Shown here in pieces: positions 1 to 64,000 of a stretch of 64,000 bases of DNA. Numbering within the stretch: position 1 is the first letter of the stretch; the number at the start of each line of letters is the position of its first letter. The DNA is taken from the NCBI RefSeq assembly GCF_039536205.1, contig NZ_BAAAYL010000001.1:5146001-5210000 (forward strand). Direction: 5' to 3'. The notes under the pieces were generated by a model that was not told the DNA's origin, made no database searches, and was given only the letters and a program-made list of their open reading frames with translations. This DNA is from Streptomyces sannanensis (GTDB taxonomy: Bacteria; Actinomycetota; Actinomycetes; Streptomycetales; Streptomycetaceae). A program made the position numbers and the translations under genes.

Positions 1-533
1 GACATGTCGCCGCCGTTGGAGATGCCCGTTGCATAGATGCGGTCCGGGTCGGCCTTCCACGTGTCGATCAGACGTTTCGTCATCGTGCGGATGAAACCTA
101 CGTCGTCCTCCGTGCCGCAGCAGGCCAACGCGTTGTAGCCCCCGTCGAGACCGTCGGGGTAGGCGACGAGGAAGCCCTTCTCGTCGGCCTTCCTGCTGAA
201 GCCACTGAGCTGTGCGACATAGTCCCCGTAGCTCGGATAGGGGTGCATGGCGATGACGAGTGGGAGTTGTTTGCCGGTTGTGTAGCCGGGTGGAGCGTGC
301 ACGGTGTACCCGCGCTGCTTGCCCTTCCAGGTGAGTGTGACCTTCTGGTCGCCGGGCCGCGGGCGCTCCTTGGAAGCTCGTTCGGCGGAACCGGAAGTCG
401 GCTTCTTGGACTTGCGGGCAGACTTGCTGCTGCCGCTGTTGGAGCCGCAGCCGACCAGCACCAACGCGAATGCCACGGCGAGGAGGGTGATCCACGCCGG
501 GACGGATAAGGACGTACTCGGGCGAATCCGCAT
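1..533 (-). CDS. Lipoprotein alpha/beta-hydrolase, PHB-depolymerase/feruloyl-esterase (LpqC-like) type, C-terminus cut off
   Basis: The reading frame runs off the left edge; about 177 codons of the N-terminal part are present. The ATG at 533 gives a signal peptide with a hydrophobic stretch and a lipobox (LVGC) near residue 34, so a secreted, membrane-anchored lipoprotein is expected. A Ser/Lys-rich linker follows, then a typical esterase fold start (KVTLTW..., VIAMHPYPS) and, at the cut edge, GISNGGDMS, which carries the GxSxG nucleophile elbow of serine hydrolases. The DPDRIYATGISNGG pattern is characteristic of the polyhydroxybutyrate depolymerase/feruloyl esterase group that includes mycobacterial LpqC. 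The catalytic Asp and His would lie outside the window. Substrate cannot be told from sequence. An ATG at 541 is out of frame. Confidence 0.85.
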   Translation of the reverse strand, partial: MRIRPSTSLSVPAWITLLAVAFALVLVGCGSNSGSSKSARKSKKPTSGSAERASKERPRPGDQKVTLTWKGKQRGYTVHAPPGYTTGKQLPLVIAMHPYPSYGDYVAQLSGFSRKADEKGFLVAYPDGLDGGYNALACCGTEDDVGFIRTMTKRLIDTWKADPDRIYATGISNGGDM

Positions 534-652
534 GAGCGCATGGTGGCAACGGACACTCGTCCGGTCCAGAGGAACGGGTGGTTCGGCATACGGCTCTGTT
601 CGGGGTATGATCTATTCCGTTGCCGCGGGGAAGACCCCGAAGCGACAAGCCG

Positions 653-728
653 GCCCCTATAGCTCAGTCGGTAGAGCGTCTCCATGGTAAGGAGAAGGTC
701 AACGGTTCGATTCCGTTTGGGGGCTCCA
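653..728 (+). tRNA. tRNA-Thr (anticodon GGT)
   Basis: A full cloverleaf can be folded by hand: acceptor arm 653-659 with 718-724, D stem GCTC/GAGC (662-665, 674-677), anticodon stem 679-683 with 691-695, seven-base loop ATGGTAA with anticodon GGT at 686-688, five-base variable loop, and T arm AACGG-TTCGATT-CCGTT. Discriminator T725 is followed by an encoded CCA (726-728). A TATGAT at 606-611 is a candidate -10 for its promoter. It reads codon ACC, the dominant Thr codon at this G+C content. No integrase or duplicated 3' end is seen nearby, so there is no sign that it serves as an attachment site. Confidence 0.97.
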
Positions 729-734
729 CAAAGC

Positions 735-766
735 GAAGGCCCTCCGCCATTTGGCGGGGGGCCTTC
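735..766. terminator. Bidirectional terminator hairpin between tRNA-Thr and osaC
   Basis: An inverted repeat starting gaaggccctccgcc and closing ggcggggggccttc forms a G+C-rich stem of about 14 bp with a short loop just after the tRNA CCA end and just before the convergent osaC stop codon. There is no U-run, which is normal for Streptomyces terminators. Confidence 0.75.
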
Positions 767-773
767 GGCGTAT

Positions 774-3437
774 TCAGCCCTTGCGAGGCTCGGGGACGCG
801 CATCGCAAGGATGGCCATGTCGTCGGACGCGGGTTCGGCGGCGAAGCGCTCGACCGCGCGCAGGACACGTGCCGCGACCGCTCCGGCCGTCAGGCCCGTA
901 CAGCTCTTCAGGACTTCTGTCAGACCGTCGTCGCCGAGCATGCGGGTTCCCTCGCGGCGCTCGGTGACGCCGTCCGTGACGCACAGCAGGACGTCCCCGG
1001 GGCCGAGGGTGACGGTCTGTTCGTACAGCTCCAGGTCGTCCATGACGCCCAGCAGCGGCTGTGGTTCGGCCGCCGGCGCGACCGTGCCGTCCTGGCGGAG
1101 TCGTAGCGGGAGGGGATGGCCGGCGCAGACGACCTTGAGGATCGCGCCGCCGTCCGCCTGTGGCCACAGCTCCCCGTACAGCAGCGTCAGGAAGCGGCTG
1201 CGGGCCCCCTCGTCGAGGATGGCGGCGTTCAGTCGTTCCAGCACGGCCGGGCCGCCGTAGCCCTCGCGGGCGAGCAGCCGCAGGGCGTGCCGGGCCAGAC
1301 CCGTGACGGCTGCCGCTTCCGGGCCCGTGCCGCAGACGTCGCCGATGGCGAAGCCGTACGCCCCGTCGCGGATGGGGAAGAGGTCGTAGAAGTCGCCGCC
1401 GACTTCGTTGCCCTCGCCAGCCGCGCGGTAGATGACCTCGACCTCGACGCCGGGGATCGGCGGCAGGCCCGGGGGCAGCAGACTGCGCTGGAGGGAGCGG
1501 GAGATGGCCATGCGCTCGGAGTAGAGGCGGGCGTTGTCCAGGGCCAGTGCGGCACGGCGGGAGAGGTCCTCGGCCAGCTCCAGGTTCTCCTGGCGGAAGT
1601 GGTCGTCGGACGGCTTGCCCAGAGTGAGCATGCCGATGACGCGGTTACGGGCGACCAGTGGCAGCACGACGGTCTCGCCACCGACCGCGGCCGCGGTCGC
1701 GAAGGTGCCGTCGAGACCGGTGCCGAGCGTGGGGACGGCCCCGAGGCCGAGTTCGTGCATGGAGGTGCGCAGCGCCGCGTGATGGGCGGCCTCGCTCGGG
1801 GCGTTCCAGATGCGGGCGCCCGGGGTGGGGACGGGCTCGGGCGGGTCGATCTTGGAGAGCAGGGCCTTGAGGTCGTCGATGCGCTCCTCGTCCTCATGGA
1901 GGACGTATGAGAGATACGGCTCCGAGACCTGGTCGGCGATGGTGTAGACGGCGCACCAGGTGGCCAGCGTCGGCACGGTCATCTGAGCCATCAGGGCCAG
2001 GGTCTGGTCGCGGTCGAGTGTGCCGGCGAGCAGGTCGGATGCCTCGACGAGGAAGGAGAGCGAACCCCGGCGCAGCCGTTCCAGCTCTCCCAGCCGGGCC
2101 GACTCCACGGCCAGGGCGATACGGTCGGCGGCGAACTGGAGGCGCAGGGCTTCTTCGTTGGAGTACCGGCTCGGGGATTCGGCGGCGACGCCCAGGGAGC
2201 CGGTGAGGCGGCCCTCGACCTTGAGGGGGACGGTGACGACGGAACGCATGCCGGTGCCGTCCAGCAGGGGAACGGCGCCGGGAACGGCGGCGAGATCCTC
2301 GTGGACGGCCGGCATCCGGGCCGAACCGTAGCGTCCGGTGCCGGCCTCGACCGGGACGCGGGCGAAGCGCTGGCGGGCGGAGGGCAGTCCGGTGGTGGCC
2401 CGTACTTCCAGTTCGGTCTCGTCGTCCGTGGCGAGGAGCAGGAAGGCGGAGTCGCCGTCGAGCATGTCGCGGGCGCGTTCGACGGTGCGCTGGAGGAGGC
2501 CGTCGAGGTCGTCGGGGGCGGGTGAGCCGATGAAGACCTCGAACGGGTCGGTGGTGCGGCTGTCGGCGAAAGGGCCGTTGCCGTCCGGTGAGGCGGCACG
2601 GACGGGGGTCTGCAGTACGGCGCGTTCGTCGTCGCGCACGAGCAGGCAGACGGTGGACGGTTCGCCCTCCGCATCCCTCACCCGAAGGTGTGAGGCGTAG
2701 ACGGAGATGACCCGGCCGTCCGCGCCCCGGATCCCGTAGCTGCCTTCCCAGCGGGAGAGTTGGAGGGCCTCGGCGATGCCGGTGCCGATGCCCGGGGTGT
2801 GCGGCCAGGCGGCGAGATCGGTGAGGGGTTTGCCGGTGACCTGCTCGGCCGGGTAGCCGAAGACGGCCTCGGCGTCGTCGTTCCAGGACGAGATGGTTCC
2901 CACGCGGTCGATCTGGACGACGGCGACACGGACCCGGGGTTCGGCGACCGGAAGGAGTTCGGTGGGCAGCACGGGGCCCGCGGAGCGTGTGCCGACCGGG
3001 CGTTCGGGAAGGTCGAGCCGAAACCAGACGCGCTTGTCGGTCGGCGTGTACTCGACGCCCCAGGCGGAGGCGAGGGCCGCGCACAGCAGCAGCCCGCGGC
3101 CGTTCTCGCCGTCCGGACTGTGGAAGGCCGGGCCCGCGCCCTGCAGCGGGATTTCGCGTTCCGGATAGCGGTCGGCGACTTCGACCTTGACCCCGTCGTC
3201 CGTACGCAGGCAGAGGACTTCGGCCCGGGTGCCGGCGTGGATCACGGCGTTGGTGACCAGTTCACTGGTCAGGACGACGGCGTCGTCGACGATGTCGGCG
3301 TAGCCCCACCCCTGGAGGGTGTCGCGGACAAAGGCGCGGGCGGTCGCGACCGACCGTCCGACAGGGTCGAAACTGGCAGCCGCCCGCGCGGTGATCACAG
3401 AACTCCTCGTTCGCGTCTCGACGCCCGGCTCTGCCAT
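774..3437 (-). CDS. osaC: OsaC-type multidomain sigma-factor regulator (HATPase, PAS, two GAF, PP2C/SpoIIE)
   Basis: About 887 aa. In order: RsbW-like HATPase fold (about 10-135; VLTSELVTNAVIHAG as N box, DGENGRGLLL as G box), PAS (about 160-280; GTISSWNDDAEAVFGY), two GAF domains (about 310-460 and 475-650), and a C-terminal SpoIIE/PP2C phosphatase (about 665-885; GGDFYDLF, DVCGTGPEAAA, SDDMAIL metal ligands). This matches S. coelicolor OsaC, known to modulate the osmotic-stress sigma factor SigB, and it lies divergent to osaAB as there. Kinase and phosphatase modules in one chain suggest it can both phosphorylate an anti-anti-sigma partner and reverse this. The ATG at 3437 was chosen because GGAGGGG precedes it by about 10 nt; a much longer upstream reading frame overlaps osaA antisense and is not credible. 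Confidence 0.9.
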   Translation of the reverse strand: MAEPGVETRTRSSVITARAAASFDPVGRSVATARAFVRDTLQGWGYADIVDDAVVLTSELVTNAVIHAGTRAEVLCLRTDDGVKVEVADRYPEREIPLQGAGPAFHSPDGENGRGLLLCAALASAWGVEYTPTDKRVWFRLDLPERPVGTRSAGPVLPTELLPVAEPRVRVAVVQIDRVGTISSWNDDAEAVFGYPAEQVTGKPLTDLAAWPHTPGIGTGIAEALQLSRWEGSYGIRGADGRVISVYASHLRVRDAEGEPSTVCLLVRDDERAVLQTPVRAASPDGNGPFADSRTTDPFEVFIGSPAPDDLDGLLQRTVERARDMLDGDSAFLLLATDDETELEVRATTGLPSARQRFARVPVEAGTGRYGSARMPAVHEDLAAVPGAVPLLDGTGMRSVVTVPLKVEGRLTGSLGVAAESPSRYSNEEALRLQFAADRIALAVESARLGELERLRRGSLSFLVEASDLLAGTLDRDQTLALMAQMTVPTLATWCAVYTIADQVSEPYLSYVLHEDEERIDDLKALLSKIDPPEPVPTPGARIWNAPSEAAHHAALRTSMHELGLGAVPTLGTGLDGTFATAAAVGGETVVLPLVARNRVIGMLTLGKPSDDHFRQENLELAEDLSRRAALALDNARLYSERMAISRSLQRSLLPPGLPPIPGVEVEVIYRAAGEGNEVGGDFYDLFPIRDGAYGFAIGDVCGTGPEAAAVTGLARHALRLLAREGYGGPAVLERLNAAILDEGARSRFLTLLYGELWPQADGGAILKVVCAGHPLPLRLRQDGTVAPAAEPQPLLGVMDDLELYEQTVTLGPGDVLLCVTDGVTERREGTRMLGDDGLTEVLKSCTGLTAGAVAARVLRAVERFAAEPASDDMAILAMRVPEPRKG

Positions 3438-3701
3438 GGTCGGCTCGCCCCTCCGGTGCCCGGTGCTAGGACTTGCGCCACCCGCCCCCGCCGGGCGGAC
3501 CGGGGCGGTTGGACAGCCGGATGCCAGGTTACTTACCTTCGCTGTCCGAGCGGATGCCGGTCTCGAGTGTTTCCGCCCTGTGGGTGCGGGGACGGTATGC
3601 GAGGCTGCCGAACTGTTATGGCCGGGTTCGGCCATGGTGAAACACTGGGAATGCTTCCGGATGGAGCCCGGTAGGGCGGTCGACCCCCGCGGGAGGGACA
3701 A

Positions 3702-6700
3702 GTGGTGTCTGGCGCAGCGGCGCGGAGCACGAGCACGCGCGCGAAGGATGGACCGTCCCGGAGTAACGGGCGCAGGGGCCGCAACGGCACGACCGAGGTG
3801 GACACAGCTGCACTGAACCGGCTGCTGGCGGCCCTCGCGGCGATGCGGGACGGCAATTTCCGCAAGCGGCTGACCGTCTCGGGCGACGGGGTGATGGCGG
3901 AGATCGCCGCCGTGTTCAACGAGGTGGCGGACCGCAACCTCCATCTGACGGGGGAGCTGGCGCGCGTACGCCGCATGGTCGGGCGCGAGGGGAAGCTGAC
4001 CGAGCGGCTGGAGACAGGGACCTGCGAAGGCTCGTGGGCCGCCGCGATCGACGCGTCCAATGAGCTGGTGGACGACCTGACGCGGCCGGTGTCCGAGGTC
4101 GGGCGGGTGCTGTCGGCGGTGGCCGACGGCGATCTGGAACAGCGAATGGACTTGCGTTCGGCGTGTCCCGACGGAACGGACCGCCCCCTGCGCGGCGAGT
4201 TCCTCAAGGTCGGGCGAACGGTCAACAACCTGGTGGACCAGTTGTCGGCGTTCACCGACGAGGTGACACGGGTGGCGCTGGAGGTCGGTACCGAGGGCAA
4301 GCTGGGCGGACAGGCCCAGGTGCGCGGTATGTCCGGGTCATGGCGGGATCTCACGGATTCCGTCAACACCATGGCGTACCGGCTCACCGCCCAGGTGAGG
4401 GACATCGCTCTGGTGACGACGGCGGTGGCCAAGGGTGATCTGTCCCGGAAGGTCACCGTGCATGTGGCCGGAGAGATGCTCCAGCTGAAGAACACCGTCA
4501 ACACGATGGTCGATCAGCTGTCGTCCTTCTCCTCCGAGGTGACCCGAGTGGCCCGCGAGGTCGGCACCGAGGGCGAACTCGGCGGCCAGGCACAGGTACC
4601 CGGTGTGGCCGGTGTGTGGAAGGACCTCACCGACTCCGTCAACACCATGGCGGGCAATCTCACGGCCCAGGTGCGCGGGATCGCGCAGGTGACCACCGCG
4701 GTGGCGAACGGTGACCTCTCACAGAAGGTCACGGTGAGCGCGCGTGGTGAGATCGCCCAAGTCGCCGAGACCATCAACCAGATGACCGACACGCTGCGCA
4801 CTTTCGCGGACGAGGTGACGCGTGTGGCGAGCGAGGTCGGTGCCGAGGGTCTGCTGGGCGGCCAGGCGCAGGTCCCGGGCGCGGCGGGGACCTGGAAGGA
4901 CCTCACCGACTCGGTGAACACCGTCTTCCGTAATCTCACCACTCAGGTGCGGGACATCGCGCAGGTGACGACGGCGGTGGCCAACGGTGACCTTTCGCAG
5001 AAGGTCACCGTCGATGTCGCGGGCGAGATGCTGGAGCTGAAGAACACCGTCAACACGATGGTCGATCAGCTGCAGTCGTTCGGTTCCGAGGTGACCCGGG
5101 TGGCCCGCGAGGTCGGCGTGGAGGGCCGGCTCGGCGGCCAGGCCGAGGTGCCGGGCGCGGCGGGCACCTGGAAGGACCTCACCGACTCCGTCAACAACGC
5201 CTTCCGCAACCTCACCGGACAGGTGCGCAACATCGCGCAGGTGACGACGGCGGTGGCCAACGGTGACCTTTCGCAGAAGGTCACCGTCGACGTCTCCGGT
5301 GAGATGCTGGAGCTGAAGAACACCGTCAACACGATGGTCGATCAGCTGTCGTCCTTCGCCGACCAGGTGACGCGCATGGCGCGCGATGTGGGTACGGAAG
5401 GCCGGCTCGGTGGCCAGGCCCTGGTGCCCGGTGTCTCCGGCACCTGGAAGGAACTCACCGATTCCGTCAACTTCATGGCGGGGAACCTCACCTCGCAGGT
5501 GCGGCAGATCGCACAGGTGACGACCGCCGTGGCACGCGGTGATCTGTCGCAGAAGATCGACGTGGACGCGCGGGGCGAGATCCTGGAGCTGAAGAACACC
5601 GTCAACACGATGGTCGACCAGCTGTCCGGTTTCGCCGACCAGGTGACCCGCGTCGCCCGGCAGGTGGGTACGGAGGGCCGGCTCGGCGGCCAGGCGCAGG
5701 TGCCGGGCGTCGCCGGCGTCTGGCGTGATCTGACCGACTCGGTGAACGGCATGGCCGGCAACCTCACCGCCCAGGTCCGCAACATCGCGCAGGTCGCCAC
5801 CGCGGTCGCCCGCGGTGACCTGTCGCAGAAGATCGACGTGGACGCGCGGGGCGAGATCCTGGAGCTGAAGAACACCCTCAACACAATGGTCGACCAGCTG
5901 TCGAACTTCGCGGAACAGGTGACCCGGGTCGCCCGCGAGGTGGGCACCGAGGGCATGCTCGGCGGTCAGGCCGAGGTCCAGGGTGTGTCCGGTACGTGGA
6001 AGGACCTCACCCAGTCCGTCAACTTCATGGCGAACAACCTGACCTCGCAGGTCCGCAACATCGCCGAGGTCACCACCGCGGTCGCCAAGGGCGACCTCTC
6101 CAAGAAGATCACCGTCGACGCCAAGGGCGAGATCCTCGAACTCGTCACCACCGTCAACACGATGGTCGACCAGCTGTCCAACTTCGCGGACGAGGTCACA
6201 CGTGTGGCCCGCGAGGTGGGTACGGAGGGCCGGCTCGGCGGCCAGGCCCGGGTGCGCGGGGTCACCGGTATCTGGAAGGACCTCAGCGACAACGTCAACC
6301 TGATGGCCAACAACCTGACCAGCCAGGTGCGCAACATCTCGCGGGTCTCCTCCGCGGTCGCCAACGGCGATCTGACCAAGAAGGTCACCGTCGAGGCGCG
6401 CGGCGAGGTCGCGGAGCTCGCCGACACCGTCAACACCATGGTGACGACGCTGTCGTCGTTCGCCGACGAGGTGACGCGAGTCGCCCGTGAGGTGGGCACG
6501 GACGGCATTCTCGGTGGACAGGCGCGGGTCCCGGGCGTCGCGGGCACCTGGAAGGACCTCACCGAGTCGGTGAACTCGATGGCGTCCAACCTGACCGGCC
6601 AGGTGCGGCAGATCGCCACGGTCACCACCGCGATTGCCCAGGGCGATCTGACGAAGAAGATCGACATCGATGCGCGGGGCGAGATCCAGGAGCTGAAGAA

Positions 6701-9197
6701 CACCATCAACACGATGGTCGATCAGCTGTCGTCGTTCGCCGAGGAGGTCACCCGGGTCGCCCGCGAGGTGGGTACGGAGGGCCAGCTGGGCGGTCAGGCG
6801 CGGGTGCGTGACGTGGACGGCACCTGGCGCGACCTCACCGAGTCCGTGAACGAGATGGCCGGGAACCTGACGCGTCAGGTGCGCGCCATCGCGGCCGTCG
6901 CCACCGCCGTGACCCGCGGCGACCTCAATCTGAAGATCGACGTCGACGCGGCGGGCGAGATCCAGGTCCTCCAGGACAACATCAACACGATGATCGTGAA
7001 CCTGCGCGACACCACCGTGGCCAACAAGGAGCAGGACTGGCTCAAGGGCAACCTGGCCCGTATCTCGGGTCTGATGCAGGGCCGCCGCGACCTCGACGAC
7101 GTGGCCTCGCTCATCATGAGCGAGCTGACCCCGGTGGTCTCCGCGCAGCACGGCGCGTTCTTCCTGGCGATGCCCACGGACGGCGCCGCCGAGGTCGGCA
7201 CCGGCTCCAACGGCCTGTACGAACTGCGGATGCGCGGGAGTTACGGCTACTCGGCCGGCTCCATGCCCACCTCCTTCCGGCCCGGTGAGACGCTCATCGG
7301 CACGGCGGCGGAGGAGAAGCGCACGATCCTGGTGGACAACGTGCCGCCGGGCTACCTCAAGATCTCCTCGGGGCTCGGCGAGGCGGCCCCGGCCAACGTC
7401 ATCGTGCTGCCGGTGCTCTTCGAGGGGCAGGTCCTCGGTGTGATCGAGCTGGCGTCCTTCCAGCCCTTCACCCAGATCCAGAAGGACTTCCTCAACCAGA
7501 TCGCCGAGATGATCGCGACGAGCGTCAACACCATCAGCGTCAACACCAAGACCGAGGTGCTGCTCAAGCAGTCGCAGGAACTGACCGAGCAGCTGCGCGA
7601 GCGCTCGGCGGAGCTGGAGAACCGGCAGAAGGCGCTGCAGTCCTCCAACGCGGAGCTGGAGGAGAAGGCCGAGCTGCTGGCGCGGCAGAACCGCGACATC
7701 GAGGTGAAGAACACCGAGATCGAAGAGGCCCGGCAGGTGCTGGAGGAGCGCGCCGAGCAGCTCGCGGTCTCGATGCGCTACAAGTCCGAGTTCCTGGCGA
7801 ACATGTCGCACGAGCTGCGCACACCGCTGAACTCGCTGCTCATCCTGGCCAAGCTGCTCGCCGACAACGCCGAAGGGAATCTCTCCCCGAAGCAGGTCGA
7901 GTTCGCGGAGACCATCCATGGAGCCGGGTCCGATCTCCTTCAGCTGATCAACGACATCCTCGATCTGTCGAAGGTCGAGGCGGGCAAGATGGACGTCAGC
8001 CCGACCCGGATCGCGCTCGTCCAGCTCGTCGACTACGTGGAGGCCACCTTCCGGCCGCTCACCGCGGAGAAGGGGTTGGACTTCTCCGTACGGGTGTCCC
8101 CCGAGCTGCCCGCCACGCTGCACACCGATGAGCAGCGGCTGCTCCAGGTGCTGCGCAATCTGCTGTCGAACGCGGTGAAGTTCACCGACTCCGGTGCGGT
8201 CGAGCTGGTGATCCGGCCGGCCAACGCCGATGTGCCGCACGCCATCCGCGAACAGCTGCTGGAGGCCGGTTCGCTGCACGACGCGGACGCCGATCTGATC
8301 GCGTTCTCGGTGACCGACACCGGCATCGGCATCGCGGCGAGCAAGATGCGTGTGATCTTCGAGGCGTTCAAGCAGGCGGACGGCACGACCAGCAGGAAGT
8401 ACGGCGGTACGGGGCTGGGGCTGTCGATCAGCCGTGAGATCGCCAGGCTCCTGGGCGGCGAGATCCATGCCGCGAGCGAGCCCGGCCGCGGTTCGACGTT
8501 CACCCTGTATCTGCCGCTGCACCGCGGCGAACTGCCGCCGCAGGCCCACCCGCACCCCGCGCAGGGCGGTGAAGGGACCGCTCGGACGGGCACCGACGAA
8601 CACGGGGTGGAGCAGGAGTCCGTGGCGGCCGAAGGAGCGGAGGCCCACCACAGTGGGCCCGCGGGGCTGTTCCGGCGTCGCCGCAAGACGCATGGCGCGG
8701 CCGAGCCGGCGCACGCCGGACAGGCGGCCACGCTGCCCGGCCAGCCGACCGGGCCGGGCTCCGTGCATGAGGCCTGGGCCGCGACCGAGGAGACGCCCGC
8801 GGCGGTGCGCACCTTCCAGTTCGGCGGAGAGAAAGTGCTGATCGTCGACGACGACATCCGCAATGTCTTCGCGCTCACGAGCGTGCTGGAGCAGCACGGG
8901 CTTTCGGTGCTGTACGCGGAGAACGGCCGTGAGGGCATCGAAGTCCTGGAGCAGCACGATGATGTGACACTCGTACTGATGGACATCATGATGCCCGAGA
9001 TGGACGGGTATGCGACGACGGCGGCGATCCGTAGGATGCCGCAGTTCGCCGGGCTCCCGATCATCACGCTGACCGCCAAGGCCATGAAGGGCGACCGGGA
9101 GAAGGCCATCGACTCCGGTGCTTCCGACTACGTCACGAAGCCGGTGGACCCCGACCACCTGCTCTCGGTGATGGAGCAATGGATGCGGGAGCAGTGA
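3702..9197 (+). CDS. osaA: OsaA-type soluble hybrid histidine kinase with 12 HAMP units
   Basis: 1831 aa with no transmembrane segment. The N-terminal 1100 residues are a chain of HAMP units: I count 12 copies of the pattern (V/I)TTAVAxGDLSxK...GE(M/I)[14 protein letters not shown], ten of them followed by an LGGQA...W(K/R)DLTDSVN linker. Then come a GAF domain (about 1130-1280), a coiled coil (about 1285-1360), HisKA with the phospho-acceptor in [10 protein letters not shown] (about 1369), a HATPase (about 1470-1600; [10 protein letters not shown]), and a C-terminal receiver (about 1708-1828; [30 protein letters not shown]). The architecture resembles group III (Nik1-like) hybrid kinases and S. 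coelicolor OsaA. GTG codons at 3702 and 3705 both follow GGGAGGGA at 3691; the second has the better spacing. osaB follows 274 bp downstream. Confidence 0.92.
4212..6975 (+). repeat. Ten tandem 276-bp units encoding HAMP-linker modules inside osaA
   Basis: The LGGQA-encoding segment recurs every 276 bp (for example at 4301 and 4577), i.e. 92 residues per unit. Nearly identical blocks such as aacaccgtcaacacgatgg recur at multiples of 276 bp (about 4492, 5044, 5320, 5596). The period keeps frame, so units can be gained or lost by recombination without breaking the gene. The first unit and the N-terminal HAMP are more diverged. Confidence 0.95.
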
Positions 9198-9408
9198 TCA
9201 CCGGCTGTGCGAATCACCCTGAGTTGCTGACTGACTGTGGCCGAGAGGGTGTGAGGAGGCGGTATTCGGGGAACCTTCTGGTCCCCCACCGCGTTTCTGC
9301 TACGTGCACAGTGACATCGCGGTGACAGGGTGTGTCGACAAGCGGGGTGCGGCTACGATGACCGGCACAAGGACGGACGGCGCAAGGGAGTCGTCCCCTG
9401 GGGCGGCG

Positions 9409-9456
9409 CCCGGTGCTTCCCCGAGTCCTTCGGACAGGGGAGGCCCCAAGCCGGGG
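9409..9456. repeat. Imperfect palindromic repeat in the osaB leader
   Basis: A nested hairpin: the outer arms cccgg...ccgggg and inner gtccttcggac fold over a run of cccc/gggg. It ends a few bases before the GAGGAGG Shine-Dalgarno of osaB. Its Pro/Ser/Gly-rich in-frame translation would form an unlikely N-terminal extension of OsaB, which supports the downstream start. It resembles small intergenic repeats common in Streptomyces. Confidence 0.5.
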
Positions 9457-9471
9457 CGAGGAGGACGGGCC

Positions 9472-10155
9472 ATGGTGCAGAAGGCCAAGATCCTCCTGGT
9501 CGATGACCGGCCGGAGAATCTGCTGGCGCTGGAGGCCATCCTCTCTGCGCTCGATCAGACACTGGTGAGGGCATCGTCAGGGGAGGAAGCGCTCAAAGCA
9601 CTGCTCACGGACGATTTCGCGGTGATTCTGCTGGACGTCCAGATGCCGGGCATGGACGGCTTCGAGACCGCTGCCCACATCAAGCGGCGGGAGCGGACCA
9701 GGGACATCCCGATCATCTTCCTCACCGCGATCAACCACGGTCCGCACCACACCTTCCGCGGGTACGCCGCCGGCGCGGTGGACTACATCTCCAAGCCGTT
9801 CGACCCGTGGGTGCTCCGAGCCAAGGTGTCGGTGTTCGTCGAGCTGTACATGAAGAACTGCCAACTCCGCGAGCAGGCCGCACTGTTGCGCCTGCAGCTG
9901 GAGGGTGGCGGCCGTACGGGCACGGGCGACACCAAGGAGCCTGCCGGGCTGCTGGCCGAACTGTCCGCGCGGCTCGCGGCGGTAGAGGAGCAGGCTGAGG
10001 CCCTGTCCAAGCAGTTGGACGACGACTCGGCCGATGCCGCCGCCGTGGCCACCGCCGCTCATCTCGAGCGCAAGTTGACGGGATTGCGCCGGGCGCTCGA
10101 CGCCCTGGAGCCGGGCTCCGGCACGGGCACCCCGGCTGTGCCGTCACAGAACTGA
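9472..10155 (+). CDS. osaB: OsaB-type response regulator (receiver plus coiled coil, no DNA-binding domain)
   Basis: 227 aa. A canonical receiver domain occupies residues about 5-122: acidic pair in LLVDDRPEN, phospho-acceptor Asp in VILLDVQMPGMDGF, Thr in IFLTAIN, Lys in YISKPFDPW. The remainder is a predicted coiled coil (about 125-215; LREQAALLRLQLE, ELSARLAAVEEQAEALSKQ) and no helix-turn-helix is visible, so output is probably through protein contact. In S. coelicolor the osaB product is required for osmoadaptation and is the presumed partner of OsaA. Start: ATG 9472 preceded by GAGGAGG at 9458-9464; an in-frame ATG at 9358 would add a repeat-encoded, low-complexity tail. Confidence 0.9.
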   Translation: MVQKAKILLVDDRPENLLALEAILSALDQTLVRASSGEEALKALLTDDFAVILLDVQMPGMDGFETAAHIKRRERTRDIPIIFLTAINHGPHHTFRGYAAGAVDYISKPFDPWVLRAKVSVFVELYMKNCQLREQAALLRLQLEGGGRTGTGDTKEPAGLLAELSARLAAVEEQAEALSKQLDDDSADAAAVATAAHLERKLTGLRRALDALEPGSGTGTPAVPSQN

Positions 10156-10187
10156 CGGCCTGTCGCACGACACGAAAGGGTGAAGGT

Positions 10188-10230
10188 GGGGGTCCCCCCT
10201 GTTCGAGCGAAGCCGAGAACTTGGGGGAGG
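10188..10230. repeat. Streptomyces-type palindromic repeat (class 2), upstream of ftsK
   Basis: The unit gggggtcccccct + cgagcgaagccgagaactt + gggggagg is arranged as a palindrome-rich block whose right end (gggggagg) doubles as the ftsK Shine-Dalgarno. The reverse complement of nearly the same block is found in frame inside rshA at 44597-44655. Confidence 0.7.
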
Positions 10231-10237
10231 GCAACAC

Positions 10238-12973
10238 GTGTCCACTGCTGCCGACACCGGTAACCTCACCGTCATGGCCTCACGTACGTCCGGCAAGGGT
10301 TCCCAGAGTACGGCGGGCACCGCGAAGCCGCGCGCCGGCCGTACAGCGGGGGCGGCACCGTCCCCTGCGAAGAAGCCCGCCGCGAAGAAGACCGCGCCCG
10401 CGAAGAAGACACCCGCCAAGAAGGCGCCCGCGAAAAAGGCTGCGGCGAAACCCGCGCCCAAACCGGCGCCGTCCCCCACCGGGGGCGTGTACCGGCTGGC
10501 GCGCGCCCTCTGGCTGGGCCTCGCACACGCCGTGGGCGCCGTGTTCCGCGGTGTGGGGCGCGGCGCGAAGGGCCTCGACCCGGCGCACCGCAAGGACGGC
10601 CTCGCACTGCTGCTGCTCGGCCTCGCCCTGATCGTCGCCGCGGGCACCTGGTCGAATCTGCGCGGACCGGTCGGCGATCTCGTCGAGATGCTCGTGACCG
10701 GAGCCTTCGGCCGGCTCGACCTGTTGGCGCCGATCCTGCTCGCCGGTATCGGAGTGCGGCTGATCCTCCATCCGGAGAAGCCCGAGGCCAACGGCCGTAT
10801 CGTCATCGGACTCTCCGCCCTCGTCATCGGCGTGCTCGGGCAGGTCCACATCGCCTGCGGCGCACCCGGACGCGACGAGGGCAGCACGGCCATGCAGGAC
10901 GCGGGCGGGCTCATCGGCTGGGCGGCCTCCCAACCGCTGATCTTTCTGATGGGCGAGGTCCTGGCCGTCCCCCTGTTGCTGCTGCTCACCGTCTTCGGGC
11001 TGCTCGTCGTCACGGCGACCCCGGTCAACGCCATCCCGCAGCGGCTGCGGCACCTCGGCAGCAGGCTGGGGCTCGTCGCCTCCCCGTCGCAGGACGCGGA
11101 CGACGACGAATGGCGGCGTCCTGCCGGGGAGTACGGAACGGAGGCTGCCAAGGAGGAGGCGCGCGGCCGGCGCCGGCGCCCGCGCGGCCTGTCCGCGCAG
11201 CCGGTGCCCGACCGCCTCCCGGACGCCGTGGACATGGCCGCGGCCGCCGCCGCGGACCTCGACGGGGCCGTACTGAACGGATTGCCTGCGTCCCCGCTCG
11301 TCGCCGGGCTGACCCAGGGCATCACGCCGGAACGCGAGCATGAGCAGACGACGGCGCCGACTCCGGTGCCGCTGCCCACGGCGCGCGATGCCGGGAAGCG
11401 CCACGAGCCCGCCGTCTCCGTGCCCGACCTCACCAAGTCCGTGCCCGAGGCGCCCGAGGGGCTGCCGCCGCGCGCCGAGCAGCTCCAGCTCTCCGGGGAC
11501 ATCACCTACGCCCTGCCGTCGCTCGACCTGCTGCAACGGGGCGGCCCCGGCAAGACCCGCAGTGCCGCCAACGACGCCGTCGTGGCCTCACTGACCAATG
11601 TCTTCTCGGAGTTCAAGGTCGATGCGCGGGTCACCGGCTTCACCCGCGGCCCGACGGTCACCCGGTACGAGGTGGAGCTCGGCCCCGCCGTCAAGGTCGA
11701 GCGGATCACCGCGCTGACCAAGAACATCGCGTACGCCGTGGCCAGTCCGGACGTACGGATCATCTCCCCGATCCCTGGCAAGTCGGCGGTCGGCATCGAG
11801 ATTCCCAACACCGACCGCGAAATGGTCAACCTCGGCGATGTGCTGCGCCTCGCGGACGCGGCCGAGGACGACCACCCCATGCTGGTGGCCTTCGGCAAGG
11901 ACGTCGAGGGCGGCTATGTGATGGGCAACCTCGCGAAGATGCCGCACATGCTGGTCGCGGGCGCGACCGGTTCCGGAAAGTCGTCCTGCATCAACTGCCT
12001 GATCACCTCGGTCATGGTGCGCGCGACTCCGGAGGACGTCCGGATGGTGCTCGTCGACCCCAAGCGGGTGGAGCTCACCGCCTACGAGGGCATCCCGCAC
12101 CTGATCACGCCGATCATCACCAACCCCAAGCGGGCCGCCGAGGCCCTCCAGTGGGTCGTACGCGAGATGGACCTGCGCTACGACGATCTCGCCGCCTTCG
12201 GCTACCGTCACATCGACGACTTCAACGAGGCCGTACGCAACGGCAAGGTCAAACCGCCGGAGGGCAGCGAGCGCGAACTCAGCCCGTACCCGTACCTACT
12301 GGTGATCGTCGACGAGCTGGCCGATCTGATGATGGTCGCACCACGTGACGTCGAGGACGCGATCGTCCGCATCACCCAGTTGGCCCGTGCCGCCGGCATC
12401 CATCTGGTGCTCGCGACCCAGCGGCCCAGTGTCGACGTCGTCACCGGTCTGATCAAGGCGAATGTGCCGTCCCGGTTGGCCTTCGCCACCTCCTCGCTCG
12501 CCGACAGCCGGGTCATCCTGGACCAGCCCGGCGCCGAGAAGCTGATCGGCAAGGGCGACGGGCTCTTCCTCCCGATGGGCGCGAACAAGCCGACCCGACT
12601 CCAGGGCGCCTTCGTGACCGAGGACGAAGTCGCGGCGGTCGTCCGGCACTGCAAGGATCAGATGGCGCCCGTCTTCCGTGAGGACGTGGTGGTCGGCTCG
12701 TCGAAGAAGAAGGAGATCGACGAGGACATCGGCGACGACCTCGACCTGCTCTGCCAGGCGGCGGAGCTGGTGGTCTCCACACAGTTCGGGTCGACCTCGA
12801 TGCTGCAGCGCAAGCTGCGCGTCGGGTTCGCCAAGGCCGGACGGCTGATGGACCTGATGGAGTCCCGCGGGATCGTCGGCCCGAGCGAAGGCTCCAAGGC
12901 CCGCGATGTACTGGTGAAACCGGACGATCTCGACGGAGTGCTCGCACTGATACGCGGGGAGTCTCACCCCTGA
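10238..12973 (+). CDS. ftsK: FtsK/SpoIIIE DNA translocase
   Basis: 911 aa. N-terminal region: a Lys/Ala/Pro-rich segment (about 45-85, repeated AKK(A/T)P units resembling histone H1 tails), then about four membrane segments (about 120-260). The C-terminal motor starts with the alpha domain (about 440-560), followed by the beta RecA-like ATPase with Walker A GATGSGKSSC (about 580) and Walker B LLVIVDELADLMM, and a gamma winged-helix domain (about 840-905; TSMLQRKLRVGFAKAGRLMD) that reads KOPS-like DNA signals in homologues. It pumps chromosomal DNA through closing sporulation septa. GTG 10238 follows GGGGGAGGG by about 7 nt; this Shine-Dalgarno is part of a palindromic repeat. ftsK follows osaB as in S. 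coelicolor. Confidence 0.97.
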   Translation: MSTAADTGNLTVMASRTSGKGSQSTAGTAKPRAGRTAGAAPSPAKKPAAKKTAPAKKTPAKKAPAKKAAAKPAPKPAPSPTGGVYRLARALWLGLAHAVGAVFRGVGRGAKGLDPAHRKDGLALLLLGLALIVAAGTWSNLRGPVGDLVEMLVTGAFGRLDLLAPILLAGIGVRLILHPEKPEANGRIVIGLSALVIGVLGQVHIACGAPGRDEGSTAMQDAGGLIGWAASQPLIFLMGEVLAVPLLLLLTVFGLLVVTATPVNAIPQRLRHLGSRLGLVASPSQDADDDEWRRPAGEYGTEAAKEEARGRRRRPRGLSAQPVPDRLPDAVDMAAAAAADLDGAVLNGLPASPLVAGLTQGITPEREHEQTTAPTPVPLPTARDAGKRHEPAVSVPDLTKSVPEAPEGLPPRAEQLQLSGDITYALPSLDLLQRGGPGKTRSAANDAVVASLTNVFSEFKVDARVTGFTRGPTVTRYEVELGPAVKVERITALTKNIAYAVASPDVRIISPIPGKSAVGIEIPNTDREMVNLGDVLRLADAAEDDHPMLVAFGKDVEGGYVMGNLAKMPHMLVAGATGSGKSSCINCLITSVMVRATPEDVRMVLVDPKRVELTAYEGIPHLITPIITNPKRAAEALQWVVREMDLRYDDLAAFGYRHIDDFNEAVRNGKVKPPEGSERELSPYPYLLVIVDELADLMMVAPRDVEDAIVRITQLARAAGIHLVLATQRPSVDVVTGLIKANVPSRLAFATSSLADSRVILDQPGAEKLIGKGDGLFLPMGANKPTRLQGAFVTEDEVAAVVRHCKDQMAPVFREDVVVGSSKKKEIDEDIGDDLDLLCQAAELVVSTQFGSTSMLQRKLRVGFAKAGRLMDLMESRGIVGPSEGSKARDVLVKPDDLDGVLALIRGESHP

Positions 12974-13058
12974 GGGATCGGAAGGCAACCGTTTCCTTTG
13001 GTCGTACGTCCAGTTGAGGGGAGGGGCAGCAGATGGCGTACAAAGTCCATCCGCCCGG

Positions 13059-13089
13059 TTGCCCCGCCCTTTCGTACCCCCCCTAGACT
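13059..13089 (+). promoter_or_regulatory. Candidate promoter of the RodZ-like gene
   Basis: TTGCCC at 13059-13064 and TAGACT at 13084-13089 lie 19 bp apart, about 40 nt before the GTG at 13130. Spacing is slightly long, so this is a moderate candidate. Confidence 0.4.
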
Positions 13090-13129
13090 GAACACTCAGC
13101 AGGTGGAAAGACGCTCGAAAGGCGCTCCC

Positions 13130-13960
13130 GTGTCCATCGGCAGCAACTCCCCCGAAGACGACCAGCCTTCGATCAGCGACGACAACAGGCCCTCGATCGG
13201 TCGTGTCCTCCAGCAGGCGCGCGTCCGCGCCGGCCTGACGGTCGAAGAAGTCAGTTCCTCCACGCGGGTGCGCGTCCCCATCGTGCAGGCGATCGAGGAG
13301 GACGACTTCACACGGTGCGGCGGTGATGTGTACGCACGCGGACACATCCGCACTTTCGCCCGTGCCGTGGGGATCGACCCCGACCCGCTCGTCGCCCAGT
13401 ACGACGCCGCACACGGCGGGCGCCCCGCGCCCACCCCCGCGGCGCCGCGCTTCGAGGCGGAACGGATCCGGCCCGACCCGCGCCGTCCGAACTGGACCGC
13501 GGCCATGGTCGCCGCGATCGTCGCGGTGGTCGGTTTCGTCGGCTTCACGCTGTTCAACGGCAACGACGACAGGGGCGGCAGCACGTCGGTCGCGGAAGGG
13601 CCGACGCCGGGCCCCAGCAAGAAGCCCGCCGCCAAGCCGACCAGGATCGCCAACCCCAAGCCCGAATCCTCGGAGAGCGCCATCGCGGCCGTCCCGCAGG
13701 ACAAGGTCACGGTCAAGCTCACCGCGATCGACGACAAGAGCTGGATCTCCGCGAAGTCCTTCAACGGTCGGCTGCTCTTCGACGGCCTCCTGGAGAAGGG
13801 CCAGTCCAAGACCTTCACCGACGACGACCGGATCGATCTCGTCCTCGGCAACGCGGGGGCGATCGAGCTCTTCGTCAACGGCAAGAAGGTCGAGAACGAA
13901 TTCAAGCCGGGGCAGGTCGAGCGCCTCTCCTACACCAAGGGCGACCCCGAGGCCGGGTGA
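13130..13960 (+). CDS. RodZ-like membrane protein: N-terminal HTH, one TM segment, C-terminal DUF4115
   Basis: 276 aa. Residues about 20-90 are an XRE/RodZ-type helix-turn-helix ([20 protein letters not shown]...[17 protein letters not shown]). A Pro-rich linker leads to a single membrane helix (about 121-143, [19 protein letters not shown]), then a Ser/Pro/Lys-rich linker and a C-terminal beta domain of the DUF4115 type (about 190-275). RodZ proteins tether the MreB cytoskeleton to cell-wall machinery, but in Streptomyces the role of this conserved gene next to ftsK and rimO is not established as far as I know. The GTG at 13130 sits where the HTH homology begins; upstream codons overlap the likely promoter. 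Function is inferred only from architecture. Confidence 0.85.
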
Positions 13961-13977
13961 AGCGCCTCTTTTTGCGC

Positions 13978-14018
13978 CTCCGGCGCGTGGAGCCGCGACC
14001 CCTTCGGCTCACTCGCCA
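13978..14018. repeat. Fragment of the class 1 dispersed repeat (inverted)
   Basis: The stretch cgtggagccgcgacccc + ttcggctcactcgcca is the reverse complement of the left end of the repeat copies at 41583 and 51627 (ggcgagtgagccgaag...). It lies between the RodZ-like gene and rimO. Confidence 0.75.
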
Positions 14019-14108
14019 CGTGGACAGGGCACCCGCGGGTGTACCCGGCCCTCCGGGCGAACCGGAGGCGAGGCAGGGGTGTCCTCAGGACAAAGTAGTC
14101 TTGAGGGC

Positions 14109-15611
14109 ATGCCCGAACGCCGTACCGTCGCCCTTGTCACTCTTGGCTGCGCCCGTAACGAGGTGGACTCGGAGGAGCTTGCCGGCCGCTTGGCGGCGGA
14201 CGGATGGGAGCTCGTCGAGGACGCCGCGGACGCGGATGTCGCCGTCGTCAACACCTGCGGCTTCGTCGAGGCCGCCAAGAAGGACTCCGTCGACGCCTTG
14301 CTCGAAGCCAACGACCTCAAGGACCAGGGCCGCACCCAGGCCGTCGTCGCCGTCGGCTGCATGGCCGAGCGGTACGGCAAGGAGCTCGCAGAGGCGCTGC
14401 CCGAGGCCGACGGCGTGCTCGGTTTCGACGACTACGCCGACATCTCCGACCGCCTCCAGACCATCCTGAGCGGCGGCATCCACGCCTCGCACACCCCGCG
14501 CGACCGGCGGAAGCTGCTCCCGATCACGCCCGCCGAGCGGCAGGCCGCCACCGATGTGGCCCTGCCCGGGCACGCGCAGGCCGCCGCGAGCGCCCCTGCG
14601 GACCTCCCCGAGGGTCTGGCCCCGGCATCCGGGCCGCGCGCGCCGCTGCGCAGGCGGCTCGACAACAACCCCGTTGCCTCGGTGAAGCTGGCCTCCGGCT
14701 GCGACCGGCGCTGCTCGTTCTGCGCCATTCCGTCCTTCCGCGGCTCCTTCATCTCGCGGCGCCCCTCTGACGTGCTGGGCGAGACGCGCTGGCTTGCCGA
14801 GCAGGGCGTCAAGGAGGTCATGCTGGTCTCCGAGAACAACACCTCCTACGGCAAGGACCTCGGCGACATCCGGCTGCTCGAGACGCTGCTGCCCGAGCTG
14901 GCCGAGGTCGACGGGATCGAACGGATCCGGGTCAGCTACCTGCAGCCGGCCGAGATGCGGCCCGGACTGATCGACGTCCTGACCTCGACGCCCAAGGTCA
15001 TGCCGTACTTCGACCTGTCCTTCCAGCACTCCGCGCCGGACGTGCTGCGCGCCATGCGGCGCTTCGGTGACACGGACCGCTTCCTGGAACTGCTGGACAC
15101 GATCCGCTCCAAGGCCCCGCAGGCCGGTGTCCGGTCCAACTTCATCGTCGGCTTCCCCGGCGAGACCGAGGCCGACCTGGCGGAGCTGGAACGCTTCCTC
15201 ACCGGCGCCCGTCTCGACGCCATCGGCGTCTTCGGATACTCCGACGAGGAGGGCACCGAGGCGGCGACGTACGAGCACAAGCTCGACCAGGACGTGGTGG
15301 CCGAGCGGCTCGCGCACATCTCACGGCTCGCCGAGGAGCTCACCTCGCAGCGTGCGGAGGAGCGGATCGGCGAGACCGTCGAGGTGCTCGTCGAGTCCGT
15401 GGACGACGAGGACGGCGCGGTGGGCCGGGCGGCGCACCAGGCGCCCGAGACGGACGGCCAGGTGACCTTCACGTCGGCCGAGGGTCTCTCCGTCGGCCGT
15501 ATCGTCGAGGCGAAGGTGGTCGGCAGCGAGGGCGTGGACCTCGTGGCGGAGTCCTTCGCATCTCTGGGGGGCGATCCCAAGACCCCCGGCGTCGAGGAGG
15601 CGGGCAGATGA
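14109..15611 (+). CDS. rimO: Ribosomal protein uS12 (aspartate) methylthiotransferase RimO
   Basis: 500 aa. Radical-SAM enzyme that adds a methylthio group to a conserved Asp of ribosomal protein S12. N-terminal UPF0004 domain with three cluster-binding Cys (LGCARN at about 14, NTCGFVE, VGCMAE), radical-SAM core with [12 protein letters not shown] (about 197-206), and a C-terminal TRAM segment (about 425-490). A low-complexity insertion (about 130-190, Ala/Pro-rich) separates the first two domains. It is distinct from its paralogue MiaB in this same window. The stop codon overlaps the ATG of pgsA (ATGA), indicating translational coupling. ATG 14109 was chosen because homology starts immediately after it; a longer upstream open frame is the antisense shadow of the RodZ-like gene. 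Confidence 0.95.
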
Positions 15612-16282
15612 CAGGAGTCCCGGCATCCGCGACGGGCGGTTCCGGCAGGCCGGTGCCCGGCGGCAAGCTGGGCGCTGCGGCCGTCGACCAGGCCAGCCTG
15701 TGGAACATCGCCAACATCCTCACGATGGTGCGCCTGCTGCTCGTCCCCGGTTTCGTCGTGCTGATGCTGATGGACGGCGGCTACGACCCGGTCTGGCGGG
15801 CCTGGGCATGGGCGGCGTTCGCCGTCGCCATGATCACCGATGTCTTCGACGGCCATCTGGCCCGTACGTACAACCTGGTCACCGACTTCGGGAAGATCGC
15901 GGACCCGATCGCCGACAAAGCGATCATGGGGGCGGCACTGATCTGCCTCTCCTACCTGGGAGACCTGCCGTGGTGGGTCACGGCGGTGATTCTCGGGCGT
16001 GAGCTCGGGGTCACGCTGCTCCGGTTCGTGGTGATCCGGTACGGGGTCATTCCGGCCAGCCGGGGCGGCAAGATGAAGACGCTCGCACAGGGCACGGCGG
16101 TCGGGATGTACATCCTCGCGCTGACCGGTGGGCTGGCCACGATGCGCTTCTGGGTGATGGCCGTGGCCGTGGTGCTGACCGTGGTGACCGGCCTCGACTA
16201 TGTGCGGCAGGCGATCGTGCTGAGGCGCAGGGGACTGGCGGCACAGCGCTCCTCGGCGGCGGTGGAGGAGTCCGCGCGGTGA
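15608..16282 (+). CDS. pgsA: CDP-alcohol phosphatidyltransferase (phosphatidylglycerophosphate synthase type)
   Basis: 224 aa integral membrane protein with about five to six hydrophobic segments. The CDP-alcohol phosphotransferase signature D-G-x2-A-R-x8-G-x3-D-x3-D is complete in [18 protein letters not shown] followed by KIADPIADK (about 78-104). It makes phosphatidylglycerol phosphate from CDP-diacylglycerol and glycerol-3-phosphate. Its position between rimO and cinA, with overlapping stop/start codons on both sides, is the standard actinobacterial arrangement. Actinobacteria carry several related enzymes (PgsA, PgsA3, PI and cardiolipin synthases), so the exact acceptor alcohol is inferred rather than shown. 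Confidence 0.9.
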
Positions 16283-16788
16283 ACGAGGCGGCCCGGGTGC
16301 TCCGACTGCTCACGGAGTGTGGCGAGACTCTGGCCGTCGCCGAGTCGCTGACGGGCGGCCTGGTGGCTGCCGAGCTGACCTCCGTACCCGGGGCTTCCAA
16401 GGCTTTCCGCGGAGCCGTCACGGCGTACGCCACCGAGCTGAAGCGGGATGTGCTGGGGGTCGACGGGACCCTTCTGGCGCAGCGCGGTGCGGTCGATCCC
16501 GAGGTCGCGCAGCAGATGGCGGCGGGGGTGCGGCGTGTACTCGGAGCCGTCTGGGGGATCGCGACCACCGGAGTCGCCGGGCCCGACCCGCAGGACGGAC
16601 AGCCGGTCGGGACCGTGTACATCGCCGTTGCGGGCCCGCACGGGACGGGAAAAACGGTCGGATTGCGGTTGAACGGCGGACGCGCGGAAATCCGTATCGA
16701 GAGTGTACGGAGAGTACTCGAGTTGCTCTCCAGTGAACTCGGTGAATATGCGCGGGCACAGGATACGGAACGGAACGGGGGGACTTGA
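16279..16788 (+). CDS. cinA: CinA family protein (NMN amidohydrolase domain)
   Basis: 169 aa, covering only the C-terminal CinA domain, as is usual in actinobacteria. Recognisable blocks: AESLTGGLVAAELTSVPGAS, GVDGTLLAQRGAVDPEVAQQM, GIATTGVAGPDPQDGQPVGT. This domain deamidates nicotinamide mononucleotide in pyridine-nucleotide recycling. The GTG overlaps the pgsA stop (GTGA), so it is probably translated from the rimO-pgsA-cinA message. Its own TGA overlaps an ATG (TGATG, 16786-16790) that opens a 37-codon reading frame leading into clgR. Confidence 0.92.
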   Translation: MNEAARVLRLLTECGETLAVAESLTGGLVAAELTSVPGASKAFRGAVTAYATELKRDVLGVDGTLLAQRGAVDPEVAQQMAAGVRRVLGAVWGIATTGVAGPDPQDGQPVGTVYIAVAGPHGTGKTVGLRLNGGRAEIRIESVRRVLELLSSELGEYARAQDTERNGGT

Positions 16789-16901
16789 TGTTTGCAGCCC
16801 AGAGTGAACACGACATCGCTCCCCGCACGGCCGCAGCGCGAGGCGGTACGGTGGGGCGTGAAGGATGCGGCTATGCGGTCCGAGGAGGGAGCCACCGATG
16901 A
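16788..16901 (+). CDS. Possible 37-aa peptide linking cinA and clgR
   Basis: An ATG at 16788 overlaps the cinA stop (TGATG) and is preceded by gggggga; the frame stops with a TGA at 16899-16901 that overlaps the clgR ATG (ATGA). The product ([12 protein letters not shown]..., basic C-terminus) matches nothing I know. The stop/start overlaps at both ends would allow continuous coupled translation from cinA to clgR. On the other hand, the segment may simply contain the clgR promoter and autoregulatory operator, with the open frame arising by chance in G+C-rich DNA. Confidence 0.3.
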
Positions 16902-17281
16902 TTCTGCTCCGTCGCCTGCTGGGTGACGTGCTGCGTCGGCAGCGCCAGCGCCAGGGCCGTACTCTGCGCGAAGTCTCCTCGTCCGCCCGAGTCTCACTCG
17001 GCTATCTCTCCGAGGTGGAGCGGGGGCAGAAGGAGGCTTCCTCCGAACTGCTCTCCGCGATTTGCGACGCGCTTGACGTACGGATGTCCGAGCTCATGCG
17101 TGAAGTGAGCGACGAACTGGCACTCGCCGAGCTGGCCGAGTCTGCAGCGGCAAGCGAGCCGGTGCGTGCGCCGGTGCGTCCGATGCTGAATTCGGTTTCC
17201 GTGACGTCGGTGGCAGGAGTGCCGACGGAGCGGGTGACGATCAAGGCGCCTGCGGAAGCAGTGGACGTCGTCGCCGCCTGA
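16898..17281 (+). CDS. clgR: ClgR, XRE-family activator of clp/lon protease genes
   Basis: 127 aa. A single helix-turn-helix at about residues 10-70 ([42 protein letters not shown]) is nearly the canonical ClgR sequence. In Streptomyces and other actinobacteria ClgR activates clpP1P2, clpC and lon, and is itself degraded by ClpP; the C-terminal AA motif (DVVAA) fits such a degradation tag. It lies downstream of pgsA and cinA as in mycobacteria. ATG 16898 is preceded by GAGGAGGGA at 16882-16890; an in-frame upstream ATG at 16865 lacks a good Shine-Dalgarno. Confidence 0.92.
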
Positions 17282-17304
17282 GTCCGGCAGCCACAGCTGG
17301 TGTG

Positions 17305-17341
17305 AGCCCCGGTCGGCCCTGCATGGCCCGGCCGGGGCTTT
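17305..17341. terminator. Terminator downstream of clgR
   Basis: agccccggtcgg and cggccggggct form a 10-12 bp G+C stem followed by ttcg, 24 nt after the clgR stop. It separates clgR from the next small gene. Confidence 0.75.
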
Positions 17342-17448
17342 CGCGTTGTCCAGCCGATCCGAATGCCCGAATGGGTGCTCTGTGCCATGGTGGAGAGGAG
17401 TCGGCTTCACCCCGGAGCGCGGGGCCGGCATCGGCCGGAGGAGGAGGC

Positions 17449-17700
17449 ATGGCGGTGCGCTGGGTGCCTGCGGTCCTAGTCGGCGGGCTCTGGTGGTGGG
17501 CCGTGCTGCGGCTGGCGCTCATACCCGAGCGAACAGGCCTGGTCGAGGGCGCGGTCGCGGCCGGTGGATGGGGGCTGAGCCTGCTGCCGGTGCACGCGGC
17601 GGCCACCAAGGCATCGCCACACCGCCGTTGGGGCGCAGGATCCGACCCGTCGGGAAGGCGAATGCGTCCGAGGCCGGATGAAGGACCGCATACGGCGTGA
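17449..17700 (+). CDS. Small membrane protein of unknown function
   Basis: 83 aa. ATG 17449 is preceded by an excellent GGAGGAGG (17438-17446). The sequence has two hydrophobic stretches (about 4-20, WVPAVLVGGLWWWAVLRLAL; about 32-50, VEGAVAAGGWGLSLLPVHAA) and a hydrophilic, basic, Pro-rich tail, consistent with a small two-helix membrane protein with a cytoplasmic tail. It belongs to no family I recognise. It stands between the clgR terminator and the convergent nei gene, so it is likely a single-gene unit. Confidence 0.6.
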   Translation: MAVRWVPAVLVGGLWWWAVLRLALIPERTGLVEGAVAAGGWGLSLLPVHAAATKASPHRRWGAGSDPSGRRMRPRPDEGPHTA

Positions 17701-17802
17701 GCCGCACCACGGCGTCCTCCGCCTGCCGTTGGAGTCCGGAATGTCATGACGGTCCGTCACGCGAGTGCGGACCCGGCCCGGCACAGAGGAACTGACGGTT
17801 CG

Positions 17803-18600
17803 TCAATCAACAGGACCGGGTTGGCAGCGGGGACACCAGTAGACGATGCGCTCGCGGCCCGGCTCGCCCTGGTCGGCGGAACGGATCGGCGTACCGCAGC
17901 GCAGACAGGGGAGCCCGGCTCGCCCGTAGACGAAGAGCCGCCGGCCGGGGTTGCTGCTACCGGTGGTGGTGCGCCCACCGGGGCGGTCGCGGTTGACCTC
18001 GAGCAGTCGCTTGGCCGCCGCGACCAGCCGCTCGGGATCCGGGAGTTCACCGAACGGCAGCCATGGGGTCGCGGAGGCGAGGAAACACAGTTCCGACCGG
18101 TAGACATTGCCGATACCGGCGAGATTCCTCTGGTCGGCGAGGGCTTCGCCGAGCGGCCGGCCGGGGTCCTTCAGAAGGTTCGCGAGCGCCTGGTCGGCAT
18201 CCCAGTCCGGGCCGAGTAGATCGGGCCCGAGATGGCCGACGACGCGCTCCTCGTCGGCGGTTCGGAGCAGGTTCAGCACGGGCAGGCGGTAGCCGACCGC
18301 GGTGTGTTCGGAGTTGGCCAGCACGGCCCTGATCTGGTGCCCCGGCCCGCCACGCCAGCGTTCGCCGGTGGTGTACACCTGCCAGGAGCCGTCCATGCGC
18401 AGATGTGAGTGCAGGGTCACTCCGCCCTCGATCCTGGCCAGCAGATGCTTGCCGTGCGGGGTGACGTCCAGGACGGTACGCCCCGAGAGGTCGGCGGTGG
18501 CAAGCCTGGGTACGCGCAGATCGGACCGGGTCAGCACGCGCCCGGCGAGGGCGTCATGCATGCGCCGGGCGGTCTGCCAGACGGTGTCTCCTTCGGGCAT
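17803..18600 (-). CDS. nei: Fpg/Nei-family DNA glycosylase (endonuclease VIII type)
   Basis: 265 aa. After removal of Met the chain starts PEGDTVW, with Pro2 as catalytic nucleophile and Glu3 as proton donor. The central H2TH domain is recognisable (LADQRNLAGIGNVYRSELCFLA) and the C-terminal zinc finger has Cys pairs in CLRCGTPIR and YWCPRC. PEGDTVW rather than PELPEVE places it with Nei rather than Fpg, so it should excise oxidised pyrimidines and cut the resulting abasic site. ATG 18600 is fixed by the N-terminal catalytic proline. It sits immediately downstream of lhr on the same strand; actinobacterial lhr and nei genes are often neighbours, suggesting linked repair roles. Confidence 0.93.
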   Translation of the reverse strand: MPEGDTVWQTARRMHDALAGRVLTRSDLRVPRLATADLSGRTVLDVTPHGKHLLARIEGGVTLHSHLRMDGSWQVYTTGERWRGGPGHQIRAVLANSEHTAVGYRLPVLNLLRTADEERVVGHLGPDLLGPDWDADQALANLLKDPGRPLGEALADQRNLAGIGNVYRSELCFLASATPWLPFGELPDPERLVAAAKRLLEVNRDRPGGRTTTGSSNPGRRLFVYGRAGLPCLRCGTPIRSADQGEPGRERIVYWCPRCQPGPVD

Positions 18601-18702
18601 GTTTCCATCATGACCACCCCGGACTGCGTTCGGCGTCCCCTTCCGGCCCGTCCGGAGTCCGAGAACGCACACCAGGGCTGACCGGGTGGCGGGAGGACAC
18701 CC

Positions 18703-21700
18703 TTACGCCCGAAGGCGCAGGCCGCGCGGCGTCGCGTGGAAGCCCGCCGCTTCCAGGGCGCGGCCCAGGGGGGATGTGAGCGCGGACGTGCCGTTCGTGC
18801 GCTCCACGGTCACCGTGCCGAGCCGGCCGGAGCGGGCCGCGTCGGCGAGTGCCTCCGCGGCGGCGTGCAGTGCGGGCGAGTCCGGGTCGTCCGGCCAGGC
18901 CAGCAGTGTCTTGCCGCCGCGCTCCATATAGAGCGCCAGCTCTCCGTCGACCAGGACCACCATGGCCCCGGCCTTGCGTCCCGGCTTGTGCCCCGCCCCC
19001 GCGGGAGGGTCGGGCCAGGCGAGTGCCGCCCCGTACGCATTGGCGGGATCGGCCGCCGCGAGGACCATCGCGCGGGGCGAGGCGGCTGGGTCGGCACGCT
19101 CACGCGCGCCCGCGGCGGCGCGCAGGCGGTCGACCGCGCCGTCCATCGCGAACTGCGCGGCGCCCAGGCCTTCGACGACATAACCGCGCCGGGCCTGGCC
19201 GCTGTCCTCGAATGCGGACAGGACACGGTACGCCGCGGAGAAGCCGCCTTCGACACCCTCGGCGGCGACGGCGCCGCGGGTCACCACGCCGTGCCGGTCG
19301 AGCAGGGTGCGGGCCAGGGCGTGGGCGCGATGGGTGGGGTCGGATTCGCGGTCGGGCAGCACGGACCAGCGCCCGGACACGGTCGGCGGGCCCGTCCGCG
19401 AGACGGGCCGGGCAGCCGCGGTGAGTGTGCCGTACCGCCCACGGGGGACGGTGCGCCTGGCGCGATGCGCGGTGGAGCCGGCCGTGCGTCCGGAGCCGAG
19501 GAGCGCGCGCAGGGGAGCGAGGGTGTCATTGGTGAGCCGGCCGGACCAGGCCAGCTCCCAGATGGTGTCGGCGAGTTGGGGATCGGTCGCGTCGGGGTGT
19601 GTGGTGGCCCGCACCCGGTCGGCGATCTGCCGGAAGAAGAGGCCGTACCCCGGAGCGAGGGCGTCCAGGACGGACTGGTGCAGCGGGCCGATCTCCAGAG
19701 GGTGCGGGGGCGGCAGCAGCAGCGGGGCGGCATCGGCGACGTAGAGGGAGATCCAGCCGTCCTTGCCCGGGAGTGCTCCCGCGCCCGCCCACACCACCTC
19801 ACCGGTGGCGGTGAGCTCGTCGAGGAGGGTGGAGGAGTAGTCCATGACCCGGGACGGAAGGATCAGCTTCTCCAGGCCGGATGCGGGAACGGGCGCGCCC
19901 TGCAGTTGCTCCACGGCGCGCGCCAGCCCGTCGATGCCGCGCAGGCTGCTGCTGCCCAGGTGCTGCCACTGCGGCAGGAAGGAGGCGAGTGCGGCGGGCG
20001 GGACCGGCTCCAGCTCCTGGCGCAGTGCCGCGAGCGAGCGGCGGCGCAGCCTGCGCAGTACGGCCGCGTCGCACCACTCCTGGCCGATGCCCGACGGATG
20101 GAACTCGCCCTGGACGACCCGGCCGTCTGCCGCGAGCCGCTGGAGGGCGCCGTCGGTGACCGCTGTGCCGAGACCGAACCGGGCGGCCGCGGCCGCGGAG
20201 GTGAACGGTCCGTGGGTGCGGGCGTACCGCGCGAGAAGGTCGCCCAGCGGGTCCTTGACCGGCTCGGTGAAGGCCTCGGGGACACCGACGGGAAGCGCTG
20301 TGCCGAGGGCGTCGCGCAGCCGCCCGGCATCCTCGATCGCCGCCCAGTGACCGTCTCCGGCGATACGGACCCGGAGGACCCGGCGGGCCGCCGCCAGCTC
20401 CTCGGCCCATCCCGGTTCCGCGCCGCGCTCGGCCAGCTCGGCGTCCGTGAGCGGGCCGAGCAGCCGCAGCAGGTCGGCGACGCCCTCCGGGTCCTTGGCG
20501 CGGCGGTCCTCGGTGAGCCACTGGAGCTCGCGCTCCAGCTCCGTCAGGACATCGGCATCGAGGAGTTCGCGCAGCTCGGCCTGGCCGAGGAGCTCGGCCA
20601 GCAGCCGCGAGTCCAGCGACAGCGCCGCTGCACGCCGTTCGGCGAGCGGCGAGTCGCCTTCGTACAGGAACTGCGCCACATAGCCGAAGAGCAGGGAGCG
20701 GGCGAACGGCGACGGTTCGGGGGTGGTGACCTCGACCAGCCGCACCCGGCGGGACTCGATGTCGCCCATCAGCTCGACCAGGCCCGGTACGTCGAAGACG
20801 TCCTGGAGGCATTCGCGGACCGCCTCCAGCACGATCGGGAACGAGCCGAACTCCGAGGCGACCTGGAGCAGTTGGGCGGCGCGCTGCCGCTGTTGCCACA
20901 GCGGGGTGCGCTTGCCCGGACTGCGGCGGGGCAGCAGCAGCGCCCGGGCGGCGCACTCCCGGAACCGGGACGCGAAGAGGGCGGATCCGCCCACTTGGTC
21001 GGTGACGATCTGGTCGATCTCGCCCTTGTCGAAGGCGACGTCGGCCGCGCCGACCGGCGCCTGCTCGTCCGAGTCGATCGGCCTGTCGGCCGCGTACATC
21101 AGATCGGTCTCTCCTTGCCCGCCATCGAACAGGAGAGTCTCTGGCAGCCGCAGCACGATGCCGTCGTCGGCGTGCATGACCTGGGCGTCCATGCCGTACC
21201 GCTCCGCGAGCCGGGCGCCGAGGGCGAGGGCCCAGGGGGCGTGCACCTGCGCGCCGAACGGGGAGTGGACGACGACCCGCCAGTCGCCCAGCTCGTCGCG
21301 GAACCGCTCGACGAGGATGGTCCGGTCGTCCGGCACATGGCCGCAGGCGCGGCGCTGCTCGTCGAGGTACGCGAGGACGTTGTCGGCGGCCCAGGCGTCG
21401 AGACCGGCGGCGACCAGCCGCAGCCGGGCGTCGTCCGGTGCGAGGGAGCCGACCTCCCGCAGGAACGAGCCGACGGCCCGGCCCAGTTCGAGGGGGCGGC
21501 CGAGCTGGTCGCCCTTCCAGAACGGCAGCCGTCCCGGCACTCCGGGGGCGGGGGAGACCAGGACCCGGTCGCGGGTGATGTCCTCGATCCGCCAGGAGGT
21601 GGTGCCCAGTGTGAAGACATCGCCGACGCGGGATTCGTAGACCATCTCCTCGTCGAGCTCGCCGACCCGGCCGCCGCCCTTCTTGGGGTCGGCCCCGGCG

Positions 21701-23364
21701 AGGAACACCCCGAACAGACCGCGGTCCGGGATGGTGCCGCCGGAGGTGACGGCGAGCCGCTGCGCCCCCGGCCGGCCCGTGACCGTACCGGTGACGCGGT
21801 CCCAGACCACCCGCGGACGCAGCTCGGCAAAGGCGTCGGACGGATACCGTCCGGCGAGCATGTCCAGCACCGCCGTGAACGCCGACTCGGGGAGCGAGGC
21901 GAAGGGGGCCGCACGCCGGACCGTGGCGAGCAGGTCGTCGACCTGCCGGCTGTCGAGCGCGACCATGGCGACCAGCTGCTGGGCGAGCACGTCCAGCGGG
22001 TTGGACGGGATGCGGAGGGACTCGATCGAGCCGGTACACATCCGCTCGGTGACCACGGCCGCCTGCACCAGATCGCCGCGGTATTTGGGGAAGACGACCC
22101 CGGTGGAGACCGCGCCCACCTGGTGGCCGGCCCGGCCGACCCGCTGGAGTCCGGAGGCGACGGAGGGCGGCGACTCCACCTGGACGACCAGGTCCACCGC
22201 GCCCATGTCGATGCCCAGCTCCAGGCTGGACGTGGCGACCACGGCCGGCAGCCTGCCTGCCTTCAGATCCTCCTCGACCAGGGCGCGCTGTTCCTTGGAC
22301 ACCGAACCGTGGTGGGCGCGGGCGAGCAGCGCGGGGGCACCGTGCGCCGCTCCTGATTGCGCCATGATCTCGGCCGGAGATGCCCCCTCGGGGAGGGTCG
22401 TGGCGGAGCCGCGCGAATCAAGCACAGTGCCCATGGCACGCTCGTAGGCGATCTCGTTGAGCCGGTTGCACAGCCGCTCCGCCAGGCGGCGGGAGTTGGC
22501 GAAGACGATCGTCGAGCGGTGCGCCTGCACCAGATCGGCGATGCGCTCCTCCACATGAGGCCAGATCGACGGCTTCTCACCGCCGTCGCCCTCGGTGGCG
22601 GGCGAACCGCCCAGCTCACCCAGGTCCTCGACCGGCACGACCACCGACAGGTCGAACTCCTTGGTGGACGGCGGCTGGACGATCTCCACCTTCCGCTGCG
22701 GCGACAGGAAGCGAGCGACCTCGTCGACCGGACGGACCGTCGCCGAAAGACCGATCCGGCGGGCCGGCCGCGGCAGCAGCTCGTCGAGCCGCTCCAGCGA
22801 CAGGGCCAGATGGGCGCCGCGCTTCGTCCCGGCGACGGCATGCACCTCGTCCAGGATCACCGTCTCGATCCCGGACAGCGCCTCACGGGTCGACGAGGTG
22901 AGCATCAGGAACAGCGACTCGGGTGTGGTGATCAGGATGTCCGGCGGCCTGGTCGCCAGCGCGCGGCGCTCCGCAGCGGGGGTGTCCCCCGAGCGGATCC
23001 CCACCCGCACGTCGGGCTCCGGCAGTCCGAGCCGCACGGACTCCTGCCGGATGCCCGTCAGCGGGCTGCGCAGGTTCCGCTCCACGTCCACCGCGAGGGC
23101 CTTGAGCGGCGAGACATAGAGCACCCGGCAGCGCCTCTTCGCCTCGGCCGGAGGCGGGACGGACGCCAGCCGGTCCAGGGCCGCGAGGAAGGCCGCCAGT
23201 GTCTTGCCGGACCCGGTCGGAGCCACCACCAGCACATCGGAGCCCGCGCCGATCGCCCGCCAGGCGCCCTCCTGCGCCGCGGTGGGTGCGGTGAAGGCAC
23301 CCGTGAACCAACCGCGGGTCGCGGGGGAGAAGGAGTCGAGCGCTGATCCGGCCATGTCCTCCAT
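18703..23364 (-). CDS. lhr: Lhr-type large superfamily 2 helicase
   Basis: About 1553 aa, the usual length for bacterial Lhr. N-terminal helicase core: Q-motif region APTAAQEGAW, Walker A VVAPTGSGKT (about 53), motif II VILDEVHAVAG (DEVH), motif III LSATVRP, motif VI QRVGRAGHQ. A winged-helix/Lhr-core domain follows, then the long Lhr-specific C-terminal region. Mycobacterial Lhr is a 3'-5' ssDNA translocase and RNA:DNA helicase induced by DNA damage. Two closely spaced ATGs (23364 and 23355) are equally possible starts; the longer is given. The nei stop side lies about 100 bp downstream. Confidence 0.93.
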   Translation of the reverse strand: MEDMAGSALDSFSPATRGWFTGAFTAPTAAQEGAWRAIGAGSDVLVVAPTGSGKTLAAFLAALDRLASVPPPAEAKRRCRVLYVSPLKALAVDVERNLRSPLTGIRQESVRLGLPEPDVRVGIRSGDTPAAERRALATRPPDILITTPESLFLMLTSSTREALSGIETVILDEVHAVAGTKRGAHLALSLERLDELLPRPARRIGLSATVRPVDEVARFLSPQRKVEIVQPPSTKEFDLSVVVPVEDLGELGGSPATEGDGGEKPSIWPHVEERIADLVQAHRSTIVFANSRRLAERLCNRLNEIAYERAMGTVLDSRGSATTLPEGASPAEIMAQSGAAHGAPALLARAHHGSVSKEQRALVEEDLKAGRLPAVVATSSLELGIDMGAVDLVVQVESPPSVASGLQRVGRAGHQVGAVSTGVVFPKYRGDLVQAAVVTERMCTGSIESLRIPSNPLDVLAQQLVAMVALDSRQVDDLLATVRRAAPFASLPESAFTAVLDMLAGRYPSDAFAELRPRVVWDRVTGTVTGRPGAQRLAVTSGGTIPDRGLFGVFLAGADPKKGGGRVGELDEEMVYESRVGDVFTLGTTSWRIEDITRDRVLVSPAPGVPGRLPFWKGDQLGRPLELGRAVGSFLREVGSLAPDDARLRLVAAGLDAWAADNVLAYLDEQRRACGHVPDDRTILVERFRDELGDWRVVVHSPFGAQVHAPWALALGARLAERYGMDAQVMHADDGIVLRLPETLLFDGGQGETDLMYAADRPIDSDEQAPVGAADVAFDKGEIDQIVTDQVGGSALFASRFRECAARALLLPRRSPGKRTPLWQQRQRAAQLLQVASEFGSFPIVLEAVRECLQDVFDVPGLVELMGDIESRRVRLVEVTTPEPSPFARSLLFGYVAQFLYEGDSPLAERRAAALSLDSRLLAELLGQAELRELLDADVLTELERELQWLTEDRRAKDPEGVADLLRLLGPLTDAELAERGAEPGWAEELAAARRVLRVRIAGDGHWAAIEDAGRLRDALGTALPVGVPEAFTEPVKDPLGDLLARYARTHGPFTSAAAAARFGLGTAVTDGALQRLAADGRVVQGEFHPSGIGQEWCDAAVLRRLRRRSLAALRQELEPVPPAALASFLPQWQHLGSSSLRGIDGLARAVEQLQGAPVPASGLEKLILPSRVMDYSSTLLDELTATGEVVWAGAGALPGKDGWISLYVADAAPLLLPPPHPLEIGPLHQSVLDALAPGYGLFFRQIADRVRATTHPDATDPQLADTIWELAWSGRLTNDTLAPLRALLGSGRTAGSTAHRARRTVPRGRYGTLTAAARPVSRTGPPTVSGRWSVLPDRESDPTHRAHALARTLLDRHGVVTRGAVAAEGVEGGFSAAYRVLSAFEDSGQARRGYVVEGLGAAQFAMDGAVDRLRAAAGARERADPAASPRAMVLAAADPANAYGAALAWPDPPAGAGHKPGRKAGAMVVLVDGELALYMERGGKTLLAWPDDPDSPALHAAAEALADAARSGRLGTVTVERTNGTSALTSPLGRALEAAGFHATPRGLRLRA

Positions 23365-23487
23365 CGTGCACCCGGCCACTGACAACGGACGCCGCGCGGC
23401 CTGTCCAGCGTGCGGACGTCGAGGCGGCGACCGGGCCGGGCGCCACAGAATGGGAGCACGGGCCACCGGGGAGCGAGCCAGGCACTG

Positions 23488-24387
23488 TCAGCCGATGTCC
23501 CGCCCGTACCCCCTCAGCGTCAGCAGCGCCTCGACGGTCACGATCGGACGCCATTCGAGGCTTGCCGCAGCCGCCCACTCGCGCCACCGGAGAGGCCAGC
23601 CGCCGTCCTCCCGCTGCTCTGCGGCGAGAAAGTCCAAGGAGCGTTCCATCTCCTCGTCCGTGAACCACCGCCGGGCGAGCGAGTCGGGGGTACGGGCGTA
23701 GTCGTGCGCGAAGTGGTGCTCGCCCGGTGCGTAACCGGGCGCCACCGGCCGGTCGTCGCGCCGTTCGGGATCCAGCACGACCAGTTGCTGCTCCCGGACC
23801 AGCCGCCCCAGCCGGTCCGCAGCCGCCTCCGCGCGCGAACGGTCGGGTACACCGTCGAGGAAGGCGACGGCCGCCTGGATCTCGTACGGGTGGGACTTCT
23901 CCAGCGAGTCGATCGCGGCCCAGCAGAAGTCCGTGGCCCGGAACAGCCAGGCGTGCCACACCTCGTTGCGGTGCAGCAGCCCGACCACCGGACCCGTCGC
24001 CAGCAGCTCGCTCGGCGGGTCGTCGACGACCGGCAGGAAAGGGGCCGACGGATATCCGCGCAGACTGGGATGCAGCGCGGGCAGCGCCCCGTCCCTCGTG
24101 GACACGCCCGTCAGATAGCGGCAGACCCGCTCCGCACGCAGTCCTCCGCAGCGGCCGATGGAGTCGAGGACACGCAGCGCGTGCGCCGTGTGCAGGGGCT
24201 GGCTGACAGGGCCGCGCAGATCGGGCTCGAGGGCGTGACCGTAGCCGCCGTCCTGCCCCTGATAGGCGGCGAGCGCGGCCTCCACGGCGTCGGCCGGGCC
24301 GTTCAGGAAGTGGTGGGCGAAGCGCTGCTGCTCCAGCACTCTGGCGGTCAGCCAGACGAAGCGTTCGGCGCGGGCGAGTGCGGTCAT
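23488..24387 (-). CDS. Alpha-alpha toroid (prenyltransferase/terpene-cyclase fold) protein of unknown function
   Basis: 299 aa, soluble. Repeats of the alpha-alpha toroid type are visible: AALAAYQGQDGGYGHALEPDLRG (about 37-60) and FLAAEQREDGGWPLRWREWA (about 253-272), the QxxDGGW/QxxDGGY signature found in squalene cyclases and protein prenyltransferases. The DxDD or DCTA catalytic motifs of terpene cyclases are not seen, so enzymatic cyclisation is doubtful. It is encoded upstream of lhr with 123 bp between. Start ATG 24387 is the first Met and matches where homology-like sequence begins. Could be a scaffold or an uncharacterised enzyme. Confidence 0.7.
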   Translation of the reverse strand: MTALARAERFVWLTARVLEQQRFAHHFLNGPADAVEAALAAYQGQDGGYGHALEPDLRGPVSQPLHTAHALRVLDSIGRCGGLRAERVCRYLTGVSTRDGALPALHPSLRGYPSAPFLPVVDDPPSELLATGPVVGLLHRNEVWHAWLFRATDFCWAAIDSLEKSHPYEIQAAVAFLDGVPDRSRAEAAADRLGRLVREQQLVVLDPERRDDRPVAPGYAPGEHHFAHDYARTPDSLARRWFTDEEMERSLDFLAAEQREDGGWPLRWREWAAAASLEWRPIVTVEALLTLRGYGRDIG

Positions 24388-24466
24388 GTTGCGACGGTAG
24401 GGCGGAAAGCGCTGTCGCGGAGGCTCAACGGACGGGCTGCACCCTCAGGGGCTGGATACTGATGTC

Positions 24467-24661
24467 ATGCGGTTGACGGTCTTCTGGGAACGAATGGCGG
24501 AGCACTTCGGTGAGGGATACGCGGATTCCTTTGCGCGCGATCATGTGATGTCGCAGCTCGGCGGGCGCACGGTGCACGAGGCGCTCGAGGCGGGCTGGGA
24601 GGCCAAGGACGTCTGGCGCGGTGTCTGCGCCGCCCTCGGCATCCCGGCCGACAAGCGATGA
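24467..24661 (+). CDS. DUF3046 small protein
   Basis: 64 aa, beginning MRLTVFWERMAEHFGEGYAD and containing ELGGRTVHEAL-like sequence (QLGGRTVHEALEAGWEAKDV) that defines the actinobacterial DUF3046 family. Proteins of this family are regularly encoded a short way upstream of recA. It appears to be a compact helical cytoplasmic protein without known activity. Its TGA overlaps the ATG of the following transporter (ATGA), so the two are translationally coupled. No clear Shine-Dalgarno precedes the ATG. Confidence 0.88.
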   Translation: MRLTVFWERMAEHFGEGYADSFARDHVMSQLGGRTVHEALEAGWEAKDVWRGVCAALGIPADKR

Positions 24662-25863
24662 CACAGCAGGAGACGGACCCGGCCGCACACCCGGTACGGG
24701 ACGCAGAGGCCGACGCACGGACCACCATGGCCGCGGCACGTGCGCGCATGCCGCGATGGCTGCCGCGCGCGATGGTGCTCGCGTTCGCCCTCTACGCCTG
24801 TTTCCAGCTCGGCAGCTGGGTCTTCCACCAGCTCATCGGGTTCCTGATCACCATCCTGATCGCCTTCTTCCTGTCACTGGCGATCGAGCCCGCCGTGGGA
24901 CGCATGGCGGCCCGCGGCGTGCGCCGCGGTCTGGCCACGTTCCTGGTGTTCCTCGGGGTGATCGTCGCCTGCACCGGCTTCATGGTCCTGCTCGGATCCA
25001 TGCTGGCGGGACAGATCATCGATCTGGTCGAGGAGTTCCCCAAGTACCTCGACTCAGTCATCCGCTGGATCAACCAGACCTTCCACTCGGACCTCTCGCG
25101 CGTCGAGATCCAGGACAGCCTCCTCCGCTCCGACTGGCTGCAGAGGTACGTCCAGAGCAGCGCGAGCGGTGTCCTCGACATATCGGCAACCGTGCTCAGC
25201 GGACTGTTCCGGCTGCTGACGATCTTCCTGTTCTCGTTCTACTTCGCGGCGGACGGACCCCGGCTGCGGCGCGCACTGTGTTCCGTGCTTCCCCCGGCCC
25301 GGCAGGCCGAGGTGCTGCGCGCCTGGGAGATCGCCGTCGACAAGACCGGCGGCTACCTCTACTCGCGCGGTCTGATGGCGCTCGTCTCCGGCATCGCCCA
25401 CTACATCCTGCTGGCGATGCTCGGGGTGCCGTACGCGCCGGTGCTCGCGGTGTGGGTGGGCCTGGTCTCCCAGTTCATCCCGACCATCGGTACGTACCTG
25501 GCCGGGGCCCTCCCGATGCTGATCGCCTTCACCGTCGATCCCTGGTACGCGCTGTGGGTGCTCGGGTTCGTCGTGATCTACCAGCAGTTCGAGAACTATC
25601 TGCTGCAGCCGAAACTCACCGCGAGGACGGTGGACATCCACCCGGCGGTGGCCTTCGGCTCGGTCATCGCCGGCACGGCCCTGCTGGGCGCGGTCGGTGC
25701 GCTGATCGCCATCCCCGCGGTCGCGACCCTGCAGGCCTTCCTGGGTGCGTACGTGAAGCGCTACGACGTGACGGACGACCCGCGCGTGCACGGCAGACGG
25801 CAGCGGCCCGAGGCGGACCCGCTGCTCGTGCGAGCGCGCCGGGCGTTGCGCCGGACCGGCTGA
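24658..25863 (+). CDS. AI-2E family (PerM/YdiK-like) membrane transporter
   Basis: 401 aa with about eight hydrophobic segments, first near 40-75 (MVLAFALYACFQLGSWVF, LIGFLITILIAFFLSLAIEP), and the family core SQFIPTIGTYLAGALPMLIA with QQFENYLLQPKLTARTVDIH near 255-325. Family members include the E. coli TqsA exporter of AI-2 and Na+/H+ antiporter-like proteins; the name does not prove that this one moves AI-2, and Streptomyces are not known for LuxS signalling. It overlaps DUF3046 and lies 200 bp upstream of recA, a conserved Streptomyces arrangement. Confidence 0.88.
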   Translation: MTQQETDPAAHPVRDAEADARTTMAAARARMPRWLPRAMVLAFALYACFQLGSWVFHQLIGFLITILIAFFLSLAIEPAVGRMAARGVRRGLATFLVFLGVIVACTGFMVLLGSMLAGQIIDLVEEFPKYLDSVIRWINQTFHSDLSRVEIQDSLLRSDWLQRYVQSSASGVLDISATVLSGLFRLLTIFLFSFYFAADGPRLRRALCSVLPPARQAEVLRAWEIAVDKTGGYLYSRGLMALVSGIAHYILLAMLGVPYAPVLAVWVGLVSQFIPTIGTYLAGALPMLIAFTVDPWYALWVLGFVVIYQQFENYLLQPKLTARTVDIHPAVAFGSVIAGTALLGAVGALIAIPAVATLQAFLGAYVKRYDVTDDPRVHGRRQRPEADPLLVRARRALRRTG

Positions 25864-25895
25864 TCCGGGCCGCCGGGCCGGTGCGCGCGGTGCGC

Positions 25896-25925
25896 TTGAC
25901 ACCAAAATCGAACATCTATTCTCAT
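25896..25925 (+). promoter_or_regulatory. recA promoter with SOS (LexA) box
   Basis: TTGACA at 25896-25901 is a perfect -35. The overlapping cgaacatctattct (25909-25922) resembles the actinobacterial LexA box CGAAC-N4-GTTCG with two or three mismatches in the right half and includes a TATTCT that could act as -10 at 15-bp spacing. It lies about 140 bp before the recA ATG and just after the AI-2E stop, so recA is likely both SOS-inducible and separately transcribed. Confidence 0.75.
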
Positions 25926-26063
25926 GGGATTCCGGAGCCGTGGAGACCTGAGGTGGAGACCTGAGATATCCACAGGCCGGAAGGACGTCGGGGCCCATTG
26001 TCAGTGGCAGGGGTTAGCGTCTTTGACGTGAAGCGATCGACTCAAGCAAACCGGGTGGAACCC

Positions 26064-27179
<1,116 letters not shown>

Positions 27180-27232
27180 CCGGCCCCGTGTCCGACCCGA
27201 GGACATGGCGTACCGGCCGGCCGGAGGGGCGC

Positions 27233-27760
27233 ATGGATTCCGCAGAACAGGGGCCGTCGCCCCAGGACCCGGCGGAGCAGGCACGGGCGATCTGCCTGCG
27301 CCTGCTCACCGGGACCCCGCGGACCCGTAAACAGCTCGCTGACGCCCTGCGCAAGCGGGACATCCCGGACGATGTCTCGGCCGAGGTGCTGTCCCGCTTC
27401 GAGGAAGTCGGTCTGATCGACGACGCGGCGTTCGCCGACGCCTGGGTGGAGTCCCGGCACCACGGGCGGGGCCTGGCCCGTCGGGCCCTCGCCCGTGAAC
27501 TGCGCACCAAGGGCGTCGACTCCGTGCTGATCGACGAGGCGGTCGGGCAGCTGGACTCCGAGCAGGAGGAGGAGACCGCCCGCGAGCTGGTCGCCCGGAA
27601 GCTGCGCTCCACGCGTGGGCTCGACCGCGACCGGCGCTTGCGCCGCCTCGCGGGCATGCTGGCCCGCAAGGGTTACCCCGAGGGCATGGCCCTGCGCGTG
27701 GTCAGGCGCGCGCTGGAGGAGGAGGGCGAGGACATGGAGGACCTGGACTTCGACGTGTGA
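27233..27760 (+). CDS. recX: RecX, regulator of RecA
   Basis: 175 aa from ATG 27233. Three tandem three-helix RecX repeats: RAICLRLLTGTPRTRKQLAD, FEEVGLIDDAAFADAWVESR, GLARRALARELRTKGV, DRDRRLRRLAGMLARKGY. RecX binds RecA filaments and inhibits their activity; in Streptomyces it prevents toxic RecA overproduction. GGAGGGG at 27222 precedes the ATG with about 6 nt spacing; an in-frame GTG at 27188 would add 15 residues but has no Shine-Dalgarno. Likely cotranscribed with recA. The 3' end overlaps by 88 bp the convergent rhodanese gene. Confidence 0.93.
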   Translation: MDSAEQGPSPQDPAEQARAICLRLLTGTPRTRKQLADALRKRDIPDDVSAEVLSRFEEVGLIDDAAFADAWVESRHHGRGLARRALARELRTKGVDSVLIDEAVGQLDSEQEEETARELVARKLRSTRGLDRDRRLRRLAGMLARKGYPEGMALRVVRRALEEEGEDMEDLDFDV

Positions 27761-28050
27761 CGGGGGCCGGTGACCGGCAGGCCCGCAGCACGCCAGGCCT
27801 GGAAGCCGCTGATGAGGTCCGTCGCGCGATGCAGGCCCAGTTGGTGGAGGGACGCCGCCGCGAGGCTGGAGGCGTAACCCTCGTTGCAGATCACCACGAT
27901 CCTCGGATCGTGCCCCGTGGCTTCGTCCGCACGATGGCTGCCCTGTGGATCGGGCCGCCACTCCAGTTCATTGCGCTCCACCACCAGCGCCCCTGGGATC
28001 AGCCCGTCCCGCTCGCGCAAGGCGGCGTAACGGATGTCCACCAAGAGCAC
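27673..28050 (-). CDS. Rhodanese-like sulfurtransferase
   Basis: 125 aa from the GTG at 28050. Rhodanese fold elements: LLVDIRYAALRERDGLIPGA at the N-terminus, active-site loop VVICNEGYASSLAA with the persulfide-carrying Cys, and LISGFQAWRAAGLPV at the end of the domain. GGAGGG lies 5 nt before the GTG. An alternative in-frame GTG at 28164 would add 38 codons, but these have clearly lower third-position G+C than the rest and overlap the leader peptide, so they are more likely untranslated. The Ser/Thr-rich C-terminal tail is antisense to the recX 3' end (88-bp overlap). A Cys-rich leader peptide and two hairpins upstream suggest control by cysteine or sulfur supply. Confidence 0.8.
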   Translation of the reverse strand: MLLVDIRYAALRERDGLIPGALVVERNELEWRPDPQGSHRADEATGHDPRIVVICNEGYASSLAAASLHQLGLHRATDLISGFQAWRAAGLPVTGPRHTSKSRSSMSSPSSSSARLTTRRAMPSG

Positions 28051-28054
28051 CCCG

Positions 28055-28067
28055 CCCTCCGCGAGGG
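28055..28067 (-). promoter_or_regulatory. Hairpin that would mask the rhodanese Shine-Dalgarno
   Basis: Read on the minus strand, CCCTC-GCG-GAGGG forms a 5-bp stem with a 3-nt loop whose 3' arm is the GGAGGG ribosome-binding site of the rhodanese GTG at 28050. Pairing would hide it. Confidence 0.4.
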
Positions 28068-28113
28068 GCGTACGGAGAATGACACGGAAGGTCCGTCCTG
28101 GGAGTTCGCATGG

Positions 28114-28131
28114 ACGCGCCGATGGGCGCGT
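28114..28131 (-). promoter_or_regulatory. Perfect hairpin between leader peptide and rhodanese gene
   Basis: acgcgcc-gatg-ggcgcgt is a perfect 7-bp stem with a 4-nt loop starting 14 nt after the leader-peptide stop codon. No U-run follows, so if it is regulatory it is more likely part of an RNA rearrangement than a simple intrinsic terminator. Confidence 0.45.
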
Positions 28132-28145
28132 GGGGGAGGGGCGAG

Positions 28146-28232
28146 TCAGCAGGACGGGCGACACACGCAGCACGCATAGCGGATCAGGTCCATGCGGACC
28201 CTCCGCCACAGGCGCACATCGGTGCCGGTCAT
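28146..28232 (-). CDS. Cysteine-rich leader peptide upstream of the rhodanese gene
   Basis: 28 aa ending RYACCVCRPSC, with four Cys codons among the last eight, preceded by the VRLWRRVRMDL pattern seen in 'putative leader peptides' that Streptomyces place before sulfur-metabolism genes. The ATG at 28232 lies only 7 nt after a TCTACT -10 element, so the mRNA should start at or next to this ATG (leaderless). By analogy with the Cys-codon upstream ORFs of mycobacteria, ribosome pausing on the Cys run when charged tRNA-Cys is scarce would alter downstream RNA folding and rhodanese expression. The peptide itself probably has no function. A shorter form could start at Met14 (28193). Confidence 0.7.
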   Translation of the reverse strand: MTGTDVRLWRRVRMDLIRYACCVCRPSC

Positions 28233-28239
28233 GGTCCGG

Positions 28240-28268
28240 AGTAGACCATGCGCGCCCACGGCGGTCAA
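28240..28268 (-). promoter_or_regulatory. Promoter of the leader peptide-rhodanese unit
   Basis: On the minus strand TTGACC (28263-28268) and TCTACT (28240-28245) are separated by exactly 17 bp. The -35 overlaps the stop codon of the upstream monooxygenase gene. Transcription should begin about 7 nt beyond the -10, that is at the leader-peptide ATG. Confidence 0.7.
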
Positions 28269-29920
28269 TTGATGTCCGCTGTACGGCCGGTGGGCACCGG
28301 GTCGGCGGGTTCGTCCGGGCCGGCAGGACTGTCCGGGTCGGCGGAGCCGACGGAGTCAGGCGCACCCCCGCGTACCGCGTCCGCCGCCGCGTACAGTTCG
28401 GCGGGCCGCACTCCGCCGAAAGCGGCGACGAGACAGCCGTCGGGCCTGACCAGCAGCACGGTGTGCGCGGCGGCTTCGGGATAGTTCTCGGCGACCAGCA
28501 GCTCGGCCCGTACCGGCAGAGCGGTCACCGCGGCGGCGAGCCGCGGCATGACGCCGGCCGTCATCCAGTGCCGCCGTTCCCATACGCCCGTGCCCGGGGC
28601 GACCAGCACCACCAGCAGCCGGCCTTGTCCGAGCCGGTCGTGCAGCCGCACGGTCGCACCGTCCGGCGCCGTGACCCGTACATCCTCGACCCGCGCACCC
28701 ACCTCCGTCCCGACGAGCGTCTGCGAACCGGCGCGCGGAGGTGCGAGGGGGGTGTGCGGGTAGGCGGGGGGCGCGCCCAACGGCCCGAGCCCCAGATGCC
28801 CGTCCGTCAGCAGGGTGTCGTGGCCGCGCGCCGCCCCCGGGATGTAGGTGCGCAGCCCTCCGCCGCCACGCAGCACCGGCATCGCCTGGTCGGCGGCGCG
28901 CAGCCGGGCGGCGACGGCGGTGCGCCGCTCCGACTGGTAGCTGTCGAGCAGGGTGTCCGACGCTCCGTGGTGCCAGGCCAGGGCCAGTTTCCAGGCGAGG
29001 TTCTCCGCGTCCCGCAGCCCTTCGTCGAGCCCCTGCGTGCCGAGGGCGCCGAGCAGATGTGCGGCGTCCCCGGCGAGGAAGGCCCGCCCGACCCGCCAGC
29101 GGCGGGCCAGCCGGTGGTGCAGGGTGTGGACGCCGGTGTCGAGCAGTTCGTACGGAGGAGCCTCACCGCACAGGCCGGTCAGGGTGTTCCGTACCCGCGC
29201 GACCAGCGAGTCGGGGGTGACGAGCTCGCCGCTGGGCGGCAGCAGCCAGTCGAACCGCCAGGCGCTGTCCGGCAGCGGTCGGGCCGTCACCTCGGCCCCG
29301 ACGCCCGGCCAGTTCGGCAGCCGGTACAACAATGCCTCGCCGGGCCAGGGAAGTTCGACGCGCAGCGCCGCCACCGCGTGCCGTTCCACCGCCGTACGCC
29401 CCGGGAAGCGGACGCCGAGCAGTTTGCGCACGGTGGACCGGGCTCCGTCGCAGCCGACCAGATGACTGCCGCGCCACCAGGTGGGCTCGGTGCCGCGCGT
29501 GTGGACGGTGACACCGTCGTCGTCCTGTTCGATCGTGTCGACGCGGCTGTCGGTGACGACATCGACGAGCGGCTGGGCCATGGCGGCCTCGTGCAGCCCC
29601 CGGGTCAGCGCGTGCTGCGGGAGGTGCAGCGGCGATTCCCCGCCGTCGCCGCCCTCCCCGAAGTCGAACTGCCGCAGCAGTTGCTTGCGCCGGAAGGTGC
29701 GCCAGGCGACCCAGCGGGTCCCTTCGTCATGGATCGTGGTGCAGCCCAGCCGCTCGGCGAACGCGACGGTGTCCGGCCGCAGTATGGCGGTGCGGGCCGG
29801 ACGTGGCTCATCCTTGCCGGGGCCCTCGTCGAGGACGACAGTGGGCACGCCCTGTGCGGCAAGCGCGAGGGCCAGCGAGAATCCGACCGGCCCCGCGCCG
29901 ACAATGATCACCGGGTCCAC
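28265..29920 (-). CDS. FAD-dependent aromatic-type monooxygenase
   Basis: 551 aa. Rossmann FAD motif VIIVGAGPVGFSLALALA at the N-terminus, a conserved DG (VGCDGARSTVRKLLG, about 160-175), and the second FAD motif GRAFLAGDAAHLLGALGTQGLDEGLRDAENLAWKL (about 280-315). This is the para-hydroxybenzoate hydroxylase/RdmE-like class with a C-terminal thioredoxin-like region (about 400-530), resembling PheA/PgaE-type hydroxylases of polyketide tailoring and aromatic catabolism. No such pathway surrounds it, so substrate is unknown. GTG 29920 follows GAGGAG at good spacing. A perfect CTGTG-N6-CACAG palindrome just upstream suggests a dedicated repressor encoded elsewhere. Confidence 0.88.
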   Translation of the reverse strand: MDPVIIVGAGPVGFSLALALAAQGVPTVVLDEGPGKDEPRPARTAILRPDTVAFAERLGCTTIHDEGTRWVAWRTFRRKQLLRQFDFGEGGDGGESPLHLPQHALTRGLHEAAMAQPLVDVVTDSRVDTIEQDDDGVTVHTRGTEPTWWRGSHLVGCDGARSTVRKLLGVRFPGRTAVERHAVAALRVELPWPGEALLYRLPNWPGVGAEVTARPLPDSAWRFDWLLPPSGELVTPDSLVARVRNTLTGLCGEAPPYELLDTGVHTLHHRLARRWRVGRAFLAGDAAHLLGALGTQGLDEGLRDAENLAWKLALAWHHGASDTLLDSYQSERRTAVAARLRAADQAMPVLRGGGGLRTYIPGAARGHDTLLTDGHLGLGPLGAPPAYPHTPLAPPRAGSQTLVGTEVGARVEDVRVTAPDGATVRLHDRLGQGRLLVVLVAPGTGVWERRHWMTAGVMPRLAAAVTALPVRAELLVAENYPEAAAHTVLLVRPDGCLVAAFGGVRPAELYAAADAVRGGAPDSVGSADPDSPAGPDEPADPVPTGRTADIN

Positions 29921-29932
29921 GGCGCGACTCCT

Positions 29933-29948
29933 CTGTGCACGATCACAG
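29933..29948 (-). promoter_or_regulatory. Candidate operator upstream of the monooxygenase
   Basis: ctgtgcacgatcacag contains the inverted repeat CTGTG-N6-CACAG, placed between the likely -10 and the GTG start at 29920. A candidate promoter reads TTGACG (29977-29982) with TTGCAT or TGCATA 17-18 bp away (29953-29959). The regulator is not in the window. Confidence 0.5.
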
Positions 29949-29996
29949 AACGTATGCAACCCACTGCCGGTGCTTGCGTCAAGTGACCGCGGGCAG

Positions 29997-30037
29997 CGGT
30001 GAGGGGCAGTGGCGGAATGCGCCCCTGCCCCTCACCG
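29997..30037. terminator. Terminator of the glu operon
   Basis: cggtgaggggcag and ctgcccctcaccg form a perfect 13-bp stem with a 15-nt loop, 13 nt after the gluD stop on the minus strand. Confidence 0.85.
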
Positions 30038-30049
30038 TTCGATCCGCCG

Positions 30050-30961
30050 TCAGCCGGCCCTTGCTTCCTCGGCATGGAGTCCCGGACCGCCCATGGTCTC
30101 CGTCTCCTCCATGGCGTCGGCGCCGAGGACCGCGCCGCCGGACTTCCCGGCGCGGCGCAGTCTGCGCTCCAGCCGGCTCGCGAAGGAGGTGAGCAGGTAG
30201 TTGACCAGGATGTAGATCAGCGCGATGACGGTCATGGTCGCGATGGTGTTCGCGCCGTAGTTCGCCGTGATCTGCCGGTTCTGCGAGAGCAGTTCGTTGA
30301 AGCCGAGCAGGGCGCCACCGAGTGCCGTGTCCTTCACGATGACGACGAGCTGGCTGACCAGGGCCGGGAGCATGACGGTGACGGCCTGCGGCAGCAGGAC
30401 GTTGGTCATGGTCTGGCCCTTGCGCATGCCGATGGCCTTGGCGGCATCGGTCTGGCCGCGCGGCAGGGAATGCACGCCGGCCCGTACGACCTCGGCGATG
30501 ACCGACGAGTTGTAGAGGACCAGCCCGGTCACGACCGCGTACAGCGGACGGTCGTCGGACGGGATGTCGGTGTACTGCGAGTAGGCCTCGTTGGCGAACA
30601 CCATCAGGAGCAGCACCGGGATGGCGCGGAAGAACTCCACGACGGTGCCCGCGACCGTGCGGACCGCGGCGTGGTCGGAGAGCCGGCCGATGCCGAGCAG
30701 CGCGCCCAGGGGCAGCGCTATCACGATCGCCAGTGCGGCAGCCTTGAGCGTTTCCGTCAGGCCCGGGATCAGATACGTCGTCCAGACCTCGGAGTCCGTG
30801 ACGAACGGGCTCCATTTCTCCGCGGTGAGCTGGTCCTTCTCGGCCATGACGCCGAGGAACCACCAGGCCACCAGGCCGAGGACGACCAGGAAGGCGACGG
30901 TGTAGAGGACGTTCCGCCGCTTGGCGCGAGGGCCGGGGGCGTCGTACAGAACGGAGGTCAT
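30050..30961 (-). CDS. gluD: Glutamate ABC transporter permease GluD
   Basis: 303 aa polar amino-acid permease of the HAAT/PAAT class. A membrane segment near 18-42 is followed by a larger periplasmic loop and the transmembrane core; the EAA loop is SLPRGQTDAAKAIGMRKGQTMTNVLLPQA (about 168-196), which contacts the ATPase. It pairs with GluC to form the channel. The ATG overlaps the gluC stop (ATGA), so it is translationally coupled. The C-terminal tail (about 265-303) is hydrophilic and rich in Gly/Glu. Gene order gluA-B-C-D matches S. coelicolor and Corynebacterium gluABCD, where the system imports glutamate. Confidence 0.93.
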   Translation of the reverse strand: MTSVLYDAPGPRAKRRNVLYTVAFLVVLGLVAWWFLGVMAEKDQLTAEKWSPFVTDSEVWTTYLIPGLTETLKAAALAIVIALPLGALLGIGRLSDHAAVRTVAGTVVEFFRAIPVLLLMVFANEAYSQYTDIPSDDRPLYAVVTGLVLYNSSVIAEVVRAGVHSLPRGQTDAAKAIGMRKGQTMTNVLLPQAVTVMLPALVSQLVVIVKDTALGGALLGFNELLSQNRQITANYGANTIATMTVIALIYILVNYLLTSFASRLERRLRRAGKSGGAVLGADAMEETETMGGPGLHAEEARAG

Positions 30962-31632
30962 CGCTTCACCGCCACTCGCTTGGCCACCCAGCCCAGCAGC
31001 AGACCGGTCGGGAGGGTGAGGACGATGAACCCGAACGCGAAGATCGCGAAGACCGTGAAGAGCGCCTGGGCCTCGTTCTCGAGCATTTCCTTCATCAGCA
31101 GCGCGGCTTCGGCCACACCGATCGCCGCGGCAACAGTGGTGTTCTTGGTCAGTGCGATCAGTACGTTCGCCAGTGGGGCGACGCTCGCGCGAAAGGCCTG
31201 CGGCAGCACTATCAGCCCCAGCACCTGGGTGAAGCTCAGGCCCAGTGCGCGGGCCGCCTCGGCCTGGCCGACCGGCACCGTGTTGATGCCGGACCGCAGT
31301 GCCTCGCAGACGAAGGTGCCGGTATAGGCGACGAATCCGAGAACGGCCAGTCGGAAGCCGGTCTCCTTGAAGGTGTCCCCGCCGAGACCGAACAGCAGGG
31401 TCTGGTTCAGCACCAGCGACGATCCGACGATGATCAGTGTCAGCGGGGTGTTCCGCACCATGTTGACGTAGAAGGTGCCGAAGCCACGCATCAGCGGGGC
31501 CGGACTGACCCGCATGGCGGCCAGCAGGGTTCCCCAGATCAGGGAGCCGATGGCCGAGTAGACGGTGAGCTGCACCGTTACCCAGAAGGCGCCGAGCAGG
31601 TCGTACTGCCCGGACTCAAGAAAGTCGAACAC
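30958..31632 (-). CDS. gluC: Glutamate ABC transporter permease GluC
   Basis: 224 aa with about five membrane segments and an EAA loop NTVPVGQAEAARALGLSFTQVLGLIVLPQAFR (about 120-150). First hydrophobic segment at about 14-40. It forms the heteromeric channel with GluD. The start is a GTG at 31632, 71 bp downstream of gluB; a strong hairpin (31666-31694) in this gap probably lowers expression of the permeases relative to the binding protein. Its stop overlaps the gluD start. Confidence 0.93.
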   Translation of the reverse strand: MFDFLESGQYDLLGAFWVTVQLTVYSAIGSLIWGTLLAAMRVSPAPLMRGFGTFYVNMVRNTPLTLIIVGSSLVLNQTLLFGLGGDTFKETGFRLAVLGFVAYTGTFVCEALRSGINTVPVGQAEAARALGLSFTQVLGLIVLPQAFRASVAPLANVLIALTKNTTVAAAIGVAEAALLMKEMLENEAQALFTVFAIFAFGFIVLTLPTGLLLGWVAKRVAVKR

Positions 31633-31665
31633 GATGCTCCGCGCTCTCCCGTGGTCGATTGGCGC

Positions 31666-31694
31666 GGCGCGCCGTCATGAGCGGACGGCGCGCC
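31666..31694 (-). terminator. Attenuating hairpin between gluB and gluC
   Basis: ggcgcgccgtc and gacggcgcgcc form a perfect 11-bp stem with a 7-nt loop, immediately after the gluB stop. Such intra-operon stems commonly stabilise the upstream message and reduce read-through, allowing more binding protein than permease. Confidence 0.7.
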
Positions 31695-31703
31695 GGCGGA
31701 GGG

Positions 31704-32531
31704 TCAGCTGGTTTCCTCGATCTTCGGCGCGGGCTCGTTCTTGTAGTTGGCCGGGCCGAAGTTCTTCTGCACGAGCTGGTCCCAGGTGCCGTCGGAGACC
31801 ATCTTCTCCAGCGCCTTGTTGATCTTGGCCTGAAGGTCCTTGTCGCCCTTCTTCAGACCGATGCCGTACTTCTCGTCGCTCATCTTGAGGCCGACGAGCT
31901 TGAACTTGCCCTGGTGCTCCTTCTGCGCGGCGTAGCCGGCCAGGATGGAGTCATCGGTGGTGAGGGCGTCGACGGCCTTGTTCTCCAGACCGGTCAGGCA
32001 CTCGGAGTAGCCGCCCTGCTCCAGGAGGTCGGCCTTGGGGGCCAGCTTGTCCTTGACGTTCTGCGCCGAGGTCGAGCCGGTCACCGAGCAGAGCTTCTTG
32101 GTGTTGAGGTCCTCGGCCTTGGTGATCGAGCTGTCGTCCGCGCGGACCAGCAGGTCCTGGTGGGCCAGGAGGTACGGGCCGGCGAAGTCGACTTCCTTCT
32201 TGCGCTTGTCGTTGATCGAGTAGCTGGCGACGACGAACTTCACGTCACCGTTCTTGATCAGGTTCTCGCGCTCGGCACTGGGGGACTGCTTCCAGGTGAT
32301 GTCCTTGGCGTCGTAGCCCAGTTCCTTGGCGACATACGTGGCGACATCGACGTCGAAGCCCTCGTACTTGCCGTCGGGGGTCTTCAGGCCCAGACCCGGC
32401 TGGTCGAACTTGATGCCGATGGTGATCTTCTTGTCGTCGCCGCCACCACTGTCGCTGCCACCACAGGCGGTGGCGGTCACGGCGAGGGCGACGGCGGCTG
32501 CGGCAGCAGCGGAGGCCTTGCGGAACTTCAT
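31704..32531 (-). CDS. gluB: Glutamate-binding lipoprotein GluB
   Basis: 275 aa from ATG 32531. Type II signal peptide: MKFRKASAAAAAAVALAVTA then TACGGSD, so the Cys near position 23 is lipidated. The rest is a family 3 solute-binding protein (IGIKFDQPGLGLK..., GFDVDVATYVAKELGY, FVVASYSINDKRKKEVDFAGPY). It captures glutamate outside the membrane and delivers it to GluCD. An upstream ATG (32540) is possible, but GAGG sits directly against it, whereas it lies 9 nt before 32531. Spacing to gluA is 34 bp. Confidence 0.93.
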   Translation of the reverse strand: MKFRKASAAAAAAVALAVTATACGGSDSGGGDDKKITIGIKFDQPGLGLKTPDGKYEGFDVDVATYVAKELGYDAKDITWKQSPSAERENLIKNGDVKFVVASYSINDKRKKEVDFAGPYLLAHQDLLVRADDSSITKAEDLNTKKLCSVTGSTSAQNVKDKLAPKADLLEQGGYSECLTGLENKAVDALTTDDSILAGYAAQKEHQGKFKLVGLKMSDEKYGIGLKKGDKDLQAKINKALEKMVSDGTWDQLVQKNFGPANYKNEPAPKIEETS

Positions 32532-32565
32532 CCTGAACATCCTCTATGTCGTAGGTCTTCGGTCG

Positions 32566-33348
32566 TCAGTGGTGCAGGATCTTCGACAGGAAGTCCTTGG
32601 CGCGGTCGCTGCGAGGATTGCTGAAGAACTGGTCCGGCGTGGCCTCTTCGACGATTTTTCCGTCCGCCATGAACACGACCCGGTTGGCGGCCGAACGCGC
32701 AAAGCCCATCTCATGGGTGACGACGACCATCGTCATCCCGTCCCGGGCGAGCTGCTGCATGACCTCCAGCACCTCGTTGATCATCTCCGGGTCGAGCGCC
32801 GAAGTCGGCTCGTCGAAGAGGATCACCTTCGGGTCCATGGCCAGTGCACGGGCGATCGCCACCCGTTGCTGCTGGCCACCGGAGAGTTGGGCCGGGTACT
32901 TGTCCGCCTGGGAGAGGACACCGACCCGGTCGAGCAGGGTGCGGGCCTTCTCCTCGGCGGCCTTCTTGTCCGTCTTGCGGACCTTGACCTGGCCGAGCAT
33001 GACGTTTTCCAGCACGGTCTTGTGCGCGAAGAGGTTGAACGACTGGAAGACCATGCCCACATCGGCGCGCAGCCGGGCGAGCTCGCGTCCCTCGGCCGGG
33101 AGCGGCTTGCCGTCGATGGTGATCACGCCCGAGTCGATCGTCTCCAGGCGGTTGATGGCGCGGCACAGCGTGGACTTGCCCGACCCGGACGGCCCGATGA
33201 CGACCACGACTTCGCCGCGGGCGATGGTCAGGTCGACGTCCTGGAGCACATGCAGCGCGCCGAAGTGCTTGTTGACGTTGCTCAGCACGACCAGGCTGTC
33301 CGCCGGCACGGCGTCCTTGGTGCCCTTGTCCACTGATACTCCGCTCAT
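32566..33348 (-). CDS. gluA: Glutamate ABC transporter ATPase GluA
   Basis: 260 aa. Walker [10 protein letters not shown] (about 52-60), Q-loop FQSFNLFAH, signature LSGGQQQR, Walker [14 protein letters not shown]-loop VVTHEMGF. First gene of the gluABCD operon; it powers glutamate import through GluC and GluD. ATG 33348 is preceded by GGAG at 10 nt. The 5' leader contains a small hairpin (33363-33383). The operon is divergent from the two-component system at 33618; whether that system controls it is not shown by the sequence. Confidence 0.94.
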
Positions 33349-33362
33349 CGGCTTCTAGCTCC

Positions 33363-33383
33363 GTCCTCCTCGGTTGGGAGGAC
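33363..33383 (-). promoter_or_regulatory. Hairpin in the gluA leader
   Basis: gtcctcc and ggaggac form a 7-bp stem with a 7-nt loop, ending a few bases upstream of the gluA Shine-Dalgarno on the minus strand. It could influence ribosome access; function is only inferred. Confidence 0.4.
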
Positions 33384-33617
33384 TTAATCAGGCCCCGGGA
33401 CCGACGTCATCACATCTGAGCGGAAATTGAGGATAACGATCCGGCTGCGGCCGGGCACACTGCGTGAACCGGTTCGTCTCCGGAGTACCGGGTGCATAAC
33501 GGAAACCCGGCTCCACGCGGATGGCCCTTGACTGGCAAGGCCCCCATCGGCGTGGATGCCGTGGTACATGACGTCACCATGGCGCGCGAGCCAACGGGAC
33601 ACCACTGGAGGGAGACC

Positions 33618-34328
33618 ATGAGACTGCTGCTGGTCGAGGACGACAACCACGTCGCCGCGGCCCTGTCCGCGATCCTCGCCAGGCACGGCTTCGACGTCGT
33701 GCACGCGCGTAACGGCGAGGAGGCGCTGCAGGCCCTGCTCCCCGCCGGACAGCAGCCGTTCGGTGTCGTACTCCTCGACCTCGGGCTGCCCGACCAGGAC
33801 GGGTACGAGGTCTGCGGGAAGATCCGCAAGCGCACCAGTACCCCGGTCATCATGGTGACCGCGCGCGCCGACGTCCGCTCACGCATCCACGGCCTCAACC
33901 TCGGCGCCGACGACTATGTCGTCAAGCCGTACGACACCGGGGAACTGCTCGCCCGTATCCACGCCGTCAGCCGCCGCACCGCCCCCGGGGACGAAGGGGC
34001 GGCACCGGCCGGCGAGGGCGCGCTCCGCCTCGGCTCCGTGGCGATCGAGCTGTCCACGCGCCGCGTCAGCGTCGACGGCGAGGTCGTCCAGCTGACCCGC
34101 AAGGAGTTCGATCTGCTCGCGCTGCTCGCGCAGCGGCCCGGAGTCGTCTTCCGCAGGGAGCAGATCATCAGCGAGGTGTGGCGTACCAGCTGGGAGGGTA
34201 CCGGCAGGACGCTCGAGGTCCATGTGGCGTCCCTGCGTGCCAAGTTGAGCAGGCCCGCCCTGATCGAGACCGTGCGCGGTGTCGGCTACCGTCTGGCTGC
34301 GCCGCCCGCGTCGCTGCAAGGCCCGTAA
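33618..34328 (+). CDS. OmpR/PhoB-family response regulator
   Basis: 236 aa. Receiver domain 1-118 with acidic pair in LLVEDDNH, phospho-acceptor in VVLLDLGLPDQDGYEV (about 54-59), Thr in IMVTARADV and Lys in VVKPYDTGEL. A winged-helix DNA-binding domain covers about 140-230 (LTRKEFDLLALLAQRPGVVF, LEVHVASLRAKL, VRGVGYRL). ATG 33618 follows GGAGGGAGA. The sensor kinase begins 6 bp after the stop, so the two form a bicistronic operon. Target genes are unknown; the divergent gluABCD operon and the convergent TAXI gene are the nearest candidates. Confidence 0.93.
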   Translation: MRLLLVEDDNHVAAALSAILARHGFDVVHARNGEEALQALLPAGQQPFGVVLLDLGLPDQDGYEVCGKIRKRTSTPVIMVTARADVRSRIHGLNLGADDYVVKPYDTGELLARIHAVSRRTAPGDEGAAPAGEGALRLGSVAIELSTRRVSVDGEVVQLTRKEFDLLALLAQRPGVVFRREQIISEVWRTSWEGTGRTLEVHVASLRAKLSRPALIETVRGVGYRLAAPPASLQGP

Positions 34329-34334
34329 CAGCCG

Positions 34335-35768
34335 GTGCGTACCCGACTTCTTCCGCTTCTCATCTTCCTGCTGGCGCTGGTGCTGGTCGCTCTGGGCTTT
34401 CCGCTCGCGGTGAGCGTCGCCGCCGCCCAGCAGCAGAACGTGGTCGTGGACCGGATCGACGACACGGCGCGCTTCGCGGCCCTCGCCCAGTTCGTCACCG
34501 ACGTCGACACGTATTTCGGAACCGACCCGGCCGTCGGTGTCACGGGGGAGGACCCGGACAAGCGGCGGGCGACCCTGACCGCGGAGCTGGCCCGCTATCA
34601 CGAGCTGTACGGGATCAAGGCCGGCGTCTTCCGCCGTGACGGCACCGCCATGGGGCTCGCCCCGGACGACTGGGCCGTGCCGGAGAGCGGCGAGGGGCGC
34701 CAGGCGTTCGAGGAGGCCCTCGCCGGCCGGCGCAGTCATGACCCGGACCAGGTCTGGCCGTGGCAGCGCGGCCGGCTGGTCGTCGCCTCCCCGGTCGTCC
34801 GGGACGGCGATGTGGTCGCCGTCGTCGTCACCGACTCGCCCACCGGCCCGATGCGCTCGCGCACCCTGAACGGCTGGCTGCTGATCGCCGCGGGGGAGAC
34901 CGCCGCGATGCTGCTCGCGGTCGCGGCCGCGTTCCGGCTGACCGGCTGGGTGCTGCGGCCCGTACGCGTGCTGGACACTGCGGCCCACGACATCGCGACA
35001 GGCCGGATGAACGCCCGGGTCGCGGCGGCCGGCGGCCCGCCCGAACTCAGGCGCCTGGCCCGCTCGTTCAACGAGATGGCCGACCATGTAGAGGAAGTCC
35101 TGGAGCAGCAGCGTGCCTTCGTCGCCGATGCCTCCCACCAGCTTCGCAACCCTCTGGCCGCGCTGCTGCTGCGTATCGAACTGCTCGCCCTCGAACTCCC
35201 CGCGGGCAACGCGGAGATCGCCTCGGTGCGCACCGAGGGCAAGCGACTGGCGCAGGTCCTCGACGACTTGCTGGACCTGGCGCTGGCCGAGCACGCCGCC
35301 GCGGACCTGCGGCTCACCGACATCGGGGCCCTGACGGCCGAGCGGCTGGACGCCTGGCGGCCGCTCGCGGACGACAAGGGCGTCCGGCTCACCGGCGACG
35401 GCATTCCGGCGGTCACCGCCTGGGCCGACCCGGTCGCGCTGTCCAGCGTGCTCGACGCGGTGATCGACAATGCGCTGAAGTTCACCCAGGAGGGTGAGGA
35501 GGTCCAGGTCGCGGTCCGCTCCGACGGCGCCGACTCCAGGATCGTCGTCGCCGACCGGGGCCCCGGTCTGACCGAGGAGGAGCTCACCCGTGTCGGCGAT
35601 CGCTTCTGGCGCAGCAACCGCCATCAGAACATCAAGGGCTCGGGCCTGGGCCTGTCCATCGCGCGGGCGCTGCTGGCGGCGGGCGGCGGCTCGATCACGT
35701 ACGGGCCGAACGAGCCGCACGGACTGCGGGTGACCGTCATCCTGCCGCGTACGCCGGCTACGGCTTGA
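34335..35768 (+). CDS. Membrane sensor histidine kinase, partner of the upstream regulator
   Basis: 477 aa. First membrane helix at about 5-32, an extracytoplasmic sensor of about 140 residues (PDC/double-CACHE-like size), second helix at about 176-200, HAMP (about 202-255), HisKA with His in FVADASHQLRNPLAALLLR (about 264), and HATPase with N box DAVIDNALKF, G1 VADRGPGL and G2 GSGLGLSIA. The GTG at 34335 is 6 bp after the regulator stop. Its 3' end overlaps the convergent TAXI-protein gene by 11 bp. The ligand is unknown. Confidence 0.92.
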   Translation: MRTRLLPLLIFLLALVLVALGFPLAVSVAAAQQQNVVVDRIDDTARFAALAQFVTDVDTYFGTDPAVGVTGEDPDKRRATLTAELARYHELYGIKAGVFRRDGTAMGLAPDDWAVPESGEGRQAFEEALAGRRSHDPDQVWPWQRGRLVVASPVVRDGDVVAVVVTDSPTGPMRSRTLNGWLLIAAGETAAMLLAVAAAFRLTGWVLRPVRVLDTAAHDIATGRMNARVAAAGGPPELRRLARSFNEMADHVEEVLEQQRAFVADASHQLRNPLAALLLRIELLALELPAGNAEIASVRTEGKRLAQVLDDLLDLALAEHAAADLRLTDIGALTAERLDAWRPLADDKGVRLTGDGIPAVTAWADPVALSSVLDAVIDNALKFTQEGEEVQVAVRSDGADSRIVVADRGPGLTEEELTRVGDRFWRSNRHQNIKGSGLGLSIARALLAAGGGSITYGPNEPHGLRVTVILPRTPATA

Positions 35769-36753
35769 CCGACAGGTAGTAGCGCCTGGCCCCCTCGTGC
35801 AGCGGCAGCGGGTCCGTGTAGATGGCCGTGCGCAGGTCCACCAGCTGAGCCGCGTGCACCTCGCGGCCGACGCCGTCACGGCTGCGGATCACGCTGCGGG
35901 TGAAGCCCTCGGTGAGCTGCGGGCTGGTACGGTCCGTCGTCACCAGCAGATTCGCGACGGCCACCGTGGTCACCGGGAACCCGTCCTGTACCTCGCGATA
36001 GGCGTCGGCGGGCATGGTCGCCGCCCGGTAATAATCGGCGATGCCGTCCTGCGCGTGCAGGGCGGGCAGCAGGTCGCCCAGCGGCACCAGCCGCACCGGG
36101 AACCGCTGTGACAGGTCCACGATCGCGGTGGTCGGCAGCCCGCCCGACCAGATGAACGCGTCCAGCTCGCCGCGCTCCAGCCGGTCCGGGGCGGTGTCGA
36201 TGCCCGCCGCCACCGGGACGATGTCCCGCTGCGGGTCCAGGCCCGCGGCCCTCAGCAGCCGCTCGGCGATCAGCCGCACTCCCGAGCCCGGCTGGCCCAC
36301 CGCCACCCGCCTGCCCCTCAGCTCGTCGGCCGAGCGCACCGTGGAGCCGCGCGGGACGACCAGCTGCACATAGTCGTCGTACAGCCGGGCGCAGCCGCGC
36401 AGCCGGCCGGCGCCCGGTCCGCCTTTGCGCTGGTACGTGGCCACGGCGTCCGCGGTGGCGATGGTGAAGTCCGCCTGGCCGGTCGCCACGCGCGCGAGGT
36501 TCTGCTGGGACCCCTCGCTGGTGCGCAGGCTGATGGTGACATCGGGCAGATCGCGGGCGAGCGCGGCCTGGAGCAGCTCCCCGTAGCGCTGGTAGACACC
36601 GTTGCGGGCGCCCGTACTGAACGTCAGCGTCCCGCTCGGCGGCGTCTCCCCGATCGGGAGCAGCCACCACAGCAGCATTCCGAACAGCACCAGAGCCACG
36701 CCGGACCCCTGCAGGGCGCGGCGGCGGCTGATCCGGGAGAGCGGCGCGAACAT
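35758..36753 (-). CDS. TAXI-type solute-binding protein, membrane anchored
   Basis: 331 aa. A twin-Arg-like, basic N-terminus ([11 protein letters not shown]) leads into one hydrophobic segment (about 15-35, [15 protein letters not shown]), probably an uncleaved anchor or signal. The rest is a TAXI-TRAP binding fold: [65 protein letters not shown] proteins bind dicarboxylates or glutamate-like ligands for TRAP transporters, but no TRAP membrane subunit is encoded nearby. It converges on the sensor kinase gene, so it might present ligand to that sensor; this is conjecture. Confidence 0.85.
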
Positions 36754-36835
36754 GCGCGCGATCCTGCCAGCTCGGCCCCGGCCGGAGAAAGGCAGGGGCA
36801 AGGGCGCGGGGCGACCCCGTACCCTGGTGTGCGAG

Positions 36836-38326
36836 ATGAGCGCGAAGACTTACGAGGTGCGCACCTACGGGTGCCAGATGAACGTCCACGACTCCGAGCG
36901 GCTGTCGGGCCTGCTGGAGGACGCCGGATACGTACGTGCGCCCGAGGGCACGGGTGAGGGCGAGGCCGATGTCATCGTCTTCAACACCTGCGCGGTGCGG
37001 GAGAACGCCGACAACAAGCTGTACGGCAATCTCGGCCGGCTCGCCCCGATGAAGGCCGCACGCCCCGGGATGCAGATCGCCGTCGGCGGCTGCCTCGCCC
37101 AGAAGGACCGCGACACCATCGTGAAGAAGGCGCCGTGGGTCGACGTCGTCTTCGGTACGCACAACATCGGCAAGCTGCCGGTGCTGCTGGAGCGTGCCCG
37201 GATCATGGAAGAGGCGCAGGTCGAGATCGCCGAGTCGCTGGAGGCGTTCCCCTCCACGCTGCCGACCCGGCGCGAGTCCGCCTACGCCGCGTGGGTCTCC
37301 ATCTCCGTCGGCTGCAACAACACCTGCACCTTCTGCATCGTGCCGGCGCTGCGCGGCAAGGAGAAGGACCGCCGTCCCGGCGACATCCTCGCCGAGATCG
37401 AGGCACTGGTCGCCGAGGGCGTCTCCGAGATCACCCTGCTCGGCCAGAACGTCAACGCGTACGGCTCCGACATCGGCGACCGCGAGGCCTTCAGCAAGCT
37501 GCTGCGCGCCTGCGGGAACATCGAGGGCCTGGAGCGGGTCCGCTTCACCTCGCCGCACCCGCGCGACTTCACCGACGACGTGATCGCCGCGATGGCCGAG
37601 ACCCCGAACGCGATGCCGCAGCTGCACATGCCGCTCCAGTCCGGTTCGGACGCGATCCTCAAGGCGATGCGCCGCTCGTACCGGCAGGAGCGATTCCTCG
37701 GCATCATCCGGAAGGTGCGCGCGGCCATCCCGCACGCAGCCATCTCCACCGACATCATCGTGGGCTTCCCCGGCGAGACCGAGGAGGACTTCGAGCAGAC
37801 CCTGCACACCGTGCGCGAGGCACGCTTCGCGAACGCCTTCACCTTCCAGTACTCCAAGCGCCCCGGGACCCCGGCCGCCGAGATGGAGAACCAGATCCCC
37901 AAGGAGGTCGTGCAGGCGCGCTACGAGCGTCTGGTCGCCCTGCAGGAGGAGATCTCCTGGGAGGAGAACAAGAAGCAGGTCGGCCGCACCCTGGACGTCA
38001 TGGTCGCCGAGGGCGAGGGCCGCAAGGACGGTGCCACGCAGCGTCTTTCCGGCCGCGCTCCCGACAACCGCCTGGTTCACTTCACCAAGCCGGAGCAGGA
38101 GGTGCGTCCGGGCGATGTGGCGACCGTGGAGATCACTTACGCGGCCCCGCACCACCTGCTCGCCGAGGGCCCGACGACCGCGGTGCGTCGCACCCGCGCC
38201 GGTGACGCCTGGGAGAAGCGCAACGCCGGTGAGGCGGCGAAGCCGGCCGGCGTGATGCTGGGCCTGCCCACGGTGGGCGCCCCGGCCCCGCTTCCTCCGG
38301 TCACGGGCGGCTGCTCGGCGCACTGA
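36836..38326 (+). CDS. miaB: tRNA 2-methylthio-N6-dimethylallyladenosine synthase MiaB
   Basis: 496 aa. UPF0004 domain with Cys in [16 protein letters not shown] and GGCLAQ; radical-SAM motif [12 protein letters not shown] (about 160-169); C-terminal TRAM domain (about 380-445). Adds a methylthio group to isopentenyl-A37 of tRNAs reading UNN codons, after MiaA (encoded at 40043-40981) has prenylated the base. The C-terminal extension is Ala/Pro-rich. ATG 36836 coincides with the start of homology. The paralogue RimO acts on a ribosomal protein instead. Confidence 0.96.
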
Positions 38327-38490
38327 GCGCACATACACGCCGAGGTGCGCTCCTGCGGTGCCCGCCAGTGCCGCGACCGGCAACGGTGCCCGTCGAGGAG
38401 CGGCGTCCGGTGCGTGCGATCGCAAGGCGGCCGAAGGCCCTCGTAGCAGCGCTCCTTGGGTTTTCGGCCAACACAGCGAGCGTGCGTGCC

Positions 38491-38525
38491 TGGGGGCACC
38501 CCTGGGGGAGGTGGCTGGGGGAGCG
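38491..38525 (+). repeat. Fragment of the class 1 dispersed repeat
   Basis: tgggggcacccctgggggag followed by gtggctgggggagcg matches the centre of the copy at 51627-51830. It lies in the 245-bp gap between miaB and the extradiol-dioxygenase-like gene, which otherwise shows no gene. Confidence 0.7.
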
Positions 38526-38571
38526 TCGCGACGGGTCAAACGTTGCCGGGAGGGGCACTAGGCTGCGGATC

Positions 38572-39282
38572 ATGCTTGTTGCCGCAGCCGTCTGCCCCTG
38601 TCCGCCGCTGCTTGTGCCCGAAGTGGCGGCCGGTGCCGCGCCCGAGCTCGACGAGGCGCGGGACGCTTGTGCCGCAGCCCTCGGGGTGCTGGCCGCCGCC
38701 CGGCCCGAACTGCTGGTCGTCGTGGGGCCGGCCGGCCCCGAGGGGGCTGGACGGCACCTCATGGGGGCCACCGGTTCCTTCCGTGGCTTCGGGGTGGACC
38801 TGGAGGTGACCCTGGGGGCAGCCGGCCGGACCGCCGCACATGAGCTGCCCTCCTCGCTCGCCGTGGGCGCCTGGCTGCTCGAGCAGGCCGAGTCGTCCTC
38901 CGTCCCGGTCGAGGGACTCGGTGTGGAAGAGACGCTCGGCGCCGGGCAGTGTGCCGAGCTGGGGCGTGAACTCGCGGGCCGCGCGGGCCGCGTGGCCCTG
39001 CTGGTGATGGGTGACGGCAGTGCCTGTCGTACCGTCAAGGCGCCGGGCTATCTCGACGACCGCGCGGCCGGGTTCGACACCACGGCCGCCCGGGCACTGG
39101 AAGCGGCGGACCATGAGGCGCTTCTGACGCTGGACGAATCGCTGGCGCGGGAGCTCAAGGCGGCGGGCCGTGCCCCCTGGCAGGTGCTCGCGGGCGCCGC
39201 CGAGGGCGCGGGCCTGGGCGGACAGCTGCTCTACGAGAACGCGCCGTACGGGGTGGGCTACTTCGTCGCCCTCTGGTCGTAG
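38572..39282 (+). CDS. Class III extradiol dioxygenase-like protein
   Basis: 236 aa. The sequence has the LigB-type fold pattern (MLVAAAVCPCPPLLVPEVA at the start, LLVVVGPAG, ALLVMGDGSACRT, LLTLDESLARELKAAG, YENAPYGVGYFVALW at the end). The metal-binding His residues of true extradiol dioxygenases are not obvious at the N-terminus, so ring-cleaving activity is uncertain. The protein is conserved between miaB and miaA in Streptomyces. ATG 38572 has no strong Shine-Dalgarno (GGAGGGG lies about 17 nt away). Confidence 0.8.
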   Translation: MLVAAAVCPCPPLLVPEVAAGAAPELDEARDACAAALGVLAAARPELLVVVGPAGPEGAGRHLMGATGSFRGFGVDLEVTLGAAGRTAAHELPSSLAVGAWLLEQAESSSVPVEGLGVEETLGAGQCAELGRELAGRAGRVALLVMGDGSACRTVKAPGYLDDRAAGFDTTAARALEAADHEALLTLDESLARELKAAGRAPWQVLAGAAEGAGLGGQLLYENAPYGVGYFVALWS

Positions 39283-39305
39283 CGAGGGCGCACCGTCATG
39301 CCGGC

Positions 39306-39339
39306 GGCCGGCCGTGGAGTCTCCGCTCCGCGGCCGGCC
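39306..39339. terminator. Bidirectional terminator
   Basis: ggccggccgtggag and ctccgcggccggcc pair over 14 bp (one G-U) with a 6-nt loop between convergent genes ending at 39282 and 39350. Confidence 0.85.
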
Positions 39340-39349
39340 ACCCGTGACG

Positions 39350-39610
39350 TCAGGAGGCCGGCGGAGTGCCCCCGGTGCCGCCCTCTTCCTTGGCGGGGTG
39401 CGCGAGGCGGTCCAGGGTCCCCTTCGCCTTGCCCGTACCCGACTGGATCTTGCTGCTGTACTTGTGCTTGGTCTTCTCGTCGACCGTCTTCGCAGCCTTC
39501 TCCAGGCCGTGTCCCAGCTTGTCGAGCTTGTCTCCGTGCTTCACCGCGTAGCCGGAGGCCTTTTCCTTGGCCGGGCCGAACTTGGTCTTCATCTTGTCCA
39601 TGAAGCCCAT
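39350..39610 (-). CDS. MT0933-like antitoxin family protein
   Basis: 86 aa, highly charged and Lys-rich: MGFMDKMKTKFGPAKEKASG at the N-terminus, then KHGDKLDKLGHGLEKAAKTV and DEKTKHKYSSKIQSGTGKAK. This matches the actinobacterial family named after the MT0933 (Rv0909) antitoxin. The usual partner, an SRPBCC-fold toxin (Rv0910-like), is not encoded next to it, so the 'antitoxin' name may not reflect its role here. Predicted amphipathic helices. An AAGGTGA lies shortly before the ATG. The next gene upstream (39641) is another small hydrophilic protein in the same direction with a 30-bp gap. Confidence 0.8.
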   Translation of the reverse strand: MGFMDKMKTKFGPAKEKASGYAVKHGDKLDKLGHGLEKAAKTVDEKTKHKYSSKIQSGTGKAKGTLDRLAHPAKEEGGTGGTPPAS

Positions 39611-39640
39611 GGGTCACCTTCCCTCAAGCGCAACTCGCGA

Positions 39641-39859
39641 CTACTTGCGGGCGCCTTCTCCGGCTTCGTTGTCGGCCGCCTCCTCGGCCGACTGCTGCTT
39701 GGGAATCTCCACGCCCTCCGCAGTACCGGCCTCCGGAGTACTGTCGTCCGGCGGGGCCTGCACCATGGGCTCGGCCGTCCGAGTGGCGGTCGGTGTCTCC
39801 TCGGTTGACGCCGTGGCAGCCTCCTTGGACTTCCGACGAAACCGTTCAAAAACGCCCAT
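39641..39859 (-). CDS. Small acidic hydrophilic protein of unknown function
   Basis: 72 aa: a basic start (MGVFERFRRKSKEA) followed by a Thr/Glu/Ala/Pro-rich, probably disordered region and a conserved-looking end (VEIPKQQSAEEAADNEAGEG). GGAG lies 6 nt before the ATG. I recall similar short proteins next to the MT0933-like gene in other Streptomyces, but no function. Probably cotranscribed with the gene at 39350-39610. The 183 bp upstream, to miaA, show no gene. Confidence 0.65.
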   Translation of the reverse strand: MGVFERFRRKSKEAATASTEETPTATRTAEPMVQAPPDDSTPEAGTAEGVEIPKQQSAEEAADNEAGEGARK

Positions 39860-40042
39860 ATCTACTCCATAGTTTACTCGTGTGGGCTACATCCCGCGCA
39901 GCGAGATGCCCTCATCGCGCCGCCGGGAAGGGCCGGTGCGAGAAAACCGGCGGCGAGAACCTCGCAACTGGCAACGACCCTCGTTCCGTGCCGTTACGTC
40001 ACTCGTTCGGGGGCGGCCTCCGGGGTTTGCGAGACTGGGACG

Positions 40043-40981
40043 GTGAGAAGTGCAGCTCCCGCACCGCGGGTCATCGCCGTCGTCGGTCCCACAGCGGCCG
40101 GAAAGTCCGATCTGGGCGTCGCCCTCGCCCGGCATTTCGGTGGCGAAGTCGTCAACGCCGACTCCATGCAGCTCTACCGGGGGATGGACATCGGCACCGC
40201 CAAGCTGACGCCCGAGGAGCGCGGAGGGGTGCCACACCACCTCCTCGACATCTGGGACGTCACCGAGACGGCCAGCGTCGCCGAGTACCAGCGGCTCGCG
40301 CGCGCGGAGATCGACCGGCTGCTCGCCGAGGGCCGTACGCCCGTCCTGGTCGGCGGCTCCGGCCTGTACGTACGCGGAGCCATCGACGCCCTCGAGTTCC
40401 CGGGCACCGACCCCGAGGTGCGGGCCCGTCTGGAGGAGGAGCTGACGCTGCGTGGCTCCGGTGTGCTGCACGCCCGACTGGCTGCCGCCGACCCCGAGGC
40501 CGCGCGGGCGATCCTGCCCAGCAACGGCCGGCGCATCGTCCGCGCGCTCGAAGTGATCGAGATCACTGGCAAGCCCTTCACCGCCAACCTCCCCGGCCAC
40601 GACTCGGTCTACGACACGGTCCAGATCGGCGTCGACGTGGCCCGGCCCGAGCTCGACGAGCGCATCGCGCTGCGGGTCGACCGGATGTGGGAGGCGGGCC
40701 TCGTGGACGAGGTGCGCACCCTGGAGGCGCAGGGGCTGCGCGAGGGGCGCACGGCCTCACGTGCGCTCGGCTACCAGCAGGTGCTCGCGGCGCTCGCGGG
40801 GGAGTGCAGCGAGGACGAGGCGCGCGCCGAGACCGTGCGTGCCACCAAGCGCTTCGCCCGCCGCCAGGACTCCTGGTTCCGCCGTGACCCCCGGGTCGTC
40901 TGGCTGAGCGGTGCCGCCGAGGACCGTGCGGAACTCCCGCGGCGGGCGCTCACGTTGCTCGAACGAGGGATTACAGCCTGA
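40043..40981 (+). CDS. miaA: tRNA dimethylallyltransferase MiaA
   Basis: 312 aa. P-loop GPTAAGKSD (about 13-21), D/S motif VVNADSMQLYRGMDIGTAK, and VGGSGLYVRGAID in the substrate channel; DSWFRRDP at the C-terminal end. Transfers a dimethylallyl group to A37 of tRNAs reading UNN codons; MiaB then methylthiolates it. The start is a GTG at 40043. Followed by a small membrane protein and dapF in the same direction, as is typical of Streptomyces. Confidence 0.96.
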   Translation: MRSAAPAPRVIAVVGPTAAGKSDLGVALARHFGGEVVNADSMQLYRGMDIGTAKLTPEERGGVPHHLLDIWDVTETASVAEYQRLARAEIDRLLAEGRTPVLVGGSGLYVRGAIDALEFPGTDPEVRARLEEELTLRGSGVLHARLAAADPEAARAILPSNGRRIVRALEVIEITGKPFTANLPGHDSVYDTVQIGVDVARPELDERIALRVDRMWEAGLVDEVRTLEAQGLREGRTASRALGYQQVLAALAGECSEDEARAETVRATKRFARRQDSWFRRDPRVVWLSGAAEDRAELPRRALTLLERGITA

Positions 40982-41088
40982 TCACGTGATGGCATCGGGA
41001 CGCTCCGCCCGTCATTCCGGTGCCCGGGCACGTGCCATCATCGAGCTTCGATCGACCAGTGGAGTCCGGATTGGGAGGGCGCGTGGCG

Positions 41089-41556
41089 ATGGAGGCCGGC
41101 CCTCGCGACGGAGAACAGCGAGCACAGGAAGACACTGCGCCCTTGAGTGCGTCGCTGAGTCCTGACGGGCCAGAAGAGCCGGACCTGCCCCCCGAGGCAG
41201 TGGATCTGACCACCGAGGCGGAGGTCGAGGTCGAGCTGCGCCCCCGGGGCCGGCTGCGGGTCTGGCAGCTCGCCCCCATCGTGATGCTCGCGGCGGTCGG
41301 TTCGCTGATGTTCGCCTTCCCGCTCGCCTTCGAGTTCGGCGACGGCGGAGCCGTGGTCGCCATGCTGGGTCTGCTGATCAGCTCCTGCGCCGCCGGTTGG
41401 GGCATGATGGCCGCCCGCCGGGTGGGGTACACCTGGCCCGGGCTGCCCGCGCGGGGCTCCGGCGACCGCCCCGACTGGCGGGTCGTCGTCCTGTATGCCG
41501 TGCTCGCCTCGGCGCTGGTCGCGCTCGCGGTCTGGCGAGTGGCCCGGCTCCGCTGA
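41089..41556 (+). CDS. Small membrane protein with acidic N-terminus, between miaA and dapF
   Basis: 155 aa. An acidic, Pro/Glu-rich N-terminal region (about 1-55; LPPEAVDLTTEAEVEVELRP) precedes three hydrophobic segments (about 63-80 LAPIVMLAAVGSLMFAFPLA, 88-108 VVAMLGLLISSCAAGWGMMA, 132-150 VVVLYAVLASALVALAVW). No family recognised. GGGAGGG at 41073-41079 precedes both a GTG at 41083 and this ATG; the ATG has the better spacing. Conserved position next to miaA/dapF suggests a real gene. Confidence 0.7.
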   Translation: MEAGPRDGEQRAQEDTAPLSASLSPDGPEEPDLPPEAVDLTTEAEVEVELRPRGRLRVWQLAPIVMLAAVGSLMFAFPLAFEFGDGGAVVAMLGLLISSCAAGWGMMAARRVGYTWPGLPARGSGDRPDWRVVVLYAVLASALVALAVWRVARLR

Positions 41557-41582
41557 GTGCGGCGCGACCTCGTTCACCCCAT

Positions 41583-41800
41583 GGCGAGTGAGCCGAAGAG
41601 AGCGCGGCTCCACGCGCCGGAGGTGCATATCGGCACGGTGAAAGGGAGTGGGGCCACCCCTGGGGGGCACCCGCAGCGGTAGCCGGGGAGATGGCTGCGG
41701 GAGGTAGCTCGGGAGCGCGGAGGCCGCGAGGAACGAGCGGTCGAGCACGATCGACCGTCGGCACAGCCTTGAGCGGTTTCGGAGGCGAACCGAGCCCAAA
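41583..41800 (+). repeat. Class 1 dispersed repeat, full-length intergenic copy
   Basis: About 218 bp starting ggcgagtgagccgaag and ending gaggcgaaccgagccc, with a centre rich in gggg/cccc runs and a conserved gagcacgatcgaccgtcg block. A closely related copy of about 204 bp lies in frame inside the NIS synthetase gene (51627-51830), and partial copies lie at 13978 and 38491. This copy fills the gap between the membrane-protein gene and dapF; a TACGAT at 41804-41809, directly after it and 6 nt before the dapF GTG, may be the dapF -10. Confidence 0.85.
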
Positions 41801-41815
41801 AGATACGATTGCCGC

Positions 41816-42673
41816 GTGAACCCTTCGCCGATCACCTTCCTCAAGGGCCACGGGACCGAGAACGACTTCGTGATCGTCCCCGACCCGGACAACGCCGTGG
41901 ACCTGCCCGCCACCGCCGTGGCCAGGCTGTGCGACCGCCGGGCCGGCATCGGCGGTGACGGTCTGCTGCATGTCGTGCGGTCGGCCGCCCACCCCGAGGC
42001 CAGGGACATGGCCGGCGACGCCGAGTGGTTCATGGACTACCGCAACGGCGACGGCTCCGTGGCCGAGATGTGCGGCAACGGCGTGCGCGTCTTCGCCCAC
42101 TATCTGCAGCACGCCGGGCTCGTCGGGGCAGGCGACCTGGCCGTCGCCACACGCGGCGGTGTCAAGCGCGTCCACCTCGACAAGCAGGGCGACGTCACCG
42201 TCTCCATGGGCCGCGCCCTGCTTCCCGAGGACGGCGTCACCGTGACCGTCGCAGGCCGCAGCTGGTCCGCCCGCAACGTCAACATGGGCAATCCGCACGC
42301 CGTCGCCTTCGTGGACGACCTGGCGCACGCGGGCAATCTGTTCTCCGTGCCCGCCTTCACGCCCGCCGCCGTGTATCCGGACGGTGTGAACATCGAGTTC
42401 GTCGTCGACCGCGGGCCCCGCCATGTCGCCATGCGGGTGTACGAGCGCGGCGTCGGCGAGACCCGCTCCTGCGGTACGGGCGCCTGCGCGGTGGCCGTCG
42501 CCGCGGCCCGCAGGGACGGCGCCGACCCCGCACTGACCGGCGCCCCCGTGACGTACACCGTGGACGTCCTCGGCGGCACCCTGGTCATCACCGAGCGTCC
42601 GGACGGCGAGATCGAGATGACCGGGCCCGCCGTCATCGTCGCCGAGGGCACGATCGACCCCTCGCTGCTCTAA
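41816..42673 (+). CDS. dapF: Diaminopimelate epimerase
   Basis: 285 aa. Interconverts LL- and meso-diaminopimelate in the lysine and peptidoglycan pathway. The two catalytic Cys are in AEMCGNGVRVFAHY (about 86) and GETRSCGTGACAVAVAAARR (about 219); N-terminal FLKGHGTENDFVIV is the family signature. Streptomyces use LL-DAP in the wall, so the epimerase mainly serves lysine supply. The GTG at 41816 has no Shine-Dalgarno, and a TACGAT lies 6 nt upstream, which suggests a leaderless mRNA. Confidence 0.97.
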   Translation: MNPSPITFLKGHGTENDFVIVPDPDNAVDLPATAVARLCDRRAGIGGDGLLHVVRSAAHPEARDMAGDAEWFMDYRNGDGSVAEMCGNGVRVFAHYLQHAGLVGAGDLAVATRGGVKRVHLDKQGDVTVSMGRALLPEDGVTVTVAGRSWSARNVNMGNPHAVAFVDDLAHAGNLFSVPAFTPAAVYPDGVNIEFVVDRGPRHVAMRVYERGVGETRSCGTGACAVAVAAARRDGADPALTGAPVTYTVDVLGGTLVITERPDGEIEMTGPAVIVAEGTIDPSLL

Positions 42674-42991
42674 GGGTGCCCGAACACAGGGCCCGCGGCG
42701 TCGCGGGTCGATGACTCTCGCCTGGCTGCGTTCTCGTCGTCGCGCGCAGCGCCGCTGCGCCCTCCTCCTCCGCCTTGCCGGACTCGGCCCTCGACCCGCT
42801 CCTCTCTCCGCGCTCCCCGTGCCCGGGCACCCAAACCGCGGGCGACTGAACCTTCGCTCGAATGGGTGATCCGGTTCACGCTGAGCGAGAGCTGGACTGC
42901 GCCACGTGGTGGGGTCGGTAGCATCAAGCACCGGCCCGGCGGGCCGAAGCCACGGCTCGCCCACCGCCGGTCGATGGTGCCGGAGGTGCCC
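42674..42991. other. 318-bp intergenic region between dapF and rshA
   Basis: No gene seen. It holds a hairpin cccgcg-gcgt-cgcggg (about 42702-42717) soon after dapF and outer inverted arms gggtgcccg (42674-42682) and cgggcaccc (about 42824-42832), about 150 bp apart, enclosing a pyrimidine-rich stretch (ccctcctcctccgcc). The whole looks like a fold-back repeat of a kind I recall as common in Streptomyces, but only one copy is in this window. The rest probably carries the rshA promoter. Confidence 0.5.
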
Positions 42992-45145
42992 ATGAGTGCA
43001 GAGGCCGTCAATCCGGGCGCGCCCAGTCGAAAGCGCGCCCGCCCCAGGATCGACCTCCGTCGGCTGAGCCGCGCCGCGGTGCTCGGCCCCGCCTCCCGGG
43101 ACCGGCTGCCGGATGCCATCGGGCATGTCGTGGAGGCGCACCGTGCGCATCATCCCGATGCCGATCCGGCTGTCCTGCACCGGGCGTACGTACTCGCCGA
43201 GTCCTCGCACCGGGGACAACTGCGCAAGAGCGGCGAGCCGTACATCACCCATCCGCTCGCCGTCACGCTGATCCTCGCCGAACTCGGCGCGGAAACCACC
43301 ACCTTGACCGCCTCACTCCTCCACGACACCGTGGAGGACACCGAAGTGACCCTCGATCAGGTGCGCGAGGAGTTCGGCGAAGAAGTCCGCTATCTGGTCG
43401 ACGGCGTGACCAAACTGGAGAAGGTCGATTACGGCGCCGCCGCCGAGCCCGAGACCTTCCGCAAGATGCTCGTCGCCACCGGCAGCGATGTCCGTGTCAT
43501 GTCCATCAAGCTCGCCGACCGGCTGCACAACATGCGCACCCTCGGCGTGATGCGCCCCGAGAAACAGGCCCGGATCGCCAAGGTCACCCGGGACGTACTC
43601 ATCCCGCTCGCCGAGCGGCTCGGTGTGCAGGCCCTCAAGACCGAGCTGGAGGACCTGGTCTTCGCGATCCTCCACCCCGAGGAGTACGAGCACACCCGCG
43701 CCCTCGTCGCGGCCGCCGCCACCGCCGAGGACCCGCTGACCGGCATCGCCGAGGACACCCGGGCCGTGCTGCGTGAGGCCGGTATCACGGCGGAAGTCCT
43801 CACCAGGCCACGGCACTTGGTCTCGGTGCACCGGGTCAGGCTCAAGCGCGGCGAGTTGCGCGGCGCGGACTACGGCCGGCTGCTGGTGCTGGTCGGAGAG
43901 GACGCCGACTGCTACGCCGTCCTCGGTGAACTGCACACCTGCTTCACCCCGGTGATCTCCGAGTTCAAGGACTTCATCGCCGCGCCCAAGTTCAACCTCT
44001 ACCAGTCGCTGCACACCGCCGTCGCCTGCCGGGACGGCTCGGTCGCCGAAGTCCTCATCCGTACGCACCAGATGCACAAGGTCGCCGAGGCCGGCGTCGT
44101 CGCCCTCGGCAATCCCTACGCGGCGGCCGACGGCGCCGAGCCCGTCGACGGCGAGCGCGCCGACCCCACCAGGCCCGGCTGGCTCTCCCGCCTCCTGGAG
44201 TGGCAGCAGAACGCGCCCGACCCCGACACCTTCTGGACCTCGCTCCGCGCGGACCTGGCCCAGGACCGTGAGATCACGGTCTTCCGTACCGACGGCGGGA
44301 CGCTCGGCCTGCCGGCCGGAGCCAGTTGCGTCGACGCCGCCTACGCGCAGTACGGCAAGGCCGCGCACGCCTGCATCGGGGCCCGGGTCAACGGCCGGCT
44401 CGCCACCCTCGGCACCGTGCTGAGCGACGGCGACACCGTGCAGCTGCTGCTCGCCCAGGACGCCGGCTCCGGGCCCTCGCCCGACTGGCTCGACCACGCC
44501 CGCACCCCCGCCGCCCGCATCGCCATCAGCGGCTGGCTGACCGCGCACCCCGAGGGGCCCACGGCCCCAGCCGCCTCCCTCGAGCTCTCGGCTTCTCCCC
44601 CGAGCTCTCGGCTTCGCTCGATCAGTGGGCACGCCCGTGAGCAGGGGGGACCCCCGTCGCGCCTGCCCCTCGCCGTCAACGCCCTGCCGCCGTCGGCCGC
44701 GGGTGCGGTGGTGGACCTGCCGGACGCCTCCGTGCGGCTCGCGGGCTGCTGTACGCCGGTGCCGCCCGACGCGGTCACCGGGTTCGCGGTACGCGGCGGT
44801 GTGGTGACCGTGCACCGCGAGGAGTGCCGGGCGGCAAAACGGATGAGGGCCGGCGGACGGGCGCCGGTCGGGGTGCGCTGGGCCGATACGGCGGACTGCC
44901 GGGTCACCCTGGTCGCCGAGTCGTTCGGGCGGCCACGGCTGCTCGCCGACCTCACCGAGGCCATCGCCACCGCGGGCGCCGCGGTCGTCTCGGCCACCGT
45001 GGAGCCGCCGAACGATCAACGGGTCCGGCACACCTACACCCTTCAGCTGCCGGACGCGTCAGGGCTGCCCGCCCTGATGCGGGCGATGCGGGACGTGCCG
45101 GGGGTGTACGACGTGAGCCGGTCGCAGCATCCGGCGACGGCCTGA
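42992..45145 (+). CDS. rshA: RshA, RelA/SpoT-homologue (p)ppGpp synthetase/hydrolase
   Basis: 717 aa. HD hydrolase domain (about 50-200) with LRKSGEPYITHPLAV and SLLHDTVEDTE; synthetase domain (about 240-370) with FKDFIAAPKFNLYQSLHTAV and the Glu in EVLIRTHQMHKVAEAG; TGS (about 425-490); C-terminal ACT (about 630-710). Compared with the classical RelA the synthetase is diverged: the RxxD-IRV strand reads GADYGRLLVLV, and the usual AHWKYK after RAEYG is replaced. It corresponds to the second RSH protein of S. coelicolor. A palindromic repeat lies in frame at about residues 530-555. ATG 42992 follows GGAGGTG by 5 nt. Confidence 0.88.
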   Translation: MSAEAVNPGAPSRKRARPRIDLRRLSRAAVLGPASRDRLPDAIGHVVEAHRAHHPDADPAVLHRAYVLAESSHRGQLRKSGEPYITHPLAVTLILAELGAETTTLTASLLHDTVEDTEVTLDQVREEFGEEVRYLVDGVTKLEKVDYGAAAEPETFRKMLVATGSDVRVMSIKLADRLHNMRTLGVMRPEKQARIAKVTRDVLIPLAERLGVQALKTELEDLVFAILHPEEYEHTRALVAAAATAEDPLTGIAEDTRAVLREAGITAEVLTRPRHLVSVHRVRLKRGELRGADYGRLLVLVGEDADCYAVLGELHTCFTPVISEFKDFIAAPKFNLYQSLHTAVACRDGSVAEVLIRTHQMHKVAEAGVVALGNPYAAADGAEPVDGERADPTRPGWLSRLLEWQQNAPDPDTFWTSLRADLAQDREITVFRTDGGTLGLPAGASCVDAAYAQYGKAAHACIGARVNGRLATLGTVLSDGDTVQLLLAQDAGSGPSPDWLDHARTPAARIAISGWLTAHPEGPTAPAASLELSASPPSSRLRSISGHAREQGGPPSRLPLAVNALPPSAAGAVVDLPDASVRLAGCCTPVPPDAVTGFAVRGGVVTVHREECRAAKRMRAGGRAPVGVRWADTADCRVTLVAESFGRPRLLADLTEAIATAGAAVVSATVEPPNDQRVRHTYTLQLPDASGLPALMRAMRDVPGVYDVSRSQHPATA
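44581..44655. repeat. Class 2 palindromic repeat inserted in frame inside rshA
   Basis: cccccgagctctcgg + cttcgctcga ... cagggggga + ccccc is the reverse complement of the unit at 10188-10230, and its start cgagctctcggctt is directly duplicated at 44581-44594. It encodes a Ser/Arg/Gly-rich linker between the TGS and ACT domains of RshA. Confidence 0.75.
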
Positions 45146-45212
45146 CCCCTTTCGGGTGGGCGCGGCGCGTGCCGTCGCCGCCGGTGCGGCGGCCACTGGT
45201 AGCGGTAGGGAC

Positions 45213-46700
45213 ATGCTGCTCTCCTCCCGGCTTCCTTCCAGGCCCCGTTCCTGGCTGTTCTCCCGCCGCCCGCGTGCCGCCCTGCTGGCCGCCGCCTCGG
45301 CCGCACTCGTCGCCGCCGCCCTGCCGGCGCCCACCGAACTCGGCATCGGCGATCCACTGTTCCCGGCCCTGGGCAACCCCGGTTACGACGTCCTCGCCTA
45401 CGACATCGGCCTCACCTACGGAGGCAGCAACACCCAGCCGCTGGAAGCGGTCACCCGCATCTACGCAAGGACCACCGCACCGCTCGAACGCGTCAACCTG
45501 GACTTCGCCCGGGGCACGGTCCGCAGCGTCGAAGTGGACGGCAAGCCCGCCGCGTTCACCACGGCCGGCGAGGACCTGGTCATCACCCCCGGCAAGGCCC
45601 TCGACGACAACGAACTGGTGTGGATCACCGTCCGGCACACCAGCGTCCCGGGCGGCAGCGGCGGCTGGCTGCGCACCGGCGACGGGCTGGCCATGGCGAA
45701 CCAGGCCGACGCCGCCCATCTGGTCTTCCCGTGCAACGACCACCCCGCGGACAAGGCGATCTTCACCTTCCGTGTCACCGCGCCCGACGGGCTGACCGCG
45801 GTCGCCAACGGACAGCCGCTGGTCACCACCACCCGGCGCGCGGGGAACACCACCTGGACCTACCGGACCGGTCACCCCATGGCCACCGAGCTGGCGCAGG
45901 TGTCCATCGGCCGCTCGGCCGTGGTGCACCGGAAGGGCCCGCACGGGCTGCCCGTGCGCGATGTCGTGCCCGCCGAGGACCGGGACCTGCTGGAGCCCTG
46001 GCTGAAGAAGACACCGGGCCATCTGGAATGGATGGAACAGCAGGTCGGACCGTACCCCTTCGAGACGTACGGACTGCTCGTCGCCGACACGGCCACCGGA
46101 TTCGAACTCGAGACGCAGACGCTGTCGCTCTTCGAACGCGGACTCTTCACCCAGCCCGGGATCCCCGCGTGGTACATCGACGCGATCATGGTGCATGAGC
46201 TGGCCCACAGTTGGTTCGGCAACAGCGTCTCCCCGCGGCGCTGGTCCGACCTGTGGCTGAACGAAGGCCACGCCACCTGGTACGAGGCCCGGTACGCCGA
46301 GGAGCACGGCGGGATCTCGCTGCAGGAACGGATGAAGGATGCCTATGCCCTGTCCGACACCTGGCGTGCGGCCGGCGGCCCGCCCGCGGCGCCCAGGCAG
46401 GGCAAGCCCGGAGAGAAGCTAGGCCTCTTCCGTGCCGTGGTGTACGACGGCAGCGCCCTGGTCCTCTACGCGCTGCGGCAGACGATCGGAGCGGAAGCCT
46501 TCGGCCGCCTGGAGCGGAACTGGGTGGCGGAACACCGTGACTCCACGGCCACCACGGCCGACTTCGTGCGGCTCGCGTCCAAGACCGCCGGACGCGATCT
46601 GACCGGCTTCTTCAAGGACTGGCTGCACGGGCAGAAGACCCCGCCCATGCCCGGTCACCCGGACTGGCACAGCCGGCCACCGGCCGCTGACGGGCAGTGA
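45213..46700 (+). CDS. Secreted M1-family zinc metallopeptidase
   Basis: 495 aa from ATG 45213. N-terminal signal region: Arg-rich followed by a hydrophobic stretch (RRPRAALLAAASAALVAAALPAP). N-terminal beta-saddle domain, then the thermolysin-like catalytic part with HELAHSWFGNSVSPRRWSDL and WLNEGHA (zinc ligands HExxH-x18-E). The substrate-positioning GxMEN motif is replaced by GFELETQTL, as in the short ColA/LTA4H-like actinobacterial M1 group. Likely an exported aminopeptidase. An in-frame ATG at 45156 is too close to the rshA stop and gives a poor signal peptide. Confidence 0.88.
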   Translation: MLLSSRLPSRPRSWLFSRRPRAALLAAASAALVAAALPAPTELGIGDPLFPALGNPGYDVLAYDIGLTYGGSNTQPLEAVTRIYARTTAPLERVNLDFARGTVRSVEVDGKPAAFTTAGEDLVITPGKALDDNELVWITVRHTSVPGGSGGWLRTGDGLAMANQADAAHLVFPCNDHPADKAIFTFRVTAPDGLTAVANGQPLVTTTRRAGNTTWTYRTGHPMATELAQVSIGRSAVVHRKGPHGLPVRDVVPAEDRDLLEPWLKKTPGHLEWMEQQVGPYPFETYGLLVADTATGFELETQTLSLFERGLFTQPGIPAWYIDAIMVHELAHSWFGNSVSPRRWSDLWLNEGHATWYEARYAEEHGGISLQERMKDAYALSDTWRAAGGPPAAPRQGKPGEKLGLFRAVVYDGSALVLYALRQTIGAEAFGRLERNWVAEHRDSTATTADFVRLASKTAGRDLTGFFKDWLHGQKTPPMPGHPDWHSRPPAADGQ

Positions 46701-46831
46701 AAACGGGGTGACGGCCCCGGCCGCGCCGTGCGACCATCTTCAGGTCGGCAGGCGACGCGGCCGCGGGGAATGATCAGCGCCCGTCACACGTTGTCACCGA
46801 CGTAACAGACTCTCTTCGACGTAAGGATCCA

Positions 46832-48334
46832 ATGACCTCCTCTTCTTCCCCTTCCCATGACGAGCAGCGCTTCGCGGAGACCTTCACCGAGAGCCTTCGG
46901 GCCGATGCCCTGATGGAAGAGGACGTCGCCTGGAGCCACGAGATCGACGGAGAGCGGGACGGCGACCAGTTCGACCGCTCCGACCGCGCGGCCCTGCGCC
47001 GTGTGGTGGGCCTCTCCACCGAGCTCGAGGACGTCACCGAGGTCGAGTACCGGCAGCTGCGCCTCGAGCGTGTGGTGCTGGTCGGAGTCTGGACCTCGGG
47101 GACCGTGCAGGACGCGGAGAACTCCCTGGCGGAGCTCGCGGCGCTCGCCGAGACGGCCGGCGCCCTGGTGCTCGACGGCGTCATCCAGCGCCGCGACAAG
47201 CCCGACCCGGCCACGTACATCGGCTCGGGCAAGGCGCAGGAGCTGCGCGACATCGTGCTCGAGACCGGGGCCGACACCGTGGTCTGCGACGGTGAGCTCA
47301 GCCCCGGCCAGCTGATTCAGCTGGAGGATGTCGTCAAGGTCAAGGTGGTCGACAGGACCGCCCTGATCCTCGACATCTTCGCCCAGCACGCCAAGTCCCG
47401 AGAGGGCAAGGCGCAGGTCTCGCTCGCGCAGATGCAGTACATGCTGCCGCGGCTGCGCGGCTGGGGTCAGTCGCTGTCCCGGCAGATGGGTGGCGGTGGC
47501 TCCGGCTCCTCGGGTGGCGGTATGGCCACCCGTGGTCCCGGTGAGACCAAGATCGAGACGGACCGGCGGCGGATCCGCGAGAAGATGGCGAAGATGCGCC
47601 GGGAGATCGCGGAGATGAAGACCGGCCGCGAGATCAAGCGTCAGGAGCGCAAGCGTCACCAGGTGCCGTCCGTCGCGATCGCCGGATACACCAACGCCGG
47701 CAAGTCCTCGCTGCTCAACCGGCTCACCGGCGCGGGCGTGCTGGTGGAGAACGCTCTGTTCGCCACCCTCGACCCGACCGTTCGCCGGGCCGAGACACCG
47801 AGCGGACGGCTCTACACCCTCGCCGACACCGTCGGCTTCGTCCGGCACCTGCCGCACCACCTCGTCGAGGCGTTCCGCTCCACCATGGAGGAGGTCGGCG
47901 ACTCCGACCTGATCCTGCATGTGGTGGACGGTGCGCACCCGGCGCCGGAGGAGCAGCTGGCCGCCGTGCGCGAGGTGATCCGCGATGTGGGCGCGCTCGA
48001 CGTGCCCGAGATCGTGGTGATCAACAAGGCGGATGCCGCCGATCCGCTGGTGATCCAGCGTCTGCTGCGCATCGAGAAGCGTTCCATCGCCGTCTCGGCG
48101 CGTACCGGAGAGGGCATCGAGGAGCTGCTCAGGCTCATCGACGCCGATCTGCCGCGGCCGGCGATCGAGATCGAGGCGCTGGTGCCGTACGCGCACGGTC
48201 GTCTGGTCGCGCGGGCGCACGACGAGGGCGAGGTGATCTCCGAGGAGCACACCGCGGAGGGCACCCTGCTCAAGGCGCGGGTGCACGAGGTGCTGGCCGC
48301 GGAGCTCGCTCCGTACGTACCGGTGGCGCGCTGA
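46832..48334 (+). CDS. hflX: Ribosome-associated GTPase HflX
   Basis: 500 aa. N-terminal HflX domain (about 70-190; VVLVGVWTSG, YIGSGKAQEL), a Gly-rich loop then RGPGETKIETDRRRIREKM helices, and the G domain with G1 AGYTNAGKSSLLN, G3 DTVGFVRHLP, G4 INKADAAD. HflX splits stalled ribosomes under stress. An acidic N-terminal extension (about 1-60) is usual in actinobacteria. ATG 46832 follows AAGGAT. A strong terminator follows (48345-48380). Association with miaAB mirrors the hfq-hflX neighbourhood of other bacteria. Confidence 0.96.
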   Translation: MTSSSSPSHDEQRFAETFTESLRADALMEEDVAWSHEIDGERDGDQFDRSDRAALRRVVGLSTELEDVTEVEYRQLRLERVVLVGVWTSGTVQDAENSLAELAALAETAGALVLDGVIQRRDKPDPATYIGSGKAQELRDIVLETGADTVVCDGELSPGQLIQLEDVVKVKVVDRTALILDIFAQHAKSREGKAQVSLAQMQYMLPRLRGWGQSLSRQMGGGGSGSSGGGMATRGPGETKIETDRRRIREKMAKMRREIAEMKTGREIKRQERKRHQVPSVAIAGYTNAGKSSLLNRLTGAGVLVENALFATLDPTVRRAETPSGRLYTLADTVGFVRHLPHHLVEAFRSTMEEVGDSDLILHVVDGAHPAPEEQLAAVREVIRDVGALDVPEIVVINKADAADPLVIQRLLRIEKRSIAVSARTGEGIEELLRLIDADLPRPAIEIEALVPYAHGRLVARAHDEGEVISEEHTAEGTLLKARVHEVLAAELAPYVPVAR

Positions 48335-48344
48335 CCCTACGAAC

Positions 48345-48380
48345 GAAGGCCCGCTCCCCCCGAGGGGGGAGCGGGCCTTC
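48345..48380. terminator. Strong bidirectional terminator after hflX
   Basis: gaaggcccgctccccc and gggggagcgggccttc form a perfect 16-bp stem with a short loop between convergent hflX and the protease gene. Confidence 0.92.
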
Positions 48381-48398
48381 GCTCATGCGTCCGTGGGC

Positions 48399-49613
48399 CT
48401 ACCGGCCGCCGAACTTCTCGCTCATCGTCGTGTAGATCTCCTTGGCTTCCTCACCCAGGCGCGGTCCGGCGAGCCAGCCGGCCGTCACCGGGCCGATCGA
48501 GGTGTTGGAGACCAGCGCCGGCTTTCCGTCCCGGCCCGTGGCCACCCAGCCGCCGCCCGAGGAACCGCCGGTCATGGTGCAGCCGATGCGGTACATCGTG
48601 GGCTGGTCGGCGCTGAGCGAGAGCCGGCCCGGCTTGTCCGCGCACTGGAACAGCTTCTGACCGTCGAAAGGCGGCGCGGCCGGATAGCCGGTCGCCGTCA
48701 TGGTGCCGATCTTGGGCGCAGCCGGAGCGGCGAACTCCACCGGGAGGGCCGAACCGACCGTCTCCTCCAGCGACTTGCCGCCCTTCTCCGGGGTGACGTG
48801 CAGCACCGCGAAGTCGTACGGAGCGCCCTGACCGCCGGTCGGGCCGCCCTGCGAGATCCACTGCTCGGACGTCTGCGCCCAGTCGGCCCAGTAGACGCCG
48901 AACGGGGCGACGTCCTCCTTGGTGGCGCCCGCCAGCTCCGCCGCCGGCTTGCCGTCGTTGTTGTAGGAGGGGACGAAGGCGATGTTGCGGTACCAGCCGC
49001 CGTTCTTGCCGGCGTGGACGCAGTGGCCCGCGGTCCACACCATGTTGGACCTGCCGGGGTTGGCCGGGTCCTTGACCACCGTCGCGGAGCAGACCATCGA
49101 CCCCTCGGGCCCGTCGAAGAAGACCTTTCCCGCCTCGGCCGCGCTCTCGTGGTACGGCGTGTCCGCCGCCTTCGCCTGGACGGGCCGTGGGGTCGGGTCG
49201 GTCACCCCGGTGTCACCGGAGATGTCGTTGTCGACCGGCTTGTCGGGCTGCTCCGCGTCCCGCATCCGGTCCGGGTCCCACAGATCCTCGATGATCGGGT
49301 TGACGAAGTCCTGGGCCTCACGCAGCCACTTGTCCCTGTCCCAGTTCTTCCACTCGCCGTTCCTCCACTTGTCCAGGTCGATCCCGTGCTTCTTGAGCTT
49401 GTCCTTGAGATCGTCCGGGATGGTGATCTTGTTGTCGCCGCCCGCTGCCGCCGAAGCGGACGGGTCGGCCGCCGCGTTGTCGTCGCTCGGGCCGCAGGCG
49501 GTGGCCGTCAGCGCGAGCGCCGTGGTCAGGACGGCCGCCGCGAGAACGGGGGAGGTTCCACGACGGGCGCTCCCTGCGCCGCGGGCTGACAGGTTCGGGC
49601 GTATCGGTCGCAT
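48399..49613 (-). CDS. Trypsin-like serine protease, lipoprotein
   Basis: 404 aa. Signal peptide with lipobox (LALTATACGPSDD, lipidated Cys about 40), an acidic linker with DLKDKLKKHGIDLDKW, and a trypsin-like domain: His in VWTAGHCVHA, Asp in YDFAVLHVTP, Ser in MTGGSSGGGWVATG. Expected to be anchored to the outer membrane face. ATG 49613 is preceded by AGGGGGA. Substrate unknown. It is transcribed away from the siderophore operon; the 239-bp gap between them holds both promoters. Confidence 0.88.
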   Translation of the reverse strand: MRPIRPNLSARGAGSARRGTSPVLAAAVLTTALALTATACGPSDDNAAADPSASAAAGGDNKITIPDDLKDKLKKHGIDLDKWRNGEWKNWDRDKWLREAQDFVNPIIEDLWDPDRMRDAEQPDKPVDNDISGDTGVTDPTPRPVQAKAADTPYHESAAEAGKVFFDGPEGSMVCSATVVKDPANPGRSNMVWTAGHCVHAGKNGGWYRNIAFVPSYNNDGKPAAELAGATKEDVAPFGVYWADWAQTSEQWISQGGPTGGQGAPYDFAVLHVTPEKGGKSLEETVGSALPVEFAAPAAPKIGTMTATGYPAAPPFDGQKLFQCADKPGRLSLSADQPTMYRIGCTMTGGSSGGGWVATGRDGKPALVSNTSIGPVTAGWLAGPRLGEEAKEIYTTMSEKFGGR

Positions 49614-49852
49614 GTGTCGTGATCCCCCTGGGACTTCGAAGACGTGATGGCATCCCCACTATGCCCGCGTCGTCGGGGGCGGTACGGGCCAGGTCGGCTT
49701 TCCGTTCCCGCAATCGATCCGGTGTTGCCCGTGATCCTTTGCTCCCGGCGTCGTTGGTACGTACGGGGGACCCATCAACAGCGTTCAGGGCGGCCGTCAG
49801 CGCGGCGCCACGGATGTGCAACGGAACCGTCACAGCAGGAGGAACGACAGAC

Positions 49853-51223
49853 GTGGCCGTGTCCGAAACCGCTGCGGCGGTACCCGCTCCGGCATCTCCG
49901 TCCGTACACGAGGGGATTCTGCGGCGGCAGTCGCTGCGTGAGTCGGCGGCCCGCACCTACGCCCGCTCGCTGCCCATCGTGCCCGTACGGGCACGGGGAC
50001 TGACGATCGAGGGGGCGGACGGCCGGCGGTACCTCGACTGTCTTTCGGGAGCCGGGACACTGGCCCTCGGGCACAACCATCCGGTGGTCCTCGAAGCCAT
50101 CAGGAAGGTCCTGGACTCCGGGGCGCCCCTGCATGTGCTGGACCTCGCCACGCCCGTCAAGGACGCCTTCATCACAGAGCTGTTCAGCACCCTTCCGTCC
50201 GGGCTCGCCGACAACGGACGCGTGCAGTTCTGCAGCCCGGCCGGCACGGACGCGGTCGAGGCCGCCCTCAAACTCGTGCGCACCGCGACCGGACGCAAGG
50301 GGCTGCTCGCCTTCACCGGCGCGTACCACGGCATGACGGCGGGCTCCCTCGACGCCTCCGGCGGCGCCGAGGACGTACGCGTCACCCGGCTGCCCTATCC
50401 GCACAGCTACCGCTGCCCCTTCGGAACCGGCGGGGAGCACGGCGCGGAACTGGCCGCCCGCTGGACCGAGAACCTGCTCGACGACCCCAAGAGCGGGGTG
50501 ACCACCCCGGCCGGCATGATCCTCGAACCCGTACAGGGCGAGGGCGGGGTGATCCCGGCCCCCGACTCCTGGATGCGCCGGATGCGCCGGATCACCGCCG
50601 ACCGCTCCATCCCGCTGATCGCCGACGAAGTACAGACCGGGGTCGGCAGGACCGGCGCCTTCTGGGCGGTCGAGCACAGCGGCATCGTGCCCGATGTGAT
50701 GGTGCTGTCGAAGGCCATCGGCGGCTCGCTGCCCCTGGCGGTGGTGGTCTACCGGGACGATCTCGACGCCTGGCAGCCCGGCGCGCACGCCGGCACCTTC
50801 CGGGGCAATCAGCTCGCCATGGCGGCCGGTACGGCCACGCTCGCGTACGTACGGAAGAACGGGCTCGCCGAGCGGGCCGCCGTCCTCGGCGCGCGCATGC
50901 TCGACCAGTTGCGGGAACTGACCGCCGAGCACCCGTGCGTCGGCGACGTACGCGGCCGGGGGCTGATGATCGGCCTGGAACTCGTCGCCCCGGAGGCGTC
51001 CGGCCGTCAGCCCGCCGAAGCCCCGCCCGCCGACCCTGCCCTCGCCGTCGCCGTACAGCGGGAGTGCCTGCGCCGCGGGCTCATCGTCGAACTCGGCGGC
51101 CGCGACTCCGCCGTCGTCCGGCTGCTGCCTCCCCTCACGCTCACCGACGAACAGGCCATGGCGGTCCTCGACCGGCTGGCCGACGCCCTGGCAGCCGCCA
51201 CCCGGACAAGGGAGAGCCTGTGA
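49853..51223 (+). CDS. Class III PLP aminotransferase (diaminobutyrate-2-oxoglutarate type) of an NIS siderophore operon
   Basis: 456 aa. Class III aminotransferase signature: LDCLSGAGTLALGHNHP, AYHGMTAGSL, ILEPVQGEGG, LIADEVQTGVGRTG and the PLP lysine in VMVLSKAIGGSLPL. It resembles RhbA-like enzymes that make 2,4-diaminobutyrate from aspartate semialdehyde. Such enzymes often supply the diamine for NIS siderophores. The L-2,4-diaminobutyrate decarboxylase usually found beside it is missing. GTG 49853 follows AGGAGG (49837-49842); another GTG lies two codons on. Its stop overlaps the next gene's GTG (GTGA), so translation is coupled. No canonical iron box (TTAGGTTAGGCTAACCTAA-like) is visible upstream. 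Confidence 0.88.
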   Translation: MAVSETAAAVPAPASPSVHEGILRRQSLRESAARTYARSLPIVPVRARGLTIEGADGRRYLDCLSGAGTLALGHNHPVVLEAIRKVLDSGAPLHVLDLATPVKDAFITELFSTLPSGLADNGRVQFCSPAGTDAVEAALKLVRTATGRKGLLAFTGAYHGMTAGSLDASGGAEDVRVTRLPYPHSYRCPFGTGGEHGAELAARWTENLLDDPKSGVTTPAGMILEPVQGEGGVIPAPDSWMRRMRRITADRSIPLIADEVQTGVGRTGAFWAVEHSGIVPDVMVLSKAIGGSLPLAVVVYRDDLDAWQPGAHAGTFRGNQLAMAAGTATLAYVRKNGLAERAAVLGARMLDQLRELTAEHPCVGDVRGRGLMIGLELVAPEASGRQPAEAPPADPALAVAVQRECLRRGLIVELGGRDSAVVRLLPPLTLTDEQAMAVLDRLADALAAATRTRESL

Positions 51224-53256
51224 ACCCCACCCCCGCATCCGACGCCCCCGTCACCCCGCTCGCGGACGGACCGGCCGCCGTGCCGCACCAGAAGGCGGGG
51301 GTCCTCGCGGAGCACCTCACCCCGCACAGCGGTCCGTCCGAACCGCTGGACGACCCCGACCCGTACACCGCGGCGGACGCGGCAGCCGTCGAGAACCTGC
51401 TGCGCTGCTGGGTACGGGAGAACGATCTCGCCGCACCTGACGGGACCGTCCTGAGGGTCCCGCTGCCCGCCAGCGGCACCGTCCTCCTCGTCCCCGTCCT
51501 CTACTGGTCGCCCACTGGATGGCACCGCTTCGGCGCACCTGCCCTGGATGACGCCCCCCAGGGCGCCCTGCCCGTCGACGCGGTCACCCTCGCAGCCCTC
51601 ATCGGCCGCGAGTCGGATGGGGGGTCGGCGAGTGAGCCGAAGGGGGCGCGGCTGTGTCGAGAGGGAGTGGGGGCACCTCTGGGGGTCCCCTGGGGGCACC
51701 CCCAGCGGCAGCTGGGGGAGGTAGCCGGGGGAGGTGGCTGGGGGAGCGCGGAGGTCCCGACGAAGGAGGGACCGAGCACGATCGACCGTCGACACATCCT
51801 TGAGCGCCCCCGGAGGCGAACCGAGCCCGAAACAACTGATCTGGTCGCCAGGGTGGCCGACTCGGTGTGCCGCACCGCCTCCTTCATCGCCGAGCGGCGC
51901 CACAGCGCCGGCCCCGATCCACGGGCGGACCTCTTCCTCACCGCCGAGCAGTCACTGCTCCTCGGACATCCGATGCACCCCACCCCCAAGAGCAGGGAAG
52001 GGCTCTCCGAGGCCGAGGCGCGCCTGTACTCCCCAGAGCTGTACGGATCCTTTCCGCTGCACTGGTTCGCGGTGGACCGCTCCGTACTGGCCGCGGACTC
52101 GGCATGGACGGAACGCGGCCGTGTCGTGCCCGCCGAGCGGCTCACGGGACGGCTGGCCGGCGAGCTCCCCCTGCCCGGCGGCTGCGTGGCACTGCCCCTC
52201 CACCCCTGGCAGGCACAGGAGTCGAGGCACCGGCCCGCCGTCGCCGCGCTGCTCGACGCCGGGCTGCTGCACGACCTCGGCCCGTACGGCGACCACTGGC
52301 ACCCCACCTCCTCCGTACGCACCGTGCACCGCCCCGGTGCACCCGCCATGCTCAAGCTGTCGCTGGCCCTGCGCATCACCAACTCCCGGCGCGAGAACCT
52401 CCGCAAGGAACTCCACCGCGGCGTCGAGGTGCACCGGCTGCTGCGCGGCGGCCTCGCCCAGCAGTGGCACGCGGCCAACCCCTGCTTCGACATCGTCCGC
52501 GACCCCGCGTGGCTCGCCGTCGACACCCCCGACGACGAACCGGTCACCGGACTCGACGTCGTCCTGCGGCACAACCCCTTCGGCTTCGGCGACGACGCCG
52601 TGTGCATCGCCGGCCTCACCGCCCCTCGCCCCTGGCCCGGCAGGACCGGGGTGCGGTCGCGCCTCGCCGACATCGTCGCCCGGCTCTCGGCCCGCACCGG
52701 GCGGCCCGCCACGGCCGTCGCCGCCGAATGGTTCCTGCGCTACCTCGACCATGTCGTCCGCCCGGTGCTCCGGCTCGACGGCATGGCCGGTATCGCGCTG
52801 GAGGCACACCAGCAGAACACCCTGGTGCTGCTGGACCCGGAAGGCTGGCCGTGCGGCGGCCGCTACCGGGACAACCAGGGCTACTACTTCCGCGAGTCCC
52901 ACCGCGACGCACTCGAACAACGGCTGCCGGGCATCGGGGCCGCCAGCGACACCTTCGTCGACGACGCCGTCACCGACGAACGCTTCGCCTACTACCTGGG
53001 GATCAACAACGTCCTCGGCCTCATCGGGGCGTTCGGTTCCCAACGGCTCGCGGACGAGCGGGTCCTGCTCGCCGCCTTCCGCCAGTTCCTCGGCACCGCC
53101 ACCACCCTGGGATCCCCGCTGCCCGCCCAACTGCTGGCCGCACCGGTCCTGCGCTGCAAGGCCAACCTCCTGACCCGGCTGCACGGCCTCGACGAACTCG
53201 TCGGCCCGGTCGACACCCAGTCCGTCTACGTCACCATCGCCAATCCGTTGCGCTGA
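51220..53256 (+). CDS. IucA/IucC-family NIS siderophore synthetase, carrying an in-frame repeat insertion
   Basis: 678 aa, about 70 residues longer than usual because a dispersed repeat (51627-51830) is inserted in frame at about residues 136-204. Family motifs: LLLGHPMHPTPKSREG, CVALPLHPWQAQES, SVRTVHRPGAPAMLKLSLALRITNSRRENLRKE (nucleotide-binding), EAHQQNTLVLLDPEGW and RDNQGYYF. These enzymes adenylate a carboxylic acid (usually citrate or a derivative) and join it to an amine or hydroxyl. The repeat encodes a Gly/Arg/Pro-rich stretch between the N-terminal lobe and the catalytic part; the frame is intact and without stops, so the gene may still be active. Overlaps the aminotransferase stop (GTGA). 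Confidence 0.9.
   Translation: MNPTPASDAPVTPLADGPAAVPHQKAGVLAEHLTPHSGPSEPLDDPDPYTAADAAAVENLLRCWVRENDLAAPDGTVLRVPLPASGTVLLVPVLYWSPTGWHRFGAPALDDAPQGALPVDAVTLAALIGRESDGGSASEPKGARLCREGVGAPLGVPWGHPQRQLGEVAGGGGWGSAEVPTKEGPSTIDRRHILERPRRRTEPETTDLVARVADSVCRTASFIAERRHSAGPDPRADLFLTAEQSLLLGHPMHPTPKSREGLSEAEARLYSPELYGSFPLHWFAVDRSVLAADSAWTERGRVVPAERLTGRLAGELPLPGGCVALPLHPWQAQESRHRPAVAALLDAGLLHDLGPYGDHWHPTSSVRTVHRPGAPAMLKLSLALRITNSRRENLRKELHRGVEVHRLLRGGLAQQWHAANPCFDIVRDPAWLAVDTPDDEPVTGLDVVLRHNPFGFGDDAVCIAGLTAPRPWPGRTGVRSRLADIVARLSARTGRPATAVAAEWFLRYLDHVVRPVLRLDGMAGIALEAHQQNTLVLLDPEGWPCGGRYRDNQGYYFRESHRDALEQRLPGIGAASDTFVDDAVTDERFAYYLGINNVLGLIGAFGSQRLADERVLLAAFRQFLGTATTLGSPLPAQLLAAPVLRCKANLLTRLHGLDELVGPVDTQSVYVTIANPLR
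51627..51830 (+). repeat. Class 1 dispersed repeat inserted in frame in the NIS synthetase gene
   Basis: From ggcgagtgagccgaag to gaggcgaaccgagccc, matching the intergenic copy at 41583-41800 at both ends and in the gagcacgatcgaccgtcg block. Its length keeps the frame (about 68 codons). The flanking DNA encodes ordinary synthetase sequence (TLAALIGRES before, DLVARVADSVCRTASFI after). Confidence 0.9.
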
Positions 53257-53270
53257 CAGGAGTGCCCGCC

Positions 53271-53957
53271 ATGCCCACCGACGACGGTACCGAGGACTCC
53301 CGGGACACCCTGGATCTCCAGCTGCCGGAGGAACTGGTGGCACTGATCGCCGAGGCGGACGGGGCGGGCGGACCGGAACCCGGCGAGGAGCTCCTCGACT
53401 CCCCGGGGTCCTGGGGACCGGTGGCCACCGGCTGCGGGGTCTTCCAGCTCGTACCCGTGTGCATCGAACGCGACCTCCCGCTCGTCAGCCGCTGGATGAA
53501 CGATCCGGCCGTGGCGGCCTTCTGGGCGCTTGCAGGCCCCGAATCCGTCACCGCGGACCATCTGTGCGCCCAGCTCGACAGCGACGGACGCAGTGTGCCC
53601 TGCCTGGGCGTCCTCGGCGGCGTACCGATGAGCTACTGGGAGATCTACCGCGCGGACCTGGACCCACTGGCCCGCTACTACCAGGCACGCCCTCAGGACA
53701 CCGGAATCCATCTGCTCATCGGCACGGTCGCCGACCGCGGCAGGGGGCTGGGCACCACCCTGCTCAAGGCCGTCGCCGACCAGGTGCTCGACCACCGTCC
53801 GTTGTGCGCGCGGGTCGTCGCCGAGCCCGACCTCCGCAACATCCCCTCCGTCTCCGCCTTTCTGAGCGCGGGCTTCCGCCTCGCCGCGGAGGTCGACCTC
53901 CCCGAGAAGAGAGCCGCCCTCATGATCCGCGAACGCGCCCTGCGGGGCCTGCTGTGA
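53271..53957 (+). CDS. IucB/AlcB-like GNAT acyltransferase of the siderophore operon
   Basis: 228 aa. An acidic N-terminal region precedes a GNAT fold of the siderophore acyltransferase type (PF13523-like): RWMNDPAVAAFWALAG, YWEIYRADLDPLARYY, GIHLLIGTVADRGRGLGTTLLKAV (acyl-CoA-binding motif), FLSAGFRLAAEVDLPEKRAALM. Homologues acetylate or succinylate hydroxylamines or amines of the diamine unit. AGGAG lies 8 nt before the ATG. The gene sits 14 bp after the first synthetase and 25 bp before the second, within the same operon. Confidence 0.9.
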   Translation: MPTDDGTEDSRDTLDLQLPEELVALIAEADGAGGPEPGEELLDSPGSWGPVATGCGVFQLVPVCIERDLPLVSRWMNDPAVAAFWALAGPESVTADHLCAQLDSDGRSVPCLGVLGGVPMSYWEIYRADLDPLARYYQARPQDTGIHLLIGTVADRGRGLGTTLLKAVADQVLDHRPLCARVVAEPDLRNIPSVSAFLSAGFRLAAEVDLPEKRAALMIRERALRGLL

Positions 53958-53982
53958 ACGTACCCACCCCGAGGAGTCCTTG

Positions 53983-55812
53983 GTGACGAAAGCCGAACCA
54001 CCCGCTGCCCCCGACCTCGAGGAGACCCCCGCACTGTTCGCCCCACCCGAGCTGAACCGCGAAGCCTGGGACCGGGCCGCCCGGCGCCTGCTCGCCAAGG
54101 CGCTCGGCGCCTTCGCCTACGAAGAGATCATCCAGCCGGTCCCGCGGTCCGGCGACGGCGACGACCTCCACACCCTCCGGCTCGACGACGGATCCACCCT
54201 CGCCTTCACCGCCCGCCGCGGAGCATACGGCCACTGGGGGGTCGACCCGGACTCCATCGAGCACGAGGCACGGCCCTTCGGCGACCCGCTCCGCTTCCTG
54301 ATGCTCGCTCGCCGGCTGCTCGGCCTCGACGGAACGACCCTCGGCCATCTCGTGCGCGAACTCACCACCACACTCGCTGCCGACACCCGGCTCGACACCA
54401 CCGCGCTCCCGGTCTCCCACCTCGCGGACCTCGACTACGCCGACATCGAAGGCCACCAGACCGGACACCCCTGGCTCGTCCTCAACAAGGGACGGCTCGG
54501 CTTCTCCCCCACCGACGCAGCCCGCTGGACCCCCGAGGCCCGCAGGCCCACTGCCCTCCCCTGGATCGCGGTCAGCACGGAACTCGCCGCCTACCGCGGA
54601 ATCCCCGGTCTCGACACCCCCGGCCGGCTCTACGCCCGCGAACTCGACGAACCGGTACGTGCCGCCTTCGTCGCGCGGCTGCGCGAGCGCGGCCTGGACC
54701 CGGACAGTTACCTCTACCTGCCCGTGCACCCCTGGCAGTGGGGCGAGATCGTGCTGCCGCTGTTCGCCCCCGCCGTTGCCCACGACCTCATCGTGCCACT
54801 GCACACCGACGGCGACCTACGGCTGCCGCAGCAGTCCATCCGCACTTTCGTCAACACCAGCCGCCCGGACCGGCACACCGTCAAAATGCCGCTGTCCATC
54901 CTGAACACACTTGTGTGGCGCGGACTGCCGACCGAACGCACCCTCGCCGCACCCGCCGTCACCTCCTGGGTCCTCGGACTGCGCGACGCCGACCCCTTCC
55001 TGCGCGAGGAATGCGGCGTCATCCTCCTCGGCGAGGTCGCCTCGGTCACCGTCGAGCACCCCCTCTACGACCATCTGCCCGAAGTGCCCTACCAGTACAA
55101 GGAACTGCTCGGCGTGATCTGGCGGGAGCCGCTCCAGCCCCTGCTCGCCCCCGGTGAACGTGCCCGTACGCTCGCCTCCCTGCTGCACACCGATCCACAG
55201 GGGCGCGCCTTCACCGCCGAACTCGTCGAACGGTCCGGACTCGACCCCACCGTCTGGCTCCGCCGGCTCTTCGCCGCGCTGCTGCCACCGCTGCTGCGCT
55301 TCCTCTACCGCTACGGAACGGTCTTCTCCCCGCACGGCGAGAACGCCATCGTCGTCTTCGACGAACGGGACGTTCCGGTCCGCCTGGCGATCAAGGACTT
55401 CGTGGACGACGTCAACATCAGCGCCGAGTCACTGCCCGAACACGACTCCATGCCGGACGACGTACGCGCCGTACTGCTCACCGAGCCGCCCGCATTCCTC
55501 ACCCAGTTCATCCACGCAGGGCTCTTCGTCGGCGTGTTCCGCTTCCTCGCCCCACTGTGCGAAGGACAACTCGGCGTACCCGAAGCGGAATTCTGGTCGC
55601 TCGTACGCGCCGAGATCCTGCGCCACCAGGCTCGCTTCCCCGAGCTCAAGGACCGCTACGAGACCTACGACCTGCTCACCCCGCGCATCGAGCGGCTCTG
55701 CCTCAACCGCAACCGGCTGCACCTCGACGGCTACCGAGACCGCTCCGAGCGCCCGCACGCCGCGGTCCACGGCACCGTGCCCAACCCGCTGCACCGTCTT
55801 TCCCGTCCCTGA
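53983..55812 (+). CDS. Second IucA/IucC-family NIS siderophore synthetase
   Basis: 609 aa from GTG 53983 (GAGGAG 6 nt upstream; a TTG at 53980 is also in frame). Motifs: YLPVHPWQWGEIVLPL, TFVNTSRPDRHTVKMPLSILNTLVWRGLP, HGENAIVVFDERDVPVRLAIKDFVDD. The last motif is typical of synthetases that finish an NIS siderophore. Unlike the first synthetase it has no insertion. Two synthetases, one acyltransferase and one aminotransferase point to a two-step assembly of a carboxylate backbone with diamine arms. No exporter, receptor or esterase is encoded nearby. Confidence 0.92.
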   Translation: MTKAEPPAAPDLEETPALFAPPELNREAWDRAARRLLAKALGAFAYEEIIQPVPRSGDGDDLHTLRLDDGSTLAFTARRGAYGHWGVDPDSIEHEARPFGDPLRFLMLARRLLGLDGTTLGHLVRELTTTLAADTRLDTTALPVSHLADLDYADIEGHQTGHPWLVLNKGRLGFSPTDAARWTPEARRPTALPWIAVSTELAAYRGIPGLDTPGRLYARELDEPVRAAFVARLRERGLDPDSYLYLPVHPWQWGEIVLPLFAPAVAHDLIVPLHTDGDLRLPQQSIRTFVNTSRPDRHTVKMPLSILNTLVWRGLPTERTLAAPAVTSWVLGLRDADPFLREECGVILLGEVASVTVEHPLYDHLPEVPYQYKELLGVIWREPLQPLLAPGERARTLASLLHTDPQGRAFTAELVERSGLDPTVWLRRLFAALLPPLLRFLYRYGTVFSPHGENAIVVFDERDVPVRLAIKDFVDDVNISAESLPEHDSMPDDVRAVLLTEPPAFLTQFIHAGLFVGVFRFLAPLCEGQLGVPEAEFWSLVRAEILRHQARFPELKDRYETYDLLTPRIERLCLNRNRLHLDGYRDRSERPHAAVHGTVPNPLHRLSRP

Positions 55813-55850
55813 CCACTGATGTCAGTGGTGACCCGTAGGGTGGAACGGCT

Positions 55851-57845
55851 ATGACGAAGCCCTCCCTCCCCGAGCTCCTCCACGCCGCCGTCTCCGCCGT
55901 CGGCGGTGTGGAACGGCCAGGCCAGGTCACGATGGCCGAATCCGTTGCCGAGGCCATCGGCGACGGCTCCCATCTGCTGATCCAGGCCGGCACCGGCACC
56001 GGAAAGTCCCTCGGCTACCTGGTCCCCGCCCTCGCGCACGGGGAGCGCGTGGTGGTGGCCACGGCGACCCTGGCCCTGCAGCGTCAGCTCGTCGAGCGCG
56101 ACCTGCCCCGCACGGTCGAGGCGCTGCACCCGCTGCTGCGCCGCCGCCCCGAGTTCGCCATGCTCAAGGGCCGCTCGAACTATCTCTGCCTTCACCGGCT
56201 CCACGAAGGCGTTCCGCAGGACGACGAGGACGGCCTCTTCGACCCCTTCGAGGCCGCCGCGCCCACCAGCAAGCTCGGCCAGGACCTGCTGCGCATGCGC
56301 GACTGGGCCGACGAGACCGAGACCGGCGACCGCGACGACCTCACGCCCGGAGTCTCCGACCGCGCCTGGGCCCAGGTCTCCGTCTCCTCCCGCGAATGCC
56401 TGGGCGCCTCGAAATGCGCGTACGGCGCGGAGTGCTTCGCCGAGATGGCCCGCGAGCGCGCCAAGCTCTCCGAGGTCGTCGTCACCAACCACGCGCTCCT
56501 CGCCATCGACGCCATCGAGGGCGCACCGGTGCTGCCGCAGCACGAGGTGCTGATCGTCGACGAGGCCCATGAGCTGGTCTCCCGGGTCACCGGCGTCGCC
56601 ACCGGCGAGCTCACCCCCGGCCAGGTCAACCGCGCCGTGCGTCGCGCCGCCAAGCTCGTCGACGAGAAGGCCGCCGACGCCCTGCAGACCGCCGCCGAGG
56701 GCTTCGAGCGGCTGATGGAGCTGGCCCTGCCCGGCCGCCTCGAGGAGATCCCCGAGGACCTCGGCTACGCCCTGATGGCGCTGCGCGACGCGGCCCGTAC
56801 GGTCATCTCGGCCCTAGGCAACACCCGTGACAAGACCGTTCAGGAGGAGGACGCCGTGCGCAAGCAGGCCCTCGGCTCGGTCGAGACCGTCCATGACGTC
56901 GCCGAGCGGATCTGCCAGGGCTCCGAGTACGACGTGGTCTGGTACGAGCGGCACGATCCCCGCGGCGGAGCCGCATATCGACACAGTGGTGCCTCGCTGC
57001 GTGTCGCCCCGCTCTCCGTCTCCGGGCTGCTGCGCGAGAAGCTCTTCGAGGACCGTTCGGTCGTGCTGACCTCCGCCACCCTCAAGCTGGGCGGCGACTT
57101 CAACGGCGTCGGTGCCTCGCTCGGCCTCGCCCCCGAGGGCACGGCGACCGAGGATCAGCCGGTGTGGAAGGGCATCGACGTCGGCTCGCCCTTCGACTAC
57201 CCCAAGCAGGGCATCCTGTACGTCGCCAGGCATCTGGCCACGCCCGGCCGCGAGGGCTCCCGGGGGGACATGCTGGATGAGCTTGCCGAGCTGGTGGAGG
57301 CGGCCGGCGGTCGCACGCTCGGCCTCTTCTCCTCGATGCGGGCCGCCCAGGCGGCGGCCGAGGAGCTGCGCGGCAGACTTGACAAGCCGATCCTGCTCCA
57401 GGGTGAGGAGACCCTGGGCGAGCTCATCAAGAACTTCGCCGCCGATCCGGAGACCTGCCTCTTCGGCACGCTCTCGCTCTGGCAGGGCGTGGACGTCCCC
57501 GGGCCGAGCTGTCAGCTGGTCGTCATGGACCGGATTCCGTTCCCGCGCCCCGACGACCCGTTGATGAGCGCCCGCCAGAAGGCGGTGGAGGAGGCCGGAG
57601 GCAATGGCTTCATGGCCGTCGCGGCCACGCACGCGGCCCTGCTGATGGCGCAGGGGGCGGGCCGGCTCGTACGGGCGACGGGGGACCGTGGTGTGGTCGC
57701 GATTCTCGATCCGCGGATCGCCACGGCGCGCTACGGCAGCTTTCTGCGGGCGTCACTGCCGGACTTCTGGTACACGACGGACCGTAACCAGGTCCGCAAA
57801 TCGCTCGCGGCGATCGACGCGGCGGCGAAGGCAGAGGGTAAGTGA
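55851..57845 (+). CDS. dinG: DinG/XPD-family iron-sulfur helicase
   Basis: 664 aa. Walker A IQAGTGTGKSLGYL (about 44-52), Walker B/DEAH LIVDEAHELV (about 235), and four Cys for a 4Fe-4S cluster (SNYLCLHRL about 113, then SSRECLGASKCAYGAECF about 180-200). C-terminal helicase motifs: LTSATLKLGG, FGTLSLWQGVDVPG, QGAGRLVRATGDRGVVAILDPR (motif VI). DinG helicases unwind 5'-3' and clear R-loops and blocked forks. Located 214 nt from the convergent lexA stop region; no SOS box is seen directly before its ATG, which follows the siderophore operon by only 38 bp. Confidence 0.92.
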   Translation: MTKPSLPELLHAAVSAVGGVERPGQVTMAESVAEAIGDGSHLLIQAGTGTGKSLGYLVPALAHGERVVVATATLALQRQLVERDLPRTVEALHPLLRRRPEFAMLKGRSNYLCLHRLHEGVPQDDEDGLFDPFEAAAPTSKLGQDLLRMRDWADETETGDRDDLTPGVSDRAWAQVSVSSRECLGASKCAYGAECFAEMARERAKLSEVVVTNHALLAIDAIEGAPVLPQHEVLIVDEAHELVSRVTGVATGELTPGQVNRAVRRAAKLVDEKAADALQTAAEGFERLMELALPGRLEEIPEDLGYALMALRDAARTVISALGNTRDKTVQEEDAVRKQALGSVETVHDVAERICQGSEYDVVWYERHDPRGGAAYRHSGASLRVAPLSVSGLLREKLFEDRSVVLTSATLKLGGDFNGVGASLGLAPEGTATEDQPVWKGIDVGSPFDYPKQGILYVARHLATPGREGSRGDMLDELAELVEAAGGRTLGLFSSMRAAQAAAEELRGRLDKPILLQGEETLGELIKNFAADPETCLFGTLSLWQGVDVPGPSCQLVVMDRIPFPRPDDPLMSARQKAVEEAGGNGFMAVAATHAALLMAQGAGRLVRATGDRGVVAILDPRIATARYGSFLRASLPDFWYTTDRNQVRKSLAAIDAAAKAEGK

Positions 57846-57884
57846 AGGCAGAGGGCACGTAGAGGGGCTGTGGGGAGTTGTACC

Positions 57885-57960
57885 TCCCCCAGCCTTCGTC
57901 CGGGGTACCGCCGGGCGAGCGTAGTGACGGGGGCACCCCCAGGCCCGAAGGGCTGTGGGG
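57885..57960. repeat. Palindromic intergenic repeat after dinG
   Basis: ctcccccagccttcgtcc ... cccgaagggctgtgggggcg pair as long arms around a gggggcaccccc palindrome. Resembles the other small G+C-rich repeats but shares only the gggggcacccc core with class 1. The rest of the 262-bp dinG-lexA gap has no gene. Confidence 0.55.
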
Positions 57961-58054
57961 GCGGGTGGGCACAACCCGGCACACCGGCCCGCACCCGACG
58001 GGTCTCGGTGATGGGCACTGCAAGGCATCAGCGGCGCTGCCGCGGGCACAGCAG

Positions 58055-58087
58055 GGCCCCGGGACCGGCGCAGTGGGTCCCGGGGCC
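58055..58087. terminator. Terminator between convergent dinG and lexA
   Basis: ggccccgggacc and ggtcccggggcc form a perfect 12-bp stem with a 9-nt loop, 20 bp from the lexA stop codon. Confidence 0.88.
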
Positions 58088-58107
58088 GTTCAGGGGCGGC
58101 GAGGGTT

Positions 58108-58893
58108 TCACACCCGCCGCAGCACCGCCACCACCTTGCCGAGGATGGTGGCTTCGTCACCGGGGATCGGCTGGTACGCGGAGTTGTGCGGCAGCAGCCA
58201 CACATGGCCGTCCTCGCGCTTGAAGCGCTTGACCGTGGCCTCGCCGTCCAGCATCGCGGCGACGATGTCGCCGTTCTCCGCGACCGGCTGGCGGCGGACC
58301 GTCACCCAGTCCCCGTCGCAGATGGCCGCCTCGATCATCGAGTCGCCGACGACCTTGAGTACGAAGAGTTCGCCGTCTCCGACGAGCTGGCGGGGGAGCG
58401 GGAACACGTCCTCGACCGACTCCTCCGCGAGGATGGGGCCGCCGGCCGCGATCCGGCCGACGAGCGGGACGTACGACGCGGCGGGCTTGCCGGTGGTGTC
58501 GGTGGGCTGTGTGCTGGGCTGGTCGGAGCCGCGCACCTCGTACGCCCGGGGGCGGTGCGGGTCGCGGCGCAGGAAGCCCTTGCGCTCCAGCGCCATCAGC
58601 TGGTGGGCGACGGACGACGTGCTGGAGAGGCCCACCGCCTGGCCGATCTCCCGCATGGACGGTGGGTAACCCCGGCGCTGCACGGAGTCCCGGATGACTT
58701 CGATGACCCGCCGCTGGCGGTCCGTGAGGCCGGAGCTGTCAGCGCGGATCCCGGGAGGTCGGCCGGGCAGGGAGCGCGTGGGCTTGGGCCCCTCCGGATT
58801 CGTGATCGCGTCATTCATGGCATGCACCGGCTCGAGTCGGTTCTGGGAGCGGTCCTGGGCAGTGATGGTGGCACTGTCTGCGGTGGTGGTCAC
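58108..58893 (-). CDS. lexA: SOS repressor LexA
   Basis: 261 aa. N-terminal winged helix (about 50-115; [44 protein letters not shown]), cleavage site in GRIAAGGP (Ala-Gly), Ser of the protease dyad in [12 protein letters not shown], Lys in [11 protein letters not shown]. RecA filaments trigger self-cleavage and derepression. GTG 58893 follows AGAGGGG; an ATG at 58965 in frame would extend across the SOS box and is not credible. A perfect LexA box lies 64 bp upstream, so it is autoregulated. Confidence 0.97.
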
Positions 58894-58956
58894 GGCGGCC
58901 CCTCTCGAAATGTTCTCCCTAGCTGGACAACGGTAGTTGCTTTCGAAAGGTTGCGC

Positions 58957-58970
58957 CAAACACACGTTCG
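58957..58970. promoter_or_regulatory. LexA (SOS) box, autoregulatory
   Basis: caaacacacgttcg reads CGAACGTGTGTTTG on the lexA strand, matching the actinobacterial consensus CGAACRNRYGTTYG. It is 64 bp from the lexA GTG and about 400 bp from the divergent nrdR gene. Confidence 0.92.
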
Positions 58971-59120
58971 AGTGAAAAATCGCGGAAAGTCCGCCGTGGA
59001 TGTCTTTTCAGGTGTATGAGCGGCCCTTGATGTGATGCGGCCGAAACGCAATTCGGTGCATTACGGTACCCCGTGAAGCGCGCGTTCGCGCCTTCAGTGT
59101 GTCATCCGGCGGCCCCGAAT

Positions 59121-59174
59121 CCCGGCAGCGACGGCATTTCCCGTACCCTCGTGGCCGGCCCTCCGCTGCCGGGG
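59121..59174. promoter_or_regulatory. 10-bp inverted repeat in the lexA-nrdR region
   Basis: cccggcagcg (59121-59130) and cgctgccggg (59165-59174) are perfect inverted copies 34 bp apart, upstream of the NrdR boxes. Could be a cruciform, a regulator site pair or an RNA stem if transcribed. The rest of the 473-bp lexA-nrdR gap shows no gene. Confidence 0.35.
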
Positions 59175-59211
59175 GCGCGTGACACGCGCAGGGGTCCCGA
59201 GGGCGGCGAAA

Positions 59212-59259
59212 CACCAGATCTAGTGGTTGGATTGGCCGCGCAACCCACAAGTTGTGGTG
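59212..59259 (+). promoter_or_regulatory. Tandem NrdR boxes
   Basis: Box 1 acaccagatctagtgg (59212-59227) fits the NrdR consensus acaCwATATwGtgt in its CA(C)..(G)TG ends; box 2 is the palindrome ccacaa-g-ttgtgg (59246-59258). Their centres are about 31-32 bp apart, three helical turns, as expected for NrdR binding. They precede nrdRJ, implying autoregulation and ribonucleotide-reductase control. Confidence 0.85.
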
Positions 59260-59366
59260 GCGGTCCGGGAGGGCCTCCGGGATCGCCTATGCTTGTGGCT
59301 GCTTCGCGGGCCCTCTCCGGGGCCCACCGAGGCTATTTCGTCGTGCTTGTAAGGAGGGATGGAACC

Positions 59367-59888
59367 ATGCACTGCCCCTTCTGCAGGCACCCCGACAGCC
59401 GCGTGGTCGACAGTCGCACCACCGACGACGGCACCTCGATCCGCAGGCGCCGCCAGTGCCCCGACTGCTCCCGCCGTTTCACCACGGTGGAGACCTGCTC
59501 GCTGATGGTGGTCAAGCGCAGTGGCGTGACCGAGCCCTTCAGCCGCACCAAGGTCATCAACGGTGTGCGCAAGGCGTGCCAGGGCCGGCCCGTCACCGAG
59601 GACGCCCTCGCCCAGCTCGGCCAGCGCGTCGAGGAAGCGGTGCGCGCCACCGGAAGCGCCGAGCTGACCACGCACGACGTGGGCTTGGCCATACTCGGCC
59701 CCCTGCGGGAGCTCGACCTCGTCGCATACCTGCGCTTCGCGTCCGTGTACCGGGCGTTCGACACACTCGAAGACTTCGAGGCCGCCATCGCGGAACTCCG
59801 CGAGCGGCGGCCCTCCGCGGAAACACCCGGCGGCAGCACGCCCGGAGCGACCCCCGAGGTCCCCGTGCCCGCCACCGCCGCCGACTGA
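59367..59888 (+). CDS. nrdR: Transcriptional repressor NrdR
   Basis: 173 aa. Zinc ribbon [19 protein letters not shown] ... [12 protein letters not shown] (four Cys) followed by an ATP-cone (about 48-138; [23 protein letters not shown]). It senses (d)ATP and represses nrd genes. A Pro/Thr-rich tail ends the protein. ATG 59367 follows AAGGAGG by 9 nt. Two NrdR boxes lie upstream. nrdJ follows 150 bp downstream in the same direction. Confidence 0.97.
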
Positions 59889-60038
59889 CAGTCGGCCCCT
59901 CTCGGGGACCGGTCGGCCGACGGCGGACACAGACCTGCCGTGAGCGCTGTGTGTGGCGCCCGCGGTAACAGACAGAACACCGTGCCATGGGAAGAACTGG
60001 GCACTTGAGGGCGTTTTTGCCCGTATATGGGAGGCGGC

Positions 60039-62924
60039 ATGACAGAGACGACGAGCGGCCCGGCACGAGGCTCCCGCTCCAAGGGATCCAAGGCCGCAGC
60101 GGCCCGGCAGGGTTTGCAGATCGAGCGCATCCACACCACCCCCGGCGTGCACCCGTACGACGAGGTGGTCTGGGAGCGCCGTGACGTCGTCATGACCAAC
60201 TGGCGCGACGGCTCGGTCAATTTCGAGCAGCGCGGCGTTGAGTTCCCCGAGTTCTGGTCGGTGAACGCGGTCAACATCGTCACCAGCAAGTACTTCCGCG
60301 GCGCCGTCGGCACCCCCCAGCGCGAGACCGGTCTCAAGCAGCTGATCGACCGCATCGTGAAGACCTACCGCAAGGCCGGCGAGGACCACGGCTACTTCGC
60401 CTCCCCCGCCGACGCCGAGATCTTCGAGCACGAGCTGGCCTACGCCCTCCTCCACCAGATCTTCAGCTTCAACTCCCCGGTCTGGTTCAACGTCGGCACG
60501 CCCCAGCCCCAGCAGGTCTCCGCCTGCTTCATCCTGTCCGTCGACGACTCCATGGAGTCGATCCTCGACTGGTACAAGGAAGAGGGCATGATCTTCAAGG
60601 GCGGCTCCGGCGCCGGCCTGAACCTCTCCCGCATCCGCTCCTCCAAGGAGCTCCTCTCCTCCGGCGGCAACGCCTCCGGCCCGGTCTCCTTCATGCGAGG
60701 CGCCGACGCCTCCGCGGGAACGATCAAGTCGGGCGGCGCCACCCGCCGCGCCGCCAAGATGGTCATCCTCGACGTCGACCACCCCGACATCGAGGACTTC
60801 ATCGAGACCAAGGTCAAGGAGGAGGAGAAGATCCGCGCCCTCCGTGACGCGGGCTTCGACATGGACCTCGGCGGCGAAGACATCACGTCCGTCCAGTACC
60901 AGAACGCCAACAACAGCGTCCGCGTGAACGACGAGTTCATGAAGGCGGTCGAGTCCGGCTCCACGTTCGGCCTGCGCGCCCGTATGACCGGCGAGGTCAT
61001 CGAGGAGGTCGACGCCAAGGCGCTCTTCCGCAAGATGGCCGAGGCCGCCTGGGCCTGCGCCGACCCGGGCATCCAGTACGACGACACCATCAACCACTGG
61101 CACACCTGCCCCGAGTCCGGCCGCATCAACGGCTCGAACCCGTGCAGCGAGTACATGCACCTGGACAACACGTCCTGCAACCTCGCCTCGCTGAACCTGA
61201 TGAAGTTCCTCAAGGACGACGGCAAGGGCAACCAGTCCTTCGACGTCGAGCGCTTCGCCAAGGTCGTCGAGCTCGTCATCACCGCGATGGACATCTCCAT
61301 CTGCTTCGCCGACTTCCCGACCCAGAAGATCGGCGAGAACACCCGCGCCTTCCGTCAGCTCGGCATCGGCTACGCCAACCTCGGCGCCCTGCTGATGGCC
61401 ACCGGCCACGCCTACGACTCCGACGGCGGCCGCGCCCTCGCCGGTGCCATCACCTCCCTGATGACCGGTATGTCGTACAAGCGCTCCGCCGAGCTCGCCG
61501 CGGTCGTCGGCCCGTACGACGGCTACGCCCGCAACGCCGAGCCGCACCTGCGCGTCATGAAGCAGCACGCCGACGCCAACACCAGGGCCGTCCGCATGGA
61601 CGACCTGGACACCGCGGTCTGGGCCGCCGCCACAGAGGCCTGGCAGGACGTGATCCGCCTCGGCGAGAAGAACGGCTTCCGCAACTCCCAGGCCTCCGTC
61701 ATCGCCCCGACCGGCACCATCGGTCTCGCGATGTCCTGCGACACCACCGGCCTCGAGCCCGATCTCGCCCTGGTCAAGTTCAAGAAGCTGGTCGGCGGCG
61801 GCTCGATGCAGATCGTCAACGGCACCGTCCCGCAGGCCCTGCGCCGCCTCGGCTACCTCGAGGAGCAGATCGAGGCGATCGTCGCCCACATCGCCGAGCA
61901 CGGCAATGTGATCGACGCCCCCGGCCTGAAGCACGAGCACTACGAGGTGTTCGACTGCGCCATGGGCGAGCGCTCCATCTCCCCGATGGGCCACGTCCGC
62001 ATGATGGCGGCCATCCAGCCGTGGATCTCCGGCGCGCTGTCGAAGACCGTGAACATGCCGGAGTCCGCCACCGTCGAAGAGGTCGAGGAGATCTACTTCG
62101 AGGCGTGGAAGATGGGCGTAAAGGCATTGGCCATTTACCGCGAAGGCTCGAAGGTCGGCCAGCCCCTCTCCGCGAAGAAGAAGGAAGAGGCGAAGGCCGA
62201 GAAGGCCGTCGAGCCGACCAAGGTCGAGAAGGTCGTCGAGTACCGCCCGGTCCGCAAGCGCCTCCCGAAGGGCCGTCCCGGCATCACCACCTCCTTCACG
62301 GTCGGCGGCGCCGAGGGCTACATGACCGCCAACTCCTACCCGGACGACGGTCTGGGTGAGGTCTTCCTGAAGATGTCCAAGCAGGGCTCGACCCTCGCGG
62401 GCATGATGGACGCCTTCTCCATCGCCGTCTCAGTCGGTCTGCAGTACGGCGTCCCGCTGGAGACGTACGTCTCGAAGTTCACCAACATGCGCTTCGAGCC
62501 GGCCGGCATGACGGACGACCCGGACGTGCGGATGGCACAGTCGATCGTCGACTACATCTTCCGCCGCGTGGCGCTGGACTTCCTTCCCTTCGAGACCCGC
62601 TCGGCGCTCGGCATCCACTCCGCCGAGGAGCGCCAGCGCCACCTGGAGACCGGCTCGTACGAGCTGATCGAGGACGAGGTCGACGTCGAGGGCCTGGCCC
62701 AGTCCGCCCCGATCCAGACGGAGAGCCCGAAGGCCGTCGCCGCGAAGGCTCCGGAGGCCGCGAACCCCGCGCCGAAGGAGGCCCACACCTCGGCGGAGCT
62801 CGTCGAGATGCAGCTCGGCATCAGCGCTGACGCGCCGCTGTGCTTCTCCTGTGGCACGAAGATGCAGCGCGCGGGCAGCTGCTACATCTGCGAGGGCTGC
62901 GGCTCGACCAGCGGCTGCAGCTGA
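60039..62924 (+). CDS. nrdJ: Class II (adenosylcobalamin-dependent) ribonucleotide reductase
   Basis: 961 aa. Reduces ribonucleotides to deoxyribonucleotides using coenzyme B12. Substrate-site residues in FNSPVWFNVG, GGSGAGLNLSRIRS, NPCSEYMHLDNTSCNLASLN (catalytic Cys/Glu) and SQASVIAPTGTIG; C-terminal Cys-rich tail CFSCGTKMQRAGSCYICEGC acts as a redox relay and probable zinc site. An Ala/Lys/Glu-rich insert sits at about 705-725. The ATG at 60039 follows GGGAGG; an upstream in-frame ATG (60027) overlaps that site. Streptomyces also have an oxygen-dependent class I enzyme elsewhere. Confidence 0.97.
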   Translation: MTETTSGPARGSRSKGSKAAAARQGLQIERIHTTPGVHPYDEVVWERRDVVMTNWRDGSVNFEQRGVEFPEFWSVNAVNIVTSKYFRGAVGTPQRETGLKQLIDRIVKTYRKAGEDHGYFASPADAEIFEHELAYALLHQIFSFNSPVWFNVGTPQPQQVSACFILSVDDSMESILDWYKEEGMIFKGGSGAGLNLSRIRSSKELLSSGGNASGPVSFMRGADASAGTIKSGGATRRAAKMVILDVDHPDIEDFIETKVKEEEKIRALRDAGFDMDLGGEDITSVQYQNANNSVRVNDEFMKAVESGSTFGLRARMTGEVIEEVDAKALFRKMAEAAWACADPGIQYDDTINHWHTCPESGRINGSNPCSEYMHLDNTSCNLASLNLMKFLKDDGKGNQSFDVERFAKVVELVITAMDISICFADFPTQKIGENTRAFRQLGIGYANLGALLMATGHAYDSDGGRALAGAITSLMTGMSYKRSAELAAVVGPYDGYARNAEPHLRVMKQHADANTRAVRMDDLDTAVWAAATEAWQDVIRLGEKNGFRNSQASVIAPTGTIGLAMSCDTTGLEPDLALVKFKKLVGGGSMQIVNGTVPQALRRLGYLEEQIEAIVAHIAEHGNVIDAPGLKHEHYEVFDCAMGERSISPMGHVRMMAAIQPWISGALSKTVNMPESATVEEVEEIYFEAWKMGVKALAIYREGSKVGQPLSAKKKEEAKAEKAVEPTKVEKVVEYRPVRKRLPKGRPGITTSFTVGGAEGYMTANSYPDDGLGEVFLKMSKQGSTLAGMMDAFSIAVSVGLQYGVPLETYVSKFTNMRFEPAGMTDDPDVRMAQSIVDYIFRRVALDFLPFETRSALGIHSAEERQRHLETGSYELIEDEVDVEGLAQSAPIQTESPKAVAAKAPEAANPAPKEAHTSAELVEMQLGISADAPLCFSCGTKMQRAGSCYICEGCGSTSGCS

Positions 62925-62951
62925 TCTTCACTCTGAGCGGTGAACTCTGAG

Positions 62952-62990
62952 GCGGGATGTGGACTTTCGGGTCCGCATCCCGCTTCTTTT
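62952..62990 (+). terminator. Terminator of nrdRJ
   Basis: gcgggatgtggac and gtccgcatcccgc form a 13-bp stem (one G-U) with a 6-nt loop, followed by ttctttt: a textbook intrinsic terminator, 27 nt after the nrdJ stop. Between it and the TerD gene (63123) nothing is recognised. Confidence 0.95.
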
Positions 62991-63123
62991 GCCAGTGGAC
63001 CCTGCTGGGCTATTGGCATGAGGTGTGTCGGTTGTGCCGTCGCCATGGACGCGGCCGGCGGCCCCTTCCGGATCCCTGGACCGCGGTGCACGGGACGGAG
63101 CGGGATGTCTTCGGTGACGCGGC

Positions 63124-63654
63124 CTACGGGGCGGCGCTGCCCATGAGCCGGGCGAAGTCCGCCGGGTCGGTGTCGAATCCGCGGAGTGCCGGGCGGAACC
63201 TCCACTCGCCGGAGCCGTCCCGGGTGAACTCCGCGACGGTCGCGGCGGTGGAATCCGGCACACCGGCGAAGTCGTGGAGGGCGAGGTCGGTGTAGCCCTC
63301 GCGTATGCGGATGCCGCTGTTCGCTATGGCGCCGAAGGTCGTGCGACCGGCCCGCTGCTGGATGAAGACCCCGACCACGACGCGCGTGTACGCCGGGGAC
63401 AGCCGGTCCAGCTCCAGTGTCATGACCTCGTCGTAGCCGAAGCCCTGGCCGGTGCGGCTCTCCCTGTTCAGGGTGATCGTGCCGTCGGGGGAGCGACTGC
63501 CGGCGTGCACCAGCTGGACCGGGTCGCCGTGCGGGGCGGCCGCGGGATAGACGGCGGCGACGAGGTCGAGGTCATGGACCGGGTTGCCGGATGGACTGGG
63601 GTCCCACCGCAGCGCAACCTCGACCTTCCCGAACCCCTTGCTGAGACCGCTCAC
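63124..63654 (-). CDS. TerD-family protein
   Basis: 176 aa beta-sandwich protein. Family pattern: VEVALRWDPSPSGNPVHDLDLVAA, GDPVQLVHAGSRSPDGTITL, FGYDEVMTLELDRLSPAYTRVVVGV, FGAIANSGIRI. TerD proteins bind calcium through Asp-rich loops (here NPVHDLDL) and in many bacteria belong to tellurite/chemical-stress gene sets; in Streptomyces they occur in many copies of unclear role. The GTG at 63654 follows AGAGGAC. Stands alone; no other ter genes in view. Confidence 0.88.
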   Translation of the reverse strand: MSGLSKGFGKVEVALRWDPSPSGNPVHDLDLVAAVYPAAAPHGDPVQLVHAGSRSPDGTITLNRESRTGQGFGYDEVMTLELDRLSPAYTRVVVGVFIQQRAGRTTFGAIANSGIRIREGYTDLALHDFAGVPDSTAATVAEFTRDGSGEWRFRPALRGFDTDPADFARLMGSAAP

Positions 63655-63735
63655 CTGACGTCCTCTCCCCTGTGACGAAACGGGCCGCTGGAGAACAGTC
63701 TCTCCCGCAAGATCACCCGCCCGCTGCCGTATTGC

Positions 63736-63764
63736 TTGTTAGCTATTTAGCGAAGATGTTAAAT
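63736..63764 (+). promoter_or_regulatory. AT-rich promoter/operator of the ArsR gene
   Basis: TTGTTA (63736-63741), 17 bp, TTAAAT (63759-63764), ending 7 nt before the ATG at 63772, with no Shine-Dalgarno, so a leaderless message is expected. A perfect GCTA-TT-TAGC palindrome (63742-63751) sits in the spacer and is a good autorepressor operator candidate. The low G+C here stands out sharply. Confidence 0.75.
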
Positions 63765-63771
63765 ACCCGTC

Positions 63772-64000
63772 ATGACAGGAACGGACGATGAGATCAGCGT
63801 GTTCCGCGCGCTGGCCGACCCGACCCGGCGGCAGATCCTGGAGGATCTGCGCCCGGGCGAACTGGCCGCGGGCGAGATCGCGAGCAGGTTCCCGATCAGC
63901 GGGCCGTCGGTCTCGCGTCATCTCGGCGTACTCAAGTCGGCTGGGCTCGTCCATGAACGGCGCGACGGGAACCGGATCCTCTACTCACTGGCCGAGGAGC
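63772..64000 (+). CDS. ArsR-family transcriptional regulator, C-terminus cut off
   Basis: The first 76 codons are present. Winged helix-turn-helix of the ArsR/SdpR type: ISVFRALADPTRRQILEDL, GEIASRFPISGPSVSRHLGV, LKSAGLVHERRDGNRILYSL. No Cys is present in the visible part, so it is probably not a metal sensor of the classical CxC type; it looks more like the SdpR-like repressors paired with an SRPBCC-fold protein or transporter downstream. The message appears leaderless. Confidence 0.9.
   Translation, partial: MTGTDDEISVFRALADPTRRQILEDLRPGELAAGEIASRFPISGPSVSRHLGVLKSAGLVHERRDGNRILYSLAEE

Follow-up and report, generated by a model that had tools for sequence, protein, structure and literature searches.

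A conserved cysteine leader ahead of Streptomyces cysteine dioxygenase genes and its apparently orphaned copy in Streptomyces sannanensis

We examined a short cysteine-codon leader within 64,000 nucleotides of the Streptomyces sannanensis genome (hereafter the window, whose positions are used throughout) and consider it likely that what survives at this locus is the 5′ end of an operon conserved in Streptomyces, in which a cysteine leader forms a switch ahead of genes for a cysteine dioxygenase (CDO) and a rhodanese. In the window, the CDO gene and the start of the rhodanese gene appear to have been deleted, such that the leader is orphaned and now faces a leftover. The leader, its promoter spacing, the conserved pairing, the operon order and the deletion can all be read from the DNA of the window and its relatives. 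The leader and its promoter comprise the following features:

28265..29959, minus strand: FAD-dependent monooxygenase, the upstream neighbour (open reading frame list; relatives judged by eye)
28263..28268, minus strand: −35 element TTGACC (read from the sequence, conserved in relatives)
28240..28245, minus strand: −10-like element TCTACT, 17 nt from the −35 element, with the ATG 7 nt further
28146..28232, minus strand: 28-codon cysteine leader ORF, ATG at 28232, stop at 28148-28146 (open reading frame list and relatives)
28161..28163, minus strand: Cys24 codon TGT, the proposed sensing codon (conservation across distinct loci)

An earlier interpretation made from this DNA by itself (the sequence-only reading) had described a TTGACC/TCTACT promoter with 17-bp spacing, a −35 element overlapping the stop codon of the upstream monooxygenase and a 28-codon ORF ending in cysteine, all of which are there. 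TTGACC overlaps the TGA (28267-28265) of the FAD monooxygenase on the minus strand, and the ORF at 28232-28146 encodes the 28-residue peptide MTGTDVRLWRRVRMDLIRYACCVCRPSC, which ends in RYACCVCRPSC and belongs to a leader conserved in relatives. A FAD monooxygenase also lies upstream of the leader in relatives, as judged by eye from translations.

Of the 80 named loci that a rhodanese scan yielded, 79 are labelled Streptomyces and the remaining one "Actinobacteria bacterium". In 77 of the 80, the leader is found upstream of the rhodanese, separated from it by a gap; in the other three, the contigs stop 605-626 bp upstream. Among 138 loci, four yielded no leader, namely L015, L053 and L076, which have too little upstream sequence, and L092. 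Merging identical rows leaves 130 distinct loci for the codon, folding and helix P2 counts given here and 128 for those on the promoter and on leader changes. The relatives' leader typically reads MTDTxVRLWRRVHMDLVRYAGCVCRPSC. The Streptomyces alignment that the sequence-only reading had suggested bears out the conservation of the Cys codons, with Cys24 encoded by TGT in 130/130 distinct loci and with Cys at residues 22 and 28 in 129/130 and 122/130, respectively. These codons sit near the leader stop, as expected of a cysteine attenuator. The proposal of a cysteine-type leader ORF, of the kind known before actinobacterial sulfur genes, likewise held up. Against NF042934, whose cut-off is 27 bits, an intact leader from Streptomyces reaches 37.1 bits.

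The promoter geometry is also conserved, with the pattern TTGA-N17..19-TNTACT-N6..9-RTG present in 111 of the 128 distinct loci. The −10-like element of relatives is mostly TGTACT or TCTACT, and the leader ORF opens with GTG in 85 of the 128 loci and with ATG in 38. A generic sigma-70 scan returned no site at the window promoter, because it demands A as the second −10 base, which is C here. The conserved spacing predicts that the mRNA 5′ end falls on the leader start codon, and the mRNA is thus probably leaderless; for comparison, the accessible part of PMC8079986 gives 17% of S. lividans transcripts as leaderless.

When the next gene is compared, the window departs from its relatives. Both leader and rhodanese could be placed in 132 loci (127 distinct), with L097 and L147 dropped for yielding no rhodanese frame. 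In all 132, 696-1054 nt separate the leader stop from the rhodanese codons for LLVDIR (median 760, duplicates not merged), and this distance led us to reject a leader-controlled rhodanese as the ancestral unit; in the window, the same distance is 98 nt. The gap gene of locus L003 falls in the type I cysteine dioxygenase family (PF05995 CDO_I, E 1.9e-50), and a CDO-like ORF, called by HDH and HHxHEV-like motifs and a length of >130 aa, is present between leader and rhodanese in 123/132 loci. In the remaining 9 of the 132 gaps, which are of comparable length, the CDO motifs were not found. The match of the CDO to cysteine dioxygenases of solved structure (best E 1.3e-11) does not itself settle cysteine versus other thiols as the substrate. 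The remains of this arrangement in the window are as follows:

27999..28085, minus strand: remnant of the CDO start, GTG at 28085, running out of frame into the rhodanese, 28 aa, MSFSVRPSRRAGCSWW... (open reading frame list, alignment)
28061..28074, minus strand: deletion junction, approximate interval (alignment to relatives)
28055..28067, minus strand: CCCTC-GCG-GAGGG hairpin spanning the junction, regarded as accidental (alignment)
27673..28050, minus strand: N-terminally truncated rhodanese ORF, GTG at 28050, with the Cys of ICNEGYASS kept (PF00581, alignment)

Homology to the CDO start extends over the ribosome site and the initial codons, and homology to the rhodanese starts by ~28062, which places the junction within about 28074-28061. 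By alignment, ~0.6-0.7 kb appear to be missing, consisting of nearly all of the CDO and some 30-40 rhodanese codons. A deletion in the lineage of this genome would thus have created an out-of-frame fusion between the opening codons of the CDO and about codon 30-35 of the rhodanese. The window stretch is matched by 359 of 392 genomes of the genus, and among the matches listed, only its own genome matches in one piece. The own genome contains two other CDO_I genes, while no copy of the locus-type CDO was found in it at E 1e-15. The window leader itself carries H13R and G21C, both at positions at least 98% conserved across the 128 distinct loci; none of the 127 other loci has two such changes and 7 have one. 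Two unique substitutions of this kind are expected after a real loss of function. Against NF042934, the window leader scores 16.9 bits, under the cut-off of 27.

The confinement of the deletion to its own genome, among those examined, would also fit an assembly error with the operon intact in the living strain. We regard this as very unlikely, as the contig is 7.4 Mb long, this CDO is absent elsewhere in the genome, and the two substitutions at highly conserved leader positions are unique among 128 loci. A different question is whether the leader, after the deletion, has come to control the truncated rhodanese through either the GGAGGG hairpin or the nearby CDO ribosome site. In its favour, an intact promoter and leader lie upstream, a GTG follows 4 nt after GGAGGG, and the mean dN/dS of the rhodanese core is low (rank 114/125 from the top), probably reflecting mostly the time before the deletion. 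We nevertheless find such control quite unlikely, because the hairpin crosses the scar, the protein is short of ~30-40 N-terminal residues, and the leader has its two changes at conserved positions. The sequence-only reading had taken GGAGGG for the masked Shine-Dalgarno sequence of the rhodanese; the hairpin exists in the DNA, but none of the other loci examined has the junction that it spans. Both GGAGGG and the GTG at 28050 lie opposite rhodanese codons in the alignment (e.g., ...EGALLVDIR in relatives), the GTG facing an Ala codon in most relatives, which makes the masking hairpin a by-product of the junction. Control of a rhodanese through this site is therefore not supported: the next gene in relatives is the CDO, and GGAGGG is former rhodanese coding sequence. 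Translation of the window rhodanese would need a GTG and a Shine-Dalgarno-like sequence that both come from former coding DNA.

Ahead of LLVDIR, the rhodaneses of relatives have ~30 conserved residues (GIDELLERV...) together with some variable positions, and the window rhodanese is the sole member of its cluster (1 member, 1 contig). Two of its residues, L32P and G80S, are unlike those of all 124 others. Overall, the rhodanese core gives no signal of decay: its mean dN/dS has the low rank given above, and 2 changes at sites with at least 95% conservation lie within the range of 0-3 seen in the others. The ORF overruns the stop of relatives and reads antisense through the end of recX (27673-27760).

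With the CDO restored as the next gene, the end of the leader and the sequence following it contain complementary segments that would mask the CDO ribosome site:

28150..28157, minus strand: CCGTCCTG, codons 26-28 (Pro-Ser-Cys), the anti-Shine-Dalgarno arm P1-5′ (complementarity, folding)
28141..28144, minus strand: TCGC, 5′ arm of helix P2 (P2 count, folding)
28114..28131, minus strand: apical 7-bp hairpin ACGCGCC-CATC-GGCGCGT, 14 nt past the leader stop (sequence, folding)
28106..28109, minus strand: GCGA, 3′ arm of helix P2 (P2 count, folding)
28093..28100, minus strand: CAGGACGG, ribosome-binding site of the lost CDO, the P1-3′ arm (complementarity, folding, alignment)

The leader-end codons CCG TCC TG(C) are complementary to CAGGACGG ahead of the CDO start, and this P1 pairing is exact (8/8) in 110/135 loci and at least 6/8 in all (window included, duplicates unmerged), counts that favour P1 since the CDO site was located by its likeness to CAGGACGG. 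Helix P2, usually TTCGC or TCGC past the leader stop with GCGA(A) before the ribosome site, reaches at least 4 bp in 117/130 distinct loci versus 23% of shuffles. The apex is variable, with stems of at least 6 bp in 88% versus 59% of shuffles, moderately above expectation. In the window, the 94-nt segment from the leader end folds as the P1/P2 structure at −32.9 kcal/mol (z −2.37); z is below −2.3 in 3/4 segments folded and 0.01 in the fourth. The perfect 7-bp hairpin that the sequence-only reading placed 14 nt past the stop is present at 28131-28114 and, in the folding model, is the apex of the structure joining leader and CDO site. For relatives and for the CDO remnant in the window alike, the predicted fold thus draws part of the leader into a structure masking the CDO ribosome site.

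Covariation contributes little to this picture. In an alignment of 98 sequences (those of the 130 distinct segments up to 128 nt long), 97.3% of P1 cells are paired and no pair is changed on both sides. With four sister genera included (60 chosen sequences), 85.9% of cells pair, a figure that includes an added ninth, outer P1 pair failing in 52/60; here a single pair shows changes of both partners, in 3 sequences from one genus. Because P1 covariation is nearly absent, the helix rests on its conservation and on P2. Synonymous recoding is a weak control, as 17.7% of recodings keep the 8 nt of P1, meaning that the leader amino acids alone make P1 likely. As for the covarying stems that the sequence-only reading had proposed to look for, the pairing of P1 and P2 is conserved, P1 shows essentially no covariation, and the GGAGGG hairpin is confined to the window among the loci examined. 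Third codon positions of the leader are widely conserved, at P1 and elsewhere.

DNA-level conservation extends over much of the leader. Relatives carry the mini-palindromes GGTCCATATGGACC and CCGCTATGCGG, the second of which is disrupted by G21C in the window; these are possible further RNA elements. In a fifth sister genus, g147 (L244-L256), most loci have the leader core RRVHLDLLRYAGCVCTAAR before the CDO. The ribosome site in this genus does not pair with the leader end; in the majority of loci it resembles GGGTGG, and it is often accompanied by a local hairpin. At Rfam gathering scores, nothing is found in the window except an nrdJ RNA element (RF03034, 59933-60015) and a tRNA (653-725).

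From these features we infer the transcription start, the stalling and the direction of control of the proposed switch. In the intact operon, the mRNA would start at the leader start codon. With plentiful cysteine, the ribosome would complete the leader and depart, allowing CCGTCCTG to pair with CAGGACGG and close the CDO site, while with scarce Cys-tRNA, it would wait at Cys24, cover CCGTCCTG and free the site, such that the CDO would be translated. If the ribosome footprint is assumed to reach 16 nt from the first P-site base, a ribosome waiting at Cys24 would cover all of CCGTCCTG and one at Cys22 just its edge. In a simple partition-function model, the CDO site has a median unpaired probability of 0.00 when free, 0.00 with a stall at Cys22, 0.20 at Cys24 and 0.21 at Cys28, making the opening at Cys24 predicted but partial. 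With a Cys24 ribosome, site opening is predicted in 6/7 sister-genus loci with P1, and clear opening in 1/12 loci of genus g147. The idea that stalling on scarce Cys-tRNA opens a masked ribosome site thus fails for the rhodanese, and survives as a prediction for the CDO site CAGGACGG. In the genome of the window, the switch would persist and serve a 28-codon out-of-frame remnant. That a site should open upon a lack of cysteine is odd for a cysteine-consuming enzyme.

The leader could also act mainly on the mRNA, with untranslated CDO message terminated by Rho or decaying, as in an attenuator of transcription or stability. We take SCO5772 of S. coelicolor to be the CDO of the window-type locus and SCO3035 to be the second CDO discussed below. 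The excerpts available of PMC4991794 report that oxidative stress raises SCO5772 8.00-fold and SCO3035 6.54-fold in the wild type, with SCO5772 in the same table as cysM, cysA and sulfite reductase, and this rise of the SCO5772 mRNA itself alongside other sulfur genes would suit an mRNA-level effect, as would the suggestion of Rho-dependent control of mycobacterial cys leaders in the part available of PMC1262725. We judge this reading unlikely, given that the conserved pairing involves the ribosome site and that no GC hairpin with a U run, and hence no intrinsic terminator, occurs in window 27600-28500 (an intrinsic-terminator attenuator was rejected for this reason). In addition, the SCO5772 rise depends on HbpS-SenS-SenR and need not stem from the leader, the 28 genes up in the wild type not being up in the HbpS-SenS-SenR mutant (PMC4991794, as excerpted). 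The available text of PMC3087709 annotates SCO5772 as a putative cysteine dioxygenase and has its S. venezuelae homologue in the glnR table, and protein regulators may explain the rise. The response of SCO5772 is accordingly no proof of leader control, and the HbpS dependence slightly lowers the odds both of the leader-CDO-rhodanese switch and of the wider CDO regulon considered next. The mRNA-level and translational modes could act together.

Cysteine leaders are not limited to this locus. In the own genome, translations read by eye place NF042934-type leaders before a sulfur-carrier/cysteine synthase pair (L115) and a sulfite reductase (L116) and an NF042934 match before a thiosulfate sulfurtransferase (L117), where a separate leader pattern was unmatched. 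The second CDO of this genome (L083) has its own leader, MPATAAPATTHTRGLRRAVQARCCYSSC, and similar leaders, many with CCC runs, are found in 29/30 loci, own included (the best 30 of 143 matching genus genomes). This poly-Cys leader of the AVQARCCCSSCHSC type is conserved (L083:900-1100, L257-L286) and unrelated in sequence to that of the window; in 7 loci, the search pattern for its pairing with the Shine-Dalgarno sequence gave no testable site. The frame of the second CDO contains a tandem repeat with units like CCCAAGCTCTCGGCTTCTCC (L083:1300-1470, own genome).

We also examined 33 divergent CDOs (32 from other families), which are 33 of 36 weaker CDO matches, with G755, G242 and G552 left out, and counted ORFs whatever their place relative to the CDO start. 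HxDL...C ORFs lie on the upstream side of 6/33, versus 1 antisense and 0.06% of shuffles, and ORFs with a Cys-rich tail on the upstream side of 9/33, versus 0 antisense and 1.6% of shuffles; one or the other type is near 12/33. In another family, L187 has two successive leader-like ORFs before its CDO (L187:680-848 and L187:575-593), with a CCGVMRCCCCA tail and of the YRRIHLDL..GSVC type, and L190 looks alike by eye. We entertain, at somewhat less than even odds, the view that CDO genes across Actinobacteria belong to a cysteine-leader regulon and are preceded by several unrelated Cys leaders. These are the LWRRVHMDL..GCVCRPSC type, the poly-Cys AVQARCCCSSCHSC type ahead of the second CDO in Streptomyces and, in other families, HxDL or poly-Cys types.

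We class the leader of the window and its relatives as a probable cysteine-leader attenuator, a kind already known from Actinobacteria, upstream of cysteine/sulfur genes (the CDO and then the rhodanese in relatives, a rhodanese fragment only in the window); the unusual part is its attachment to a cysteine-consuming enzyme. Work by Canestrari et al. from 2020 (Mol Microbiol 114:93) reportedly has stalled ribosomes unmasking the next ribosome site in mycobacteria. As described in the accessible portions of PMC9031893 and PMC13236596, mycobacterial polycysteine leaderless sORFs attenuate the cysteine-related genes that follow according to cysteine supply. The leader studied here resembles these in being a short, probably leaderless ORF with Cys codons before cysteine-related genes, but it has 3-4 separated Cys codons rather than a run, its masking arm lies in its own last codons, and the next gene is a CDO in relatives, the window copy having lost its gene. 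The cys leaders of Seliverstov et al. 2005 likewise have Cys codons near the stop and precede actinobacterial cys/cbs operons; in the part available of that paper (PMC1262725), they belong to Mycobacterium, Propionibacterium and Bifidobacterium and are without conserved terminator hairpins, and no Streptomyces CDO was found there. Further candidate cysteine-responsive leaders appear in the accessible part of PMC4633059.

The NF042934 model (cis_reg_atten, "putative leader peptide") has the same HxDL...C pattern as the intact Streptomyces leader, and this NCBI model will already label many such peptides, but it names a peptide and neither an RNA mechanism nor a target, and the window copy is under its cut-off. 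Related NCBIfam models are NF042933 (Ms5788A) and NF042936 (Ms4527A). Within Streptomyces, several attenuators of S. lividans TK24 are leaderless leader peptides, as is probable here, whereas the eight attenuators in the accessible text of PMC8079986 are called Leu-, Trp-, Ala-, Ile-, Met- or Thr-dependent, with none called cysteine-dependent and none before a CDO. The S. lividans metL leader, listed as methionine-dependent and located before metNIQ, ends in GARCMCRRMCAF with three Cys codons (PMC8079986, part available), and metI and metN share the oxidative-stress table of SCO5772 in the excerpts of PMC4991794. Literature searches, which covered subscription journals thinly, showed no report of a leader before a CDO among the matches listed.

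The comparison across Streptomyces that the sequence-only reading itself suggested corrected an attractive misreading, revealing the rhodanese arrangement as a deletion scar, and the orphaned window copy offers a natural example of a leader outliving its gene. The switch proposed for the intact operon is concrete and testable, has a putative sensing codon and two defined pairing arms, and belongs to a common genus. A question that follows is why cysteine-type leaders, elsewhere found before cysteine synthesis genes, also precede cysteine dioxygenases. If the CDO regulon is real and follows the mycobacterial mode of control, cysteine starvation would switch on an enzyme that destroys cysteine; either these CDOs would really scavenge sulfur from other thiols, or the leaders would work in the opposite sense.
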